Shown here: positions 1 through 64,000 of the stretch, in pieces
Position numbering within the stretch: the first letter of the stretch is position 1
Layout: each line of letters starts with the position of its first letter
Assembly: GCF_000743715.1 (NCBI RefSeq)
Contig: NZ_JQEY01000004.1
Location: 37,937-101,936, forward strand
Direction: 5' to 3'
DNA from: Palleronia rufa
GTDB lineage: Bacteria > Pseudomonadota > Alphaproteobacteria > Rhodobacterales > Rhodobacteraceae
DNA length: 64,000 bases
Program-made: the position numbers and the translations under genes
The notes under the pieces: generated by a model
What the model saw: the letters and a program-made list of their open reading frames with translations, nothing else
Told to the model about the DNA's origin: nothing
Database searches by the model: none

Positions 1-525
1 GCGAGCCTAATTTTGATCGTGAAACCGCTGCTCCGGGCCCGTCGAGCGATGATCGAGGAGTTTGAGCGGCTCGACAGGCTATGCCGGGAATTTGCCAGGC
101 GAGACCCGGTCTGCCGTCGGCTGATGAGTGTCCCTGGCGTGGGGGTGATCGTCGCGCTGACCTACAGGACAGGCGTCGATGCTCCCGAGCGGTTTGCGCG
201 GTCCCGGGACGTCGGTGCTCACTTCGGCCTTACACCACGCAGGTACAGCTCCGGGCAGACCGATTACGATGGCCGGATCAGCCGATGCGGGGACGAAATG
301 GTCCGCACCGCCCTCTATCAGGCCGCCCACGTTCTACTGCATCACGGCCGATGGTCGTCGCTCAGGGCCTGGGCAATGCGGATCGCCAAACGCCGCAGCC
401 TGAAAGCCGCAAAAGTCGCGCTCGCGCGCAAGCTTGCCGTCGTGCTGCATCGCATGTGGGTCGACGGAACCGACTTCCGTTGGTCGGACACATCCCCAAC
501 CTGCGTGACGACAGAAGCAGTCTGA
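1..525 (+). CDS. IS110-family transposase, C-terminal part (5' end outside window)
   Basis: The reading frame is open from base 1, so the N-terminal RuvC-like DEDD catalytic half lies upstream of the window. The visible part carries the IS110/IS116/IS902 C-terminal domain. It has the hairpin LMSVPGVGVIVAL, then GLTPRRYSSG, a conserved GDEMVRTALYQAAH segment and a basic tail with KAAKVALARKLAVVLHRMW. These enzymes move the element without terminal inverted repeats and, by recent work on the family, use an RNA encoded in a non-coding end of the element. The intact 3' end suggests the copy may be complete upstream. Several unrelated IS fragments follow directly. Confidence 0.9.
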   Translation, partial: ASLILIVKPLLRARRAMIEEFERLDRLCREFARRDPVCRRLMSVPGVGVIVALTYRTGVDAPERFARSRDVGAHFGLTPRRYSSGQTDYDGRISRCGDEMVRTALYQAAHVLLHHGRWSSLRAWAMRIAKRRSLKAAKVALARKLAVVLHRMWVDGTDFRWSDTSPTCVTTEAV

Positions 526-740
526 GGAGGCCGATGACGTAACATAGACACCCGGTTCCGCCGTTCCGGCGGGAGAAAGCGCCCGGGAGGGTGCGAGGGT
601 CGGATGAGCCCGTATCGTTGGTTGCGACGCCACGGCCCGGCGCCATGTAGATCGCGCGGCAGAGCTCGGCCATCCGATCCTTCCCAACCCATCCTGTCCG
701 CCGACGCCCCCCCAAGGCATCAAGCACGCAAAGAAGCCTG
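526..740. mobile_element. Non-coding 3' flank of the IS110-type element
   Basis: About 215 bases after the transposase stop hold no plausible gene. The first part contains a small inverted repeat (CCGCC...GGCGG near 559-573) and an inverted-repeat-rich stretch. From memory, sequence like this recurs behind related transposases, so I treat it as the right end of the element. The exact boundary cannot be set from one copy. 741-834 holds nothing recognisable before the IS481 remnant. Confidence 0.4.
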
Positions 741-834
741 AATGTTCAGTCCCGGACGATCACATAGACTCTCGCCGGTCTGCGCTCTTCATGGCAAGGT
801 CGTTTCTGCGTGAGGTTCGGGATGGGGGACGATC

Positions 835-1044
835 ATGCTGATCTCTCTTCACAAGCAGGCGACGACGACACCCAGGATCAGAGCTGCGATGCAGGCGAGC
901 GATGAGCCGGCGTGGATGGTTGCGGAGCGCTACAGCATCTCCGAACAGACGGTCTGGAAGTGGCGCAAGCGGGATGGCGTTCACGACCACAGCCACACCG
1001 CGCACAGGCTGCAGACGACGCTGACCCCTGCCCTGAGGTGCCCC
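835..1044 (+). pseudogene. IS481-family transposase, N-terminal remnant
   Basis: The first 60 or so residues match the N-terminal helix-turn-helix of IS481 transposases, with SDEPAWMVAERYSISEQTVW and KWRKRDGVHDHSHTAHRLQT as the recognisable core. The protein then changes after TTLTPA to a short unrelated tail (LRCP) and stops at a TAG formed by the IS630 target CTAG. The integrase catalytic domain (normally about 200 more residues) is absent, so this is a dead fragment. The IS630 element sits immediately downstream. Confidence 0.85.
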
Positions 1045-1156
1045 TAGAGCGGGATGAAATCAGCCTGAATCGATAGAGGATTCACAGGCCTGCATTTTGG
1101 TGATTCACTGTTGCCGACCACAAGATGGAGGGCGAGTAGTGGGTAGAGCACTTTCA

Positions 1157-1516
1157 ATGGACCTTCGAGAGAGGGCAATGGCGCGGCTGTTGGGGGGCGA
1201 GAGCGTGCGTCAGGTCGCAGCGGCCCTGGATGTGGCTCCGTCCAGTGTTGTGAAGTGGTCGCAGCGTTTGCGTGCGACCGGGAGTTGCGCTCCGGCAGGG
1301 ACAGGCGGCCACCCGCCACGCAAGATTGCAGGCGGGCATGAGGCGTGGCTTCTGGAGCGGATAACGGAGCCGTTCACACTGCGCGGACTGGTGGTGGAAC
1401 TGGCCGAGCGCGGGCTCAAGGTCGACTACCGCACCGTCTGGGCCTTCGTGCGCCGCACGGGCTACTCGTTCAAAAAAAGACCCAACTCGCCGAGGAGCAG
1501 AACCGCCCCGACGTGA
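1157..1516 (+). CDS. IS630 transposase OrfA (DNA-binding half)
   Basis: The product is 119 residues, starting [16 protein letters not shown]. It contains a helix-turn-helix ([20 protein letters not shown]) and the linker helix region [20 protein letters not shown], typical of the IS630 N-terminal half. The frame runs into YSFKKRPN and stops at 1516. A run of seven A (1472-1478) lies in the frame as AAA AAA A, exactly where the homologous single-frame proteins read YSFKKKT. A -1 shift there joins OrfB. ATG at 1157 is chosen because the family motif starts at that methionine. Confidence 0.85.
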
Positions 1517-2092
1517 GCCGCCGCCGTGTGCGCTGGAAGCGGCACCAGGGCCGGATCGACCCCCGTCGTCTCGTGTTCATTGATGAAACCTGGGCCAAGA
1601 CCAACATGGCCCCGCTGCGCGGCTGGGCTCCCAGAGGTGAACGCCTGATCGGGCGGGCCCCGCATGGTCACTGGCGCACCATGACCTTTATCGCAGCGCT
1701 GCGTCATGATCGGATCGACGCGCCCTTTGTTTTGGACGGTCCCGTCAACGGCGAAGCGTTCCGGGCTTATGTCGCGCACGTGCTCGTCCCAACCCTGCGC
1801 CCGGGCGATGTGGTGGTTATGGACAATCTGGGCAGCCACAAAGGGCAAGCCGTGCGGCAGGCGATCCGTAACGCGAAAGCGCATCTACTTTTTCTGCCGC
1901 CCTACAGCCCCGACCTGAACCCGATTGAACAGGTCTTCTCGAAGCTCAAACACATGCTCCGCAACGCAGCCGAGCGCACAATGGAGGCAACGTGGCGCAG
2001 GATCGGGACACTGCTCGACCGCTTCAGCCCACAGGAGTGCGCGAACTACCTCGCCAATACTGGATACGCTTCAAGCTTATCTCATCATGCTC
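1345..2092 (+). CDS. IS630 transposase OrfB (DDE catalytic half), no stop inside element
   Basis: This is the -1 frame relative to OrfA. From the A7 run it reads [19 protein letters not shown] and then the DDE domain. The first Asp is in [11 protein letters not shown], the second in [11 protein letters not shown], and the Glu in [19 protein letters not shown]. All three catalytic residues are present. It probably has no initiation site of its own and is made as an OrfA-OrfB frameshift fusion. No stop codon occurs before the right end: after [14 protein letters not shown] the frame stays open through the flanking DNA to 3672. A homologous element would normally end close to NTGYA, so the natural stop may be mutated here. 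Confidence 0.8.
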
Positions 2093-3984
2093 TAGTGCGG
2101 CACCCACAGGACCCCGGCGGCGGGGATCGTCGCGCCGTCCACGGTGACCGGTTCCGGCGCGTAGTTGAACCAGAACCGATGGGTTTCGGTGTCGCGCAGG
2201 CGCAGCCCGTCCGGCAGACGCCGCGTTCCGATGCCCGCCTCCCGGCAGAGCCCGCCCAGGATCCGGTCGCGCGCGGTCTCATCCGGCCAGCCGCCCATGT
2301 AGAGCACCCGCCCGGCCCGCAGGATGGCCGCGGCGCCGTCGGATCGCCGTTCCACGGTGTCGGCATCGCCCTCCAGATCCTCGACCCATCGGGTGAAGTT
2401 TCCGCCCGGGGCCAGCGGTCTGTCCGCGCCGGGCGGCAGGCTTTCGACCATGGTCACGCGCGCGTCGAGCCCGGCCAGGGCGGGCGGCAGCGGCACCGGG
2501 GTGGCCATCTCCGTGTCGCGCGCGTTGGTGCGCGGGCCCAGCAGCGCCAGCCCGTCGAGCCGTGCCGCGAACCCGTCCGGCAGGGTCGCGATCCCGGGCG
2601 CGACCACCAGCCCGTAGCCGGACGCATCCCCGTCGGGCGGCAGGATGTCGATGTTCAGGCCGAGGGCGCGCAGCCCCCGGTACATCTCGAACGCCAATTC
2701 GAAATAGTCGAAATCGCGGCCCTGGGGCTGCGTCTCCCAAGCCCATGCAGAGGCGTAGTCGACGATCAGCGCCACGTCCCCCCTGGCGCAGCCGGCGGTC
2801 GGCAGCTCGGTCAGTTCGCTGGCCACTTGCGCGGCCTCGGTCAGGGCTGGGGCCGGGGCGCTGTCGGGACGCAGCAGGCCTGCGTGGTGCTGTTCCTGTC
2901 CGAACGGCGCCTGACGCCAGCGGAAATAGGCGACGACCTCCGCGCCGTGGGCGAAGGCCTCCCAGGCCCAGAGCCGCGCCATGCCGGGCAGGGGGGCGGG
3001 GTTGTGGGGCGCCCAGTTCACCGGACCGGGCTGCTGCTCCATCACCCACATCCGCCCGCGACCGACGCCGCGGTAGAGGTCATGGTGGAACGCCTGCATG
3101 TCAGGGTCGCCCTGACGCAGGAAACGCGCCTTTCGCGCGGCACTCGCCGGGGTGCGGTCGGACAGGAAGCCGATCGGATAGCTGTCCCAGGAGGCGATGT
3201 CCAGATCGCGTCCGACCGCGAAATGGTCGAAGGCCAGTTCCCGGCCCATGTAGTTGTGCAGGAGCGGCGCGTCCGTCGCCGCGCGCAGGATTTCGGTCTG
3301 GGCGCGGTTGAACCGCACCACCATGTCGGACGAATACCGCCGGAACGCCATGGCATGGGCGGGGTTCGGCTCGGTCACGGTGAGATGGGGCAGGCCGATC
3401 TGGTCGAAACTGCCGTAGTCCATGGACCAGAACACGTTGCCCCAGGCCCTGTTCAGCGCCGCGACAGAGCCGTAGCGGTCCGCGCACCAGCGCCGGAACC
3501 CGTTCCGCGCGGCATCCGAGTAGCTGATCACCGTGTCGTGGCAGCCGTATTCGTTGTCGGTCTGCCAGGCCGCGATCCGCGCGTCGCGGCCGTAGCGGTC
3601 GCCCAGCAGTGTGACGATGCGGCGGCACTCGTCCAGGTAGCCGTCATGGCTGAAGCAGTAATGCCGGCGTGAGCCGAAACCGCGCGTGCGCCCCTCGGCG
3701 TCCACGGCCAGCATGTCGGGGTGGCGGTCCAGCATCCAGCGCGGCGGCGTGGCGGTGGGCGTGCCCAGGATCACCTTCAGCCCCGCGTCGGCCAGCACCC
3801 CTATCGCGCGGTCGAGCCAGTCCCAGTGAAGTTCGCCGGGCGCGGGCTCTATCCGGGTCCAGGCGAATTCGCCGATCCGGACCCAGGTCAGGCCGGTCCG
3901 GGCCATGCGCCGCGCGTCCTCGGCCCAGATCGCTTCGGGCCAGTGTTCGGGATAGTAGCAGGTGCCCAATGTGCGCGGCGTCAT
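2092..3984 (-). CDS. Beta-galactosidase, glycoside hydrolase family 42
   Basis: A 630-residue enzyme that cleaves beta-galactosides, probably cytoplasmic since no signal peptide is seen. It begins [20 protein letters not shown], the family signature. The acid/base Glu is about E145 in [10 protein letters not shown] and the nucleophile about E316 in [12 protein letters not shown]; the beta-galactosidase trimerisation domain follows. The ATG overlaps the stop of the SMP-30 gene by ATGA (3981-3984), implying translational coupling. The TAG stop (2094-2092) consists of the last base of the IS630 element plus its TA target. The same stop would have existed before insertion because the left flank also supplies C before TA, so the last few residues may reflect an older rearrangement with the IS481 fragment. 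Terminal gene of the operon. Confidence 0.93.
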
Positions 3985-4844
3985 GGCGAGACCCGGTGCT
4001 CCCTCTGCCCCCTGGCCATCCCGCCGACGCGGAAGGTGCGCCCGTGGCCGCTTTCGGCGGTCAGAACCTCCTCCGGCAGGCCGACGGTGGCCGAGGTGCA
4101 GTAGAGCGTGGAGAGATCCGCGCCGCCCAGCGCCGGGCAGGTCACCTGGCGCGCGGGCAGGTCCACCGCGGCTGCGAAATCCCCCATGGGCGTATAGCCT
4201 GCGACCCGCCCGCTGCCCCATTGCGCGGTCCAGATCGTGCCCTCCGCGTCGCAGATCGCGCCGTCGGCCAGATGGTCGCTGCCGCGCAGGTCCACGGCGA
4301 TGGCGGCCTCTCCCACGGGCCAGCCGTCCCCGTCCAGCCGCAGGCGCTGGATCGTCTGCTGGGGCGTATCGGTGTAATAGGCCGTGCTCCCGTCGGGGGC
4401 GAAGCAGATCGCGTTGGGGATCGACACCTCCGCCACGATCCGGCGCAACTGGCCCTTGTAGTAGCGGTAGATCGCGCCGGCGCCGGCGGTCTTGGCCAGT
4501 CCCATCGTGCCCACCCAGAAACCGCCGAACGGATCCGCGCGCCCGTCGTTCGAACGGGTGTCGGGCCGGTCGCGTTCCAGGTCGCACAGGGCCTCGTGCC
4601 GCCCGGTGGCCAGGTCCAGCAGCAGCAGCGCGCGCGCCGAGGCGACGAGAAGTCGGTCGTAGTCCACCCACCCCAGGCAGGACACTTGGGTGTCGAAGGT
4701 CCAGTCCCTGAGCTTGCCGTCCTCCCGCGCCAGCACCCGGTTCGACAGGATGTCGCACCAGAAGAGCTGCTGCCGCTCCGGGTGCCACAGCGCGCCTTCG
4801 CCCAGCAGGCAGCGGGTGGTGTCGTGGATCTCGACCCCGGTCAT
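3981..4844 (-). CDS. SMP-30/gluconolactonase family lactonase (probable galactonolactonase)
   Basis: A 287-residue six-bladed beta-propeller. It has the metal-binding Glu in CLLGEGALWH near residue 17, the RSNDGRADPFGGFWVGTMG strand, NAICFAPDGSTAYYTDT, and DHLADGAICDAEGTIWTAQW. Family members hydrolyse sugar lactones to aldonic acids. With dgoK and dgoA upstream and a galactosidase downstream, the likely substrate is D-galactono-lactone made by a galactose dehydrogenase not present in this window. Both ends overlap neighbours by ATGA (4841-4844 and 3981-3984). Substrate is inferred from context. Confidence 0.88.
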   Translation of the reverse strand: MTGVEIHDTTRCLLGEGALWHPERQQLFWCDILSNRVLAREDGKLRDWTFDTQVSCLGWVDYDRLLVASARALLLLDLATGRHEALCDLERDRPDTRSNDGRADPFGGFWVGTMGLAKTAGAGAIYRYYKGQLRRIVAEVSIPNAICFAPDGSTAYYTDTPQQTIQRLRLDGDGWPVGEAAIAVDLRGSDHLADGAICDAEGTIWTAQWGSGRVAGYTPMGDFAAAVDLPARQVTCPALGGADLSTLYCTSATVGLPEEVLTAESGHGRTFRVGGMARGQREHRVSP

Positions 4845-5443
4845 CCCAGCACCCGGTCATGGGCTGCGGCCAGATCCGCGGCGCGGGGGGCAACGTCCCG
4901 CGGGTGGTCGCCGGGCTTGTAGAGCGAAGAGCCGATGCCGAAGCCCGCGGCACCCGCCGCGACCCAGTCGCGGAACGCGTCCGGACCCACGCCGCCGACC
5001 ATGTAGAGCCGCGCGTCGGTCGGCAGCACCGCCCGGAGCGCGGTGAGCCCGTCGACCCCCATCTGAAAGGCCGGGAACACCTTGAGCGCGGTGGCCCCGG
5101 CCTTCAGGGCGGCGAAGCACTCTGACGGGGTGAGCACGCCGGGATAGCTCTCCAGCCCGGCGGCTAGTGTCGCCGCGACGACATCCGGATCGAAATTCGG
5201 CGATACCACCATCCGCCCGCCGGCGTCGCGCACGCGGGCCACGTCCTCTGCGGTCAGCACGGTGCCGGCGCCGATCCGTGCCGCGTCGCCATGGGTGCGG
5301 GCCATCGCCTCGATCGAGGCGAAGGGCGAGGGCGAGTTCAGCGGCACCTCGATCCGGGTGATCCCGGCCTCGATCAGCGTGGCGCAGATCGGCAGGGCTT
5401 CTTCGGGGTCGATGCCGCGCAGGATGGCGATGATCTCTCTCAT
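4841..5443 (-). CDS. dgoA: 2-dehydro-3-deoxy-6-phosphogalactonate aldolase
   Basis: A 200-residue class I KDPG/KDPGal aldolase that splits KDPGal into pyruvate and glyceraldehyde 3-phosphate. Visible signatures are IIAILRGIDPEEALP at the N terminus, the catalytic Glu in RIEVPLNSPSP, GAGTVLT, the Schiff-base Lys in ALKVFPAFQMG and the phosphate-binding MVGGVGPDAF and GFGIGSSLYKPG. Asn-Ser after EVPL and the GSSLY motif favour the galactonate (DgoA) rather than gluconate (Eda) type. Start at 5443 overlaps the dgoK stop by ATGA (5440-5443). Confidence 0.92.
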   Translation of the reverse strand: MREIIAILRGIDPEEALPICATLIEAGITRIEVPLNSPSPFASIEAMARTHGDAARIGAGTVLTAEDVARVRDAGGRMVVSPNFDPDVVAATLAAGLESYPGVLTPSECFAALKAGATALKVFPAFQMGVDGLTALRAVLPTDARLYMVGGVGPDAFRDWVAAGAAGFGIGSSLYKPGDHPRDVAPRAADLAAAHDRVLG

Positions 5444-6339
5444 GGTGCGGTCTCCAGCAGGGCACGGGCGGCCTTGAGGCCGGCCAGGGTGCAGGCGTCG
5501 GCGCGGGTGCGCAGGGGCCGCGCGCCCTGCGACTCCAGCGCCCGGGCGTAAAGGGCGCAAAGTGCGGGCGCGCCGACCAGCGCAACCTCCGTCCCCAACC
5601 AATAGGCGCGGGCATGGGCGAGTTCCGCGCCGATGAGCAGCCCCGACAGCCGCGCCCGGGCGGCGGCGGGCGCCAGCCCGTCCAGAAGCGCCGCGGCGCG
5701 GATCTGGAACAGGCGCGCGGCGGTGGCCTCGGGGCGCGACAGCCCGTCCGACGCGGCGCCGTCGAAAGCCGCGTCGTCCCAGCCGTCCGACAGGCTGTGG
5801 CGCAGGACCGTGTGGCGGGCGATGGCGGCGAAGAGCTCTCCGGTCATCGCGGTCTGGAACGACACCACCTCACCGGCGGAGACCTGGACCCACTTGGTAT
5901 GGCTGCCGGGAAGGGCGATCACGCCGTCAAAGCCGGGGTTGATGGCCAGGAACCCGGCGATCTGGGTCTCTTCGCCGCGCATGATGTCGGGCGGCGCGGC
6001 CTGTGACAGGCCCGGCACGATCCGGATGTCGAGCCGCGGGTCGGATGCGGCCGCCCGGGCGAACCCGCCCGTGAGCGGCCGGCAGGGAACCCCAACATAG
6101 GCCGCTTCCGACCAGCCCTGCCGCGCGCCGACCATGCCGCAGGCCACGACCGTCACGTGGTCGGGCAGGGTCCAGCCGGCGACCAGGTCCAGGAACGCCC
6201 GCTCGAACGCGTCCGGCGCCAGCGATCCCATCCCCAGGTCCGAGGCCGCCTCTGCCAGCACCGACCCGCCCCGGTCCATGGCCCAGGCCCGCACGTTGGA
6301 CGTGCCCCAGTCCACGGCGATCCACGCGGGCGCGGTCAC
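5440..6339 (-). CDS. dgoK: 2-dehydro-3-deoxygalactonokinase
   Basis: A 299-residue kinase that phosphorylates KDGal to KDPGal, the step before DgoA. The N terminus WIAVDWGTSNVRAWAMD is the ATPase-fold phosphate-1 motif of DgoK. GMVGARQGWSEAAYVGVPC, DIMRGEETQIAGFLA and GVIALPGSHTKWVQV follow in family order. The start is GTG at 6339, overlapping the GH36 stop as GTGA (6336-6339). An ATG start in this frame further upstream would run through the GH36 gene and is not credible. Confidence 0.92.
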   Translation of the reverse strand: MTAPAWIAVDWGTSNVRAWAMDRGGSVLAEAASDLGMGSLAPDAFERAFLDLVAGWTLPDHVTVVACGMVGARQGWSEAAYVGVPCRPLTGGFARAAASDPRLDIRIVPGLSQAAPPDIMRGEETQIAGFLAINPGFDGVIALPGSHTKWVQVSAGEVVSFQTAMTGELFAAIARHTVLRHSLSDGWDDAAFDGAASDGLSRPEATAARLFQIRAAALLDGLAPAAARARLSGLLIGAELAHARAYWLGTEVALVGAPALCALYARALESQGARPLRTRADACTLAGLKAARALLETAP

Positions 6340-8405
6340 AGCCGCTCTCCCTCGATCACCCACATGGTCGCGGGCCACGACCACGGCAGCTGGATGCCCT
6401 GCGCCATCAGCGCCGTGCCCGACAGCGTGACCGGACCGTCCAGCAACGCCGGCGTGCCGCGGCTCTGCGGCGGGCGGTCCTCGGGGTTGGCCAGGGTCAG
6501 GCGGTAGCGCGCGGCCGGCTCCAGACCGGCCGCGCGCTGCGGGCGCGGAAGCGCCTGGGCAGAGGTCGCGTGGCGCCCGACGAAGAGCACGAAACGGCTG
6601 CCGTCGCGGGCGATCTGGATCTCCGACGTGATCGCCGGGTCCGCGCTGTCCAGCGGCAGCGTATCGCCACCCAGGCGCCAGTCGCGCGTGGCCTTCCACC
6701 AGGCGGTGATACGGGTCAGGGCCGCCGACTCGTCCCCGGTCAGTTCGCGCGGGTCCATCTCGAACCCCATGTGGCGCTGGGCGGCGACCCAGGCGCGAAA
6801 CGCCATCGGCAGGACCCGGCCGGAGGAATGGCAGGTCCGCGGCCCCACATGGGAGCCGGTGACCGCAGGGGGCAGGACCAGCGCGGCCTCATGCTGCATC
6901 CGCAGCCGTTCGATCGCGTCGTTGCTGTCGGAGAGCCAGACCCTGTGGGTGCGGGCCAGGATGCCGGCGTCGATGCGCCCGCCGCCGCTGGCGCAGCTTT
7001 CGATCTCGACGGCGGGATGGGCGGCGCGCAGGCGGTCGAGCAGGTCGTACACCCCTTCCGTCTGGGCGGCATCGACCACCGGCAGGACGCGGTTGTGGTC
7101 CCATTTCAGGTAGTCGATGGCATGCGCGGTCAGCAGGCCGTCCAGCACGGCGAAGAGATGGTCGCGGACATCGCCGCGGGCGAGGTCCAGCACGAACTGC
7201 CGGCGACCCGGCACCTGGTCGTCGGGCCCCAGGACCCAGTCGGGATGGGCGCGGAAGAGGTCGCTGTCGCGGTTCACCATCTCCGGCTCCACCCACAGCC
7301 CGAAGGTCATCCCCAAGCCCTGCACCCGGTCGATCAGCGGCGCCAGCCCGTCGGGCCACTTGCGGCGGTCCACGGTCCAGTCGCCTAGGCTGGTGGTGTC
7401 GTCGTCCCGCTGTCCGAACCAGCCGTCATCCAGCACGAACCGCTCCGCCCCAAGGGCGGCGACGCGCTCTGCGATATCGGCCAGTGTGTCCAGCGAATGG
7501 TCGAAATAGATCGCTTCCCAGCAGTTGTAGTGCACCGGGCGGGGTCGGGCGGGATCCGGCCAGGCCACCACCCGGTCGCGCAGGTAGCGCTGGTGGGCGC
7601 GGGCGATGCCGGCCTCTCCGGTGGCGGAATAGGCCAGGATCAGGGGCGCCGAGCCGAACCGGGTTCCGGGTGCCGCGTGGGCGTCCCGGGCGCGGCCCAT
7701 CTGCAGCTGACGCCGACCGTCCGGCAGTTCTTCGGCCAGGAAACGGTGCCCGCCGGACCAGGCGAGGTGCAGCGCGTGGATCTCTCCCGCGTGGCGCGTG
7801 GCGCCGTGAGAGCGGACCAGCGCCATCGGCGGGTGCTCATGGCCCGACCGCCCGGTGCGGGCTTCGCGCAGGCGTGCGCCGTGGGTCCATGGGGTGGACT
7901 GCCGGTGGAATTCGCGGATCCATGTCCCGTGCCAGTCCTGGATGGCGTCCGACATCTGCGGCGCCGGCACGACCGGAGCGGAAAGCCAGTGGCAGCGGAT
8001 CGGCGCGGCGCTTTCCAGCGTCGCCTCGGCCACGATCACATCGTCGAAGGCCGCGAACCGGGCGGTGTAGTCCAGGCCCAGCGCGGCGTCCGTCAGGCGC
8101 AGGGTCAGCCCGTCGCCCTGCTCGGCCGTCTCAAGATGGAACCGCGGCGACAGCGGGCCGGAGGCATCCGACAGCGCCAGTCCCGGCTGGCCGGGAAAGC
8201 CCCGCGATGCCTCGGGGCAGATCGACAGCGGCGCGACGAGGTCCAGGGATCCGCCGCCCAGGTCCGGCGCGGCCGCACGGGCCAGGGCCGACAGGTCTTC
8301 GTCCCAGGGCAGGGGCGCGCCCCAGTGCACCACCTCGGCCATGCCGCTGTCCGGCATGGCGATCACCAGACATTGCGTCTTCGTATCCAGGCGAAATGTG
8401 CGCAT
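6336..8405 (-). CDS. Alpha-galactosidase, glycoside hydrolase family 36
   Basis: A 689-residue GH36 enzyme releasing galactose from melibiose- or raffinose-type alpha-galactosides. There is an N-terminal beta-supersandwich, then the barrel: ERFVLDDGWFGQRDDDTTSL, GLWVEPEMVN, the nucleophile Asp in IDYLKWDHNR and the acid/base Asp in WLSDSNDAIERL, with CASGGGRIDAG between them. No signal peptide is seen, so hydrolysis is presumably cytoplasmic after ABC import. The permease gene ends three bases upstream. The start MRTFRLDTKT is chosen because an upstream in-frame extension would lie inside the permease gene. Confidence 0.93.
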   Translation of the reverse strand: MRTFRLDTKTQCLVIAMPDSGMAEVVHWGAPLPWDEDLSALARAAAPDLGGGSLDLVAPLSICPEASRGFPGQPGLALSDASGPLSPRFHLETAEQGDGLTLRLTDAALGLDYTARFAAFDDVIVAEATLESAAPIRCHWLSAPVVPAPQMSDAIQDWHGTWIREFHRQSTPWTHGARLREARTGRSGHEHPPMALVRSHGATRHAGEIHALHLAWSGGHRFLAEELPDGRRQLQMGRARDAHAAPGTRFGSAPLILAYSATGEAGIARAHQRYLRDRVVAWPDPARPRPVHYNCWEAIYFDHSLDTLADIAERVAALGAERFVLDDGWFGQRDDDTTSLGDWTVDRRKWPDGLAPLIDRVQGLGMTFGLWVEPEMVNRDSDLFRAHPDWVLGPDDQVPGRRQFVLDLARGDVRDHLFAVLDGLLTAHAIDYLKWDHNRVLPVVDAAQTEGVYDLLDRLRAAHPAVEIESCASGGGRIDAGILARTHRVWLSDSNDAIERLRMQHEAALVLPPAVTGSHVGPRTCHSSGRVLPMAFRAWVAAQRHMGFEMDPRELTGDESAALTRITAWWKATRDWRLGGDTLPLDSADPAITSEIQIARDGSRFVLFVGRHATSAQALPRPQRAAGLEPAARYRLTLANPEDRPPQSRGTPALLDGPVTLSGTALMAQGIQLPWSWPATMWVIEGERL

Positions 8406-8407
8406 GG

Positions 8408-9256
8408 CTACTTGACGGCCCCGAGGGTCAGCCCGGCGATGAAATGGCGCTGCATCAGGAAGAACATCGCCACGGGGGGAAGTGCGGCAACGATGCTGCC
8501 CGCGCTCATCAGGTGATAGGCCGCGCGGTACTGGGCGTTGAAGGACGTGATCCCGGCGGTCACCGGCTGGCTCTCCGCGCCCTGGGTCAGGACCACGGCC
8601 CAGAAATAGTCGTTCCAGATGAAGGTGAAGACCAGCACCGACAGGGCGGCCAGGGCGGGTTTCATGAGCGGCAGGACGATGTACCAGAAGATCCGCCATT
8701 CTGCGATGCCCTCGACGCGGGCGGCCTCGAACAGCTCACGCGGGAGCTGGCGGATGAAGTTGCGCATGAAGAGCGTGCAGAACCCTGTCTGGAAGGCGAT
8801 GTGAAAGAGCACGAGGCCCCTCTTGGTGTTGTAGAGGCCAAGCTCCAGCGTCAGGTCGCGCACGGGCACCATGAGGATCTGGAACGGCACGAAGTTTCCC
8901 GCGACGAACATGAAGAAGATCCACAGGTTCGCGCGGAACCGGTAGATCCCCAGCGCGAAGCCGGTCATGGCCGACAAGGCCACGGCGCCGATCACCGTGG
9001 GCACGGTGATGAGCACCGAGTTCAGCATATAGCGCGGCATCTGGCTCTCGAAGAACACCTTGCCGTAGTTGGAGAAACCTTCGAAAGAGGACGGCCAGCC
9101 CCAGTAGTTGGCGTTGGTGAAATCCGCCCCCGGCTTGATCGAGAAGATCGCCACCGCGATCAGCGGCAGGAGCCACAGGATGAGGGCGAGCGGCAAGAAC
9201 GTCTGGTAGGTCAGTTGCGTCGCGCGGGGCCGTTTCTCGACAGGAGTGGGAAACAT
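8408..9256 (-). CDS. Carbohydrate ABC transporter permease (MalG/LacG type)
   Basis: A 282-residue inner-membrane permease with six predicted helices. The first is around residues 21-40 (FLPLALILWLLPLIAVAIFS), and the cytoplasmic EAA loop reads ELFEAARVEGIAEWRIFWYI before VLPLMKPALAA. MalG-type ending LMQRHFIAGLTLGAVK. It should pair with the MalF-type permease at 9622-10542, the binding protein at 11121-12383 and the ATPase at 13319-14377. Unusually, a YjbR-like gene separates the two permeases. Confidence 0.93.
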   Translation of the reverse strand: MFPTPVEKRPRATQLTYQTFLPLALILWLLPLIAVAIFSIKPGADFTNANYWGWPSSFEGFSNYGKVFFESQMPRYMLNSVLITVPTVIGAVALSAMTGFALGIYRFRANLWIFFMFVAGNFVPFQILMVPVRDLTLELGLYNTKRGLVLFHIAFQTGFCTLFMRNFIRQLPRELFEAARVEGIAEWRIFWYIVLPLMKPALAALSVLVFTFIWNDYFWAVVLTQGAESQPVTAGITSFNAQYRAAYHLMSAGSIVAALPPVAMFFLMQRHFIAGLTLGAVK

Positions 9257-9259
9257 GGC

Positions 9260-9625
9260 TCAAAGTTCCTGAACGGGGGGCAGGGCGGCTTGCGCCTTTT
9301 TCGTCAATCCGGCCCGGATGGTGCGATAGGATTGCGCGATGCGGTGCGCGGCCTCGTCCGTGTCGAGAGACGGCAGATCGAGCCTGACCCAGGCGCCGCG
9401 GAAATAGGCGGGTTTGCCGGCCGCGCCCACCTCGATCAGCATCCGCGCCATGTCGATATCCGGACACCGGACCACGGCATGGTCGTCGTTGCCGGCGCGC
9501 GCGCCGCCATGACCGAAACAGGCGAACATCTTGCCGCCGATCTTCCAGGCGTCGAGCTCTCCGGGTCCCGACAGCACCGCGCCCGGATGCGCGGCGCAGA
9601 GCGTGTCGAACTCGGCCCGCGTCAT
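9260..9625 (-). CDS. MmcQ/YjbR family protein
   Basis: A 121-residue protein with the YjbR fold signature: an N-terminal TRAEFDTLCAAHPGAV, WKIGGKMFACFGH, a central positively charged strand and LPSLDTDEAAHRIAQSYR near the C terminus. Family members have a CyaY-like fold and are often annotated as DNA-binding; their biochemical role is unsettled. The ATG overlaps the stop of the MalF-type permease by ATGA (9622-9625) and the gene ends three bases before the second permease. It is therefore co-translated inside the transport operon, which is an unusual place for this family. Confidence 0.85.
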   Translation of the reverse strand: MTRAEFDTLCAAHPGAVLSGPGELDAWKIGGKMFACFGHGGARAGNDDHAVVRCPDIDMARMLIEVGAAGKPAYFRGAWVRLDLPSLDTDEAAHRIAQSYRTIRAGLTKKAQAALPPVQEL

Positions 9626-10542
9626 CGCCCCTGCTCCTCACGCCACATGGACCACAGGAAATAGGCTATGAAACACAACATGATAAGGAACAGGACCACG
9701 GCGATGGCCGCGCCATAGCCCATGCGGAACCCGTATTCCGACAGCGCGACCTCGAACATGTAGAAGCTGAGCACCCGGCTTTCCCCGAAAGGGCCGCCGT
9801 TGGTCATGATCGAGATCAGGTCGAAGGACCGCAGCGCGCCGATGATGGTCACCACGAAGGCGATGAACGTGGCCGGGCGCAGCTGCGGCAGGACCACGTG
9901 GCGCAGCATCCGCCAGCCCTTGGCGTTGTCCAGGCGTCCGGCCTCGATCAACTCCGGGTTCACGGCGTTCAGACCCGTGAGATAGAGGATCATGCAATAG
10001 GCCGTCTGCGGCCAGAGACCGGCCAGAATGATGCCGTAGGTGACATAGGCCGGGTCGCCCAGGACGTTGATCGGCCCCAGCCCGATCCAGCCCAGCATGA
10101 TGTTCAAAAGGCCGAAGGCGGGGTCGTAGAACCAGGTGAAGACCAGTCCGACGACCACCTGCGAGATCACGAAGGGAAAGAAGAACAAGGACTTGTAGAT
10201 CCGGATGCCGGTCACGGTCTGGTTGAGGAAGAGCGCGATGAACAGCCCCGCCGGGATCGCCAGAAGGTAGAGGAGCAGCCAGATCACGTTGTTGCGGAGC
10301 GACGTGTAGAAGGCCGGATCGTCCCAGAGTTCCCGGTAATTCGCGAGGCCCACGGGCTCTGGCGCGCCGAGCCCGTCCCATTGGGTGAAGGAGATGCCGA
10401 CCGACTGGAAGATCGGCAGGATCACGTAGACGGCGAAGAACAGGATGCCGGGCGCCAGGAACAGCCAGGGGGTGACGGCGATCTGGTTGCGGTGCCACCA
10501 GGAACGGCGGACGCGGGACTGGGGGAGCGTCGCGGTGGTCAT
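9622..10542 (-). CDS. Carbohydrate ABC transporter permease (MalF/LacF type)
   Basis: A 306-residue permease. The N-terminal cytoplasmic stretch leads to PWLFLAPGILFFAVYVILPI and the family motif SFTQWDGL. The EAA loop reads ELIEAGRLDNAKGWRMLRHV followed by VLPQLRPATF. Six helices are expected. It is separated from the upstream binding-protein gene by 578 bases containing a strong hairpin, so it may be expressed at a lower level than the binding protein. Confidence 0.93.
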   Translation of the reverse strand: MTTATLPQSRVRRSWWHRNQIAVTPWLFLAPGILFFAVYVILPIFQSVGISFTQWDGLGAPEPVGLANYRELWDDPAFYTSLRNNVIWLLLYLLAIPAGLFIALFLNQTVTGIRIYKSLFFFPFVISQVVVGLVFTWFYDPAFGLLNIMLGWIGLGPINVLGDPAYVTYGIILAGLWPQTAYCMILYLTGLNAVNPELIEAGRLDNAKGWRMLRHVVLPQLRPATFIAFVVTIIGALRSFDLISIMTNGGPFGESRVLSFYMFEVALSEYGFRMGYGAAIAVVLFLIMLCFIAYFLWSMWREEQGR

Positions 10543-11086
10543 GGGGCCGCCTCCGATGGGGGTCCGACGCGGGTCGGATGCCCGTGCGACTCCTGTCGGA
10601 GTCCTGTAGGAGCCTGCGCGCGCCGGGGAAGGGTGCGGTTAACCCGGCCGCGGCGCCGGAGCAGGCCCGGGCCGGGCGCGTCCGGAATGTCGGGGCGGGC
10701 GGCGGCGCGGGCCGCCGGGTGCAGGCGGCGGCGTGCCTGCGGGACCGCCGTGGCCCGATCCGGCCGCGGGCCGTCGCCCTGTCGCGCGGGGCCGAAGGCG
10801 CCGTGCCGCAGGACGGCGCCGTCCGCCGTTCCCGCCGGGGCGGGGTGCCGGCGGCACGGGGCCGCGCCGGTGCGGCGGGCGGCGGGGCCGGGCGCGGGTG
10901 GTGCGCTGCGGGCCGTGGCGCGGGTGCGCGCCGCGATGGCGCCGGGGGGCGGGTCGCGGCGCATCGGGGCGCCTGCGGTCCGGCGGGTGCCGGTGCCTGC
11001 CGCGCCCGGGACGGCGACCGGCGGCCGGCGGAGGGCGGTGCGGTCGTTGGGAAGGGACAGGGCCATGGCACGCTCCGGCGGGGAAG
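10543..11086. other. Long GC-rich intergenic stretch inside the transport operon
   Basis: No convincing gene is visible. A minus-strand frame (11066-10539) begins at an ATG with a GGAG upstream and ends in an ATGA overlap with the permease. Its product is a Pro/Ala/Arg-rich string without domain features, as expected from a random GC-rich frame, so it was not called. The stretch separates binding-protein and permease genes that are usually almost contiguous. Confidence 0.6.
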
Positions 11087-11114
11087 GGCCCGGCGCGGCG
11101 GTGCGCGCCGGGCC
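11087..11114 (-). promoter_or_regulatory. Perfect 11-bp hairpin after the binding-protein gene
   Basis: GGCCCGGCGCG (11087-11097), a six-base loop and CGCGCCGGGCC (11104-11114) form a perfect stem, starting 7 bases after the binding-protein stop codon. On the minus strand it is followed by TTCCCC rather than a U-run, so it is not a classical intrinsic terminator. By analogy with malE-malF type junctions it may stabilise the upstream mRNA segment or attenuate read-through, giving an excess of binding protein. That role is inferred. Confidence 0.6.
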
Positions 11115-11120
11115 AGTGGG

Positions 11121-12383
11121 TCACTCGTAGATGCGCTGGCGGGCCTTTTCGAGCTGGTCGAGCACCATGTCGAGATCGTCCGGGCGCACCATGAAGCGCT
11201 GGAACCCTTCCATGGCGACCTTGGCCATCTCTGCCGGTGCGTCGCGGTCGAAGAATTGCGCGATGCCCCCGGGGCTGTTCGACGACAGCGTTTCGAACCC
11301 GGCCTTGAGGAACTTGTCGTCCGCGACCGAGCTTTCGGAATTCACCGGCAGCTGTCCCAGCGCGTCGGGTTGGTTGATCCGGGTCTGCACCTCCGGCGAG
11401 GTCACGTAGCGCAGGAACGCCTTGGCGGCCTCCGGGTTGGTCGCGCCGGAGGGAATGTGGAACGTGTCGGTCGGCGCGTCCTCTGCCAGCTCCACCTCCG
11501 GGTTGATGGCGGGAAACTGGTTGTAGCCCAGCTGCGCGTCCGTCAGCCCGCCTTCGCGCATCGGGGCCACCGCGAAGTTGCCCATCAGATAGGCCGCCGC
11601 GTCGCCGTTCAGCATGAACGGCAGCGCCTCCTGCCACGAATAGGCGGTGTGGTCGTCGATATAGGCGCCCATGTCGATCAGCTCGCGCCAGTTGGCGAAG
11701 GTCTGGCGCACGCGGTCGTCGGTCCATTCCACCTCACCGTTGGTGAGGGCCATGTGGAAGTCGTAGCCGTTGGTGCGCATGTTGATGTAGTCGAACCAGC
11801 CCGCGGCGGTCCAAAGGAACTTGGTGCCGATGGTGAAGCACTTCACGCCCGCGTCCAGAAGGGTCTGGCAGTTGGACTTGAAGGTGTCCCAGTCGTCGGC
11901 GGGTTCGATCCCGTTCTCTTCGTAGATGTCGGCGCGGTAGTACACGCCCCACTGATAGTAGGTGTAGGGCACGCCCCATTGCTTGCCGTCCATGGTCATC
12001 GCCGCCTTGGTCGAGGCCAGCTGGTCGGACAGATCGCCCTCCCACACGTCGCTGATGTCCATGAACAGCCCCGCGTCCACATAGGGCGCCATGCGGTTGC
12101 CGGCGTACCAGTTGGCCACGTCGGGCGGGTTGGCCGACAGGAAGTTGCGGATCTGCGTCTTGTAGGCCTCTCGGTCGATGACGGTCAGATCGACGGTGAG
12201 GCCGTCGTGCATCTGGTCGAATTCCCGCGCCAGCCCCTCGATCACGGCGCGCGGCGCGGGGTTCGACATGTCCGAGAAGATCCGCAGCGTGCCGGACAGG
12301 GCCGGTTCGTGCTGTTCTGCGGCGGCGGCGGACGCGGCGACGAGCGCGACCAGCGCGACCCCTGCCTTGAAGCTGGATCCCAT
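11121..12383 (-). CDS. Extracellular sugar-binding protein of the ABC transporter
   Basis: A 420-residue family 1 solute-binding protein. Its N terminus (GSSFKAGVALVALVAASAAA then AEQHEP) is a Sec signal peptide cleaved near residue 22. The mature protein starts LSGTLRIFSDMSNPAPRAVI and contains family landmarks WYAGNRMAPYVDAGLFMDIS, YYQWGVYYRADIYEENGIEP and IPSGATNPEAAKAFLRYVTS. It acts in the periplasm. As first gene of the minus-strand operon it would be controlled from the 12384-12507 region, facing the IclR gene. Substrate is inferred as a galactoside from the hydrolases downstream. Confidence 0.92.
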   Translation of the reverse strand: MGSSFKAGVALVALVAASAAAAEQHEPALSGTLRIFSDMSNPAPRAVIEGLAREFDQMHDGLTVDLTVIDREAYKTQIRNFLSANPPDVANWYAGNRMAPYVDAGLFMDISDVWEGDLSDQLASTKAAMTMDGKQWGVPYTYYQWGVYYRADIYEENGIEPADDWDTFKSNCQTLLDAGVKCFTIGTKFLWTAAGWFDYINMRTNGYDFHMALTNGEVEWTDDRVRQTFANWRELIDMGAYIDDHTAYSWQEALPFMLNGDAAAYLMGNFAVAPMREGGLTDAQLGYNQFPAINPEVELAEDAPTDTFHIPSGATNPEAAKAFLRYVTSPEVQTRINQPDALGQLPVNSESSVADDKFLKAGFETLSSNSPGGIAQFFDRDAPAEMAKVAMEGFQRFMVRPDDLDMVLDQLEKARQRIYE

Positions 12384-12507
12384 GAGTTCCTCCCTTACGG
12401 TTCCATTTTACGAAACTTGGTTTTGATTGTTGAAAACGATAGACGACCCGCATAGCTTGTCAACAACCGACGTGCCGGCGCGGGTCGGCAGGCAGAGGGG
12501 TCCGGAC
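12384..12507. promoter_or_regulatory. Divergent promoter/operator region between transport operon and IclR regulator
   Basis: This is one of the few AT-richer patches nearby. It has overlapping imperfect inverted repeats: CGAAAC-TTG-GTTTTG (12411-12425, one mismatch) and GTTTT-N8-AAAAC (12420-12437). Pseudo-palindromes of this type in a divergent region are typical operators for IclR-family regulators, which commonly bind next to their own gene. The Shine-Dalgarno sequence for the binding protein (GGGAGGAA on the minus strand) lies just inside the right-hand edge. The operator assignment is inference. Confidence 0.5.
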
Positions 12508-13305
12508 ATGGCTGCACGGGACGGCACCGTAGGCAAGGCGCTGGACGTGCTGGACCGCGTGGCCGCCTACGGCCGGCCGGTGCGGTTCTCCGAGCTGCTG
12601 GCAGAGGGGCGCTATCCCAAGGCCACGCTCTACCGGTTGCTGCAGGTTCTCACCAGCCAGGGGCTGCTGTCGCACGATCCCGACACCGGGCAATACGGGC
12701 TGGGGATGCGGCTGGTGCGGCTGGCGCATGCCGCCTGGGCCACGGCGTCGCTGGCGCCGGTGGCGCGGCCGCATGTGGACGCGCTGGCGGCGCGGACCGG
12801 GCAGGTGGTGCATCTGGCGCAGCTCGACGGCGGGCAGGTGCTCTATGTGGACAAGGTCAGCCCGCGCGCGGGGGTCGAGATGTTCTCTGCCTCCGGGCGG
12901 ATCGGTCCGGCCTATTGCACCGGGGTGGGCAAGGCGATGCTGGCGTTCCTGCCCCCGCGCGAGGCCGAGGCGGTGCTGGCGCAGCAGTCGTTTCATGCCT
13001 TCACCCCGGCGACGCTGGACGCGGCGGCGCTCGGGGCCGATCTGGAGCGGATCCGCGCCGAGGGCGTCGCCTGGGACCGCGAGGAGCATGAGCCCGGCAT
13101 CGTCTGCGTGGCCGCGCCGATCCTGAGCCGGGGCGGGCGGGTGCTGGGGGCGGTGTCGGTGACATCCGCCCTGGGGCGGGACGGTCTGGACGGGCTGGCG
13201 GGACATGGCGAGGACGTGCGGCGCACGGCGCGCGCCATCGGGGAGGACGCGCAGGCCTGGCGGTTCCCCGAGCGCGCCGAGATGCGCATCGCGGAACGAG
13301 GGTGA
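12508..13305 (+). CDS. IclR-family transcriptional regulator
   Basis: A 265-residue regulator with an N-terminal winged helix (GTVGKALDVLDRVAAYGRPV, PKATLYRLLQVLTSQGLLSH) and a C-terminal effector-binding domain (GQVVHLAQLDGGQVLYVDKV, YCTGVGKAMLAFLPP, DREEHEPGIVCVAAPIL). The ATG at 12508 has AGAGGGG upstream. An open frame extends back to 12427 but would put a non-family extension before the helix-turn-helix. It is divergent from the galactoside operon and 13 bases upstream of the ATPase, so it probably controls both in response to a galactose- or galactonate-derived effector. Confidence 0.9.
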   Translation: MAARDGTVGKALDVLDRVAAYGRPVRFSELLAEGRYPKATLYRLLQVLTSQGLLSHDPDTGQYGLGMRLVRLAHAAWATASLAPVARPHVDALAARTGQVVHLAQLDGGQVLYVDKVSPRAGVEMFSASGRIGPAYCTGVGKAMLAFLPPREAEAVLAQQSFHAFTPATLDAAALGADLERIRAEGVAWDREEHEPGIVCVAAPILSRGGRVLGAVSVTSALGRDGLDGLAGHGEDVRRTARAIGEDAQAWRFPERAEMRIAERG

Positions 13306-13318
13306 GGAGGAGAACGGC

Positions 13319-14377
<1,059 letters not shown>

Positions 14378-14518
14378 CGGACCGGTCCCGCCCCCATCCC
14401 CGCGGCGGCCGGTCGCCGGCGCGGTTCGGGACCGACGTGCGGGGCGTTGCGCCGCACCCGCCTGTGGCCCCGGCCGGCCCGCGCTAGAACGATACGAGAG
14501 CCTGTGCAGGAGACCGAC

Positions 14519-16291
14519 ATGGCCCACGACACCCGCGCCAACCGCCGCTTCCGCTCTCAGGAGTGGTTCGACAACCCCAACAATCCGGGCATGACCGCGC
14601 TCTACCTGGAGCGCTACCAGAACCAGAGCTTCATCCGCGAGGAGCTGCAGTCCGAGCGGCCGGTCATCGGCATCGCCAACACCGGATCGGACCTGGCGCC
14701 GTGCAACAAGATCCACGTGTTCCTGATGGACCGGATCAAGGCCGGGATCCGCGACGCGGGCGGCATCCCGATGGAGTTTCCCGTCCACCCGATCCAGGAG
14801 ACCGGCAAGCGGCCCACCGCGGCGCTCGACCGCAACCTGACCTATCTGGGGCTGGTCGAGGTGCTGCACGGCTATCCCATCGACGCGGTGGTGCTGACGA
14901 CCGGCTGCGACAAGACCACGCCGGCGCTGCTGATGGGGGCGGCGACCATGGACATCCCGGCCATCGGGCTGAACGGCGGACCGATGCTGGACGGCTGGTG
15001 GAAGGGCAAGCGCGTGGGCTCCGGCGGGGTGATCTGGGAAGGCCGCCGGCTGCTGGCGGAGGGCCGGATCGACTACGACGAGTTCATGGACCGGGCCTGC
15101 GCCTCCGCCCCCTCCATGGGCCATTGCAACACCATGGGCACGGCCAGCACCATGAACGCCCTGGCCGAGGCGCTGGGCATGACCCTGCCGGGCCAGTCCG
15201 CGATCCCCGCGCCGTTCCGCGAGCGGCTGGAGGCGGCCTATGCCACCGGCCGGCGCATCGTCGAGATGGCGTTCGAGGACCTCAAGCCCTCCGACATCCT
15301 GACGCGGGAGGCGTTCGAGAACGCCATCGTGGTGAATTCCGCCATCGGCGGGTCCACCAACGCGCCGCCGCATCTGGTGGCGCTGGCGCGCCACGCGGGC
15401 GTGGAGCTGACGACCCGGGACTGGCAGACGGTGGGCTTCGACGTGCCCTTGCTGCTGAACATGCAGCCGGCCGGCGTCTATCTGGGCGAGAGCTTTCACC
15501 GCGCGGGCGGCGTGCCCGCGATCATGGAGGAGCTGCGCCGCGCCGGCCGCCTGCACGAGGGCTGCATGACCGCGACCGGGCGGACCGTGCGCGAGAACGT
15601 GGAGGGGCGCGGGTCAACCGATCCGGACGTGATCCGGCCCTATGACGATCCGCTGCGCGAGAACGCGGGCTTCCTGGTCCTGTCCGGCAACCTGTTCGAT
15701 TCGGCGCTGATGAAGACCAGCGTGATCTCAGCCGATTTCCGGACCCGGTTCATGGAGGGCGGCGTCTACGAGGCAACGGCGGTGGTCTTCGAGGGCCCCG
15801 AGGATTACCACGCGCGGATCAACGAGGCCGGTCTGGACATCGACGAGACCACGATCCTGTTCATCCGGGGGGTCGGCTGCGTGGGCTATCCCGGCTCCGC
15901 CGAGGTGGTGAACATGCAGCCGCCCGACCGGATCCTGAAGGGCGGCCTGATGCATCTGCCGACCGTGGGCGACGGGCGGCAGTCGGGCACGTCGGAAAGC
16001 CCGTCGATCCTGAACGCCTCGCCGGAGGCGGCGGTGGGCGGCGGGCTGGCGCTGTTGAAGTCGGGCGACCGGGTGCGGCTCGACATCGGTGCCGGCCGGC
16101 TCGACGCGCTGGTGGACGAAGCCGAGTGGGCGGCGCGGCGCGCGGACTGGACCCCGCCGAAGCTGGTCAGCCAGACGCCCTGGGAAGAGATCTACCGCAG
16201 CCATGTGGGCCAGCTGGGCGAGGGCGGCTGCCTGGAACTGGCCACCGCCTATCAGCGCATCCGCGCCACCCTGCCGCGCGACAACCACTGA
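14519..16291 (+). CDS. IlvD/Edd-family sugar-acid dehydratase (probable galactonate dehydratase)
   Basis: A 590-residue [Fe-S] dehydratase. The three cysteines expected to hold the cluster are C62 (LAPCNK), C130 (LTTGCDKTTPA) and C203 (SMGHCNTMGT), close to the positions described for the Rhizobium L-arabinonate dehydratase. The C-terminal PTVGDGRQSGTSESPSILN carries the catalytic-serine loop. Family members dehydrate aldonic acids. Between galactonolactonase and KDGal kinase this enzyme fills the galactonate to KDGal step, replacing the enolase-type DgoD. AGGAGA lies before the ATG. Strict substrate (galactonate, arabinonate or xylonate) cannot be read from sequence. Confidence 0.88.
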   Translation: MAHDTRANRRFRSQEWFDNPNNPGMTALYLERYQNQSFIREELQSERPVIGIANTGSDLAPCNKIHVFLMDRIKAGIRDAGGIPMEFPVHPIQETGKRPTAALDRNLTYLGLVEVLHGYPIDAVVLTTGCDKTTPALLMGAATMDIPAIGLNGGPMLDGWWKGKRVGSGGVIWEGRRLLAEGRIDYDEFMDRACASAPSMGHCNTMGTASTMNALAEALGMTLPGQSAIPAPFRERLEAAYATGRRIVEMAFEDLKPSDILTREAFENAIVVNSAIGGSTNAPPHLVALARHAGVELTTRDWQTVGFDVPLLLNMQPAGVYLGESFHRAGGVPAIMEELRRAGRLHEGCMTATGRTVRENVEGRGSTDPDVIRPYDDPLRENAGFLVLSGNLFDSALMKTSVISADFRTRFMEGGVYEATAVVFEGPEDYHARINEAGLDIDETTILFIRGVGCVGYPGSAEVVNMQPPDRILKGGLMHLPTVGDGRQSGTSESPSILNASPEAAVGGGLALLKSGDRVRLDIGAGRLDALVDEAEWAARRADWTPPKLVSQTPWEEIYRSHVGQLGEGGCLELATAYQRIRATLPRDNH

Positions 16292-16559
16292 GCCGGGCAA
16301 CGGGCGGCGCGCAGGGCCGGCCAGCGGCGCCGGATCGGGCCGGGCGCGCCACGGGAACGCCCCGGGGCCGAGACGGCGGTGAAAGGGGGCGCGGCCCCCG
16401 ACGTTCTGGTTGCTGTGGTTGGCGAACAGTGAGTGTTGAAACTCGCGTCCTGCAAGGCATCGGTATGCCTTATGTCAGGGCGGGAACGAAACGTTCAGAC
16501 AGCGGAAGACCGCTCGAAGAATTCTCCGGGCGCCTCGATCGGCACGGCGTTGGTGCCGC

Positions 16560-17636
16560 GCACGGTCGGACCCTTCGCCGTCAACGTCTGTCGCAATGCG
16601 CTCTGCGCCTCGTTCTCGTTGCCTCCGATCCCGCACGAGGCGCGCCGGGAACGCGCCCGCGATAGGATCAAGGGGTCCGGCGAACATCGGGCCTATATCT
16701 GCAACGTCTGCGGACAGGGTTCGCGGTGGACGTCCGACGTCGCCATGGTGGAAGATTATTCCCGCCTCAGGCGTCCGAATAGGGAGCCAAAACGGGATCA
16801 TGTCCCGAATTCAGCGTGTTCCAGCCACCCTGTGCCGCTCACCCAGATGAACTCGGCCCTTCGCGCGCCCCAAGGGTGATCCGCGGTATCGGTGCACGCG
16901 CTGCAGGAAAAACCTTTTCCATCGGATCGCGAAAGCGCCGGCAGGATCAGACCAGGGAGACCGGTGAAATCCTGCGGCTCCCGGTCAGCGATGTGCCGCT
17001 CCGAAGGATCATGGAGATCGCCGATGCGCCCAGCCGCCGGCTCTGCAACCGGATCGACTTTCCGGCCCGGCCGTGTCGGGATTTTCTGCACAAGGACAAG
17101 GCGTTCGCTGGGAGAAACCGCGTTCTTTCGACCGGCGGGCAAACCATCCTGGCGAACGGGCGGCATGCCAATCGCGTTCCGGATGTTCCGATCCGTCACC
17201 CGGTCACGGTCGACCGGGACACGGGCTCTGTCGTCGCCGCCACCACCGACTTCGGCCCCGAGACCGACGCGATCGCGCGTGCTTCGTCGATGCCTTTGAT
17301 TTTCCCCGCGCGTGGCATCTGCGCGGTCGGGTGAACGCCCTGCCGAACACCCCGTTCGCACCGCCTGAAACGACCGGCGAATACCGCTCCGGTCGTCCGC
17401 GCCGGATCGACACGGACCCCGAACTGCGCGCCTTCCTGCTGGCGCGGATCGACCCCATGACCGATCCGGAGCCCGCGCAGGCCGTCGCCGAGACCTTCCC
17501 GCTGCACTGCCGCGTCGGCCAGAGCGCCATCCAGGACCGGTGGATCAACCGCCCTGGCCGCGAACGCCCGTCCGGATCAGCGGACCATCCCGGAACCGCG
17601 CCGGTAGTCCGCCCTCTTCCGGTGGAAAACCAGTGA
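16560..17636 (+). pseudogene. Frameshifted zinc-ribbon transposase-like gene
   Basis: Three frames carry consecutive pieces of what looks like one protein. First comes RIKGSGEHRAYICNVCGQGS in frame 2 with further Cys pairs. Then RYRCTRCRK appears near 16887 in frame 3. Next is GKTFSIGSRKRRQDQTRETG continuing to ILANGRHANRVPDVPIRHPV and VVAATTDFGPETDAIAR in frame 1. Finally VDAFDFPRAWHLRGRVNALP and GRPRRIDTDPELRAFLLARI are in frame 3, ending at 17636. At least three frameshifts are needed, one plausibly an extra A in the A5 run near 16907. From memory such zinc-ribbon, helix-turn-helix, catalytic-core proteins occur in roseobacters as IS-like genes; the family name is uncertain. The upstream limit is approximate, and 16292-16559 holds nothing recognisable. 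Confidence 0.5.
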
Positions 17637-17742
17637 AACGGGGTGACAGAAACAAGTGAAAGCACACACGAGGGGACATGACGGGGGCGGCGTGTCGGTA
17701 GCGGCCTGCCGGCACGGGCGACGACGGGGGTCTGCGGCGGCG

Positions 17743-18012
17743 GTTGACCGGAAACGGCCGTGCCGGGCGGCGCGCGACGGGGAGGGTGTGACAGAGGACG
17801 GCCGTGACGGGACGGCATGTCAGAGCCGGTCGGACGGTGACGGGTGTCCGCGGCTGGGGTGAGCGGAACTGGCCGTGCGGGCGGCGCGCGACGGGGAGGG
17901 TGTGACAGAGGACGGCCGTGACGGGACGGCATGTCAGAGCCGGTCGGACGGTGACGGGTGTCCGCGGCTGGGGTGAGCGGAATTGGCCGTGCGGGCGGTG
18001 CGCGACGGGGCG
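17743..18012. repeat. 114-bp tandem repeat, two near-identical full copies plus partial flanks
   Basis: The unit beginning GCGGCGCGCGACGGGGAGGG occurs at 17767-17880 and 17881-17994. The copies differ at one base (AACTGG versus AATTGG just before the end). A diverged start of a further unit follows at 17995 and the end of a unit precedes 17767. The period is a multiple of three, but the frames across it are compositionally random and lack a ribosome-binding site, so I do not call a gene. High identity points to recent duplication. It lies downstream of the DEAD-box helicase gene, whose end is at 18198. Confidence 0.9.
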
Positions 18013-18023
18013 GGCAGACCGGG

Positions 18024-18151
18024 GGGCTGTGGCGGGCGCGCGACCGGGGGCGCCCCCTGGCGCGGCGCTCCGGGGCGTGCGGACCGGAGAGCTCTGGCGG
18101 GGGCGCGAGTGAGGCGCCCCCTGGCGCGGCGCTCCGGGGCGTGCGGACCGG
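18024..18151. repeat. 64-bp imperfect direct repeat
   Basis: An identical 38-base block (GCGCCCCCTGGCGCGGCGCT and onward to GGACCGG) occurs at 18050-18087 and 18114-18151, with weaker similarity in the 26 bases before each copy. It directly follows the 114-bp repeats. No coding function is apparent. Confidence 0.85.
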
Positions 18152-18197
18152 CCGGCGGGGCCGAGGGGCGCGATGCGGCCCCGGCCCCCGGGTCCGG

Positions 18198-19493
18198 TCA
18201 GCGGGTGCCGGAGGTGCGGCGGCGGCGATTGCTTCCGCCGGGCTTGGCCGCGCTGTTGGCCGGCTTGCCCTTTGCGCCGCCGGCCCCGCCGGGGCCGCGG
18301 CCGCCGGGGCGACCGCCGCCGCCGCCGCGCCGCTTCGGCTTGGCCGCGGGGGGCGGGGGGGCGTCGGACCAGGAGGCTTCCAGCGTGACCGGCAGCTTGC
18401 GGCCCAGCATCTTCTGGATGTCGTGCAGGAACTCCAGCTCATCCGGCGCGCAGAAGGCCACGGCGCGGCCGTCACGCCCGGCCCGCGCGGTGCGCCCGAT
18501 GCGGTGGACGTAGGTTTCCGGGATGTTGGGCAGCTCGTAGTTGTAGACGAATTCCACCTCCGGAATGTCGATGCCGCGGGCGGCCACGTCGGTGGCCACC
18601 AGGACCATGATGTTGCCGTCCACGAAAGCCTTGAGCGCGCGGTCACGCTGGTTCTGGCTGCGGTTGCCGTGGAGTGCCGCGCCGGGGAAACCGGCCCGGT
18701 CGAGCTGTCGCATGAGCCGGTCGGCGCCGTGCTTGGTGCGGGTAAAGACCAGCGCGCGCTCACCGCGGTGGGCGGCCATCAGTTCCGCCAGATGGGCGAC
18801 CTTGTCCTCCTTGGGCAGGAAGCGGACCTCCTGCTCCACCTTGTCGGCGGGCTTGCCCGGGGGGGCGGCCTCGACCCGGATGGGGGAGGTGAGGAAGGTC
18901 TGCGCGATCTCGTTCATGTCCTTGGACATGGTGGCCGAGAAGAGCATCGTCTGGCGCTCTGCGGGCAGGAACCGGGCGATCTTCCGCAGCGCGTGGATGA
19001 AACCCATGTCGAGCATCTGGTCGGCCTCGTCCAGCACCAGGATGCCGGTGTCCGCGAGGGTCAGGGCACGCTGCTCGATCAGATCGATGAGGCGGCCAGG
19101 CGTGGCGATGAGCACATCGACGCCGCGTTCCAGGCGGTTGATCTGCCGGTTGGCGGACACGCCCCCGGTGACCACGGTGATGCCCAGCTTCGATCCGCCG
19201 GCGAGGGGGCGCAGGCTTTCGGCGATCTGGTTGGCAAGCTCGCGCGTGGGGGCGAGGACCAGCGCGCGGGCGGTGCGGGCCGCCGGACGGCCGGGCTGGG
19301 CGACCAGCGTCTGCAGCATCGGCAGGCCGAAGGCGATGGTCTTGCCGGTTCCCGTCTGCGCCAGCCCCATGACATCGCGCCCCTGGAGCGCGTGGGGGAT
19401 GGCCTTGGCCTGGATCGGGGTGGGCGTGTCGAGACCGGCCTCTTTCAGGCGGTCGAGAAGGGCGGGCGCGAGGCCCAGCATGTCGAAATCCAT
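18198..19493 (-). CDS. DEAD-box RNA helicase (RhlE-like)
   Basis: A 431-residue ATP-dependent RNA helicase. Motifs in order: Q-motif and TPIQAKAIPHALQGRDV, motif I AQTGTGKT, PTRELANQ, TPGRLIDLI, DEAD in ILVLDEADQMLDMGF, SAT in MLFSATMSKDM, ALVFTRTKHGADRLM, VLVATDVAARGIDIP and HRIGRTARAGRDGRAV. The last 50 residues form a basic Gly/Arg/Lys-rich tail, common in RhlE-type enzymes for RNA binding. Start MDFDMLGLAP at 19493 is where family similarity begins; the open frame upstream is not conserved-looking. Confidence 0.93.
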   Translation of the reverse strand: MDFDMLGLAPALLDRLKEAGLDTPTPIQAKAIPHALQGRDVMGLAQTGTGKTIAFGLPMLQTLVAQPGRPAARTARALVLAPTRELANQIAESLRPLAGGSKLGITVVTGGVSANRQINRLERGVDVLIATPGRLIDLIEQRALTLADTGILVLDEADQMLDMGFIHALRKIARFLPAERQTMLFSATMSKDMNEIAQTFLTSPIRVEAAPPGKPADKVEQEVRFLPKEDKVAHLAELMAAHRGERALVFTRTKHGADRLMRQLDRAGFPGAALHGNRSQNQRDRALKAFVDGNIMVLVATDVAARGIDIPEVEFVYNYELPNIPETYVHRIGRTARAGRDGRAVAFCAPDELEFLHDIQKMLGRKLPVTLEASWSDAPPPPAAKPKRRGGGGGRPGGRGPGGAGGAKGKPANSAAKPGGSNRRRRTSGTR

Positions 19494-19874
19494 CGGTGTT
19501 TTCCCTGTGCGCGGCACGGTTGCCGCGACGCATGCGTTCCGCCCGCGAACCGCCGACATGGCGGGCCGGACCGGCGATGCCGGTGCGACGGGGCGGATCC
19601 CGCGACGAGCTGACTGCGGGACCGCATTGTCCCGACGCCGACATCGCGTCTGCTCCCCCGCGTGATCTGGGAAACTCTGCGCCGGTCCTGACAGGGCCCG
19701 ATGGCCCGACTGCTCACGCGGCAGGGACGCGGCGACTTCAGGGGGCATATCGGCAGAACGGGGCCGGCTGTCAAGGGCCGTCGCCCCGGGGGTGCGGCTG
19801 TGCGATGCCCGTCCATGGCGCAGGCGTCGCCGCCCCCCGGCGACGGCGCCGCGCCGCGGCCCGGCGCCGCCGGC
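19494..19874. other. Intergenic region without recognised gene
   Basis: About 380 bases between two minus-strand genes. It must hold the promoter and leader of the DEAD-box helicase and the end of the histidine-kinase transcript. Frames crossing it are low-information GC-rich reading frames. No clear terminator with a T-run or structured RNA was recognised. Confidence 0.5.
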
Positions 19875-20942
19875 TCAGCCCGGGCGGGTGGCGGTTCCGT
19901 CCAGGTCGATGACAAGGGAAAACTCGGTTCCGGAGGCGTCCGATTTCACGGTCATCCGGCCGCCGTGGGCCTTGGCGATCTGGTCGGAGATGAACAGCCC
20001 CAGACCGAGTCCCTGGAGCGAATTGTCGTCGCTCGTTCGGGAGAACGCCTGGAACAGCCGGGGACGCACGGCGTCCGGTATGGGCGTTCCGTGGTTGTGC
20101 ACGGACATCACGAAGGCGCCCCGGTCCTTGAGCACGGACACGCGAATCGTGCGGTTCGAACTGCCGTGGGTTATCGCATTCGCGATCAAGTTGGACAGCA
20201 CCTGCTCCAGTCGGCCGGGATCGCAGCGGAGCGGGCCGTCGAATGCGTAGCGGAACGCGATCGCCCTGTCGGGATGCGCCAGACGAATTTCGGTGATGAC
20301 CTTCTCGAAACGCTCGGCCAGGTCGTGAACCTCGGTCATGGCGACCGGGATCCCGCCGCCGAGTCTGGCCCTTGCGAAATCCATGATCGTCTCGATCAGT
20401 CCGTGCATCCGGGCGGAACTGTCCCTGATCGCGGTCAACATGTTGGAGGTGGTTTCGCCGTTGTTCTCCCGGGACGCCATGCGGACCGCCGCGTTGATCG
20501 CCGCCAGGGGATTGCGCAGGTCATGGCCCAGGATGGCGATCAGTTGCTCTCTCAGCAGAGCCTCGTCCTCATAGGTCTGCAGGCTGGTTTCCCGCTCCTT
20601 TACGCGGGTCACATCGCGCGCGGTGCAATAGAAGTGTTCGCCTTCCTGGACCGCGACCCAGGACAGCCAGCGGTAAGACCCGTCGTTGCACCGGTACCGG
20701 TTCTCGAAATAGACGACCGGCGTGCCCCGCTTCAGCGCGTCGAAGACCTCCGTGCTCCGCTCCATGTCGTCGGGGTGCAGGAAGTCGCGGAACGTCCTGT
20801 CGCGGATCTCGGCTTCGCTCCAGCCGAGCGTCGCCTGCCACGCGGGGTTGGCGTCGACGAAGCGGCCCTCGCCGTCCAGGACGCCCAGCAGGTCCGGGGA
20901 CAGGCGCCAGGTCTCGGACTGCGGGGAACCGGGGTCAGCCAT
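19875..20942 (-). CDS. Soluble PAS-domain sensor histidine kinase
   Basis: A 355-residue kinase without membrane segments. Residues about 12-115 are a PAS domain with PAC (LLGVLDGEGRFVDANPAWQA, RYRCNDGSYRWLSWVAVQEG, CTARDVT). The H-box is ILGHDLRNPLAAINA with phospho-acceptor H140. The ATPase domain has the N-box QVLSNLIANAITHG, the F-box RLFQAFSRT and G2 GLGLGLFISDQIAKAHGG. No response regulator is adjacent, so it is an orphan kinase and its partner is elsewhere. The signal sensed by the PAS domain cannot be told from sequence. Confidence 0.92.
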   Translation of the reverse strand: MADPGSPQSETWRLSPDLLGVLDGEGRFVDANPAWQATLGWSEAEIRDRTFRDFLHPDDMERSTEVFDALKRGTPVVYFENRYRCNDGSYRWLSWVAVQEGEHFYCTARDVTRVKERETSLQTYEDEALLREQLIAILGHDLRNPLAAINAAVRMASRENNGETTSNMLTAIRDSSARMHGLIETIMDFARARLGGGIPVAMTEVHDLAERFEKVITEIRLAHPDRAIAFRYAFDGPLRCDPGRLEQVLSNLIANAITHGSSNRTIRVSVLKDRGAFVMSVHNHGTPIPDAVRPRLFQAFSRTSDDNSLQGLGLGLFISDQIAKAHGGRMTVKSDASGTEFSLVIDLDGTATRPG

Positions 20943-21063
20943 AAGTCGATCCGCAACGCGTCATCCGCAAACCCCGGGAAAAAATCGGTTTCAGGGTAGG
21001 GGCCGGTCCGGGCCGAGACAATAGCGCATCGGGGGGGGCGGCGATCGCCGGCGGCCGCGCCGC

Positions 21064-21558
21064 TCAGGGCAGAAGGGTCTTGGTCATCCGGTGGGTCGGC
21101 ACGGCGATGCGCAGGTCGATGCCGGGCGGAACCCAGAGCGGGCTGTCGAAGGTTGCGGCGATGCGCCAGCCCCGCCGCAGGTAGAACCGCCGCGCGCGGT
21201 CGTTGCCGGCGGTGCAGAACAGATGCGCGCGGGCGGTCCCGCCGGCGCGCAGGGCGTCCTCTGCCCGGGCGAGGAGGGCGCCCGCCACTCCGGTTCCGCG
21301 GGCCGCGCGGTCCACGAAGAGGCGGCTCAGCTCATCGCCCGTCACGGCGACCATGCCAAGGATCCGGGGGTCCGCCGCGACCCAGGTCGGCCCTGCCGCC
21401 GCGGCGCGCCAGATGCGGAAATGTTCCGGGTCGCGCCAGGCCAGGACCGCGGGCGGGACCAGCGCCGCATGGGCGTCGTGCCATCCCCGGTGCCACAGGC
21501 GCAGGATCCGCGCCGCGTCCCCTGGCCGGGCCGCGCGGACCGCCATGGCGGCGGTCAT
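21064..21558 (-). CDS. GNAT-family N-acetyltransferase
   Basis: A 164-residue GCN5-related acetyltransferase. The acetyl-CoA binding segment is LSRLFVDRAARGTGVAGALL followed by ARAEDALRAGG, and NDRARRFYLRRGW forms the conserved C-terminal strand. Its ATG overlaps the stop of the PatB-type lyase gene by ATGA (21555-21558), so the two are translationally coupled. Acceptor substrate unknown; coupling to a C-S lyase may suggest an amino-acid-derived or small amine substrate. Confidence 0.85.
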   Translation of the reverse strand: MTAAMAVRAARPGDAARILRLWHRGWHDAHAALVPPAVLAWRDPEHFRIWRAAAAGPTWVAADPRILGMVAVTGDELSRLFVDRAARGTGVAGALLARAEDALRAGGTARAHLFCTAGNDRARRFYLRRGWRIAATFDSPLWVPPGIDLRIAVPTHRMTKTLLP

Positions 21559-22724
21559 TGCAGGTCGGAGAAGGCGTCGGTCAGGCGGGCGCAGGCCTCT
21601 TCGATCTGGGCGCGGGGCATGGCGATGTTGAAGCGCAGGAAGCCGTCCCCGCCGGCGCCGAAGGTGGGGCCGTGGTTGACGCAGAGCCTGGCCTCTTCCT
21701 CGACCCGGTACAGGACCTCTGCCTGGGTCATCCCGGTGCCGGAGAAATCCACCCACGCCAGATAGGTGGCCTCCAGCGGCATGGAGGCCAGGCCCGGGAT
21801 CGCCGCCACCGTGTCGTCGAAGAGCCTGCGGTTGGCGTCGAGATAGGCCATCAGGTCGTCCACCCAGGCCGCCCCCTCCGGACTATAGGCGGCCTCTGCC
21901 ATCACCAGCCCGAAGGAGTTGGGCGACAGGCCCAGGGCGGCCAGCCGCGTCTTGAACCGGGCGCGCAGGGTGTCGTCGGCGATGGTGACGTTGCCGGTGT
22001 GGCCGCCGGCCAGGTTGAAGGTCTTGGTGGTGGCGGTCATGGTCACCAGCCGGTCCCGCGTCCCCTCGACCAGCGCCATGGGGATGTGGCGGTGGCCGGG
22101 GAATACCAGGTCCTGGTGGATCTCGTCGGAGACCAGCACCAGATCGTGGCGGCGGGCGAATTCGGCCAGCGCCTCGTTCTCCGCGCGGGTCCAGACCCGG
22201 CCTCCGGGGTTGTGCGGAGAGCACCAGATCAGCATCGTCTCGCGGCCGGTCATCCGCGCGTCGAAGGCGTCCCAGTCGGGCAGGTAGCGGTCGCCTTGCA
22301 GGGACAATTCCAGCTCGCGCACCTCGCGCCCCGCGGCGCGGATGACCCGGGCGAAGGCGTGATAGACGGGGGTGAAGAGCACCACGGCGTCGCCCGGTTG
22401 GGTAAAGGCGTCCACGCAGAGCCCGGTGCCGTTCACCAGACCGTGGGTGGTGGTCACATGCGCGGGGTCGAGCGTCCAGCCGTGCCGCGTCTCCATCCAC
22501 CAGCGGATCCGCTCCAGATAGGCGGCGTCGTCGCCGTAATAGCCGTACACGCCGTGGTCGATCATGGCCCGCAGCGCGTCCTGCACGACATCGGGCGGGC
22601 GGAACTCCATGTCGGCCACCCACATGGCCAGCCCGTCGTCGGCGGGAACGCCGTAGATCGCCTCCATGCTGTCCCACTTGGCCGAATGGGTGCCGCGGCG
22701 GTCGATGATGTCGTCGAAGCTCAT
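21555..22724 (-). CDS. MalY/PatB-type PLP-dependent aminotransferase (probable cystathionine beta-lyase)
   Basis: A 389-residue fold-type I PLP enzyme. It starts MSFDDIIDRRGTHSAKWDSM, the PatB/MalY signature. MWVADMEFRPP and GVYGYYGDD follow, then IWCSPHNPGGRVW, SDEIHQDLVFPGHRHIP, and the PLP lysine in TATTKTFNLAGGHTGN. The C terminus GDGFLRFNIAMPRAQIEEA contains the carboxylate-binding Arg. Family enzymes cleave C-S bonds of cystathionine or S-conjugates. AGGAGT precedes the ATG. Coupled to the acetyltransferase gene downstream. Confidence 0.9.
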   Translation of the reverse strand: MSFDDIIDRRGTHSAKWDSMEAIYGVPADDGLAMWVADMEFRPPDVVQDALRAMIDHGVYGYYGDDAAYLERIRWWMETRHGWTLDPAHVTTTHGLVNGTGLCVDAFTQPGDAVVLFTPVYHAFARVIRAAGREVRELELSLQGDRYLPDWDAFDARMTGRETMLIWCSPHNPGGRVWTRAENEALAEFARRHDLVLVSDEIHQDLVFPGHRHIPMALVEGTRDRLVTMTATTKTFNLAGGHTGNVTIADDTLRARFKTRLAALGLSPNSFGLVMAEAAYSPEGAAWVDDLMAYLDANRRLFDDTVAAIPGLASMPLEATYLAWVDFSGTGMTQAEVLYRVEEEARLCVNHGPTFGAGGDGFLRFNIAMPRAQIEEACARLTDAFSDLQ

Positions 22725-22985
22725 GCTGACTCCTGTGCTGCGCCGGGTGACAGTGGGGCACCGGGCGCCGGGATCAAGGCCGAAGCCGTGCGCATCCCGG
22801 CGCCGTCGGGCCGGAAGGGAGAGGCCCGGCCGGGTGGACGGCGGGTTGCGCGGCCGGGGGAGCGGCCCCGTCGAAGCCGCGGAATGTCGCCGGGGGGGGG
22901 ACGTCCCGGCGTCCGCGGATGCCGCGCCGGCGTGGCGGACGGGCTGGGCATTGCGCGGCGGCGGCCCGTCGCCTAAATCGGGGCA

Positions 22986-23516
22986 ATGTCGATCCTGCCC
23001 ATCCTTCTCCACCCCGATCCGCGCCTGAAGACCCGCGCCGAGGAGATCGGAGTTCCCGACGCCGCGGTGCGCGATCTGGCGGCCCGGATGCTCGACACCA
23101 TGTACGACGCGCCCGGCATCGGCCTGGCCGCCCCGCAGGTGGGGGTGCTGCGGCGGCTGATCGTGATGGATTGCGTCAAGGAAGAGGGCGCCGCCCCCCG
23201 GCCCATGGCCCTGGTCGATCCGGCGGTGGAATGGGTGTCGGAGGCCATGGCCACCTATGAGGAAGGCTGCCTGTCGATCCCCGACCAGTACGGCGACGTG
23301 GAGCGCCCCGCGGAGGTCGAGGTCACATGGACCGACCTTGACGGGGTGCGGCGGCGGGAGCGCTTCGCCGGGCTCTGGGCGACCTGCGTGCAGCATGAGA
23401 TCGACCACCTGGATGGCAAGCTCTTCATCGATTACCTCAAACCGCTGAAGCGTCAGATGATCACCCGCAAGATGCAGAAGCTGAAGCGCGAGCGGGCGCG
23501 CACGGCTTCGGCATGA
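22986..23516 (+). CDS. def: Peptide deformylase, catalytically intact
   Basis: A 176-residue metalloenzyme removing N-formyl from nascent proteins. All three motifs are canonical: GIGLAAPQVG (residues 44-53), EEGCLSIP with metal ligand C95, and QHEIDHLDG with metal ligands H137 and H141 and catalytic E138. First gene of a cluster with a hypothetical, a degenerate deformylase and fmt, the usual alphaproteobacterial arrangement. Confidence 0.96.
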   Translation: MSILPILLHPDPRLKTRAEEIGVPDAAVRDLAARMLDTMYDAPGIGLAAPQVGVLRRLIVMDCVKEEGAAPRPMALVDPAVEWVSEAMATYEEGCLSIPDQYGDVERPAEVEVTWTDLDGVRRRERFAGLWATCVQHEIDHLDGKLFIDYLKPLKRQMITRKMQKLKRERARTASA

Positions 23517-23538
23517 CGCGCGCCGCCACCCCGCGCCG

Positions 23539-23988
23539 GTGACCCCGGCCGAGATCTACCGCCCCCGGCCCCTGCGCGCCCTGCCGGGCTGGCGCGTCGG
23601 CGGTCTGCGGCTGAAGCTCTACCATATCGGCACCGCCGCCCCGGGGGAGGCGCTTCTGGCCCTGGCGCGGGACGAGGCCGCGCGGATCGCGCCGGAGGCG
23701 GCGCGGGAGGGCGGCGCCCACGGTCTGGGATTTGCGGTGCTGCACGAGGGCGAGGACGGGACCTGGCTGCTTTTGGACTGGTGGGCCCATGGCGGGATCC
23801 TGTGCCAGCGCCTGTCGCTGTCGACCGGGGCGGGGTTCGATCCGGTCGCGCCGCGCCCGCTGGTGGCCTGCGTGTGGGAACTGCCGGTCCTGGCCCATGA
23901 GCGCGACGCCTGGGTGCGGCACATGATGCGCGATCCGGCCTCGCCGGAGGGCTACCTGGCAGACCTGCGCCCCGGCGCGACGGTATGA
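23539..23988 (+). CDS. Conserved-looking hypothetical protein between two deformylase genes
   Basis: 149 residues from a GTG start at 23539. The protein is well organised (PRPLRALPGWRVGGLRLKLY, HGLGFAVLHEGEDGTWLLLD, WWAHGGILCQRL, ACVWELPVLAHERDAWVRHM), with an amphipathic alpha/beta look and no membrane segments. I do not recognise the family. It begins 22 bases after def and is co-directional, so co-transcription is likely. The composition and density of aromatic residues make it a believable gene rather than a chance frame. Confidence 0.72.
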   Translation: MTPAEIYRPRPLRALPGWRVGGLRLKLYHIGTAAPGEALLALARDEAARIAPEAAREGGAHGLGFAVLHEGEDGTWLLLDWWAHGGILCQRLSLSTGAGFDPVAPRPLVACVWELPVLAHERDAWVRHMMRDPASPEGYLADLRPGATV

Positions 23989-24133
23989 CCGCGCAAGGGG
24001 GGCGCGGCGACCGGCCGGCCCCCGGTCCGGGGCGGCGGGGACGCGGATGGCACCCGTCCGCCCTGGCGTGCGCCGTGGCGTCTGCGCGCCGCCCGGCGCG
24101 TGCCGGGCCCGGGCGCGTGGCGCCACGCGCCTG

Positions 24134-24625
24134 ATGGCCCGCCGCGCCATCCTCGTCTGGCCGGACCGGCGGCTGAGGACGCCCGCCGCTGAGGTGGCGC
24201 GGGTGGACGACGCGGTGCGGGCGGTCTGGGCGGACATGATCGACACGATGGAGGCGATGCCGGGCGTCGGCCTTGCCGCGGTACAGATCGGCGTCATGCA
24301 AAGGCTGGCGGTGGTCGATGCGAGCGAGACGCGCGGGCAGGCGGTGCGCATGGCGAACCCGGTGGTGCGCCATGCCGGCGAAACGCTCTGCACGCATGAA
24401 GAAGCCTCTCCCTGCCTGCCCGGCGTCTCCGCCCGGGTCGCGCGGCCCTGCGCGGTGACGGTGACCTATCTGGACGAGACCGGCGCCCCGGCCGAGCGCG
24501 CGTTCGCCGGGCTCTGGGCGGTCTCCGTACAGCACCAGATCGACCACCTGGCCGGGCGGCTCTACGTCCACCGGCTGAGCCGGGTGCGGCGCGACATGCT
24601 TCTGAAACGCGCGGCGCGCGGCTGA
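24134..24625 (+). CDS. Degenerate peptide deformylase paralogue
   Basis: 163 residues clearly homologous to deformylase, but the active site is altered. Motif 1 is GVGLAAVQIG (Pro to Val). Motif 2 is EEASPCLPG, which puts Ser92 where the metal-binding Cys belongs and shifts a Cys two positions on. Motif 3 is QHQIDHL, with Gln135 replacing the catalytic Glu. Metal ligands H134 and H138 remain. It is probably not an active deformylase and may have a regulatory or ribosome-associated role. The frame is intact, so it appears to be maintained. The ATG at 24134 is chosen at the family start. Confidence 0.88.
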   Translation: MARRAILVWPDRRLRTPAAEVARVDDAVRAVWADMIDTMEAMPGVGLAAVQIGVMQRLAVVDASETRGQAVRMANPVVRHAGETLCTHEEASPCLPGVSARVARPCAVTVTYLDETGAPAERAFAGLWAVSVQHQIDHLAGRLYVHRLSRVRRDMLLKRAARG

Positions 24626-24847
24626 CCGCGCGGGCGCGTGCGGCGCTGCCGGACAGTGCCGAAGGGCCCCGGCCGCGCCCTTGGCCCGGGCTGCCCGCCA
24701 GGCTAGGTCGGGCGCAGGCGCCGGTGCGCGCCGGCCGGATCCGGTGCGCGCGCCGGGCGGGACCAGTCCTGCCCGGCCTGAGCGCGCGAGACCGGCCAGG
24801 GCGCGGCGGAGACGCGGGCGCCGAGGGTATCACAGAGGGAAAGAGCC

Positions 24848-25747
24848 ATGCGCATCGTCTTCATGGGAACGCCGGAATTCTCCGTACCCGCCCTGCGGGC
24901 GCTGGTGGCCGCGGGGCATGAGGTGGCGTGCTGCTATACCCAGCCGCCGCGCCCGGCGGGGCGGGGCAGGCGCGACCGGCCTTCGGCCGTGCAGCTGGCG
25001 GCGCGCGAGCTTGGCATCGACGTGCGGCACCCCGTCTCGCTGAAAGGCGCCGACGCGCAGCGGGCCTTTGCCGATCTGGGCGCGGAGGTGGCGGTGGTCG
25101 TGGCCTACGGGCTGATCCTGCCGCGCGCGGTGCTCGACGCGGTTCCGCGCGGGTGTCTGAACATCCACGCGTCGCTGTTGCCGCGATGGCGCGGCGCGGC
25201 CCCGATCCAGCGCGCCGTGATGGCGGGCGACGCGGAGACCGGCGTGTGCATCATGCGCATGGACGCGGGGCTGGACACCGGGCCGGTGCTTCTGCGCGCG
25301 CCCACGCCGATCGGTCCGGAGGAGACGGCCGGCGACCTGCACGACCGGCTGTCGGACCTGGGCGCCGCGGCGGTGGTGTCGGCCCTGGACCGGCTGGACA
25401 CGCTCGACGCACAGCCGCAGCCCGCCGCCGGCGTCACCTATGCCGCCAAGATCGACAAGGCCGAGGCGCGGGTGGACTGGACCCGGCCCGCGCCGCAGGT
25501 GGACGGGCTGATCCGCGGGCTGTCGCCGTTTCCGGGCGCGTGGTGCACGGTCTCTGGCGCGCGGGTGAAGCTGTTGCGCAGCCGCCTGGCGGAGGGCGGC
25601 GGCGCACCCGGCACGGTGCTGGGCGCATTGACGGTGGCCTGCGGCGCGGGGGCGGTGGAGATCACCGAACTCCAGCGCGAAGGCCGCCGCCCGCAACCCG
25701 CGGCGGAGGCGCTGCGGGGCATGGCGCTGCCCGCCCGGCTGGACTGA
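24848..25747 (+). CDS. fmt: Methionyl-tRNA formyltransferase
   Basis: A 299-residue enzyme that formylates initiator Met-tRNA using 10-formyl-THF. [19 protein letters not shown] opens the protein. The catalytic region has [30 protein letters not shown] (Asn-His pair) and [13 protein letters not shown] with the catalytic Asp. The C-terminal domain ([13 protein letters not shown]) binds tRNA. GAGGGAAAGAGCC upstream supplies the ribosome-binding site. Functionally paired with def upstream. Confidence 0.96.
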
Positions 25748-26137
25748 GCGGCCGGGCGGTCCTGCCGCCGCGGGAGGGCTGGCACCGGCACCGCCTGAGC
25801 GCGCGTTCGCCCGGATGTGTCACCGCCGCAGACAAGGACAGGCCGTCTCCATGGACGACAAGTTGGCGGTGCACCGGGTTTGTCGCATCGACTCTCGTTC
25901 GGCCCGCGTTCCGCCGGTGCCGACCCGAAAACGCCCATGAAACGGTGTGTATCGTCCCGCAAACGCGCGGCGTGCGGTCTCTTCCGGCAACGAACCGAGT
26001 GAGACGGCGTGAGAAACCCGGTGAACGTCTACAAGGCCCCTGCGCGCCTCGCGGCGCCCCAGAAGGGGTTAGGGGTGCGGCGGCGGGGGCGCGCGGGGAC
26101 GGCTTTCCAGGGCGGCCCGGCCTCTTATATCTGACGG
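25748..26137. other. Intergenic region without recognised gene
   Basis: About 390 bases between fmt and the DUF202 gene. A 25851 ATG opens only a short frame. Composition is slightly less GC-extreme than the neighbours near 25850-26010, as in promoter-bearing regions, but no clear promoter, terminator or RNA gene could be assigned. Confidence 0.5.
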
Positions 26138-26518
26138 ATGGGCAAGGACGACCTGGCGCAAGAGCGCACCGACTGGGCCGAGGACCGGACCGACTGGGCC
26201 GAGGACCGCACGCGGCTGGCCGCCGAGCGCACCTTCGCGGGCTGGGTGCGGACCGGGCTGACCGCCATCGTCGTGGCGCTGGGCCTGCAGGCGGTGTTCC
26301 GCCCGTTCGAGCCGACCTGGATGCCCAAGGCGGTGGCCACCGCGTTCCTGCTGACGGCGCTGGTGATCTTCGTCGCCGGCTGGCAGGAGGCGCGCCGGTC
26401 CTGCCGCGCCATCGACACGCACAGCGCGGACGCGCAGCCGCTGCGCCGGATCTCTGTCCTGTCGGCGCTTCTGGCAATCGGGACGGTGGGGATCGGCGCG
26501 GTGCTCTGGCTGCTCTGA
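26138..26518 (+). CDS. DUF202 (YidH-like) inner-membrane protein
   Basis: 126 residues. The N terminus has three near-copies of a heptad-like unit (ERTDWAEDRTDWAEDRTRLA) leading into AAERTFAGWVRTGL, the DUF202 signature. Three membrane helices follow, near residues 45-60, 68-85 and 105-126. The role of the family is not known. It is a single gene between fmt and dnaX. Confidence 0.88.
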   Translation: MGKDDLAQERTDWAEDRTDWAEDRTRLAAERTFAGWVRTGLTAIVVALGLQAVFRPFEPTWMPKAVATAFLLTALVIFVAGWQEARRSCRAIDTHSADAQPLRRISVLSALLAIGTVGIGAVLWLL

Positions 26519-26588
26519 GCCGGGCGCGCTAGTCTGGCCGCGCCCCTGCGCCGAGTCGCCCCATCTCCCCCGAACCGACCGAGGTCCC

Positions 26589-28361
26589 ATGCCAGACGCC
26601 CCCGCCTACCAGGTCCTTGCCCGCAAGTACCGCCCCCAGACCTTCGCCGATCTGGTCGGCCAGGACGCCATGGTGCGGGTGCTCAGCAACGCGTTCGAGG
26701 CCGACCGCATCGCCCAGGCCTTCATCATGACCGGCATCCGCGGCACCGGAAAGACCACCACCGCGCGGATCATCGCCAAGGGGATGAATTGCGTCGGCCC
26801 GGACGGGCAGGGCGGCCCCACGGTCAGCCCCTGCGGCGCGTGCGAGCCCTGCCGCGCCATCGCCGAAGGGCGCCACGTGGACGTGATGGAGATGGACGGC
26901 GCGTCGCAGACCGGGGTGGGCGACATCCGCGACAACATCATCTCGACGGTCAGCTACGCGCCGGCCTCGGCGCGCTACAAGATCTACATCATCGACGAGG
27001 TCCACATGCTGTCGACCAGCGCGTTCAACGCGCTCTTGAAGACGCTGGAGGAACCCCCCGCCCACGTGAAGTTCATCTTCGCCACCACCGAGATCCGCAA
27101 GGTGCCGGTCACCGTCCTGTCGCGCTGCCAGCGGTTCGACCTGCGCCGGATCGAGCCGGAGCAGATGATCGCCATGCTGGGCCGCATCGCCGCGGCGGAG
27201 GGGGCGGCCGTCTCGGACGAGGCGCTGGCGCTGATCGCCCGCGCCGCCGAAGGCTCTGCCCGCGACGCGCAGAGCCTGCTCGACCAGGCGATCAGCCACG
27301 GCGCGGGAGAGACCACCGCCGAGCAGGTGCGCGCCATGCTGGGGCTGGCGGACCGGGGCCGGGTGCTGGATCTGTTCGACATGGTGATGCGCGGCGATGC
27401 GGCCGCGGCGCTGTCCGAACTGTCCGGGCAGTATGCGGACGGCGCCGATCCGCTGGCGGTGCTGCGCGACCTGGCCGAGATCACCCACTGGATCAGCGTG
27501 GTCAAGATCACGCCCGGTGCGGCCGACGATCCCACCGTCGGCCCGGACGAGCGGGCGCGGGGCCGCGACATGGCCGACCGGCTGCCGATGCGGGCGCTGA
27601 CGCGGATGTGGCAGATGCTGCTCAAGGCCCTGGAAGAGGTGGGCCACGCCCCCAACGCGATGATGGCTGCGGAGATGGCGATCATCCGCCTGACCCATGT
27701 GGCGGACCTGCCCAGCCCCGGCGATCTGGTGCGCCGGCTGAACGATGCGCCGCCGCCGGAGACCGCGTCCCCCGCTCCCGGCCCGTCCCCCGCTTCCGGC
27801 CCCGCCCCCGCCGCGCCGCCGCAGGCGCCGTCCGGCGGCGCGCCGGTCGGGCGGGGCGGCGGCACCGGCAGCGGCAGCGGTGGCGGCGGCGCGACCGTTC
27901 TGGCGCAGCGGCCCGACGATGCGCTGGCGCGCTACGCCCGTTTCGACCAGGTGGTGGAGATGATCCGCGCCAACCGGGATGCCAAGCTGCTGATCGACGT
28001 GGAGACCGGCGTGCGCCTGGTGGCCTACGTCCCCGGGCGTATCGAGTTCGAGCCGGCGGACTCCGCGCCGCGCGACCTGGCCGCCCGGCTTTCGGGTGCG
28101 CTGCAACGCTGGACGGGCGTGCGCTGGGCCGTCTCAGTGGTCTCCGGCGGCGGCGCCCCCACCATCGCCGAAACGCGCGACGCGGCGGCGCTGTCGCTGC
28201 GCGAAGCGGCGCTGGCCCATCCGATGATGCAGGCGGTGCTGGACGCCTTCCCGGACGCCCGGATCGTCCATATCCGCACCCCCGAGGAGATCGCCGCCGA
28301 GGCGCGGGCCGACGCCCTGCCGGAGGTCGATGACGAATGGGACCCCTTCGCGGAAGACTGA
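26589..28361 (+). CDS. dnaX: DNA polymerase III subunits gamma/tau
   Basis: A 590-residue clamp-loader ATPase. YQVLARKYRPQTFADLVGQD opens the protein, then Walker A GIRGTGKTTTARIIA, zinc-finger cysteines (MNC...CGACEPC), DExx box YIIDEVHMLS, SRC motif VLSRCQRFDL and sensor EGSARDAQSLLDQA. A Pro/Ala/Gly-rich linker (about residues 393-435) joins the tau C-terminal domain. No A-rich slippery site like that of E. coli dnaX was seen in the linker, so a separate gamma form is not predicted. First gene of the dnaX-ybaB-recR cluster. Confidence 0.96.
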   Translation: MPDAPAYQVLARKYRPQTFADLVGQDAMVRVLSNAFEADRIAQAFIMTGIRGTGKTTTARIIAKGMNCVGPDGQGGPTVSPCGACEPCRAIAEGRHVDVMEMDGASQTGVGDIRDNIISTVSYAPASARYKIYIIDEVHMLSTSAFNALLKTLEEPPAHVKFIFATTEIRKVPVTVLSRCQRFDLRRIEPEQMIAMLGRIAAAEGAAVSDEALALIARAAEGSARDAQSLLDQAISHGAGETTAEQVRAMLGLADRGRVLDLFDMVMRGDAAAALSELSGQYADGADPLAVLRDLAEITHWISVVKITPGAADDPTVGPDERARGRDMADRLPMRALTRMWQMLLKALEEVGHAPNAMMAAEMAIIRLTHVADLPSPGDLVRRLNDAPPPETASPAPGPSPASGPAPAAPPQAPSGGAPVGRGGGTGSGSGGGGATVLAQRPDDALARYARFDQVVEMIRANRDAKLLIDVETGVRLVAYVPGRIEFEPADSAPRDLAARLSGALQRWTGVRWAVSVVSGGGAPTIAETRDAAALSLREAALAHPMMQAVLDAFPDARIVHIRTPEEIAAEARADALPEVDDEWDPFAED

Positions 28362-28460
28362 CCGCGCCGCCACGCGCGGTGGAACCCGGACGGGGGCTGC
28401 GGGTGTTGTGCCCCGCAGGGAGCGCATGTCGTGGTCCCATACCATTCAAGAGGAAACGCC

Positions 28461-28538
28461 ATGCTTCGCTCCATCATCTACATCGTCGGCCTCATCGTCG
28501 TGGTCCTGATCGTGCTGCGCCTGCTCGGCGCCGCCTGA
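28461..28538 (+). CDS. 25-residue single-helix membrane protein
   Basis: The product is MLRSIIYIVGLIVVVLIVLR followed by LLGAA, one hydrophobic helix with an N-terminal Arg. AAGAGGAAA at 28449-28457 is an excellent Shine-Dalgarno sequence at the right distance from the ATG. It lies between dnaX and ybaB, two genes usually adjacent, and is co-directional. Too short for routine gene callers. Hydrophobicity and the ribosome-binding site are the evidence; function is unknown. Confidence 0.7.
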   Translation: MLRSIIYIVGLIVVVLIVLRLLGAA

Positions 28539-28632
28539 CCCTGCCCCGGCCGCGCGGGCGCCCGGTCCGGGGCCTTGCGCGGTCGGCCCGCCGTCCGTAT
28601 CTGACACCCGACACCAGCTTCGGGAGAGCGAT

Positions 28633-28977
28633 ATGTTCAAGGGATTGGGCGGCCTGGGCGACATGGGCAAGATGATGAAGGCCGCGCAGGAGATGCAGGG
28701 CAAGATGGAGTCGCTGCAGGACGATCTGCGCGCCATCACGGTCACCGGCGAAAGCGGGGCCGGGATGGTCCGCGCGACCTCCACCGCGAAGGGCGAGCTT
28801 GTGGGCCTCGATATCGATCCGTCGATCTTCAATGCCGACGAAAAGGAGGTCGTCGAGGACCTGATCCTGGCCGCGATCAAGGATGCGCAGCAGAAGGCCT
28901 CTGACAAGAGCCAGGAAGAGATGCGCAAACTGACCGAGGGGCTCGGACTGCCGCCCGGCATGAAGCTGCCGTTCTAG
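28633..28977 (+). CDS. ybaB: YbaB/EbfC nucleoid-associated protein
   Basis: 114 residues. MFKGLGGLGDMGKMMKAAQE begins the N-terminal helix, followed by the beta-hairpin (GAGMVRATSTAKGELVGLDI, DPSIF) and the second helix (VVEDLILAAIKDAQQKASDK) that form the dimer pincers. The family binds DNA and sits between dnaX and recR in most proteobacteria, as here. Confidence 0.95.
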   Translation: MFKGLGGLGDMGKMMKAAQEMQGKMESLQDDLRAITVTGESGAGMVRATSTAKGELVGLDIDPSIFNADEKEVVEDLILAAIKDAQQKASDKSQEEMRKLTEGLGLPPGMKLPF

Positions 28978-29037
28978 GCCGGCCCGGATGCCGTCCGGCC
29001 CGCAGCTTGCGAAAGCGCGTCGCGATCCGTCGCGGCC

Positions 29038-29640
29038 ATGAGCGACGGGTCCGACCGGATCCAGGCGCTCATCGACCTGATGGCGCGGCTGCCGGGGCTG
29101 GGGCCGCGCTCGGCCCGGCGCGCGGTGCTGCATCTGATCAAGAAGCGCGGCGCGCTGATGCGCCCCCTGGCGCAGGCGATGCTGGACGTGGCCGACGACG
29201 CGCGCGAGTGCCTGGTCTGCGGCAATGTCGGAACGGACGAGATCTGCGCCATCTGCCGCAGCGACAAGCGCGCCACCGGCGAGATCTGCGTGGTCGAGGA
29301 CGTGGCCGACCTCTGGGCGATGGAGCGGGCGGGGGTGTTCCGCGGACGCTACCACGTGCTGGGCGGCACCCTGTCCGCCCTGGACGCCGTCGGCCCGGAT
29401 GAGCTGCGCATTCCCCGGCTGGAATCGCGCATCGCCGAGGACGGCATCACCGAGGTCATCCTGGCGCTGGGCGCGACCGTGGACGGGCAAACCACCGCCC
29501 ATTACATCTCGGACCGGCTGGCGGGCCGGGAGGGGCTGTCGGTGACCAGCCTGGCCCAGGGCGTTCCGGTGGGCGGTGAGCTGGACTATCTCGACGACGG
29601 CACCATCGGCGCGGCGCTGCGGGCGCGCAGGGCGCTCTGA
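29038..29640 (+). CDS. recR: Recombination mediator protein RecR
   Basis: 200 residues acting with RecF/RecO to load RecA at gaps. N-terminal helix-hairpin-helix ([17 protein letters not shown]), zinc finger [18 protein letters not shown] (four Cys), Toprim domain ([39 protein letters not shown]) and C-terminal [20 protein letters not shown]. Closes the dnaX-ybaB-recR cluster. Confidence 0.96.
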
Positions 29641-29847
29641 CCGGGCCGCGTCGCCGGCCATCTGGTAGGCGGCCACGCGCTTTCCACAACTTGTTGCAGG
29701 TCCGCCCCAAATAAAGCCTTTACAGGCCGGGCCTCATTCAACACCATATCTTGTAAGGGCAGGGGGCCCGACCTCCCGTCCTTGGGGCAGGCACCGATCT
29801 CTGGTGCGATCGCGGATCGCGGCGGAGTGAAACAGGCGGAGGCGATC

Positions 29848-30351
29848 ATGTCGCTCAGCGCGCAATTCATCGAAACCGACGATCTCGACCCGATCGACAT
29901 GGTCGAGAATCTGGCGGAATACAACGACTGGGAATTCGACCGCGTGGCCGAGGACCAGATCGCCATGGCCGTGAAGGGGCGCTGGCGCACCTATTCGCTG
30001 ACGCTCGCCTGGGCGCCCTGCGACGAGACGCTGCGGCTGATCGCGACCTTCGAGATGGAGCCGCCCGCGCACCGCCTGCCGGCCCTCTACGAGGTGCTGA
30101 GCGAGGCCAACGACAATTGCTGGCTGGGGGCCTTCACCTATTGGGCGGAGCCCAGGCTGATGGTCTATCGCTACGCGCTGACCCTGACCGGCGGGCAGAT
30201 CGCCACGGCCCAGCAGATCGACCGCATGATCGACGCCGCGGTGCGCAACTCCGAGCGGTTCTACCCGGCGTTCCAGCTGGTCTGCTGGGGGGACCGGACC
30301 CCGTCGGACGCCATGCAGGTGGCCATCGCCGAAGCCTACGGCACGGCCTGA
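29848..30351 (+). CDS. YbjN-domain protein
   Basis: 167 residues: DPIDMVENLAEYNDWEFDRV, AMAVKGRWRTYSLTLAWAPC and NDNCWLGAFTYWAEPRLMVY match the YbjN fold (type III secretion chaperone-like), often a sensor or regulator of stress and motility. The ATG at 29848 with AGGCGGAGG upstream is chosen over an in-frame start at 29782, whose extension has no ribosome-binding site and lies in an AT-richer likely promoter region (29690-29760). Confidence 0.85.
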   Translation: MSLSAQFIETDDLDPIDMVENLAEYNDWEFDRVAEDQIAMAVKGRWRTYSLTLAWAPCDETLRLIATFEMEPPAHRLPALYEVLSEANDNCWLGAFTYWAEPRLMVYRYALTLTGGQIATAQQIDRMIDAAVRNSERFYPAFQLVCWGDRTPSDAMQVAIAEAYGTA

Positions 30352-30493
30352 CCGCAGCGGCGCGAGGCGGCGCCCGCGCGGCGACGGCAGGGGCCTGCGT
30401 CTGTCGCGCGGGGCGACGATGCGGGGCGGACCCGTGCGGGTCCGGGACCGCGCGGCAAGGGCAAAGCGGCCCGGCACGGACGCGGGGCGGGCG

Positions 30494-31309
30494 TCAGGAC
30501 AGCTTGGCGTGAACCTCGTCCAGGTCGATCTCTCCCAGCGGAAGCTTGTTGCCGGGATTGTGGAAATCGTAGCGGAACAGCCGGAAATCGCGGTGGTAGA
30601 TCTCCCACATCAGGTGCATGGAGAGATCGTCGAAATAGGCCTCGACCGGGTGGGCGCGTCTGGGGCCGTGGCCCTCGCTCTCGTTGAAGCGGGGGATGGC
30701 GTCCAGGTCCACCGCATGGCGCGCGTCGATCCGGTCGAGCACCTGGCCCATCCCGTCGTTGAACGTCTCCGTCCACACGATCCGGTCGTAGCGCCCGCCA
30801 TTGGCGATGAAGGTAGAGACATGGCCCGAGGTGGCCGACCAGTGGATGTCCGGATCCATCGGCTTGCGCCAGCGGATGGTGTCGCGCACGAAGAGCAGGA
30901 ACCGCCGGAACGACGCGATCTGGTCGAACGGCTCCTCTCCCGACGCGCCGCCCACATCGACGCCGTATTTCTGCATCAGCATCGGCACCATGTTGCCGCG
31001 GTAGCGCTTGCCGTTGCGCTGGATGCCGCAGATCTTGTCGAAGAAGGACGACAGGATGCGCGTGTAGGGGTTCCGCACGCAGGTAAAGGAATAGACCTGG
31101 TGCGAGGTGACGGCGCGCACGATCTGCGCCTGGCTGTCCTCCATCGCCCATTTGTGCAGGCCGGAGGCGGCGTCGTGGATGTCGCCGTCGAAGAACGTGC
31201 CATGGTCGGAATAGTACATGATCTGCCCGATGGTCGAGCAGGCGCATTTCGGCACGACGCGGTAGACCATGCTTTCGCTCGTCGTCATCCAGGTGCCTGG
31301 AAAGCCCAT
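30494..31309 (-). CDS. Sulfotransferase family 2 protein
   Basis: 271 residues. The 5'-phosphosulfate-binding motif MVYRVVPKCACSTIGQIMYY lies at the N terminus and the 3'-phosphate-binding SFTCVRNPYTRILSSFFDKI follows, as in carbohydrate sulfotransferases. It would transfer sulfate from PAPS to a glycan. Two starts are possible: 31309 (MGFPGTWM, AGGGA on the minus strand upstream) and 31285 (MTTSES). The gene is divergent from the GT14 gene at 31437, sharing a 127-base regulatory region. This suggests joint work on a surface polysaccharide. Confidence 0.85.
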   Translation of the reverse strand: MGFPGTWMTTSESMVYRVVPKCACSTIGQIMYYSDHGTFFDGDIHDAASGLHKWAMEDSQAQIVRAVTSHQVYSFTCVRNPYTRILSSFFDKICGIQRNGKRYRGNMVPMLMQKYGVDVGGASGEEPFDQIASFRRFLLFVRDTIRWRKPMDPDIHWSATSGHVSTFIANGGRYDRIVWTETFNDGMGQVLDRIDARHAVDLDAIPRFNESEGHGPRRAHPVEAYFDDLSMHLMWEIYHRDFRLFRYDFHNPGNKLPLGEIDLDEVHAKLS

Positions 31310-31436
31310 CGGTCCCGTTCTCCCTGACGGTCGCAGCCCCCGCCGCGCGAAAAAAGCAAACGGGGCCTGTAATTGCAATCTCGCTTCACGCTATGAGGGC
31401 GAGACCTGGCCGGTTGAGGGAGGGGATACGCCACAA

Positions 31437-33011
31437 ATGGCTAAGATCGCGTATATTCTGCTCTGCCACACCGATCCTCACGCGATCATCGCCCAGGCCC
31501 ACCGGATGACGTCGGTGGGCGATTTCATCTCCATCCACTTCGACCGCCGCTCTTCCCAGGCTGAGTTCGACCTGCTGGCCAAGGCGTTCCGGGACAACCC
31601 GCGGGTGGTTCTGGCCGATCGGGTCAGGTGCGGCTGGGGCGAATGGAGCCTGGTCGCGGCGACGCTGAACGCCCTGCGCGCGGCGATCGACAGCTTCCCC
31701 AGGGCCACGCATTTCTACCTGCTGTCGGGCGATTGCATGCCGATCAAGTCGGCCGAACATTGTCGCGCCATGCTCGACCGCGAGAACGTGGATTTCATCG
31801 AAAGCCACGACTATCACCGGTCGGACTGGATCAAGACCGGCTTCACCGAGGAGCGGCTGATCTACCGGCACTACTTCAACGAACGCACCCAGAGGCGTCT
31901 GTTCTATGCCTCCTACGAGGTGCAGAAGCGGCTGGGGGTGACCCGCGCGCCGCCCCGCGACCTGCAGGTGATGATCGGCTCGCAATGGTGGTGCCTCAGG
32001 CGCGCCACGGTCCAATCGGTGCTGGCCTTCTGCGCGGCGCGGCGCGACGTGATCGCGTTCTTCCGCACCACCTGGATTCCCGATGAGGTGTTCTTTCAGA
32101 CCCTCGTGCGCCACCTGGTGCCCCATGTGGAGCTGCGCAACCGGACGCTGACCTTCCTGATCTTCTCCGACTACGGGATGCCGGTGAATTTCTACGACGA
32201 CCATTACGATCTGCTGCTGGGGCAGGACTATCTGTTCGCGCGCAAGATCAGCCCCGGCGCGCTGGACCTCAAGCGGCGGCTGGGCGATCTCTATGCGCGC
32301 ACCGGGGTGACGTTCGCGCCGGCCGGCGACGGGCGGAGGATCCACGCCTTCCTGACCGGGCGCGGCCGGATCGGGCGGCGGTTCGCGCCGCGGTTCTGGG
32401 AACGGGGGGCCACGCTGGGGCTGGACCGCGAGCTGACGCTGCTGGTGTGCAAGAAATGGCATGTGGCCAAGCGCCTGGCCGCGCGGATCACGGAGGTGAC
32501 GGGCGTCCCCAGCCTGGGATACCTGTTCAACGAGGTCGAGGCGGGGCTTCCCGATCTGGGCGGGATCGAGAAGACCCTGGCCAAGCGCCAGCGCCACCGC
32601 AGGGCGCTGCTGCGTCTGGTGCTGGACCATTTCGGCGGCGACCGGCTGGTTCTTTGCCTGGACAGCGACGCGATCGACATCATGCGCGACTTCGACGCGG
32701 ACCGCTGCACGGTGCGCATCGTGGAGCTGGAATGCGCCTTCGGCGACGACTACCTGGCCGGCCACGCCCGGCGTCTGGGCCTGCTGGGAGAGGACGCCTC
32801 CGCCGCCGCGCTGGGCCGGCTCCTGCCCACCCTGCGCGCAGACATCGCCTTTGAGAGCGATGCGATCCGCGACGCGGGGTTTGCCCATCTGACGCGCCTT
32901 TCGGAGCGGCAGAGCCCGGACGAGCGGGTGCGCCACCTGGCCGAGGGGCTGGAGATCCCCGGAGAGACCGCCGCCCGGATCCTCGACCTGCCGCATCTGT
33001 TCAGCGACTGA
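31437..33011 (+). CDS. Beta-1,6-N-acetylglucosaminyltransferase-like (GT14) with extra C-terminal domain
   Basis: 524 residues. The N-terminal 280 residues resemble core-2/I-branching enzymes: AKIAYILLCHTDPHAIIAQA, HFDRRSSQAEFD, CGWGEWSLVAATLNALRAAI, HFYLLSGDCMPIKSAEHCRA and SQWWCLRRATV. The following 240 residues (LGLDRELTLLVCKKWHVAKR, LGYLFNEVEAGLPDLGG) match what is annotated as DUF5928 in Rhodobacteraceae. Cytoplasmic, with no signal peptide. GAGGGAGGGG precedes the ATG. Divergent from a sulfotransferase and 21 bases upstream of a HIT-protein gene. Confidence 0.85.
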   Translation: MAKIAYILLCHTDPHAIIAQAHRMTSVGDFISIHFDRRSSQAEFDLLAKAFRDNPRVVLADRVRCGWGEWSLVAATLNALRAAIDSFPRATHFYLLSGDCMPIKSAEHCRAMLDRENVDFIESHDYHRSDWIKTGFTEERLIYRHYFNERTQRRLFYASYEVQKRLGVTRAPPRDLQVMIGSQWWCLRRATVQSVLAFCAARRDVIAFFRTTWIPDEVFFQTLVRHLVPHVELRNRTLTFLIFSDYGMPVNFYDDHYDLLLGQDYLFARKISPGALDLKRRLGDLYARTGVTFAPAGDGRRIHAFLTGRGRIGRRFAPRFWERGATLGLDRELTLLVCKKWHVAKRLAARITEVTGVPSLGYLFNEVEAGLPDLGGIEKTLAKRQRHRRALLRLVLDHFGGDRLVLCLDSDAIDIMRDFDADRCTVRIVELECAFGDDYLAGHARRLGLLGEDASAAALGRLLPTLRADIAFESDAIRDAGFAHLTRLSERQSPDERVRHLAEGLEIPGETAARILDLPHLFSD

Positions 33012-33032
33012 CCCGAACCCAAGGAGACGACG

Positions 33033-33413
33033 ATGCCCCACGCCTATGACGACCAGAACGTGTTCGCCAAGATCCTGCGCGGCGAGATTCCCAACGATAC
33101 CGTGCTGGAGACCGAGCATACGCTCGCCTTCAACGACATCGGCCCGCAGGCGCCGGTGCATGTGCTGGTGATCCCCAAGGGCGCCTATGTCAGCCACGAC
33201 CATTTCTGCGCCGAGGCAGAGGATGCCGAACTGCTGGATTTCGCCCGGGCCACGGCGCGGATCGTCGCCGAGAAGGGCCTGTCGCTGGCGGAGGGCGGCG
33301 CGGGCTACCGCGTGATCTCGAATGCCGGGGTGCACGGCGTGCAGGAGGTGCCGCATTATCATCTGCACATCCTGGGCGGCCGCCGCCTGGGACGGATGCT
33401 GGAAAAGACCTGA
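33033..33413 (+). CDS. HIT-family nucleotide-binding protein (HinT-like)
   Basis: 126 residues. The histidine triad is VPHYHLHILGG near the C terminus, with HVLVIPKGAYVSHDHF and NVFAKILRGEIP as further family marks. HinT-type proteins hydrolyse purine nucleoside phosphoramidates such as AMP-NH2. AAGGAGACG precedes the ATG and the gene follows the GT14 gene by 21 bases. Confidence 0.93.
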   Translation: MPHAYDDQNVFAKILRGEIPNDTVLETEHTLAFNDIGPQAPVHVLVIPKGAYVSHDHFCAEAEDAELLDFARATARIVAEKGLSLAEGGAGYRVISNAGVHGVQEVPHYHLHILGGRRLGRMLEKT

Positions 33414-33622
33414 GCGACGGTACGGCTCCGTACATCCAAGGCGCGGACCGTCCCCGGCCCGCCGACCGTGGATTCGTCGGCCCGGCCACGCCCTTCGCGG
33501 GGCAGCGTCTGTCACCTCGGCACGGCCCTTTCCGTCGGCACGGCCTTCACGTCGGAACCGTACTTCGTGTGAGGGCGCGCGTCGCGTCGAGACGGCCCCC
33601 GGCCACAATGGTGGGGCGGCCG

Positions 33623-34021
33623 TCAGCGGTGGATGTCGCGGTCCAGGGCGCGGGCGCCGACGAAGGCCCAGGCGGCGTCCTCATCGTCGAAGGTGCGCAC
33701 ATCCACGGGAATCAGCGCGCCCATGGTCCGGATCATGCTTTCCGCGCTGTCGGGGGCGTTGACCACCGCGTATTTGTCCACGTTGGTGAGCGACCGAAGC
33801 CGCGACTTGATGACCGACCAGTCGGCGTTCGCGCCGCGCTCGGCACCGCCGTACCGGTCGAAGATCAGCAGCATCGACACCTTGTCATGGGTGTCGAAGG
33901 CGCGGTTCATGTAATCGGCCATGGCCGACATGTCCTCTGCGCTGACCTCGCCCATGATGTGGAAGGCATAGACGCCGTCCGTGTCGTTGGGCGTTTCGCG
34001 GACGCTGGCGGTCGTGAACAT
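33623..34021 (-). CDS. STAS/SpoIIAA-like protein
   Basis: 132 residues with the SpoIIAA-like pattern: [39 protein letters not shown], and a C-terminal [16 protein letters not shown]. These small cytoplasmic proteins have the STAS/CRAL-TRIO-like fold and probably bind lipids or partner proteins. AGGAGG on the minus strand precedes the ATG at 34021. The MscS gene ends 70 bases upstream. Confidence 0.82.
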
Positions 34022-34091
34022 GGCTGGGCCTCCTGTCTGCTTTCCTTGGGTAGAGGCGCGAAACGGCGGAACGGTTCCCGCGAACCGCCGG

Positions 34092-35051
34092 TCAGCTGCC
34101 GCGCCGCGACAGCGCATCGGCGATGCGGGACTGGCGCGGAACGTCGCCGGCGCCCGCGGGCCAACCCTCGCGCTGGCGGGTCCGGTCGCCGTCGGTATCC
34201 TCTGTCTGGTCGTGGAGCAGCAGCACCCGGGTCGGGTAGGGCAGATCCACCCCTTCGGCGTCGAGCGCGGCATAGACGCGCTGGATCACCCGGCCCCAGA
34301 TCCCCACGGTGCTGGCGCGGTCCGAGGCCGTCCACCAGCGCAGGCGGATGAGGTTGCCGTCTGCCTCCATGGCCCAGGGGATCGCTTCCGGGGCGGGGTC
34401 GGACAGGATGCCGTCGATGGCGCGGCAGGTGTCGACCATGACCCGGCAGGCGGTGTCGAAATCGTCCGAGCAGCCGATCAGCACGTCGTATTCGGAACGC
34501 GCCGTGGCGAAGGCGGTCTTGACCACCACGGAATCGGTGTAGATGTCGGAATTTGGGATCACCACGCGGCGATTGTCGTAGGTGCGGATCAGCGTCGCGC
34601 GGGTCTCGATCCGCTCCACGGTGCCCTCATGCCCGCCGGAGACGGCGATCTGGTCGCCCACCTCGAAGGGCTGGCGCACCAGGATCAGCACGCCGGCCAG
34701 CAGATTCTGGAGGATGTCCTTGAACGCGAAGCCGATCGCGACCGACCCGATGCCCAGCGCGCCGAACAGGTCCGCCGGGGTGATCGACGGGGCGATGATC
34801 GTCACCGCCAGCATCACCGCCAGGATCATCACCATCCAGCGCACCAGCGCGCCGGCGACGTCGCCCAGGTTGGCGCGCCCCCGCCGCGTCGCCGCGTGCC
34901 GCGCCCAGCGCGCCAGCAGCCGGCCCAGCAGGTAGAACAGCAGCAGGATCGCCAGCGCCGCGATCATATTGGGCACCAGCCGCACGGACCCCTCGATCCA
35001 GCTCTCCAGCTTGTCGATGATCCGCCCGGTATCGGCCTCGATCTGGTCCAT
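34092..35051 (-). CDS. Small-conductance mechanosensitive channel (MscS family)
   Basis: 319 residues. Helices lie near residues 28-48 ([20 protein letters not shown]), 70-90 and the pore helix [20 protein letters not shown] continuing [11 protein letters not shown]. The beta domain follows ([45 protein letters not shown]) and then the alpha/beta vestibule. A 40-residue charged tail ends the protein. It releases osmolytes on hypo-osmotic shock. Confidence 0.93.
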
Positions 35052-35099
35052 GTCGCGCGCCCCCTCGCGGCCAAGTGCGGGGATGCGGCCCGGGTTCCC

Positions 35100-36044
35100 T
35101 CAGGCGGCGTGGTCCGGGGCGCGGGTCAGGTCCAGGAACACGTCCTCCAGATGCGGCTCTTCGATGGACACGTCCGCGATCTCTATGCCTGCCTCGCGCA
35201 GCGCCGACAGGATGTCGCCGGGCTTGACCTTGGTTCGGGCGTAGTTGAACGCCAGCCGCCCGTCGTCGCGGCGGTCCATCTGGACGCCGTCGGGCAGCGG
35301 CAGGTCGCCCGTGAGCGGCGTCGCCGGCTCGATCACCAGCGTCTTGGTGTCGATGCGCGCGATCAGCCGTTTCGTGGTGTCGCGGATCAGCAGCTCGCCG
35401 TGGTGGATGATGGCGATCTCGTCGCACATCGCCTCGGCCTCTTCCAGGTAATGGGTGGTCAGGATGATCGTCATGCCGCGGCGGTTCAGCTTGCGCACAT
35501 TGGCCCAGAGCATCTGGCGCAGTTCGATGTCAACGCCCGCCGTGGGTTCGTCCAGAACCAGGATCTGCGGGTCGTGGACCAGCGCCTTGCCCAGAAGCAG
35601 CCGGCGGCGCATCCCGCCCGACAGGGCGCGCGCATAGGCGTTGGCCTTGTCCGACAGGCCGATCAGCTCCAGGATCTCATCGGTCCGGCGCTGGGCGCGC
35701 GGCACGCCATACAGCCCGGCCTGTACCTCCAGACTGCCCCGCGGGGTGAAGAACGGGTCGAGGTTCAGCTCCTGCGGCATGACGCCGATCGCCGCGCGGG
35801 ACTGGCGCGGGTTCACGTCCTGATCGAACCCCCAGATGCCGACCCGGCCGGAGGTCTTGGTCACGAGTCCCGCCAGGATGTTGATGAGCGTGGACTTTCC
35901 CGCCCCGTTCGGCCCCAGCAGACCGAACACGGATCCCTGCGGAATGTCGAGGTCGATGCCCTTGAGCGCCTGTTTCGGCGGCTCGCCCTTGTGGCCCGCG
36001 TAGGTCTTGGTCAGACCCCTGAGTTCGATGGCATTGCCACCCAT
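35100..36044 (-). CDS. ABC transporter ATP-binding protein (YadG-like), no adjacent permease
   Basis: 314 residues: Walker [22 protein letters not shown]-loop [14 protein letters not shown], signature [19 protein letters not shown], Walker [13 protein letters not shown] and H-loop [17 protein letters not shown]. The C-terminal 90 residues match the extension of ABC-2 type exporters of the YadG/NodI group. The start at 36044 ([17 protein letters not shown]) is preferred over 36074. The partner YadH-type permease is not encoded on either side. Confidence 0.92.
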
Positions 36045-36143
36045 GTGAACCGCCCCGCCTTGTCGCTGCCGCATTGTCCGGTAACATTCCGGCTCGACCT
36101 AACCTCCGTCCTGCGGGGCGGCAAGTGCCGAAGGAACCGACCC

Positions 36144-36359
36144 ATGTCAGAGAAACCCGTCGATCTGGAGGGACCGCTGCCCCCCACCGGCGCCCATGAC
36201 GAACCGGAGACCGAGCAGGTGACGACCGCGCGGGTCTCCTGCGACGGCGGCATGACCCATCCGCGGGTCTGGCTGCAGATCCCGGAGGCCCGCGGCTGGG
36301 TGGAATGCGGCTATTGCGACAAGCGGTTCGTGCTGGCGGACGGTGCGGACGGGCACTGA
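36144..36359 (+). CDS. zf-CHCC zinc-finger protein
   Basis: 71 residues. The C-terminal half carries [17 protein letters not shown] then [17 protein letters not shown], the Cys-His-Cys-Cys pattern of the zf-CHCC family (related to the NDUFS6 subunit of respiratory complex I). AAGGAACCG precedes the ATG. Its last 17 bases overlap the start of the following secreted protein gene. Confidence 0.88.
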
Positions 36360-37107
36360 CATCGGACGCCGGGCCCCCGGCCGCGCCGCGGCGCTGGCGG
36401 GCGCGCTTGCGGTGCTGCTGGCCGCAGCGCCTCTGGCGGCCGCGCAGACGCGCCCGGCCCATGGCCTGGTCGAGACGCGGACCGGCCTGCCGCGCACCCT
36501 GCCCCTGGTGGTGGCCGGGCCCGACGGGCGCGACGCCTTCGTGGAGATGCGGGACGCCCGCACGGGTGACGTGGCGCTGACCGCCTATGCGCGGGCCGGC
36601 CGGCCGTTGCGGGTGCTGATGCCGCCGGGACGCTACACGCTGCGGGCCGCCCTGGGGCGGGACTGGCAGGGGCCGGAGCGTCTGTTCGGCGACGAAACCG
36701 GCCGCTACGTCCATCCCGTCCCGCTCGACTTCCGCGCCGGCTACGCCAGGAAGCGCGGGCAGTTCGTCGATCTGGCGGCCGGGTCGGCGCGCGGCATCGC
36801 CACCTGCGGTGTCGCCGTCATGGCCGGGCGCGACCGCCCGACGCCGCCCGTGCCCGGTGCCGACACGGCCCCCGGGGTCAGCACCTCGGTCGCGCCGGAC
36901 ACTCCGGCCGGTCCGGTCTTGCCGCCCGGCCCGCGCGATCCCATGCTCGACGGATGGCCGGATCTGGGGGCGAGCTACGCCGACATCGTTCCCGATGTGC
37001 CGATCGGCCAGAAGCTGGGAGAGGGGCGGCTTCCGTCGCTGGACCCGCCCGCGTTCGACGTGCCGCGCCGCACCGTCCTGCGCGAACGGGCCTGCGATCC
37101 CGACTGA
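36343..37107 (+). CDS. Secreted hypothetical protein
   Basis: 254 residues from a GTG start inside the zinc-finger gene. [20 protein letters not shown] then AAQT is a signal peptide cleaved near residue 35. The mature part has [36 protein letters not shown] and a Pro-rich linker before the C terminus. I do not know the family. The PPGRYTLR motif resembles carboxypeptidase-regulatory-like beta-sandwich segments. Possibly a periplasmic structural protein. Start codon choice is uncertain. Confidence 0.68.
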
Positions 37108-37300
37108 CCGGCACGGCGGACCCGGCCGGAGACGCTGCGGGCGCGCCGGAACCGCGGGGTCCGGCCCGCGCCCCGCGACGGCGCCGGGCGGCGCGGTCAG
37201 GCCGACCACACCGCCCCTCTCGCGGCCCGCCCGGCGGCGCTGGTCCCCGGCGCGGGATCGTGTCAAACAGATGCGGTCAATCCAACAAGGGGGGCGCCAC

Positions 37301-40090
37301 GTGCCGTTCGGCAAGGGCCATCACCTGCATCTGGTCGATGGATCGGCCTTCATCTTCCGCGCCTTCCACGCGCTGCCGCCGCTCACCCGCAAGTCCGACG
37401 GGCTGCCGGTGGGCGCGGTCTCGGGATTCGTGAACATGCTGTGGAAGACCATCCAGGACAACAAGGGTCCGGACGCGCCGACCCATGCGGCGGTGGTGTT
37501 CGACAAGGGTTCGCACACGTTCCGCAACGACATGTACGATCTCTACAAGGCCAACCGGGACGAGATGCCCGAGGCCCTGCGCCCGCAGATCCCGCTGACC
37601 CGCGAGGCCACGCGCGCCTTCAACGTCGCCTGTCTGGAGCAGGAGGGGTTCGAGGCCGACGACATCATCGCCACCCTCGCCTGCAAGGCGCGCGACGCGG
37701 GCGGACGGGTCACCATCGTGTCCTCGGACAAGGACCTGATGCAGCTTGTCGGCGGCGGCGTGGTGATGTTCGACGCCATGAAGAACACCGTCATCGACCG
37801 CGACGGGGTCGAGGCCAAGTTCGGCGTCGGGCCGGAGCGGGTGGTGGACGTCCAGGCGCTGGCCGGGGATTCGGTGGACAACGTGCCCGGCGCGCCCGGC
37901 ATCGGCATCAAGACCGCCGCGCAACTCATCAACGACTACGGCTCGCTTGAGGAGCTTCTCGACCGCGCCGGAGAGATCACCCAGCCAAAACGCCGCCAGA
38001 CCCTCATCGACCACCGCGCCCAGATCGAGCTGTCCAAGCGGCTCGTCCAGCTCGATTGCGGTATGGACCTCGGCTACGATCTGGACACGCTGGAGGTGCG
38101 CGACCCCGACCCCGAGGCGCTGATCGGGTTCCTGACGGGGATGGAGTTCCGCACCATCGTCCGCCGCGTGTCCGAGGAACTGGGCGTCGCGGCCCCCGCC
38201 ATTCCGGAATCCGCCCCGGCCGCAGAGGCGGAGGCGGCCGAGCAGCCACCGTTTCCCGAGGACTACACCTGGATCCGGACCGAGCCGGAACTGGCCGACT
38301 GGATCGCCCGCGCGACCGCCCAGGGCTACGTCGCCCTCGACACCGAAACCACCGCCCTCAATGAGATGCGGGCCCTTCTGGTCGGCGTGTCGCTGGCGCT
38401 GGAACCGGGTGTCGCGTGCTACATCCCCCTGGCGCACAAGCAGAACCCGGAGGCCGATCTCTTCGCCTCCGACGCGCTGGCCGAGGGGCAGGTGCCCTTC
38501 GACGCGGCCCTGGCGCTGCTGAAACCGCTGCTGGAAGACGCTTCCGTGCTGAAGATCCTGCAGAACGCCAAGTACGACACCAAGATCCTGGCGCGGCTCG
38601 GCATCGACGTGGCCCCCATCGACGACACCATGCTGCTCAGCTACGCGCTCCACGCCGGTCTGCACGGGCACGGGATGGACACGCTGTCCGAGCGCTACCT
38701 GGGCCACAACCCGATCCCCATCAAGGAGCTGATCGGGTCGGGCAAGGCTCAGGTCACCTTCGACAGGGTCGATTGCGTCAAGGCGGTGCGATACGCGGCA
38801 GAGGACGCCGACATCACGCTGCGCCTGCACGACCTGTTCAAGCCGCAGCTGCACCGCCACAGCGTCACCACCGTCTACGAGACGCTCGAACGCCCGCTGA
38901 TCCCGGTCCTTGCGCGCATGGAGATGGCCGGCATCCAGGTGGACCGCGACACGCTGTCCCGCATGTCGGGCGCCTTCGCGCAGAAGATGGCTGGGCTGGA
39001 GGACGAGATCCACGCCCTGGCCGGGGATCGCTTCAACGTCGGGAGCCCCGCGCAGGTCGGTGAGATCCTGTTCGACCGGCTCGGCCTGCCCGGCGGCAAG
39101 AAGGGCAAGAACGGCAAATACGCCACCCCCGCCGACGTGCTGGAGGATCTGGCGACCGAACATGCCCTGCCGGGCCGGATCCTCGACTGGCGGCAGGTGT
39201 CCAAGCTGAAATCGACCTACACCGACGCGCTGCAGGACCATATCGACCCCGCGACGGGACGGGTCCACACCTCCTATTCCATCGCCGGGGCCAATACCGG
39301 ACGGCTCGCCTCGACCGACCCGAACCTGCAGAACATCCCCATCCGCACCGAAGAAGGCCGCCGCATCCGCGAGGCCTTCGTGGCGCCGCAGGGCCGGGTG
39401 CTGGTCAGCCTCGACTATTCGCAGATCGAGTTGCGGATCCTGGCCCATATCGCCGGGATCGACGCGCTGAAGGCGGCGTTCAGGGACGGCCAGGACATCC
39501 ACGCCGCCACCGCGTCGGAGATGTTCAACGTGCCCCTGGACCAGATGACGCCGGAGATCCGCCGCCAGGCCAAGGCGATCAATTTCGGCGTGATCTACGG
39601 GATTTCGGGCTTCGGGCTGGCGCGCAACCTGCGCATCCCCCGCGACGAGGCGCAGGGCTTCATCGACCGCTATTTCGAGCGTTTCCCCGGCATCAGGGAC
39701 TACATGGCGGAGACGACCGCCTTCGCAAAGGAGCACGGCTACGTCCAGACGCTGTTCGGTCGCCGGATCAACACGCCCGAGATCAACGCCCGCGGGCCCG
39801 GGGCGGGCTTCGCCAAACGCGCGGCGATCAACGCGCCGATCCAGGGCACGGCCGCCGACGTGATCCGCCGCGCCATGATCCGCATGGAGGCCGCCATCGC
39901 CGGCCTGCCCGCGACAATGCTGTTGCAGGTGCACGACGAGTTGCTGTTCGAGGTCGAGGAGGGGCACCAGGACGCGCTGATCGCCCGCGCGCGGGAGGTG
40001 ATGGAGCAGGCCAGCCTGCCGGCGGTCGCCCTGTCGGTGCCGCTGCTGGCGGATGCGGGGCAGGGCGCCAATTGGGCCGAGGCGCATTGA
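37301..40090 (+). CDS. polA: DNA polymerase I
   Basis: 929 residues. The 5'-3' exonuclease (about 1-300) has LVDGSAFIFRAFHALPPLT and GDSVDNVPGAPGIGIKTA. The 3'-5' proofreading domain is intact: YVALDTETTAL, LQNAKYDTKIL and YAAEDADITL. The polymerase motifs are A LVSLDYSQIELRILAHIAGI, B RRQAKAINFGVIYGISGFGL and C LLQVHDELLFEVEEG. The GTG at 37301 is preferred because AAGGGGGG lies eight bases upstream; an in-frame ATG at 37271 has no comparable site. It functions in Okazaki fragment processing and repair. Confidence 0.96.
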   Translation: MPFGKGHHLHLVDGSAFIFRAFHALPPLTRKSDGLPVGAVSGFVNMLWKTIQDNKGPDAPTHAAVVFDKGSHTFRNDMYDLYKANRDEMPEALRPQIPLTREATRAFNVACLEQEGFEADDIIATLACKARDAGGRVTIVSSDKDLMQLVGGGVVMFDAMKNTVIDRDGVEAKFGVGPERVVDVQALAGDSVDNVPGAPGIGIKTAAQLINDYGSLEELLDRAGEITQPKRRQTLIDHRAQIELSKRLVQLDCGMDLGYDLDTLEVRDPDPEALIGFLTGMEFRTIVRRVSEELGVAAPAIPESAPAAEAEAAEQPPFPEDYTWIRTEPELADWIARATAQGYVALDTETTALNEMRALLVGVSLALEPGVACYIPLAHKQNPEADLFASDALAEGQVPFDAALALLKPLLEDASVLKILQNAKYDTKILARLGIDVAPIDDTMLLSYALHAGLHGHGMDTLSERYLGHNPIPIKELIGSGKAQVTFDRVDCVKAVRYAAEDADITLRLHDLFKPQLHRHSVTTVYETLERPLIPVLARMEMAGIQVDRDTLSRMSGAFAQKMAGLEDEIHALAGDRFNVGSPAQVGEILFDRLGLPGGKKGKNGKYATPADVLEDLATEHALPGRILDWRQVSKLKSTYTDALQDHIDPATGRVHTSYSIAGANTGRLASTDPNLQNIPIRTEEGRRIREAFVAPQGRVLVSLDYSQIELRILAHIAGIDALKAAFRDGQDIHAATASEMFNVPLDQMTPEIRRQAKAINFGVIYGISGFGLARNLRIPRDEAQGFIDRYFERFPGIRDYMAETTAFAKEHGYVQTLFGRRINTPEINARGPGAGFAKRAAINAPIQGTAADVIRRAMIRMEAAIAGLPATMLLQVHDELLFEVEEGHQDALIARAREVMEQASLPAVALSVPLLADAGQGANWAEAH

Positions 40091-40109
40091 GCGCCCCGGC
40101 CTGAGCGGC

Positions 40110-40322
40110 TCAGCGCGCAGTCGCGGCGTTGCCGTGCCAGTCGGGGCCGGCGGTCGCCACCGGGGCGAAGGCGTCCCCGGACTGGGCCAGAAGCATGATC
40201 GCCAGCGCGACGGCCAGTTTCAGCGTCAGGACCATCCCGAGGCGGGACAGGTCGGCGGCGCGCTGGTCGGCGCAGGGGCGCGCCGGCGCGGCGGGATCGG
40301 GGTGGGTGTGTGACAGGATCAT
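40110..40322 (-). CDS. Small membrane protein, convergent with polA
   Basis: 70 residues: a hydrophilic N terminus (MILSHTHPDPAAPARPCADQ), one membrane helix (RLGMVLTLKLAVALAIMLLA) and a short polar tail. CACGGAGATACCCC before the ATG contains a plausible GGAGA ribosome-binding site. No family recognised. The tail-to-tail junction with polA has a small hairpin CTGAG-CGG-CTCAG (40101-40113) containing its stop codon. Confidence 0.6.
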   Translation of the reverse strand: MILSHTHPDPAAPARPCADQRAADLSRLGMVLTLKLAVALAIMLLAQSGDAFAPVATAGPDWHGNAATAR

Positions 40323-40469
40323 GGGGTATCTCCGTGCGGAAGAGTGGGCGTCCTCTCCGGAACTACATCGGCGTACGCATCTTGTGAAACGAATGATCGG
40401 CAGGGCTTCCATCACGAAAATAGATGCAATGCGGCCCCAGCCCGCCACCGCGGCGGGCCGGGCGCGGCC

Positions 40470-41084
40470 ATGAGCCGTCCGCGCAGGCCCGCCGCCGTCC
40501 CGTCGCGGCTGGTGGCGTTCAACAAGCCGATGAACGTCCTCAGCCAGTTCACCCCGGACGGCCGCTGGCCGGGTCTGGGCGCGCATCTGGACCTGCCCGG
40601 GCTCTATCCGGCGGGGCGGCTCGACCGCGACAGCGAGGGTCTGCTGCTGCTGACCGACGACGGCCGGTTGCAGGCGCGGCTGACCGATCCCCGCTACAAG
40701 ATGCCCAAGACCTATCTTGTCCAGGTCGAGGGCACGCCGTCGGACGATCAGCTTCGCGCCCTGCGCGCCGGGGTGACGCTGAAGGACGGGCCGACCCGCC
40801 CGGCGGGGGCCGAACGCATCGCCCCGCCGGGTCTCTGGCCGCGCGACCCGCCGGTGAGGTCGCGCAAGACCGTTGCCGATTCGTGGCTGCGCCTGACCCT
40901 GCGGGAGGGGCGCAACCGCCAGGTCCGCCGCATGACCGCTCATGTCGGGCTGCCGTGCCTGCGGCTGGTGCGCTGGGCGATCGGTCCGGTCGACCTGGAC
41001 GGGCTTGCGCCCGGCGCCTGGCGCGCGCTCGACCCCCGGACGATCAGCCCGGACGGCCGGATCGGCGCGATTCCGCCGATGTGA
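40470..41084 (+). CDS. rRNA pseudouridine synthase (RsuA/RluE type)
   Basis: 204 residues without an S4 domain, as in RluE. RLVAFNKPMNVLSQFTPDGR opens the catalytic domain. YPAGRLDRDSEGLLLLTDDG carries the catalytic Asp in RLDRDS. KTYLVQVEG and LREGRNRQVRRMTAHVGLP follow. RluE modifies U2457 of 23S rRNA in E. coli; the exact target here is inferred from the domain architecture. Confidence 0.92.
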   Translation: MSRPRRPAAVPSRLVAFNKPMNVLSQFTPDGRWPGLGAHLDLPGLYPAGRLDRDSEGLLLLTDDGRLQARLTDPRYKMPKTYLVQVEGTPSDDQLRALRAGVTLKDGPTRPAGAERIAPPGLWPRDPPVRSRKTVADSWLRLTLREGRNRQVRRMTAHVGLPCLRLVRWAIGPVDLDGLAPGAWRALDPRTISPDGRIGAIPPM

Positions 41085-41200
41085 CCGGGGTGTGACGTTC
41101 GGCGGCCAAAACGGCAAGCGGACCGACCGCGGGCATGACAGCCCGGCCGATCGCTGCGACGTTCCCCCGGTATCCGAAGACATCCGCAAGGAGGCCCGCC

Positions 41201-41509
41201 ATGGTCGCACGCTTCATTCTGCCCGTTCTTTGCCTGATGGCAAGCCCCGCCCTGGCCGAGCGGACGGCGGTCCGCGACATGGTCTCGAAATCCGGCGAGG
41301 TCTATGCCGAAACGCGGCTGCCCGCCGGCAGCCGGCTGACCGGCGCCGGAAAGGTCATCCGGCTGAGCGCCGATTGCCGCGCGGAAATCGCGGGAGAAGG
41401 CGAGGGGCGCTGGTTCTGGACCGCAGAGGGCACGACCGTGCGCGTCGCTGGACGCGCTATTCGGTTCCGCGACGTGCCGCTGCTGTCTCTGGTGCGCTGC
41501 GTGGGTTAG
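41201..41509 (+). CDS. Small secreted hypothetical protein
   Basis: 102 residues. RFILPVLCLMASPALA is a signal peptide with cleavage after ALA near residue 19. The mature part is short and beta-rich (GEVYAETRLPAGSRLTGAGK, CRAEIAGEGEGRWFWTAEGT) with two cysteines that could pair. AAGGAGG is ideally placed before the ATG. Family not recognised. Confidence 0.7.
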   Translation: MVARFILPVLCLMASPALAERTAVRDMVSKSGEVYAETRLPAGSRLTGAGKVIRLSADCRAEIAGEGEGRWFWTAEGTTVRVAGRAIRFRDVPLLSLVRCVG

Positions 41510-41601
41510 TGCGGGGCCGCGCGTCATCGGGTCACGGCCGGGAACGAATGGCGCGCCGATGCGCTGACCGGGCGACACGCAACGACCCGAGGATTTTTGT
41601 C

Positions 41602-42129
41602 ATGCCCACCACCCCCACACCCGACGCCAAGGCCCCCGATCTCAAGCTGCCGCTGATCATCGGCACGGATTGGGAGCTTTCCGCCCAGTCGCCGGGCGCC
41701 TTCACCCAGATCATCGTCTATCGCGGCCTGCATTGCCCGGTCTGCAAGAGCTATCTCGGCCAGAGCCGCGCGCTCTACGACCGGTTTCTGGAAAAGGGCG
41801 TGGAGACCATCCACGTCTCCATGGACAGCGAGGACCGCGCGCGGCAGGCCCATGAGGACTGGGGGCTGGACCCGATCCCCATGGGCTACGGGATGACCGC
41901 CGACCAGGCCGCGGACTGGGGCCTTTATGTCTCGCAGCCGATCCAGGACAGCGAAAAGGCGGATTTCGCGGAACCGGCTGTGTTCTGGGTGCGCCCGGAC
42001 GGACGGCTCTATCTGGCCGCCGTGTCGAACTCGCCCTTCGCGCGCCCGGATCTTGAGGCACTGTTGGGCAAGGTCGACTTCATCAAGAACAACGACTACC
42101 CCGCCCGCGGCCAGCAAAAGGCTGCCTGA
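41602..42129 (+). CDS. AhpC/TSA-type peroxiredoxin-like protein
   Basis: 175 residues in the thioredoxin fold. FTQIIVYRGLHCPVCKSYLG contains a CPVC motif at the peroxidatic position, followed by GVETIHVSMDSEDRARQAHE, WGLYVSQPIQD and VFWVRPDGRLYLAAVSN. It reduces peroxides or acts as a redoxin; the exact reductant is unknown. Cytoplasmic. AT-rich GAGGATTTTTGTC precedes the ATG. Confidence 0.88.
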   Translation: MPTTPTPDAKAPDLKLPLIIGTDWELSAQSPGAFTQIIVYRGLHCPVCKSYLGQSRALYDRFLEKGVETIHVSMDSEDRARQAHEDWGLDPIPMGYGMTADQAADWGLYVSQPIQDSEKADFAEPAVFWVRPDGRLYLAAVSNSPFARPDLEALLGKVDFIKNNDYPARGQQKAA

Positions 42130-42499
42130 GCGCCCGCGCCGCCGACCATGGCCGGATGTCCCGGTGCGCGTTGTCCCGCGCGTCACCGGCCGACCCGGCG
42201 ACACGACGCCGGGCCTCTTCTGTCGTGCCACGCGGATGCGGCCGCCGCCGTCTCCTTGAGGGCGGTTTCAATCCGTGACAGGGCGGGCGGCGATCCGCCG
42301 CGCGCGGTGGGCATTCCGTTGCAAGACGCGCGCGGCGGATCGGCCAGGCCGACATGCCTTGTCACGTCCGGGCACCAAGTGCAGGGCATGTCCGCGTCGG
42401 TCGCGACGCGGCGAGCGCTGATCATCGAGCCGCCCGGACGGGAACCGAGATTGCAGTTGGGCCAGTCCCGGCCGCAGATCGCGACACGCAGTCCCTGAG
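42130..42499. other. Intergenic region next to the IS5 relic
   Basis: About 370 bases with no supported gene. Minus-strand frames run on from the IS5 relic but lose any transposase similarity. This could be decayed element flank. Confidence 0.45.
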
Positions 42500-42875
42500 T
42501 TGCGGTTTTACGATGGCCGATCCCGAGCCTGCGGATGCAGGGCGCGGCGACGCAATCTGTGATGTTGTTGAAGTCGCACCGCAGGCGTGTTCGAGCCAAC
42601 GGAAACCGTTCGATCGCGTCGAAGGCCCGGTCGACGGTTCGGACGGCCCGACAGCGCGGTTGACCGTGAATGAGCGCGGTCACGCCGGATGCCCGGATTG
42701 CGAAGGGCGCCGCCAAGCGAAAATATCCAAGGTCGCCCGCGACACCGTGGCTGAGGCAAAGAGGACCGGCCACCTCCGGCGCGGTGCCCGGGCGTGAGAA
42801 ACGAGCGCACCGGATGGCTGCCCGCGTCCGTCACGGTGGGGATCCTGGTCGCCAGACCTCCCCCCGTCCGGCCGA
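42500..42875 (-). pseudogene. IS5-family transposase relic
   Basis: Two minus-strand frames carry successive pieces of an IS5-type DDE transposase. GGLATRIPTVTDAGSHPVRS continuing FLTPGHRAGG (about 42866-42790) is the second-Asp region (TKIH-type ...LTDALGxPVRFxLTPGQ). After a frameshift near 42740, DLGYFRLAAPFAIRASGVTA with LIHGQPR matches ADRGYDADWFR...IPxRxNR, and AFDAIERFPLARTRLRCDFN covers the final Glu helix. The N-terminal part and the ends are missing. Inactive. Confidence 0.6.
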
Positions 42876-43082
42876 CCGCGTGTTCCGAGCGCCCCTTTTT
42901 CCACCGGCGGCGCGCTGACCGCGCGGTATCGGATGGCCGGGATCGTCAGCCGGTCATCACCCCGCCAAGCCTCCTGGCTTGCCTGAGAGACGCGGCGCGA
43001 TGACCGCCCACTCGGTTTCGCTCAGTTCGTGTCCGCCCGTCAGCGCGCCACGACAACGCAGAAGTGGAATCCGTCCACGGGG

Positions 43083-43778
43083 TCACGACCCAGCCGGAGG
43101 TCCGTGCCCGTCGCAGGCGTAAAAAACGTCGAGCGTGCGGCCGGGCGCGTCCGCGAACGTGCCCGCGGCGGTCAGCCTCCGCATCCGGTCGACGCGGAAC
43201 ATGCGGAAATCGTCTCTGAGTTCGCACCAGGCGATCAACGTCCAGACCTTGCCCCAGAACACCAGCGACAGCGGCCGCACATGGCGCAGTGTCGGCGTCC
43301 CCGCCTCGTCGCGGTAGTCCATCGCCAGCCGCGTCCGCCGGTCGATGGCGTCGTCCAGCAGGTCCAGCCTGGCGCGGGTCGCCGCGTCCAAATCAGGCGT
43401 CTCGAACGCGTGGATCGGCACCCGGTCGGCGGCGCGGGCAAGGTCCGGTGGCATCACGGCCGCGATCTTGGCCAGCGCGTCCGCCGCCGCCCCCGCCATC
43501 GCGCGCCCGCCCCAGGCCTGGACCAGCCGCGCGCCGGTCACCAGGGCCGAGACCTCGGGGCGGGTGAACATCAGCGGCGGCAGATCGAAACCGGGGCGCA
43601 TCACATAGCCCACGCCGGCCTCGCCCTCGATCGGTACGCCGGAGGCCATCAGGTCGGCGATGTCGCGGTAGATCGTCCGCTCGCTGACCTCCAGGCGTTC
43701 GGACAAGCGCCGGGCCGTCGTCAGCCGGCCGCCGCGCAGAAGCTCGACCAGGCGGTAGAGACGGTCGGCCCGGCGCAT
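43083..43778 (-). CDS. HTH/WYL-domain transcriptional regulator (YafY-like)
   Basis: 231 residues. DeoR-like helix-turn-helix MRRADRLYRLVELLRGGRLT, ARRLSERLEVSERTIYRDIA, then a WYL domain (RLAMDYRDEAGTPTLRHVRP, LSLVFWGKVWTLIAWCELRD, FRMFRVDRM). WYL domains bind nucleotide or small-molecule ligands. The gene starts 3 bases after the VOC gene stop, so the pair forms an operon, a common arrangement in which the regulator controls its VOC neighbour. Confidence 0.92.
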   Translation of the reverse strand: MRRADRLYRLVELLRGGRLTTARRLSERLEVSERTIYRDIADLMASGVPIEGEAGVGYVMRPGFDLPPLMFTRPEVSALVTGARLVQAWGGRAMAGAAADALAKIAAVMPPDLARAADRVPIHAFETPDLDAATRARLDLLDDAIDRRTRLAMDYRDEAGTPTLRHVRPLSLVFWGKVWTLIAWCELRDDFRMFRVDRMRRLTAAGTFADAPGRTLDVFYACDGHGPPAGS

Positions 43779-43781
43779 CGC

Positions 43782-44144
43782 TCAGGCGAACAGGCCGATG
43801 GAATTGCCGTCCGGGTCGGTGGCGTAGAAGAACGTGCCCGCCGGGATCTCGATCGGGTCGGACACGACCGTGCCGCCGTTCTCGCGGATGCGCGCGGCGG
43901 CCGTGTCCAGACCGTCCGGGGCGGCCAGGTGGATCGTCGGGCCGCTGCCGGCGGCGGCGGGCGTGCCGGGGTAGAGGTGCCCGCTCACGCCATCGTCGTC
44001 CATCCCGGTCAGCGCGACGATCGGGTTCGGTCCGCCGTTTCGGGTCTCCAGATCGCGGCCCATCAGGGCGCTGTAGAACGTCCGCGCACGCTCCAGATCC
44101 GTCACCGGGATCTCGAACCAGACACAGGTGTTGCTCGTGGTCAT
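43782..44144 (-). CDS. VOC-family (glyoxalase/bleomycin-resistance fold) protein
   Basis: 120 residues: CVWFEIPVTDLERARTFYSA opens the first beta-alpha-beta-beta-beta module, and GTFFYATDPDGNSIGLFA closes the second. AAAGGAGAA precedes the ATG. Family members include metal-dependent lyases and antibiotic-binding proteins; the function here is open. Two TGACAG/CTGTCA half-sites lie upstream (44190-44220), a possible operator for the neighbouring WYL regulator. Confidence 0.88.
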   Translation of the reverse strand: MTTSNTCVWFEIPVTDLERARTFYSALMGRDLETRNGGPNPIVALTGMDDDGVSGHLYPGTPAAAGSGPTIHLAAPDGLDTAAARIRENGGTVVSDPIEIPAGTFFYATDPDGNSIGLFA

Positions 44145-44284
44145 CGCGTTCTCCTTTGCGGGTTGCACGGGACCGGGTCTAGCGCCCCCCTGCTGACAGC
44201 ATCCTGTCAGCAGACTGTCAGCGCGGTGCCGCAACGGCAAGCCAGCGGCGGCCGGAGCCGTCCGTGACGCCGGTCGGCCAGGGA

Positions 44285-44848
44285 TCAGTCGGGCAATTCC
44301 GCGGCCGGGATGATCGCAAAGAACGTGTCGCGCGACACCACGCCGAACCAGTCGGTGCCGTCCTGGTCGCGCACCTCTCCCAGATCGACCAGCCGGTAGA
44401 AACTCTTGCGGTCGATCCGCGCCTCGAGGTTGCGGCGCACCGTCACATAGGGCGCCGGCGCGCCGTCGGCGTCGCGCACCACCCGGATCGGGTGCTCCGG
44501 GTCGGCGGTCACCGTGTCGCCGACGTTGGTGGTAAAGGTCAGCGCGCCGTCCGCGGCCTCCACGTCCACGGCGATGAACGGCACGTCCTCGACCACGATG
44601 CCCAGTTTCTCGACCGGTGTGACCAGGAAATAGGCGTCGCCCTCCTTTTTCAGCACGGTGGAGAACAGCCGCACCAGCTTGTGCCGCCCGATGGGCGTGC
44701 CCTCGTAGAACCACGTGCCGTCGCGCCGGATCCGCATGTCCATGTCGCCGCAGAACTCGGGGTTCCACTTGTCGATGGGCGGCAATCCGCCCTTCGCGGC
44801 GGCGCGGGTCACCTCTTCCAGCGCCTTGGCGTCCGGCATCACAGCCAT
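44285..44848 (-). CDS. DUF1285 protein
   Basis: 187 residues: GLPPIDKWNPEFCGDMDMRI, RRDGTWFYEGTPIGRHKLVR, LFSTVLKKEGDAYFLVTPVE and VEDVPFIAVDVE are the DUF1285 core (two beta domains). Structural work on the family suggests ligand or signalling roles, not settled. Start MAVMPDAKA at 44848 is chosen for the GGGGGTGGG upstream; an in-frame ATG at 44872 is possible. Divergent from the MoxR operon, with only 88 bases between starts. Confidence 0.9.
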   Translation of the reverse strand: MAVMPDAKALEEVTRAAAKGGLPPIDKWNPEFCGDMDMRIRRDGTWFYEGTPIGRHKLVRLFSTVLKKEGDAYFLVTPVEKLGIVVEDVPFIAVDVEAADGALTFTTNVGDTVTADPEHPIRVVRDADGAPAPYVTVRRNLEARIDRKSFYRLVDLGEVRDQDGTDWFGVVSRDTFFAIIPAAELPD

Positions 44849-44936
44849 TTGTCCCACCCCCTGTTTTGTCATTTGCGCAGGGTGCGATACCTCTGCACGA
44901 TGCCGGCCATTACCTAGACGCCAACGGAGCAATGTC

Positions 44937-45938
44937 ATGTCGGACCCCATTCTCGACGAGATCGACGCCCTCGGCGGCAAGCTGGCGCAGGCGCGGGACT
45001 CGATCACCCGGCGCTTCATCGGCCAGACCCGCGTGGTCGATCTGGTGCTCTCCACGCTGCTCTGCGGCGGCCACGGGCTGCTGATCGGCCTGCCGGGGCT
45101 GGGCAAGACCCGTCTGGTAGAGACCCTGTCCACGGTCATGGGGCTGGACGGCAAGCGCGTGCAGTTCACCCCGGACCTGATGCCCGCCGACATCCTGGGG
45201 TCGGAGGTGCTGGAGACCGGCGCCGACGGCTCGCGCGCGTTCAAGTTCATCGAAGGGCCGGTGTTCTGCCAGCTCCTCATGGCCGATGAGATCAACCGCG
45301 CCAGCCCCCGCACCCAGTCCGCGCTGCTGCAGGCGATGCAGGAGAAATCCGTGACCGTGGCGGGTCAGCCCCACGCGCTGGCCGCGCCGTTCCACGTGCT
45401 GGCCACCCAGAACCCGATCGAGCAGGAGGGGACCTATCCGCTGCCCGAGGCGCAGCTCGACCGGTTCCTGGTGCAGATCGACGTGCCCTACCCGGACCGC
45501 GAGACCGAGCGCGACATCCTGCTGGCCACCACCGGCGCCGAGGAGGAGGCCGCCCATGCCGTCCTCACCGACCATGAACTGATCGCGGCGCAACTGCTGC
45601 TGCGCCGGATGCCCGTGGGCGACGGGGTGACCGAGGCGATCCTGGATCTGGTGCGCGCCTGCCGCCCGGAGGATCCCACCGCATCGGCGGCGATTTCCGA
45701 ACATGTCGGCTGGGGGCCGGGCCCGCGTGCGGCGCAGGCGCTGATGCTCACCGTGCGGGCGCGGGCGCTGCTGGACGGCCGCCTTGCGCCCAACGTGGAG
45801 GACGTGGCCGAGATGGCCGCGCCGGTCCTGATCCACCGCATGGCCCTGACCTTCGCCGCCCGCGCCCGCGGAGAGGACCTGTCGCACCTCATCGCCGACA
45901 CGATCCAGGGCCTGACGCGCACCCGGTCCGCGGCGTGA
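44937..45938 (+). CDS. MoxR-type AAA+ ATPase
   Basis: 333 residues. Walker A GLPGLGKTRLVETL, the MoxR-specific VQFTPDLMPADILGSEVLE, Walker B ADEINRASPRTQSALLQAMQ, sensor 1 VLATQNPIEQEGTYPLPEAQ and LDRFLVQIDVPYP. MoxR ATPases act as chaperones with VWA- or DUF58-domain partners. The next gene is DUF58, overlapping by GTGA (45935-45938), and BatA-like membrane proteins follow, forming a standard four-gene Rhodobacteraceae set. Confidence 0.94.
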   Translation: MSDPILDEIDALGGKLAQARDSITRRFIGQTRVVDLVLSTLLCGGHGLLIGLPGLGKTRLVETLSTVMGLDGKRVQFTPDLMPADILGSEVLETGADGSRAFKFIEGPVFCQLLMADEINRASPRTQSALLQAMQEKSVTVAGQPHALAAPFHVLATQNPIEQEGTYPLPEAQLDRFLVQIDVPYPDRETERDILLATTGAEEEAAHAVLTDHELIAAQLLLRRMPVGDGVTEAILDLVRACRPEDPTASAAISEHVGWGPGPRAAQALMLTVRARALLDGRLAPNVEDVAEMAAPVLIHRMALTFAARARGEDLSHLIADTIQGLTRTRSAA

Positions 45939-46810
45939 GCGATCCCGTCGCCCTGAGATCCCGCGCCGAAGCGCTCGCAGCGCCCCTGCCGCCGCTGCTG
46001 GCGGGCGCGCGGCATCTGGCGGCGTCGGTGATCCTGGGCGCGCACGGACGCCGCAGGGCCGGGCAGGGGGACGAATTCTGGCAGTACCGCCCGCTGGTGG
46101 CGGGCGACGAATCGCGCGCCATCGACTGGCGCCGCTCGGGCCGGTCGGACGCGCATTTCGTGCGCCAGAAGGAGTGGCAGGCGGCGCAGTCGGTGTCGCT
46201 CTGGGTGGATGCCTCAGCGGCCATGGGGTTCGCGTCCGACGCGCGGCTGCCGCCCAAGCGGGACCGCGCGGTGGAACTGGCGCTGGCCCTTGCGATCCTT
46301 CTGGTCCGCGCCGGCGAAAGGGTGGGCCTGTCGGGCCGGACGCTGCCGCCGCGCGGGGGAGAGGTGCAGTTGCTGCGGCTGGCACAGGCGCTGGAGACGG
46401 CGCGCGACCGGGGCGAATACGGCGCGCCGGAGGCGCGGGCCATGCCGTCGCGGTCGCGCGCCGTGTTCCTGTCGGACTTTCTGGGCGACATCGGCCCGGC
46501 CCGCGACGCGCTGACCTCGGCCGCCGACCGGGGCGTGTCGGGCGTGCTGATCCAGGTGCTCGACCCGCAGGAAGAGGCGTTTCCCTTCGACGGGCGCACG
46601 ATCTTCGAAAGCATGGGCGGCGGCATCCGGCATGAGACCCTCAAGGCCCGCGATCTGCGCGGCCGCTACCTGGACCGGCTCGCCGCCCGCAAGGCAGAGC
46701 TGGCCGATCTCGCCCGCGCCACCGGCTGGCAATACAGCACCCACCACACCGACCATCCGGCCTCGACCGCGCTGCTCTGGGCCCATGCCGCGCTCGAAAG
46801 GGTGGTGTGA
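45935..46810 (+). CDS. DUF58 (VWA-like) protein
   Basis: 291 residues, GTG start. The hallmark is WQYRPLVAGDESRAIDWRRS followed by GRSDAHFVRQKEWQAAQSVS, and then a VWA-like fold (LWVDASAAMGFASD). DUF58 proteins are the usual partners of MoxR ATPases in cell-envelope or complex-assembly functions. Both ends overlap neighbours (GTGA upstream; TGATG at 46808-46812 downstream). Confidence 0.92.
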   Translation: MSDPVALRSRAEALAAPLPPLLAGARHLAASVILGAHGRRRAGQGDEFWQYRPLVAGDESRAIDWRRSGRSDAHFVRQKEWQAAQSVSLWVDASAAMGFASDARLPPKRDRAVELALALAILLVRAGERVGLSGRTLPPRGGEVQLLRLAQALETARDRGEYGAPEARAMPSRSRAVFLSDFLGDIGPARDALTSAADRGVSGVLIQVLDPQEEAFPFDGRTIFESMGGGIRHETLKARDLRGRYLDRLAARKAELADLARATGWQYSTHHTDHPASTALLWAHAALERVV

Positions 46811-49590
46811 TGCTGGTGCTCGGGCCCCTGGGCTTCACCGCTCCGTGGCTGCTGGCCGGGCTGGTGGCGCTGCCGGTCCTGTGGATCCTGCTGCGCGCCG
46901 TGCCGCCCGCGCCGATCCGGCGGCGGTTTCCGGGCGTGGCGCTGCTGCTGGGTCTGGCCGATGACGAGCAGCAGTCCGACCGGACGCCCTGGTGGCTGCT
47001 GGTGCTGCGGTCCGTCGCCGTGGCGCTGCTGATCCTGGGCTTCGCCGGCCCGGTGCTGAACCCCGACACGCGCGAACCGGGCTCCGGTCCGCTGCTGGTG
47101 CTCATGGACGGCACCTGGGCCGATGCGCGCGACTGGCCGCGCCGGCTCGACCGGGCCCGCCAGGCGCTGGACGAGGCCGAGCGCGACGGCCGCCCCGCCG
47201 CCGTGGTGCTGCTGACCGCGCGACCGGAGGGCGACCTGCCGTTCCGCGCCGCCCAGAGCTGGTCCGCGCAACTGGCCGGGCTGACGCCGTCGCCCTGGGC
47301 GCCCCGGGATGCCGCGGCCTGGGCCGGGGGGCTGTCCGGGCGGTTCGACACGATCTGGCTGTCGGACGGGCTCGACTACGACTGGCGCGCGCCGGTTCTC
47401 GCGGCGCTGGAGGATCGCGGCGCCGTGCGCGTGTTCGAAAGCCCGCGCCCGATCTACGGGCTGCGCCCCGCCGCCTTCGAGGACGGGGCCATCGCGCTGT
47501 CCGCCACGCGGGCGAAGGGTGCGGGCGCGGCGGGGCTGCGGATCGCCGCGCACGGGCTGGATCCGAACGGCGTCGAACGCGAACTGGCCACCACCGACCT
47601 GACCTTCGAGGACGGCGCGACAGAGGCCGAAACCGCCCTGTCCCTGCCGCCGGAACTGCGCAACCGCATCACCCGGTTCGAGATCGCCGGCAGCCGGTCC
47701 GCCGCCGCCGTCAGCCTGACCGACGACGCGCTGAAGCGGCGCGAGGTGGCGCTGATCGCCGGGCGCGACGACCGCGAGGGGCTGCAGCTTCTGTCGCCCA
47801 CCCACTACCTCGAGCGGGCGCTTGCGCCGGTCGCGGACCTGCTGGGCGGATCGCTCGACGATGTGCTGCTGGCCAACCCGGACGCCATCGTGCTGGCGGA
47901 TGTGGCGACCCTGCCAGGCGCGCAGGCCGACGCGCTGGCCGACTGGGTCCGGGACGGCGGCCTTCTGGTGCGCTTCGCCGGGCCGCGGCTGGCGGCGTCC
48001 GACAGCACGCGCGGCGACGCCGATCCGCTGATGCCGGTGGACCTGCGGGCCGGGGGCCGCTCGGTCGGGGGCGCGATGAGCTGGGGCGAGCCGAAGAGGC
48101 TCAGCGCCTTTCCCGAAGCCTCTCCCTTCGCCGGGCTGCCGGTGCCCGATGACGTCACCGTCAACGCCCAGGTGCTGGCCCAGCCGGGTCCCGCCCTGTC
48201 AGAGCGCACCATCGCCTCGCTCGCCGACGGCACGCCGCTGGTGACCCGCGCCCGGCTGGGCGACGGGCAGGTGGTGCTGTTCCACGTCACGGCCAATGCG
48301 GAATGGTCGTCGTTGCCGCTGTCGGGCCTGTTCGTGTCGATGCTCGAACGGCTGGCCGTGTCCACCCGCCCGGCGCGTCCGGAAGCCGGCGAACTGGACG
48401 GCACCACCTGGGTGGCCGACAGCCGCCTGACCGCCTTCGGCCGGGTCGAGGACGCCGGAACCCTGCCCGGCGTGCCGGGCGCGCGTCTGGCCGGCGAGGC
48501 GCCCGGCCCGGACATGCCGCCCGGCCTCTACGCCGGCGAGGACCGCCGCATCGCGCTCAACGTCATCGGTCCCGACACGCGTCTGGCGCGGACCGGCTGG
48601 CCCGCGCGGATCGCGGTCGAGGGGCTTGCGACCACGCGCGAGACGCCGCTGGGCGGGCCGCTGCTGTCGCTGGCGGTGCTGCTGCTGGCGCTCGACGTGC
48701 TGGCGGCGCTGTGGCTGGCCGGACGGCTGACCGGCCCGCGCGCGGCGGCGGCGGTCCTGGCGCTGGCCCTGGCGTGGCCGGGCGCCGACCCGGCCCTGGC
48801 CCAGCAGACGGCACCCGGTGCCGTCGCCACCGACGAATCCTTCGCCGTCGAGGCCACGGCAGAGGTCACCCTGGCCCATGTGGTCACCGGCGACGCCGAC
48901 GTGGACCGCGTGGCCAGGGCCGGTCTGCTGGGGCTGGGGCGCACGTTGGCGCGGCGCACGTCGGTCGAGCCGGCGGAGCCGATCGGCGTGGATCTCGAGA
49001 CCGACGAGCTGGCGTTCTTCCCGCTGCTCTACTGGCCGGTCACCGTCGACCAGCCGATGCCGTCGGACGCGGCCTATGCGCGGCTCAACGCCTATCTCAG
49101 AACCGGCGGCATGATCCTCTTCGACACCCGCGACGCCGATCTGTCGGCCTCCGGCGGGACCACGCCGGCCGGGCGCAAGCTGCAGGACCTGGCCCGCCCG
49201 CTGGACATCCCGCCGCTGGAGCCGATCCCGGGCGACCACGTGCTGACCCGGACGTTCTACCTGCTGCAGGAATTCCCCGGCCGGTTCCCGACCGGCCCGA
49301 TCTGGGTCGAGGCCGCGCCCCCCGATGCCGTGCAGGTCGAGGGGATGCCGTTTCGCGACCTCAACGACAACGTGACCCCGGTGGTGATCGGCGGCAACGA
49401 CTGGGCCTCCGCCTGGGCAGTGGACGAGACGGGGCGGGCGCTGTTGCCCGTCGGCCGGGGCTATGCCGGCGAGAGGCAGCGCGAGATCGCCTATCGCTTC
49501 GGGGTGAACCTGGTGATGCATGTGCTGACCGGGAACTACAAGTCGGACCAGGTGCATGTGCCGGCCCTGCTCGACCGGCTGGGCAACTGA
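46810..49590 (+). CDS. BatA/DUF4159 membrane protein
   Basis: 926 residues. The first 85 residues are a BatA domain with two helices (LGFTAPWLLAGLVALPVLWI, WWLLVLRSVAVALLILGFAG). The middle is a large periplasmic region with a flavodoxin/glutamine-amidotransferase-like segment (NPDAIVLADVATLPGAQADA, WVRDGGLLVRFAG). A helix pair lies near residues 620-660 and a C-terminal DUF4159 domain covers about 680-926 (LVCGxx-less variant: FFPLLYWPVTVDQPMPSDAA, RTGGMILFDTRDADLS). Likely an envelope-spanning partner of the MoxR/DUF58 pair. Confidence 0.85.
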   Translation: MLVLGPLGFTAPWLLAGLVALPVLWILLRAVPPAPIRRRFPGVALLLGLADDEQQSDRTPWWLLVLRSVAVALLILGFAGPVLNPDTREPGSGPLLVLMDGTWADARDWPRRLDRARQALDEAERDGRPAAVVLLTARPEGDLPFRAAQSWSAQLAGLTPSPWAPRDAAAWAGGLSGRFDTIWLSDGLDYDWRAPVLAALEDRGAVRVFESPRPIYGLRPAAFEDGAIALSATRAKGAGAAGLRIAAHGLDPNGVERELATTDLTFEDGATEAETALSLPPELRNRITRFEIAGSRSAAAVSLTDDALKRREVALIAGRDDREGLQLLSPTHYLERALAPVADLLGGSLDDVLLANPDAIVLADVATLPGAQADALADWVRDGGLLVRFAGPRLAASDSTRGDADPLMPVDLRAGGRSVGGAMSWGEPKRLSAFPEASPFAGLPVPDDVTVNAQVLAQPGPALSERTIASLADGTPLVTRARLGDGQVVLFHVTANAEWSSLPLSGLFVSMLERLAVSTRPARPEAGELDGTTWVADSRLTAFGRVEDAGTLPGVPGARLAGEAPGPDMPPGLYAGEDRRIALNVIGPDTRLARTGWPARIAVEGLATTRETPLGGPLLSLAVLLLALDVLAALWLAGRLTGPRAAAAVLALALAWPGADPALAQQTAPGAVATDESFAVEATAEVTLAHVVTGDADVDRVARAGLLGLGRTLARRTSVEPAEPIGVDLETDELAFFPLLYWPVTVDQPMPSDAAYARLNAYLRTGGMILFDTRDADLSASGGTTPAGRKLQDLARPLDIPPLEPIPGDHVLTRTFYLLQEFPGRFPTGPIWVEAAPPDAVQVEGMPFRDLNDNVTPVVIGGNDWASAWAVDETGRALLPVGRGYAGERQREIAYRFGVNLVMHVLTGNYKSDQVHVPALLDRLGN

Positions 49591-49604
49591 GCGGTGCGGC
49601 GGGA

Positions 49605-49666
49605 GGGGGCTTTGCGCCCCCGCTGCCTGCGGCAGCCCCCCGCAGGATACTTGTGGAAAGATGAAG
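49605..49666 (+). repeat. Tandem-hairpin plus GGATAYTTGKGGAAAGATGAAG element, copy 1
   Basis: GGGGGC-TTTGC-GCCCCC (49605-49621) is followed by GCTGCC-TGC-GGCAGC (49622-49636), C-rich spacer and the tail GGATACTTGTGGAAAGATGAAG (49645-49666, 22 bases). It fills the junction between the DUF4159 gene stop (49590) and the next TTG start (49692). Copies with the same layout but different stem bases occur at 56537-56599 and 63648-63702. Confidence 0.8.
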
Positions 49667-49691
49667 GCGCGAAGATGAAGGACAGAGCCGT

Positions 49692-51746
49692 TTGACCCAG
49701 AGCGTGATCTTCGACCCGGCCGTGGGCTGGACCGTGCTGGCGGTGCTGGCGGCGGTGGCGGCGGCGGTCGTCGGGCTGGCGCTCTGGCGCGGGCTGGCGG
49801 GCTGGTGGCTGCGCGCGCTGGCCGCGCTGGCGCTGCTGGCCGCCCTGTCCGGTCCGTCGCTGCAGAGCGAGGACCGCGCGGCGCTGTCGGACATCGTCAT
49901 CGCCGTCGTGGACGACAGCGCGTCGCAGCGCCTGTCGGACCGGGCGGCGCAGAGCGAGGCCGCCCTGGCGAAACTGCGCGCGGAGATCGCCGCCCTGCCG
50001 GACACCGAGCTGCGGGTGGTCCGACTGGACGACGGGGCGGGCGACGAGGGCACGCTGCTGATGACCGCGCTCGCCGAGGCCATGGCCGGGGAGCCGCGCG
50101 ACCGGATCGCCGGGGCGGTGCTGATCTCTGACGGGCGGCTCCACGACATCGCGCGCGCGCCGGACCTGCCGGCGCCGCTGCACCTGCTGCGCACGGGGCG
50201 CGACACCGACTGGGACCGCCGCCTGGAGATCACCACCGCGCCGGCCTTTGCCATTCTGGGCGAGGAGGTGGCGCTGCGCCTCAGGATCGACGATCAGGGC
50301 GCGGTGCCGGACAGCGAGACGGGGCGCGTGTCGCTGGAGATCTCCGTGGACGGGGCCGAGCCGCAGAGCTTCGACGTGCCCACCGGAGAGGAGCTGGAGC
50401 TGCCCGTCCGCCTGAGCCACGCGGGCCGCAACGTCATCCAGTTCCGCGTGCCCGGGGCCGAAGGCGAGCTGACCGACCGCAACAACGCCGCCGTGGTCCA
50501 GGTCAACGGCGTGCGCGACCGGCTGCGGGTGCTGCTGGTGTCGGGCGAGCCCTATGCCGGCGAGCGGACCTGGCGCAACCTGCTGAAGGCCGACGGCAGC
50601 GTGGATCTGGTGCATTTCACCATCCTGCGCCCGCCCGAGAAGCAGGACGGCGTGCCGGTGTCGGAACTGTCGCTGATCGCCTTTCCGACCCGTGAGCTGT
50701 TCCTGGAGAAGATCGACGAGTTCGACCTGATCATCTTCGACCGGTACCAGCGTCGCGGGATCCTGCCGGCGCTCTATCTCGACAATGTGCGCCGGTACGT
50801 GGAGGACGGCGGCGCGGTGCTGGTCGCCGCCGGACCGGATTTCGCCACCGCCGCGTCGCTCTACCGCTCGCCCCTGGGCGACATCCTGCCCGCCGCGCCG
50901 ACCAGCCGCGTCCTGGAACAGGCGTTTCTGCCGGAACTGACCGACACCGGCCGCCGCCATCCCGTGACCGAGGGGCTGGACGGCGGCGGCGACGCGCCCG
51001 ACTGGGGCCGCTGGCTGCGCCAGATCGAGCTGGAGCCGCGGTCCGGCGAGGTGGTGATGACCGGCGTGGAGGGCAGCCCGCTGCTGGTGCTGGACCGCGT
51101 CGGGGAGGGACGCGTGGCGCTTCTGGGGTCCGATCAGGCCTGGCTATGGTCGCGCGGCTTCGAGGGCGGCGGGCCGCAGCTCGACCTGCTGCGGCGGCTG
51201 GCGCACTGGACCATGAAGGAGCCGGAGCTGGAGGAGGAGGCGCTGACCGCCACCGCCGAGGGCCAGCGGATGACCGTCACCCGGCGCACCCTGAAGGCGG
51301 AGGTGCCGCCGGTGACGGTGGAGGGGCCGGATGGCGAGAGCGTCACCCTGGAGTTGCAGGAGGTGTCCCCCGGCCGGTTCGAGGCCCGCTATTCGGGGCC
51401 GCAGATCGGGCTCTATCGCCTGACCCAGGGAGAGGAGAGCGCGGTGATCGCGCTCGGGCCCCAGAGCCCGCGCGAGTTCGAAGAGACCGTGGCCAGCGGC
51501 GACGCCCTGGAGCCGCTGATCGAGGGCACCGGCGGCGGCATCCGCGCCATCGAGGACGGCGTGCCGGACATCCGTCAGGTGCGCGAGGGGCGTCCCGCCG
51601 CGGGGCGCGGCTGGCTGGGGATCACGCCGCGCGGCGCCTACCTGACCGCCGACGTGACCGCGGTGCCGCTGCTGCCGGCCTGGCTGTGGCTGCTGCTGGG
51701 CGCCGGGCTGGCCGTGGCCGCCTGGCTGCGCGAGGGGCGCCGCTGA
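49692..51746 (+). CDS. Large membrane-anchored protein of the MoxR operon
   Basis: 684 residues. Two N-terminal helices (VGWTVLAVLAAVAAAVVGLA, WLRALAALALLAALSG), a VWA-like strand set (IVIAVVDDSASQRLSDRAAQ), an Ig-like segment, a flavodoxin/glutamine-amidotransferase-like domain (LLVSGEPYAGERTWRNLLKA, YVEDGGAVLVAAGPDF) and a C-terminal helix (LLPAWLWLLLGAGLAVAAWL). AAGGA at 49678-49682 supports the TTG start at 49692; a GTG at 49704 is an alternative. Co-directional with the MoxR-DUF58-DUF4159 genes. Confidence 0.85.
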   Translation: MTQSVIFDPAVGWTVLAVLAAVAAAVVGLALWRGLAGWWLRALAALALLAALSGPSLQSEDRAALSDIVIAVVDDSASQRLSDRAAQSEAALAKLRAEIAALPDTELRVVRLDDGAGDEGTLLMTALAEAMAGEPRDRIAGAVLISDGRLHDIARAPDLPAPLHLLRTGRDTDWDRRLEITTAPAFAILGEEVALRLRIDDQGAVPDSETGRVSLEISVDGAEPQSFDVPTGEELELPVRLSHAGRNVIQFRVPGAEGELTDRNNAAVVQVNGVRDRLRVLLVSGEPYAGERTWRNLLKADGSVDLVHFTILRPPEKQDGVPVSELSLIAFPTRELFLEKIDEFDLIIFDRYQRRGILPALYLDNVRRYVEDGGAVLVAAGPDFATAASLYRSPLGDILPAAPTSRVLEQAFLPELTDTGRRHPVTEGLDGGGDAPDWGRWLRQIELEPRSGEVVMTGVEGSPLLVLDRVGEGRVALLGSDQAWLWSRGFEGGGPQLDLLRRLAHWTMKEPELEEEALTATAEGQRMTVTRRTLKAEVPPVTVEGPDGESVTLELQEVSPGRFEARYSGPQIGLYRLTQGEESAVIALGPQSPREFEETVASGDALEPLIEGTGGGIRAIEDGVPDIRQVREGRPAAGRGWLGITPRGAYLTADVTAVPLLPAWLWLLLGAGLAVAAWLREGRR

Positions 51747-52010
51747 GCGAACCGGAGGCCGCGCGCCCCGGAACCGACCCGGCCGGGCCGGTTTCGCCGC
51801 GCGGCGCCCCGGACCGTCGGCCGGCATCGTGGGTCCCAGATACGCTCCGCCGATCCGTCCAGTCGGCGTGCGGACGGCGCGCGGCGCGGCGGTCCGGCCC
51901 GGCGCGGGCACCGATCCCGTGCCGGGGGCCGCTGCCGGCCACCCGGCGGTGCGGCGGCGGGGGCCATGCGGGACATGACGGCCCACTGGACGGGCCGGCC
52001 GCCCGCCGGG

Positions 52011-53606
52011 TCAGGCGAAGATCACGTAGGTCGAGGCCACGACCGCGACGATGATCGCGCCCACTGGCTTGGCCAGCCTCCAGGTGTTCAGGTCAACGTC
52101 GCCGGAATCCTCGGCCACGTAATCCGTCGCGCGGGGATAGAGCCGCCCGATCGCCAGCATCACCGCCACGTTGAACACGAAGAGCAGCGCCATGACGTGC
52201 AGGTAGTGGGGGTAGTTCTCTGCGCCGACGACGAAGGGCTTCAGCACGAACTGGCTGAGGATGTAGAGCCCGACGCCTGAGGCAAGCCCGATCTTGGCCG
52301 CCACGGGCGGCACGCGCTTGGTGAAGATGCCCACCAGGATGATCGTCAGGATCGGGATCGAATAGGCGCCGTTGACTTCCTGCAGATAGCCGAACAGCCC
52401 TTGCGGCGCGTTGGCGATGAAGGGCGCGATGGTCATGGCCGCCAGCGCCAGCAGCCCGCCGAAGACCTTGCCGGCGCGGATCGTCTCCCGGTCGCCGGCG
52501 GAGGGCTTGAGGTACTGCTTGTAGAGGTCGCTGCCGAAGAGCGTCACGCTGGAGTTGAGCGCGGAGTTGAAGGACGACAGGATCGCCCCGAAGAGCACCG
52601 CGGCGAAGAGACCGCGCAGCGGAAAGGGCAGCACCTCGGACACCAGCATCCCGTAGGCCTTGTCGCCGGTTTCGAGCTCACCGGGAAACATCTGCCAGGC
52701 GATCAGCCCCGGCAGCACCACGATGATCGGCCCCAGCACCTTGAGCACCCCGGCATAGAGCAGCCCCTTCTGGCCCTCCCTGAGGTCCCTTGCCGCCAGG
52801 GCGCGCTGGATGATCGCCTGGTTGGTGCCCCAGTAGAACAGCTGCACCAGCATCATGCCGGTGAAGATCGTGGCGAAGGGCACCGGATCGTCGGGGCCGC
52901 CGATGATCTCGAACTTGTCGGGGTTCTCGGCCCAGAGCACCGACAGCCCCCGGGTCAAGCTGCCCCCGCCGATGGCCATGAGGCCGAAGACCGGCACCAG
53001 CAAACCGCCCAGGAACAGCCCCACCGCGTTGATCGTGTCCGACACCGCGACCGCCTTGAGCCCGCCGAAGATCGCGTAGACAGATCCGACCAGGCCGATC
53101 GCCCAGACCGTGATCCACAGCGCGGCGGTGTCGTTCACCCCCAGAACGCCGGCGACGCCGAACATCTCCGACAGGGCCAGGGCGCCGGAATAGAGCACGA
53201 TGGGCAGCAGGATCACCGCATAGCCGGTCAGGAACAGCAGCGACGTTGCGGACCTGGTCTGGGCGTCGTAGCGCCCCTCCAGGAAGGCGGGGATGGTCGA
53301 GACCCCGCGCTGGAGGTACTTGGGTAGCAGCACCAGCGCCGTGACCACCATGGCGATGGCCGCCAGCGTCTCCCAGGCCATCACCAGGATGCCGTAGCTG
53401 TAGGCCTGTCCGGTCAGGCCGACGATCTGTTCGGTGGACAGGTTGGTGAGCAGCAGCGACCCGGCGATCACCGGCGCCGTCAGGCTGCGCCCGCCCAGAT
53501 AGTAGCCCTCACCCGATCCGGCATCCGTGCCGCGCGTCCAGAGCCAAGACAAAATGGCCACCATGGCCGTGAATCCCACGAACATGGCGATGTTGAACGC
53601 GCCCAT
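52011..53606 (-). CDS. Sodium:solute symporter, SGLT-like
   Basis: 531 residues, about 14 helices. SSS family marks are GRSLTAPVIAGSLLLTNLST (sodium-site region), GQAYSYGILVMAWE, YAIFGGLKAVAVSDTINAVG and SSFNSALNSSVTLFGSDLYK with YLKP. The last resembles bacterial galactose/glucose transporters such as vSGLT. Substrate is inferred as a sugar. A galactose substrate would fit with the galactonate pathway at the other end of the window, but there is no direct link. Confidence 0.9.
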   Translation of the reverse strand: MGAFNIAMFVGFTAMVAILSWLWTRGTDAGSGEGYYLGGRSLTAPVIAGSLLLTNLSTEQIVGLTGQAYSYGILVMAWETLAAIAMVVTALVLLPKYLQRGVSTIPAFLEGRYDAQTRSATSLLFLTGYAVILLPIVLYSGALALSEMFGVAGVLGVNDTAALWITVWAIGLVGSVYAIFGGLKAVAVSDTINAVGLFLGGLLVPVFGLMAIGGGSLTRGLSVLWAENPDKFEIIGGPDDPVPFATIFTGMMLVQLFYWGTNQAIIQRALAARDLREGQKGLLYAGVLKVLGPIIVVLPGLIAWQMFPGELETGDKAYGMLVSEVLPFPLRGLFAAVLFGAILSSFNSALNSSVTLFGSDLYKQYLKPSAGDRETIRAGKVFGGLLALAAMTIAPFIANAPQGLFGYLQEVNGAYSIPILTIILVGIFTKRVPPVAAKIGLASGVGLYILSQFVLKPFVVGAENYPHYLHVMALLFVFNVAVMLAIGRLYPRATDYVAEDSGDVDLNTWRLAKPVGAIIVAVVASTYVIFA

Positions 53607-53793
53607 GCCAACCCTCCCCTGTGGCCCTGCCTGCGTTCACCACCTAGGGCTGTGCGCCGCCGGAACCAGACGGGCGCGGGGACGGCGCCGTGCGCTGCCG
53701 GCGCGGCCGGGTCGGGACCCGCGGCGGCGATGCGGAACGGGCGCGTCCGCGGCGCACGCCGCCGGGCAGGCGGCTGCGGCGGGGCGGCGCCGG

Positions 53794-54150
53794 TCAGTCC
53801 AGCGGCAGCGCCAGGCGGTCGTCGCCCCAGCCCCCTGTCAGGGTGCGGGCACGGATATGCACCCTGTCCACGTCTGCCGGCACGGCGACGCCGCCAAGGC
53901 TGCGGGTGAAGGGCTGTTCGGTCACATGCGGGTGGACCAGTTCGCGGGTGGCCAGAACCGTGCCGTCCTCCAGCTCGACCCGCCCGGCGTCGGCGTAGTC
54001 CTCCCAGCCAATATCGCCGTGGCGCAGGGTGACGGAGACCTGCCGGCCCGCGCCGTCGGGCGCGGATGTCGCGGCGACGATACGGGCGGGGTCGGCGCCG
54101 GCGGCGCCCGCGGCGACGAGCGCCAGCAGACAGAGGGGCAGGCGGGACAT
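53794..54150 (-). CDS. Small secreted hypothetical protein
   Basis: 118 residues. RLPLCLLALVAAGAAGA is a signal peptide. The mature part (SVTLRHGDIGWEDYADAGRV, VHPHVTEQPFTRSLGGVAVP) is a compact beta-rich periplasmic domain. Start MSRLPL at 54150 is preferred since CCGGAG lies seven bases upstream; MPMSRL at 54156 leaves no spacing. Family not recognised. Confidence 0.75.
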   Translation of the reverse strand: MSRLPLCLLALVAAGAAGADPARIVAATSAPDGAGRQVSVTLRHGDIGWEDYADAGRVELEDGTVLATRELVHPHVTEQPFTRSLGGVAVPADVDRVHIRARTLTGGWGDDRLALPLD

Positions 54151-54222
54151 GGGCATCTCCGGTCGGGTCGCGCGCAGCATAGCGCGGCGGGCCGGGCCCG
54201 CAGCCCCCGTCGTCGGCCCTGG

Positions 54223-55023
54223 TCAGCCGGTGCCGTCCCCGTCCGCGCCGCGCGCGCCGCGATCCCGGTCCGGGGCGGCATCGACCGCCGCAGGCCCCGC
54301 CCCGGCGCCGGGTTCGGCGCCGCCGTCGGGCCGGTGCCCGCCGATCAGGATCGCGCGGGGCAGGGACCGGAACTCCCGCGCCCAGATCGTCCAGAGCACC
54401 GCTGCGGCCGCGAGCATCAGCGCGACCCACCCCGCCAGCCACGCCACCGCCGCCAGCGCCACGTAGAGCGCCCTGAGCCCGCGGTTGAAGTTCCACGCGG
54501 CGCGGATGTTCAGCTCGGCGGCGCGGCCCGCGCGGGCGACCGCCTCAGGGTGTCCGGGGTCGTTGGGGACCGCCGCCATCACCACCGCGCAATAGCCAAA
54601 AAGCCGGTTCGCCCAGACGAACTTCAGGAATCCCTCGGTCAACAGCAGCGCGACCAGCGCCAGCTTGATCCGGTAGACCACCGGCGGCGCCTTTTCTCCG
54701 AACTCGGTGGCCACGCCGCTCAGCGTCTCGGCATTGCCGATCAGCGCCAGCACCCCGCCGATGGCGATCACCGTGGTCGAGGCGTAGAACGACGTGCTCT
54801 GCCGCAGCCCGCCCAGGATGGTCGCGTCGAAGATGCGCGGCTGGCGGGTCAGCATCTGCCGCATCCAGTCGCGCCGTTCGCGCATCATCAGAACCGTCAC
54901 CGACGGCCGGTCGGCGCCGACGCGCTCGATCGCGCGGCCAACGATCCACCAGCCGCCAAAGAGCAGCAGCAGCGCCGCCGCGTCGCCCGCCGAAAAGAGC
55001 CGGATGTGGTCGATCAGGGCCAT
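54223..55023 (-). CDS. DUF599 inner-membrane protein
   Basis: 266 residues. Helices: AAALLLLFGGWWIVGR, ASTTVIAIGGVLALIGN, IKLALVALLLTEGFLKFVWA, ALYVALAAVAWLAGWVALML. The MMRERRDWMRQMLTRQPRIF loop and RAAWNFNRGLRALYVALAAV are DUF599 signatures. The C-terminal 40 residues are a charged Asp/Gly/Arg tail. Function of the family is unknown. Confidence 0.9.
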   Translation of the reverse strand: MALIDHIRLFSAGDAAALLLLFGGWWIVGRAIERVGADRPSVTVLMMRERRDWMRQMLTRQPRIFDATILGGLRQSTSFYASTTVIAIGGVLALIGNAETLSGVATEFGEKAPPVVYRIKLALVALLLTEGFLKFVWANRLFGYCAVVMAAVPNDPGHPEAVARAGRAAELNIRAAWNFNRGLRALYVALAAVAWLAGWVALMLAAAAVLWTIWAREFRSLPRAILIGGHRPDGGAEPGAGAGPAAVDAAPDRDRGARGADGDGTG

Positions 55024-55102
55024 GCTGCGTACCTATGCCGCCCATCGACCGCTTGCCAGTGCCCGCCCGCGGTCCTAGCCTTGGCGGCAGGAGGACCGTT
55101 CC

Positions 55103-56545
55103 ATGCAGATGCCCACGCCCGATACCGCGATCCTGTCGCGCCGCGCTGCGGTGCTGCGCCGGCTGGCGGCGGCGCTGCCGGAGCCGGCGCTGATCTCCGA
55201 TCCGGCGGCGCTCAGGACCTACGAATGCGACGCGCTCACCGCCTATCGCTGCCCGCCCATGGCCGTGGTCCTGCCCGGTTCCACCCAGGAGGTGTCGGCC
55301 TGTCTGCGGATCTGCCACGAAGAAGGCGTGCCGGTCGTGCCGCGCGGGTCGGGCACGTCGCTGGCCGGCGGCGCGCTTCCCACGGCGGATTCGATCATCC
55401 TGGGCGTCAGCCGCATGACTGAGGTGCTGGAAACCAGCCTGGCCGACCGCATCATCCGGGTCCAGACCGGAATCACCAACCTGTCGGTCAGCGGCGCCGT
55501 CGAGGACGACGGGTTCTTCTACGCGCCGGACCCGTCCTCGCAGCTGGCCTGCGCCATCGCCGGCAACATCGCCATGAACTCCGGCGGCGCGCATTGTCTG
55601 AAATACGGGGTGACCACCAACAACCTGCTGGGCGTGACCCTGGTGCTGATGGACGGCACCGTGGTCGAGATCGGCGGCGGCCACATGGACGCTCCGGGGC
55701 TGGACCTGCTGTCGGTCATCTGCGGTTCCGAGGGCCAGCTGGGCGTCGTGACCGAGGCGATGCTGCGGATCCTGCCCCGCCCCGAAGGCGCCCGGCCGGT
55801 GCTGATCGGCTACGACAGTTCCGAGACCGCGGGACAATGCGTCAGCGACATCATCAAGGCCGGGATCCTGCCGGTGGCGATCGAGTTCATGGACCGTCCC
55901 TGCATCCGCGCCACGGACGAGTTTTCCGGCGCGGGCTATCCCGACTGCGAGGCGATGCTGATCGTGGAGGTCGAAGGCTCCGACCCCGAGATCGACGAGC
56001 AGCTCGGCATCATCAGCCAGATCGCCCGCCGGCTCGACCCGGTGGAGCTGCGGGTGAGCGGGAGCGCCGAGGAAAGCGCGCGGATCTGGCTGGGGCGCAA
56101 GTCGGCCTTCGGGGCGATGGGGCAGATCAACGACTACATCTGCCTCGACGGCACGATCCCGGTGAGCGAGCTGCCCGCCATGCTGCGCGGCATCGCCGAT
56201 CTGTCCGGCAGATACGGGCTTGAGGTGGCCAATGTGTTCCACGCCGGCGACGGCAACATGCACCCGCTGATCCTGTTCGACGCCAACGCGGACGGCGAGC
56301 TGGAAAAGGCCGAGGAGCTGGGCGCGGAGATCCTGACCCTGTGCGTGAAGGTCGGCGGCTGTCTGACCGGAGAGCACGGCGTTGGTGTGGAAAAACGCGA
56401 CCTGATGGAGACCCAGTTCGACCCCGCCGATCTGGAGGCGCAGATGCGGGTCAAGGACGTGTTTGATCCGGGATGGCTGCTCAACCCGGCCAAGGTGTTT
56501 CCGCTTTCGGTCAGCGCGGGACGCCGGGGGATCGCGGCGGAGTAG
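55103..56545 (+). CDS. glcD: Glycolate oxidase FAD subunit GlcD
   Basis: 480 residues. The PCMH-type FAD domain has VVPRGSGTSLAGGALPTADS, YAPDPSSQLACAIAGNIAMN and NSGGAHCLKYGVTTNNLLGV. The C-terminal cap has HAGDGNMHPLILFDANADGE and GGCLTGEHGVGVEKRDLM. Oxidises glycolate to glyoxylate together with GlcE and GlcF. AGGAGG eight bases upstream supports 55103. Its TAG stop lies inside the hairpin element at 56537-56599. Confidence 0.95.
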   Translation: MQMPTPDTAILSRRAAVLRRLAAALPEPALISDPAALRTYECDALTAYRCPPMAVVLPGSTQEVSACLRICHEEGVPVVPRGSGTSLAGGALPTADSIILGVSRMTEVLETSLADRIIRVQTGITNLSVSGAVEDDGFFYAPDPSSQLACAIAGNIAMNSGGAHCLKYGVTTNNLLGVTLVLMDGTVVEIGGGHMDAPGLDLLSVICGSEGQLGVVTEAMLRILPRPEGARPVLIGYDSSETAGQCVSDIIKAGILPVAIEFMDRPCIRATDEFSGAGYPDCEAMLIVEVEGSDPEIDEQLGIISQIARRLDPVELRVSGSAEESARIWLGRKSAFGAMGQINDYICLDGTIPVSELPAMLRGIADLSGRYGLEVANVFHAGDGNMHPLILFDANADGELEKAEELGAEILTLCVKVGGCLTGEHGVGVEKRDLMETQFDPADLEAQMRVKDVFDPGWLLNPAKVFPLSVSAGRRGIAAE

Positions 56546-56599
56546 ATTTTCGGAATCGAAAATCTGCGCTCCGCGGGGGATATTTGTGGAAAGATGAAG
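56537..56599 (+). repeat. Hairpin plus GGATATTTGTGGAAAGATGAAG element, copy 2
   Basis: Outer arms GCGGAG (56537-56542) and CTCCGC (56569-56574) flank a perfect 9-bp stem AGATTTTCG-GAAT-CGAAAATCT (56544-56565). The tail GGGGGATATTTGTGGAAAGATGAAG begins at 56575. The inner AT-rich stem is strikingly different from local composition. The hairpin contains the glcD stop codon and the tail contains the first possible ATG of glcE (56594). Confidence 0.8.
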
Positions 56600-57706
56600 A
56601 TGCTGGAGCCCGTATCGGAGAGCGCGCTCGCCCAGGCGGTCAGGGGCGCGGACGGCCCGCTGGCGATCCGCGGCGGCGGCACGCGGGGCGGGGCGCCGCC
56701 GCGGGACGGCACCGTGCTGTCCGTCGCCGGTTTGACCGGGATCACCCTCTATGAGCCCGGCGCTCTGACGCTGGTGGCGCGGGCGGGCACGCCGATGGCC
56801 GAGATCGACGCCGCCCTGGAGGCGGAGGGGCAGCGGCTGGCCTTCGAGCCGTGGGACGCGCGCGCCGTGCTGGGGCGTGACGGGGTGCCGACCCTGGGCG
56901 GCTGCGTGGCGACCAATGCCAGCGGCCCGCGCCGCATGGTCGCCGGGGCGGCGCGCGACAGCGTGATCGGGATGCGCTTCGTGGACGGGACCGGCACGGC
57001 GGTGAAATCCGGCGGCCGGGTGATGAAGAACGTTACCGGGCTGGACCTGGCCAAGCTGCTCTGCGGCTCCCGCGGGGCGCTGGGCGTCATCACCGAGGTC
57101 AGCCTGAAGCTGCTCCCCGGCATCGCCGCCACCGCGACCCTGGCCGCCGACGGCCTGTCGCCCGACGCGGCCGTCGCCGCCATGTCCGCGGCGCTGTGCA
57201 CGCCCTATGAGGTCACGGGCGCCGTCCACGATCCGGCCGGACCGCGCACCCTGCTGAGGCTGGAGGGCACGGAGGCGTCGGTCTCCTACCGCGCCGATGC
57301 GCTGGCCCGCGCGTTGTCCCGCCACGGCGACTGGCGCGCAGAGCACGGTCCCGGCCCCTGGGCCGACCTGCGCGACGCGCGCGATTTCGCGGGCGGGGCG
57401 GGCGATCTGTGGCGCATCTCGCTGCGGCCGTCCGACGCGCCCGCAACCGTCGCCGCCCTTCCGGGCCGCTGGCGGATGGACTGGGGCGGCGGGCTGATCT
57501 GGGCCGAGGCGCCCGAGGGCACCGACCTGCGCGCGGCCCTTGCCGGCGCCGGCCACGCGACGCTGGTCCGGGCCGGCGCAGACACCCACCGGGCGCTGGG
57601 CACGCTGCACCCCGAACCGGCCCCCGTCGCCCGGCTGACCGACGGGCTGCGCGCCCGGTTCGACCCGCGCGGCCTCTTTTCCGCCCATCCCGGCGTGCCG
57701 GCATGA
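56594..57706 (+). CDS. glcE: Glycolate oxidase subunit GlcE (FAD-binding)
   Basis: 370 residues, PCMH FAD fold: PLAIRGGGTRGGAPP, LTLVARAGTPMAEIDAALEA, GRDGVPTLGGCVATNASGPR, VKSGGRVMKNVTGLDLAKLL and GSRGALGVITEVSLKLLPG. Start is 56594 or the in-frame ATG at 56600; the second is better spaced from GGAAAG in the conserved element. It follows glcD by 48 bases. Confidence 0.94.
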   Translation: MKMLEPVSESALAQAVRGADGPLAIRGGGTRGGAPPRDGTVLSVAGLTGITLYEPGALTLVARAGTPMAEIDAALEAEGQRLAFEPWDARAVLGRDGVPTLGGCVATNASGPRRMVAGAARDSVIGMRFVDGTGTAVKSGGRVMKNVTGLDLAKLLCGSRGALGVITEVSLKLLPGIAATATLAADGLSPDAAVAAMSAALCTPYEVTGAVHDPAGPRTLLRLEGTEASVSYRADALARALSRHGDWRAEHGPGPWADLRDARDFAGGAGDLWRISLRPSDAPATVAALPGRWRMDWGGGLIWAEAPEGTDLRAALAGAGHATLVRAGADTHRALGTLHPEPAPVARLTDGLRARFDPRGLFSAHPGVPA

Positions 57707-57740
57707 GCGTCCCCACCCGCATCCGAAGGGCCTGACCGCC

Positions 57741-59135
57741 ATGCAGACCAGCTTTAGCCCCGAACAGTTGCGCGACCCCGCGACCGCCCGCTCGAACGAG
57801 GTGCTGCGCGCCTGCGTCCACTGCGGCTTCTGCACCGCGACCTGCCCGACCTACCAGGTCCTGGGGGACGAGAACGACAGCCCCCGCGGCCGGATCTACC
57901 TCATCAAGGACATGCTGGAGAACGACCGCCCGGCCGACGCCAGGACGGTGAAGCACATCGACCGCTGCCTGTCCTGCCTGGCCTGCATGACCACCTGCCC
58001 GTCGGGCGTGCACTACATGCACCTGGTGGACCACGCCCGCGCCCATATCGAGCGGACCTACCGCCGCCCCGCCAGGGACCGGGCGCTGCGCTGGATGCTG
58101 GCGCGGATCCTGCCCTATCCCGCCCGGTTCCGGCTGGCCCTGCGCGCGGCGCGGCTGGGCCGTCCGTTCCGCCGCATGATGCCGGATCCGCGCCTGGCCG
58201 CGATGCTCGACATGGCGCCGGACCGGGTGGCGCCGCGCTCGCCGGTGGACCGGCCCCAGACCCACGCGGCGGACGGCGCCCGCCGGATGCGGGTGGCGCT
58301 GCTGACGGGCTGCGCGCAATCCGCACTCGACCCGGCCATCAACGAGGCCACCGTCCGCCTTTTGACCCGTCTGGGGTGCGAGGTGGTGGTGGCCCGCGGC
58401 ATGGGCTGCTGCGGCGCGCTGGTCCACCACATGGGCAAGGAGGCCGAAAGCCACGCCCAGGCCGGCGCCAACATCCGCGCCTGGCAGGCGGTCAGGCGCG
58501 ACGGCGGGCTGGACGCGGTGGTGGTCAACACCTCCGGCTGCGGCACGACGGTCAAGGACTACGGCCACATGATGCGCACCACCGACATGGCCGAGGCGGC
58601 CGCCGAGATCAGCGCGCTGACCGTGGACATCTCCGAACTGCTGGGCCGCCTGCTGCCGGGCACGGACCCGATCGCGCCCGTCAACGAAGCCGCCGAGGAC
58701 ATCGCCGGCACCGACGCCGTGGCCCCGCGCAACGCCGGCCACGGGCTGCGCGTTGCCTACCACGCCGCGTGCTCGCTCCAGCACGGCCAGCAGGTCAAGG
58801 CGCCGCCGAAGTCGCTTCTGGCGCGTGCCGGGTTCGAGGTGGTCGAGCCCAAGGACAGCCATCTGTGCTGCGGCTCCGCCGGCACCTACAACCTGATGCA
58901 GCCCAAGATCGCCGCGGAGCTGAAGGCGCGCAAGCTTCGGACGCTGGCGGCGAAAAGCCCGCAGGTGATCGCCGCCGGCAATATAGGCTGCATGGTCCAG
59001 CTTTCGGGCGGCACGGACATTCCCGTGGTCCACACGGTCGAGCTTCTGGACTGGGCCACCGGCGGCCCGCGCCCGGCCAAGATCCCGCCGTCCATGGCGC
59101 GGCCCCGCCCCGGTGCCGGCGCGTCCGGTGCGTAG
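57741..59135 (+). CDS. glcF: Glycolate oxidase iron-sulfur subunit GlcF
   Basis: 464 residues. Two [4Fe-4S] clusters: CVHCGFCTATCPTY (C25, C28, C31, C35) and CLSCLACMTTCPSG (C76, C79, C82, C86). Two CCG domains follow (RGMGCCGALVHHMGKE, HLCCGSAGTYNLMQ). It passes electrons from the flavin subunits to the membrane quinone pool. No glcC regulator or glcG gene is adjacent. The next gene's GTG start overlaps its last 23 bases. Confidence 0.95.
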   Translation: MQTSFSPEQLRDPATARSNEVLRACVHCGFCTATCPTYQVLGDENDSPRGRIYLIKDMLENDRPADARTVKHIDRCLSCLACMTTCPSGVHYMHLVDHARAHIERTYRRPARDRALRWMLARILPYPARFRLALRAARLGRPFRRMMPDPRLAAMLDMAPDRVAPRSPVDRPQTHAADGARRMRVALLTGCAQSALDPAINEATVRLLTRLGCEVVVARGMGCCGALVHHMGKEAESHAQAGANIRAWQAVRRDGGLDAVVVNTSGCGTTVKDYGHMMRTTDMAEAAAEISALTVDISELLGRLLPGTDPIAPVNEAAEDIAGTDAVAPRNAGHGLRVAYHAACSLQHGQQVKAPPKSLLARAGFEVVEPKDSHLCCGSAGTYNLMQPKIAAELKARKLRTLAAKSPQVIAAGNIGCMVQLSGGTDIPVVHTVELLDWATGGPRPAKIPPSMARPRPGAGASGA

Positions 59136-59868
59136 CCGCCGCGCCCGGGGGTCCGGACGCGGCGTCCGGCCGCTCTCGCGGATCGTGGCCCTGTTCGCGT
59201 TGGTGCTGCTGGTCGCGGGACAGGCGGGCACCGCGGCTCCGGCCGGGACCGCGGACCGCGCCTATGGCGCCGTCGGGCGGCTCCAGATCGCGGGGCGCGG
59301 CTTTTGCACCGCCACGCTCATCGCGCCCCGGCTGGTGCTGACCGCCGCCCATTGCGTGACCCGGGACGACGGCAGCCTGCGCGCCCCGGACGACCTGCGC
59401 TTCGACGCGGGCCTGCGGGCGGGCGTGTCGAACGCCCGCCGCGTCGCGTCCCGCGTGGTCGTGCCCGACGGCTACCGCCCGTCCCTCGCCCTGACCCAGA
59501 TCGCCCGCGACGTCGCCCTGATCCAGCTTCGCCGCCCGATCGGCGCGCGCCAGGTCGATCCGCTGCCCGTGGGCCGGGCCGCGGGCCGCCGCGTGTCGGT
59601 CGTGTCCTACGCCAAGGACCGCGCCGACAGCCCGGCCCTGCAGAGCGCGTGCAACATGCTGGGACGGCGTGAGGGGGCGATGCTGCTCGACTGCGCGGCC
59701 GGGTTCGGCAGTTCCGGCGCGCCGGTCCTGTCGCGCGCCGGCGGGGTGACGCGCATCGTCGCGGTGATCTCGGCCAAGGCCACCGCCGACGGCCGCCTCG
59801 TCACCCTGTCCACCGAGCTCGACGGCGTCCTGCCGCGGCTTCTGGCCCGGATCCCGGACGCGTTCTGA
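59113..59868 (+). CDS. Secreted trypsin-like serine protease
   Basis: 251 residues. An N-terminal Arg-rich region and helix (RIVALFALVLLVAGQAG) form a signal peptide or anchor. The chymotrypsin fold has a full triad: H80 in LVLTAAHCVT, D133 in ARDVALIQLRRP and S201 in GFGSSGAPVLSR (GSSGAP in place of GDSGGP). Two Cys pairs are plausible (C65/C81, C180/C194). The start is uncertain: GTG 59113 or 59128. It overlaps glcF by 23 bases in another frame, so it may be co-transcribed with it. Confidence 0.88.
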   Translation: MPARPVRSRRARGSGRGVRPLSRIVALFALVLLVAGQAGTAAPAGTADRAYGAVGRLQIAGRGFCTATLIAPRLVLTAAHCVTRDDGSLRAPDDLRFDAGLRAGVSNARRVASRVVVPDGYRPSLALTQIARDVALIQLRRPIGARQVDPLPVGRAAGRRVSVVSYAKDRADSPALQSACNMLGRREGAMLLDCAAGFGSSGAPVLSRAGGVTRIVAVISAKATADGRLVTLSTELDGVLPRLLARIPDAF

Positions 59869-59922
59869 CCGAGCCCTGTCCAAGCCGTTGACCGGACTAC
59901 GACTTTTTTGCCTATCCCGGCT

Positions 59923-59953
59923 CTTGAACGGGCGGGCGGCGTTTCACATATCT
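59923..59953 (+). promoter_or_regulatory. RpoH (sigma-32)-type promoter of the Hsp20 gene
   Basis: CTTGAA (59923-59928), 16 bases, then CACATATCT (59945-59953) fits the alphaproteobacterial heat-shock pattern of a CTTGAA -35 with a CYTAT/CATAT-like -10. It lies about 95 bases upstream of a small heat-shock gene, which is the expected target. Confidence 0.6.
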
Positions 59954-60048
59954 GTTCCGTCGGATGCCGCATCAGGGTCCGGCGCACCGCCCGTTCCCGT
60001 TTCAGGGGAGGGCACACATTGGTAATCGCTTCGAAAAGGATCAATCCG

Positions 60049-60507
60049 ATGAGAACCTTCGACCTCGCCCCGCTCTACCGCGCCTCGGTCGGCTTCGACC
60101 AGATGGCCGAGCTTCTGGACCGCGTCCAGCGCGACAGTTCCGGGGCCCAGACCTATCCGCCCTACAACATCGAGAAGACCGGCGACGACGCCTGGGCGAT
60201 CGAGATTGCCGTGGCCGGTTTCAGCGACGCCGACCTGTCGGTGGAGCAGCGCGAGAACGCGCTGATCGTCACCGCCAGGAAGGCCGATGACGACGCCGAG
60301 CGGACCTATCTGCACCGCGGCATCGCCACCCGCGCGTTCGAGCGGCGCTTTCACCTGGCCGATCACGTTCGCGTGGACGGGGCGCGCCATGCCAACGGGA
60401 TGCTGGTGATCGAGCTGAAGCGCGAAGTCCCGGAGGCGCTGAAGCCCCGCCGCATCGCCATCGAAGGCTCCGGCCAGACCGTCGATCATCAGATCGCGGC
60501 CGAGTAA
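60049..60507 (+). CDS. Small heat-shock protein, Hsp20/IbpA type
   Basis: 152 residues. MRTFDLAPLYRASVGFDQMA is the IbpA-like N terminus. The alpha-crystallin domain spans about 37-130 (PPYNIEKTGDDAWAIEIAVA, RAFERRFHLADHVRVDGARH, NGMLVIELKREVPEALKPRR), with RIAIEG as C-terminal anchor. AAAAGGA precedes the ATG. ATP-independent holdase chaperone. Heat-shock promoter upstream and intrinsic terminator downstream make it a one-gene unit. Confidence 0.95.
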   Translation: MRTFDLAPLYRASVGFDQMAELLDRVQRDSSGAQTYPPYNIEKTGDDAWAIEIAVAGFSDADLSVEQRENALIVTARKADDDAERTYLHRGIATRAFERRFHLADHVRVDGARHANGMLVIELKREVPEALKPRRIAIEGSGQTVDHQIAAE

Positions 60508-60526
60508 CCTTCACCCGACCCCACCG

Positions 60527-60554
60527 AAGGCCGCGCCACCCGCGCGGCCTTTTT
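60527..60554 (+). terminator. Intrinsic terminator after hsp20
   Basis: AAGGCCGCGC-CACCC-GCGCGGCCTT is a perfect 10-bp stem with a five-base loop, ending in TTTTTC. It starts 20 bases after the stop codon. The clearest rho-independent terminator in the window. Confidence 0.93.
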
Positions 60555-60555
60555 C

Positions 60556-60775
60556 GTGTCCTGCGCCGGGGCCGGGTCGCGGCGGCGCCCTCCGGCCGGC
60601 GGCTTTCCTCCCCCGCCTGTCTCACGACGCCGGACCGCCTCCCCGGACGCGGTCGTGTCGCGCCGGGGCAGGGTCGCGGCAGCACCGCCGGCCGGCGGCC
60701 TTTTCCACGACGCCGGAACGCCTCCCCGGATGCGGTCGTGTCCTGCGCCGGGGCAGGGATCGGAACGGGGGTCCG
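60556..60775. repeat. Degenerate tandem repeat of about 82-99 bases
   Basis: The phrase GTGTC(CT)GCGCCGGGGC begins near 60556, 60655 and 60737. Each is followed by CGGCCGGCGGC and then CGCCTCCCCGGAYGCGGTC in similar order. The copies differ in length and sequence. Non-coding by appearance. Confidence 0.75.
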
Positions 60776-60789
60776 CCGTGCGACCGCTT

Positions 60790-61165
60790 CTCGGGGCCGG
60801 AACCGGAGCCAGAGCCGACCGCGAAGCAGAAGCCGGGTAGAACCGCGACGGGGGTTGGACCGGGGCACGACCATCGCTCGTTCGGCTGCCGAAGGCGGCG
60901 CCACGCCAGCCCGGCGCGCGACCGGTCGTCTGCGCCGCGTCCGAAAGGATCCTGCCCCGGCGCCATGGGTGCCGTCCGCCTTTCGGAGCCGGAGCCGGAG
61001 CCGGAGCCGACCGCGAAGCCGAACCCGGGCCGGACCGCGACGGGGGCCGGACCGGGGCACGACCATCGCTCGTTCGGCTGCCCAAGGCGGCGCCACGCCA
61101 GCCCGGCGCGCGGCCGGTCGTCTGCGCCGCGTCCGAAAGGATCCTGCCCCGGCGCCATGGGGTGC
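60790..61165. repeat. 192-bp tandem duplication
   Basis: GGACCGGGGCACGACCATCG begins at 60857 and at 61049, and the following 110 bases (to CTGCCCCGGCGCCATGG) match almost perfectly. The preceding GGAGCCGGAGCC microsatellite and CGACCGCGAAGC segment also recur. The period is 192. Frames stay open across it on both strands, but the products look like random GC-rich translation. Together with the preceding repeat it fills the 650-base gap between hsp20 and hrpB. Confidence 0.88.
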
Positions 61166-61212
61166 CGCCTCCGCCCACGGACCCCTGTCCGCGGGCCCAT
61201 GGGCCTCCCGCC

Positions 61213-63600
61213 TCAGGTCCCGCGCCGCTTCGCCCGCAGGGTCGGGTCGGCCCGGCCCGGATCCTCCGGCCAGGGATGGCGCGGATACCGCGCGCGCATG
61301 TCCTTGGCCACATCCGCGTAGGATCCCGCCCAGAACCCGGGCAGATCCTGCGTCACCTGCACCGGACGCCCCGCCGGCGACAGCAGCGACAGCCGCAAGG
61401 GCCGCCCGGCCACCACCGGATGCCGCGTCATCCCGAACAGCTCCTGCACCCGGATCGCCACCTGGGGCGCGTCGCCGCCGTAGTCGATGGGCACCCGCCG
61501 GCCCAGCGGCGTCACCAGATGCTCCGGCGCCTCGCGGTCGAGCACCCGGGCCTCCTCACGGGACAGCCGCCCCCGGAGCGGCTGCAGCAGATCGAACCGC
61601 GCCCAGTCTTCGGCCGAGCGCACCCCGGTCAGCCAGGGCAGCAGCCAAGCATCTGCCGTCTCCAGCAATGCCTCCTCCGCCGTGTCGAAGAGCCCGGCCA
61701 GCGCCACCCGCGCCAGGAACCGCCGCGCCGCGTCGGAGGGCCGCAGACCCAGGAGCCGCACCCCCTCCAGCATCGCCGCCGCCACCCGGTCGGGCGGCGC
61801 GTCGGGCCAGGTCCGGTCGTCCAGCGCGATGGCGCCCAGCCGCTCCTGGCGGCGGGCCACCACGCGCCCCTCGCGCCGCGACCATGCGCAGACCTCCACC
61901 CAGCCGATGCGCTCGCCCAGCACGGCGCGCAGCTCCGCCTCCGCGATCGCCGCGGCCTGACGGATCCGCGCCTCGCGCGGGTGGCCGTCGGTGTCGGTCA
62001 CCACGATCAGCCGCTGCCCGGCCAGCGCGTCGCCCTCGGCCATGGCGGCGCCCTTGCCCCCCGACAGGAGCCAGCGCGGCGCCTCCCCCGGCCGGCGCAA
62101 CCCGATCCGGTCCGGATAGGCCAGCGCGGCCTGCTGCGCCGCGCTCAGCCCCCGGTCCGGGCCGCCGTACCGCCTGAGCCGCCGCGCCTCGTCCCGGATG
62201 CGGCCCACGGCGCCCATGGCCGCCCCGAACGCCCCCGGCGACCCAAGCGCCCGGAGCCGCAGCGTCAGATCGACGCCCCGATCCCTCAGGATGTCCCGGT
62301 CCGACAGCAAGGCCGCCAGATCGGCGGCCTCGCGCCCCCCGCGATGCAGCATGTGGGCCAGCCGCGGATGCAGCGGCACCGCCGCCAGCGCCCGGCCGTG
62401 GTCGCTGATCCGCCCGTCCTCCAGCGCCCCGAGCGCTGCCAGAAGCGCCCGCGCCTCGGCCAGCGCGCCCTCGGGCGGCGGCGTGAGAAAGGGCAGGGCG
62501 GTGCCCTCCGGATCGCCCCAGAGCGCCAGGTCCAGCGCCAGCCCGGTCAGGTCCGCCGCCGCGATCTCGGGCGGCGCATGGGCCGGCAGCGCGCCGTCCT
62601 CGCCGCGGGTCCAGAGCTTCCAGGCCACCCCCGGCGCCACCCGGCCCGCCCGGCCCGCCCGCTGCGCCGCCTCGGCGCGGCTGACCCGCTCGGTCACCAG
62701 CCGCGTCATGCCGCTGCCGGGATCGAACCGCGCCCGCCGCGCCCGTCCCCCGTCCACCACGATGCGCACGTCCTCGATGGTCAGGGAGGTCTCGGCGATG
62801 GCCGTCGCCAGCACCAGCTTGCGCCCGGGCGACGGCGCGATGGCGGCCCGCTGCTCGGCAAAGGGCAGCGCGCCGTAGAGCGGCCGCACCTCCACCCCCG
62901 GCAGGTCCAGCCGCGCCATCACCCGGCGGATCTCTCCCTCGCCGGGCAGGAACGCCAGCACGCCGCCGGCGTCCTCCGCCACCGCGCGGCCGATCAGCGC
63001 CGCCATCGCCGCGTCGAACCGCATGTCCCTGGCCACCCGCCGCTCCAGCCAGCGCGGCGCCACGGCGAACGCCCGGCCGGCACTCGTCACCACCGGCGCG
63101 TCCCCCAGCAGCGCCGCCACGGGGCCTGCGTCCAGCGTCGCAGACATCACCACCACGGCCAGATCCGCGCGCAGCGCCTGGCGCACCTCCCAGACCAGCG
63201 CCAGCCCCAGGTCGGCGTTCAGCGACCGCTCGTGGAACTCGTCGAAGATCACGCAGCCGACGCCCTCCAGCCCGGGATCGCGTTGCAGGCGCCGGGTCAG
63301 GATCCCTTCCGTCACCACCTCGATCCGCGTCGCCTCCGACACCACCCGGTCGCCGCGCACCGCATAGCCCACGGTCGCGCCCACCCGCTCGCCCAGGGTC
63401 CGGGCCATCCGCTCGGCCGCCGCCCGCGCCGCCAGCCGCCGCGGCTCCAGCATCACGATCCGCCCGGGGATCTGCTCCAGCAGCGCCAGCGGCACGCGCG
63501 TGGTCTTGCCGGCGCCCGGCGGCGCCTGCAGCACCGCACGCCCCGCCGACGCCAGCGCGGCGCGCAACTCTCCCAGAACGGCGTCGATGGGCAACTCCAT
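61213..63600 (-). CDS. hrpB: ATP-dependent helicase HrpB
   Basis: 795 residues, DEAH/DExH family. Walker A VLQAPPGAGKTTRVPLALLE, PRRLAARAAAERMA, GYAVRGDRVVS, motif II VIFDEFHERSLNADLG (DEFH), SAT in VVVMSATLDAG, LATAIAETSLTIEDVRIVVD and motif VI AQRAGRAGRVAPG. A C-terminal HrpB-specific domain contains PIDYGGDAPQVAIRVQELFG. Its RNA substrate is not well defined in bacteria. Confidence 0.95.
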   Translation of the reverse strand: MELPIDAVLGELRAALASAGRAVLQAPPGAGKTTRVPLALLEQIPGRIVMLEPRRLAARAAAERMARTLGERVGATVGYAVRGDRVVSEATRIEVVTEGILTRRLQRDPGLEGVGCVIFDEFHERSLNADLGLALVWEVRQALRADLAVVVMSATLDAGPVAALLGDAPVVTSAGRAFAVAPRWLERRVARDMRFDAAMAALIGRAVAEDAGGVLAFLPGEGEIRRVMARLDLPGVEVRPLYGALPFAEQRAAIAPSPGRKLVLATAIAETSLTIEDVRIVVDGGRARRARFDPGSGMTRLVTERVSRAEAAQRAGRAGRVAPGVAWKLWTRGEDGALPAHAPPEIAAADLTGLALDLALWGDPEGTALPFLTPPPEGALAEARALLAALGALEDGRISDHGRALAAVPLHPRLAHMLHRGGREAADLAALLSDRDILRDRGVDLTLRLRALGSPGAFGAAMGAVGRIRDEARRLRRYGGPDRGLSAAQQAALAYPDRIGLRRPGEAPRWLLSGGKGAAMAEGDALAGQRLIVVTDTDGHPREARIRQAAAIAEAELRAVLGERIGWVEVCAWSRREGRVVARRQERLGAIALDDRTWPDAPPDRVAAAMLEGVRLLGLRPSDAARRFLARVALAGLFDTAEEALLETADAWLLPWLTGVRSAEDWARFDLLQPLRGRLSREEARVLDREAPEHLVTPLGRRVPIDYGGDAPQVAIRVQELFGMTRHPVVAGRPLRLSLLSPAGRPVQVTQDLPGFWAGSYADVAKDMRARYPRHPWPEDPGRADPTLRAKRRGT

Positions 63601-63647
63601 GTCCCCGGCCTACAATCCCGCACGCCCCTTGCCCAGCCGCCCGCCCG

Positions 63648-63702
63648 TTCATCTTTCCCCAAATATCCCGGGGGGCCGCGCAGCGGCGGGGGCAGCGCCC
63701 CC
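63648..63702 (-). repeat. Tandem-hairpin plus GGATATTTGGGGAAAGATGAA element, copy 3
   Basis: Read on the minus strand: GGGGGC-GCT-GCCCCC (63702-63688), GCCGC-TGC-GCGGC (63687-63675), C-rich spacer, then GGGATATTTGGGGAAAGATGAA (63669-63648). Same order as copy 1 with different stem bases that still pair. The tail points toward hrpB (start 63600), about 48 bases away. Confidence 0.8.
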
Positions 63703-63766
63703 TTTCCCTTTGCGGCGCGCGCGGCCCGCTCTGGACAAGAGCCGCCCGCGCCAGCATCAAGCGGCC

Positions 63767-64000
63767 ATGGACACCGACGCCCTCGCCACCCGCCTTCTCG
63801 ACGGCGACCGCCGCGCGCTGTCGCGCGCCATCACGCTGGTGGAAAGCGCGCGCGCCGACCACCGCGCCGCGGCGGTGAAGCTTCTTGCCCGCGTCGCCGA
63901 CCCCGCGCGCCAGGCGCTCAGGATCGGCCTTTCCGGCACGCCCGGCGTCGGCAAGTCCACCTTCGTCGACGCCTTCGGCACGCGGCTCACGGGGCAGGGG
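63767..64000 (+). CDS. meaB: Methylmalonyl-CoA mutase-associated GTPase MeaB (3' end outside window)
   Basis: The first 78 residues are visible: TDALATRLLDGDRRALSRAI, TLVESARADHRAAAV and the P-loop RIGLSGTPGVGKSTFVDAFG. This is the conserved N terminus of MeaB/ArgK G3E-type GTPases that load and protect the B12-dependent methylmalonyl-CoA mutase. The ATG at 63767 fits the family start. It is divergent from hrpB. Confidence 0.9.
   Translation, partial: MDTDALATRLLDGDRRALSRAITLVESARADHRAAAVKLLARVADPARQALRIGLSGTPGVGKSTFVDAFGTRLTGQG

Follow-up and report, generated by a model that had tools for sequence, protein, structure and literature searches.

The junction between glcD and glcE carries one copy of a dispersed hairpin element that has a recurrent anatomy, is present in dozens of copies in its genome, prefers the 3' side of genes and the gaps between convergent genes, and ends in a genome-specific tail that differs between genomes at orthologous places. 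We place about even confidence in the interpretation that the glcD-glcE stretch is one instance of a terminator-like, gene-end module of Rhodobacteraceae, the core and tail of which would be read by a lineage-specific factor. The term window denotes here the whole stretch of DNA analysed (64,000 nt). Genes around the elements were called with a codon-usage caller made for this analysis and not taken from annotation.

At the glc junction (Table 1), the last residues and the stop codon of glcD sit within the 5' arm of the hairpin. Its GC arms, GCGGAG at 56537-56542 and CTCCGC at 56569-56574, were read directly and enclose an AT stem of nine Watson-Crick pairs (56544-56552 with 56557-56565) around the loop GAAT (56553-56556), extended by the pairs U56543.G56566 and G56542-C56567. 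The original prediction of a 9-bp AT-rich stem within GC arms at 56537-56599, with the glcD TAG inside the stem, is thus borne out by both sequence reading and folding. Predicted RNA folding of 56520-56610 gave -37.5 kcal/mol (z -3.85), a stability equalled in 0 of 200 shuffles; the minimum-energy fold is an 11-pair AT stem that leaves the outer GC arms unused. The hairpin is followed on its 3' side by GGATATTTGTGGAAAGATGAAG. A consensus scan scored 56563-56577 as terminator-like, but this single call means little because the scan reported 7 sites in 15 kb compared to 2.9 (SD 1.9) in shuffles. Rfam covariance models had no match in 55000-58500 at E up to 1, and a known RNA family was rejected on this basis; a chance origin of the element was rejected on the basis of shuffles, the reversed genome control and the folding z-score.

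Table 1. Features of the glc region and the two other element copies in the window
Feature	Position	Strand	Basis or remark
glcD, glycolate oxidase subunit GlcD	55103..56545	+	ORF; NF008408, E 9.9e-158, below its curated cut-off
Hairpin module GCGGAG / TAGATTTTCG-GAAT-CGAAAATCTG / CG / CTCCGC	56537..56574	+	folding, sequence
glcD stop codon TAG, paired in predicted stem	56543..56545	+	
Core GGGGGATATTT (family consensus GGRDTATTT)	56575..56585	+	
Variable spacer GT	56586..56587	+	information content 0.36 and 0.50 bits (n = 38 tail-blind copies)
Genome-specific tail GGAAAGATGAAG, contains ATG 56594-56596	56588..56599	+	
glcE from likelier start ATG 56600 (also readable from 56594)	56600..57706	+	
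glcF	57741..59135	+	
Copy 1: GC double hairpin + GGATACTTGTGGAAAGATGAAG	49601..49666	+	just past stop of predicted gene ending 49590
Copy 3: GC double hairpin + GGATATTTGGGGAAAGATGAAC	63647..63711	-	upstream of large ORF starting 63600

The original prediction had also described the hairpin as a repeated element, and it indeed belongs to a dispersed family. In the window, GGATATTTNTGGAAAGATGAAG with up to 3 mismatches has three matches (49645+, 56578+, 63647-) and none in 100 shuffles; copy 3 is not at a gene end. Over the 3.85-Mb genome, GGATATTTNNGGAAAGATGAAG with up to 3 mismatches yielded 56 matches, 30 of them perfect, compared to 0 in the reversed control, this first list being selected by the tail. 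The common anatomy comprises one or two variable hairpins, GGRDTATTT, two to three near-random bases and a purine-rich tail of 10-12 nt. Information content falls from near 2 bits in the flanking blocks to 0.36 and 0.50 bits at the two bases after TATTT. Upstream hairpins in this genome are of few types, namely GGGGGCGCTGCCCCC plus a second GC hairpin, GGGGCTCTGCCCCGGACCCC, GCGAGGGGCCAGCCCCTCGCGCTCCCC and a rare AT-cored type comprising the glc copy, L002 and L007, and a few copies are devoid of a hairpin. Across this and related genomes, a strong stem is present in 138 of 202 elements (among them matches from named relatives, a part of which could be fortuitous) and in 16 of 201 control stretches. 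The ratio of G.U to A.C in the stems is 51 to 43, without a clear excess that would indicate selection at the RNA level, and a ratio of 57 to 26 in control stretches makes this test uninformative.

Exact GAAAGATGAAG sites number 49 in the genome: 45 are inside an element, 3 were read and lie outside, and 1 is unread. A trans-acting RNA with a perfect 11-nt complement to the tail was rejected, given that exact matches on either strand fall almost exclusively within the elements. Two loci of the same genome, L036 and L040 (C13:2875-2928 and C2:153673-153722), are tail-to-tail pairs in two similar contexts, with one half, AAATATTTCGGGAAAGATGAAG, lacking a GC hairpin. Tandem GTTCGGGGCKCTGCCC units stand immediately upstream of the element at L014, L028 and L034.

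Placement at gene ends is a preference and not a rule. A same-strand stop codon lies within 100 nt of 24 of 51 copies in this genome and of 44 of 87 copies in other genomes of the genus, and an opposite-strand start codon is found there in 7 and 14 copies, respectively. About half of the copies thus have a GC hairpin soon after a stop codon, and in about half the distance past the stop is approximately 40 nt (medians 43 and 39). Once copies inside ORFs are set apart (8/51 here and 12/87 in the other genus genomes, according to our own gene calls), 15 of 40 classified copies are located between convergent genes (P 5e-5), as are 16 of 73 in the other genus genomes (P 0.017), against a baseline of 7 of the 56 pairs of adjacent genes in the window. 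Relative to all copies in this genome the fraction is 15/51. Convergent copies serve no start codon because no next start codon is present there. Between codirectional genes, sense copies outnumber antisense copies 14 to 8 in this genome, which is not significant by itself (P 0.14), 36 to 17 in the others (P 0.006) and 50 to 25 when pooled (P 0.003). The antisense copies amount to 8 of the 51 in this genome, and 3 more are in divergent gaps.

The tails are nearly uniform inside many genomes and often differ between species of one genus. Dialects were tested on a list compiled blind to the tail, with 139 places in 14 genomes, of which 13 (including this one, G000) are of the genus and one, G014, is of another genus. 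In G000, 36 of 38 copies have a tail with no more than one mismatch from GAAAGATGAA, compared to 0 of 21 copies in G003 (tail CAAGGATGAAG) and 0 of 12 in G014 (tail CCAAGAAGTG). G002 and G006 have the tail AAAGGGTGA, and G008 and G013 have ACCAGTGATG. There are two tails each in G001 and G004, one of them near the GAAAGATGAA type (7/17 and 5/13 copies), and the tails of G007, G011 and the single G005 copy are also within one mismatch of it, so that tails are not wholly species-specific. Genome labels nevertheless explain the tails, because one modal 8-mer per genome covers 107 of 135 copies (genomes with at least 4 copies) compared to a mean of 58.9 and a maximum of 66 in 200 label shuffles.

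At orthologous places, the tail mostly tracks the genome and not the place. We compared 82 orthologous site pairs, composed of pairs from the genome set plus 7 bchB, 9 xdhB and 3 bchP copies, from which G008 (bchB), G013 (xdhB) and G006 (bchP) were left out as near-identical sisters. Of 140 comparisons, which overlap and are not independent, 107 placed the tail closer to other copies of the same genome and 28 closer to the ortholog; after removal of three sister pairs that share a dialect, these numbers were 105 and 17 of 126. For the hairpin the answer is mixed, with 72 comparisons closer to the own genome and 61 to the ortholog, and a global hairpin score that favoured place (17.9 over 28 pairs, versus 15.5 within and 15.4 between genomes). 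The glc site alone has four tails in four Palleronia-type genomes: GGAAAGATGAAG here, GGACAAGGGTGAAG in P. abyssalis, GGAGACCAGTGATGG in P. pontilimi (L060) and GGAGACACAAAGAGG in P. caenipelagi. If G004 is P. pontilimi, its glc tail is not among the two common tails of that genome.

Four copies in this genome are read in sense and in frame inside CobN, BchP, BchB and XdhB, with the peptide DISGKMKG in three of them. The xdhB copy (L054) neighbours an antisense copy in a linker of an XdhA-like gene (L055), named from neighbourhood and from its sequence by eye. Among 12 genomes, the bchB element is present in eight (G000, G001, G002, G004, G006, G008, G013 and, with a broken hairpin, G007) and absent from G003, G009, G010 and G011. 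The xdhB element is present in 10 of 12 and absent from G010 and G012; distant and fragmented xdhB matches in G001 and G002 were left out of the set. The bchP genes of G000 and G003 contain the full element, those of G002 and G006 have core and tail but no hairpin, and the linker is shorter in the remaining eight genomes. All linker lengths at the three genes are multiples of three. The tail of many in-protein copies is that of their own genome or close to it. Exceptions occur at xdhB, where G008 and G013 carry GGAAAGATGAAG and not the tail most frequent in these genomes, and where the G009 copy has GAAACGGTGAAA, which fits neither. By eye, the second hairpin of the xdhB copies pairs with changing letters (GCGGGCAAGCCCGC, GCGCTTCGCGC, GGCCTTCGGCC, GCGCTGCGCGC, GCCGCCGGTGGCGGC). 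For annotation, these elements contribute in-frame peptides such as DISGKMK to proteins and can shift predicted start codons.

A relative with a 2.8-Mb genome, G038, has 116 copies in two subfamilies, GGAGTATTT-NN-GCTCGATGAAAG and GGGATATTT-NN-GCAAAATGAAAG. Among 100 listed copies, 63 of the 64 with an AG core end in a CTC/CTT tail, and all 35 with a GA core have CAAA. Neighbours within 300 nt, counted among the same 100 copies, are arranged tail to tail in 24 cases and head to head or directly in none, and 17 of the 24 pairs mix both types (expected 11.5, P 0.013). Of 31 copies read in context, 16 are between convergent genes. One G038 copy (L325) reads as a glcD-glcE junction, with the gene named from the protein start, and carries the tail of G038 itself. 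At L318 and L321, the opposite-strand partners read as a third tail type that resembles GCGTATTTGCACCAAGAAGAAG.

A tail-blind pattern (CCCCNGRDTATTT plus 18 bases) matched in 42 of 46 genomes of the family, with at least 5 matches in 26 and a maximum of 116 in two genomes. The remaining 20 are at background, with 0 to 4 matches, as in controls (0 to 4 per strand). Copy number is uneven within the genus, with 38 matches in this genome, 21 in G003, 2 in G008, 1 each in G005 and G009, and 0 in G010. Nine genomes from other families of the class had 0 to 3 matches each and no common tail. One copy used as a blastn query had matches in 28 plasmid records, including 17 from Leisingera; among the matches listed, five plasmid records from Clavibacter, Rhodovastum, Xylanimonas and Rathayibacter are probably chance. 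A phage origin was rejected, with no match of one 75-nt copy in 50,697 phage records. No strand blocks along the chromosome were apparent by eye among 36 listed matches on one G057 contig. Titles and abstract openings among the matches listed from open-licence PMC do not name the element, and in a REP survey (PMC12306157) the terms Rhodobacter and Paracoccus do not occur.

Regarding glcE, the purine-rich tail adjoins the start of the gene, and the tail does contain, as was originally predicted, an ATG, at 56594, which would add Met-Lys to GlcE. The further claim that the tail supplies the start codon is less well placed. ATG 56600, which follows the tail immediately, is the more probable start because relatives such as L062 and L137 begin there in the alignment, their initial Met aligning by eye with residue 3 of the longer reading. 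Based on these alignment starts, the tail at the glc site is probably the leader of glcE rather than its start. Elsewhere the tail ATG appears usable: in 13 of 52 copies of this genome, in-protein copies included, a coding-like frame of 80 codons or more begins with it, compared to 0 and 3 in the other frames. At QueG (L021) and a NifS-like protein (L056), the tail probably provides the start codon, because no other ATG, GTG or TTG lies between the tail ATG and the conserved region of the protein.

A further proposal made earlier for this site was that hairpin, processing site and start signal together couple glcD and glcE. We consider it quite improbable. In its favor are the proximity of the tail to glcE, the apparently usable tail ATG at other copies, and the AU-rich RUAUUU, given that RNase E sites of R. 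sphaeroides are AU-enriched according to PMC6238624. The same paper describes an AU-rich intergenic site at which RNase E processes the Rhodobacter puf operon between cistrons. The element shares with this site AU-richness in an intergenic region, but it is a genome-wide repeat, and processing would apply to it only by analogy; many of its copies are not between cistrons. Comparison of glcD-glcE junctions among relatives, the nearest named of which by GlcD are Palleronia, also speaks against a special coupling. Of 80 relatives, 78 were scored as adjacent and six (L064, L078, L079, L084, L091, L129) were removed because the GlcE query matched glcD itself, leaving 72. Pattern scanning with correction by hand placed a recognizable core at about 33 of these (35 matches minus coding matches in L115 and L128), a pattern that missed a variant core in L137. 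More than half of the junctions are thus without the core, and in Palleronia marisminoris (L061) the glcD stop and glcE start nearly overlap in the absence of the element. With dozens of copies in its genome, the element is not specific to glc.

In the favored interpretation as a gene-end module, the hairpin would cause RNA polymerase to pause at the short AU stretch or to be released there, or would shield the new mRNA end, and a factor reading core and tail on both sides of the free spacer would complete 3'-end formation. Such a factor is invoked because the U stretch is weak. Factor and sites would drift together and give each lineage its own tail dialect, sometimes two. The glc copy would then form a partial mRNA end for glcD while its purine-rich tail doubles as glcE leader. 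In favor of mRNA 3'-end formation are the position about 40 nt past stop codons in about half of the copies, the convergent pairs and the strong hairpins. A reader in contact with both blocks is suggested by the weak U stretch and by the link that core and tail show across a free spacer. The main difficulty for a terminator is posed by the in-frame copies in bchB, xdhB, bchP and cobN, where termination should be harmful unless translation masks it; most of their tails are nonetheless in dialect. Antisense copies between codirectional genes, the copies in divergent gaps, tails partly common to several genomes and the many family genomes at pattern background also weigh against it, as do the deviating xdhB tails of G008, G013 and G009, the deviating glc tail of P. 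pontilimi (if this is G004) and hairpins that did not track the place in the pairwise comparisons. A more elaborate form, possible but in our view doubtful, is a Rhodobacteraceae gene-end code composed of hairpin, AU stretch and tail, in which a fast-diverging factor reads core and tail, one or two codes exist per genome, and sites are rewritten together even inside BchB and XdhB. Many members of the family would then label the ends of their genes with a species-specific code, and this code would change in concert at dozens of unlinked sites. This would point to a new recognition factor, acting in transcription termination, in the formation of mRNA 3' ends or in DNA self-recognition, and would constitute a natural experiment on how the specificity of a genome-scattered binding site changes.

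REP sequences and REPINs with their RAYT transposase are dispersed extragenic hairpins with inverted pairs and species-specific sequence. Like these, the element is a dispersed palindrome in many copies (56 here), and a selfish palindromic element that multiplies by copying, is tolerated behind genes and within the linkers of proteins, and has subfamilies that replace each other would account for the presence or absence of in-frame linker copies among close relatives and for the discrete core-tail subfamilies and tail-to-tail pairs of G038. We regard this as unlikely. The near-random spacer between fixed blocks argues for selected contacts, since uniformity produced by recent copying would have extended to the spacer, and tails differ where the place itself is unchanged. 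The element also differs from REP/REPIN by its long conserved 3' tail, and an identity with RAYT/REP is rejected since the Y1 transposase domain PF01797 has 0 matches in G000 (1 of 10 same-genus genomes scanned and 3 of 15 genomes overall matched). Rickettsia palindromic elements are likewise read in frame inside unrelated proteins, as described in PMC10969869. The element, by contrast, is mostly outside ORFs, measures about 60 nt versus about 150, and has a genome-specific tail.

Shared letters could alternatively reflect nothing beyond descent among plain intrinsic terminators, an explanation to which we give little credence. As in Rho-independent terminators, including USS-terminators, the hairpin follows soon past the stop and convergent gaps are enriched, and the glc copy was scored as terminator-like; but the stem is followed only by TATTT, behind GGRD, conserved sequence continues beyond this weak U stretch, copies occur inside ORFs, and tails resemble one another within a genome but differ from genome to genome at corresponding places. 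It is also conceivable, though with low probability, that the element is a signal for DNA uptake or self-recognition lodged in terminators, with dialects as in Neisseriaceae. In PMC3630211, DNA uptake sequences (DUS) are described as one short motif per species, with several dialects in the family and sometimes two in a genome, inverted pairs tied to terminators and some copies in ORFs. Features of our element that PMC3630211 and PMC1852404 all report for DUS are a dialect uniform within a genome, the co-occurrence of two dialects in certain genomes, inverted pairs and copies inside ORFs. However, DUS are present in thousands of copies, compared to dozens to 116 here, the tail lies 3' of a separate hairpin and is rarely found free of the element, and an uptake role would rest on analogy.

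Other repeats are present in the window. A tandem pair of 114-nt units, 99% identical, occupies 17764-17991, and two identical 39-nt copies with a spacing of 64 nt are located at 18049-18151. Two 189-nt copies (60781-61161, spacing 192 nt, 92% identical) lie close to the end of a large minus-strand ORF at 61213-63600.
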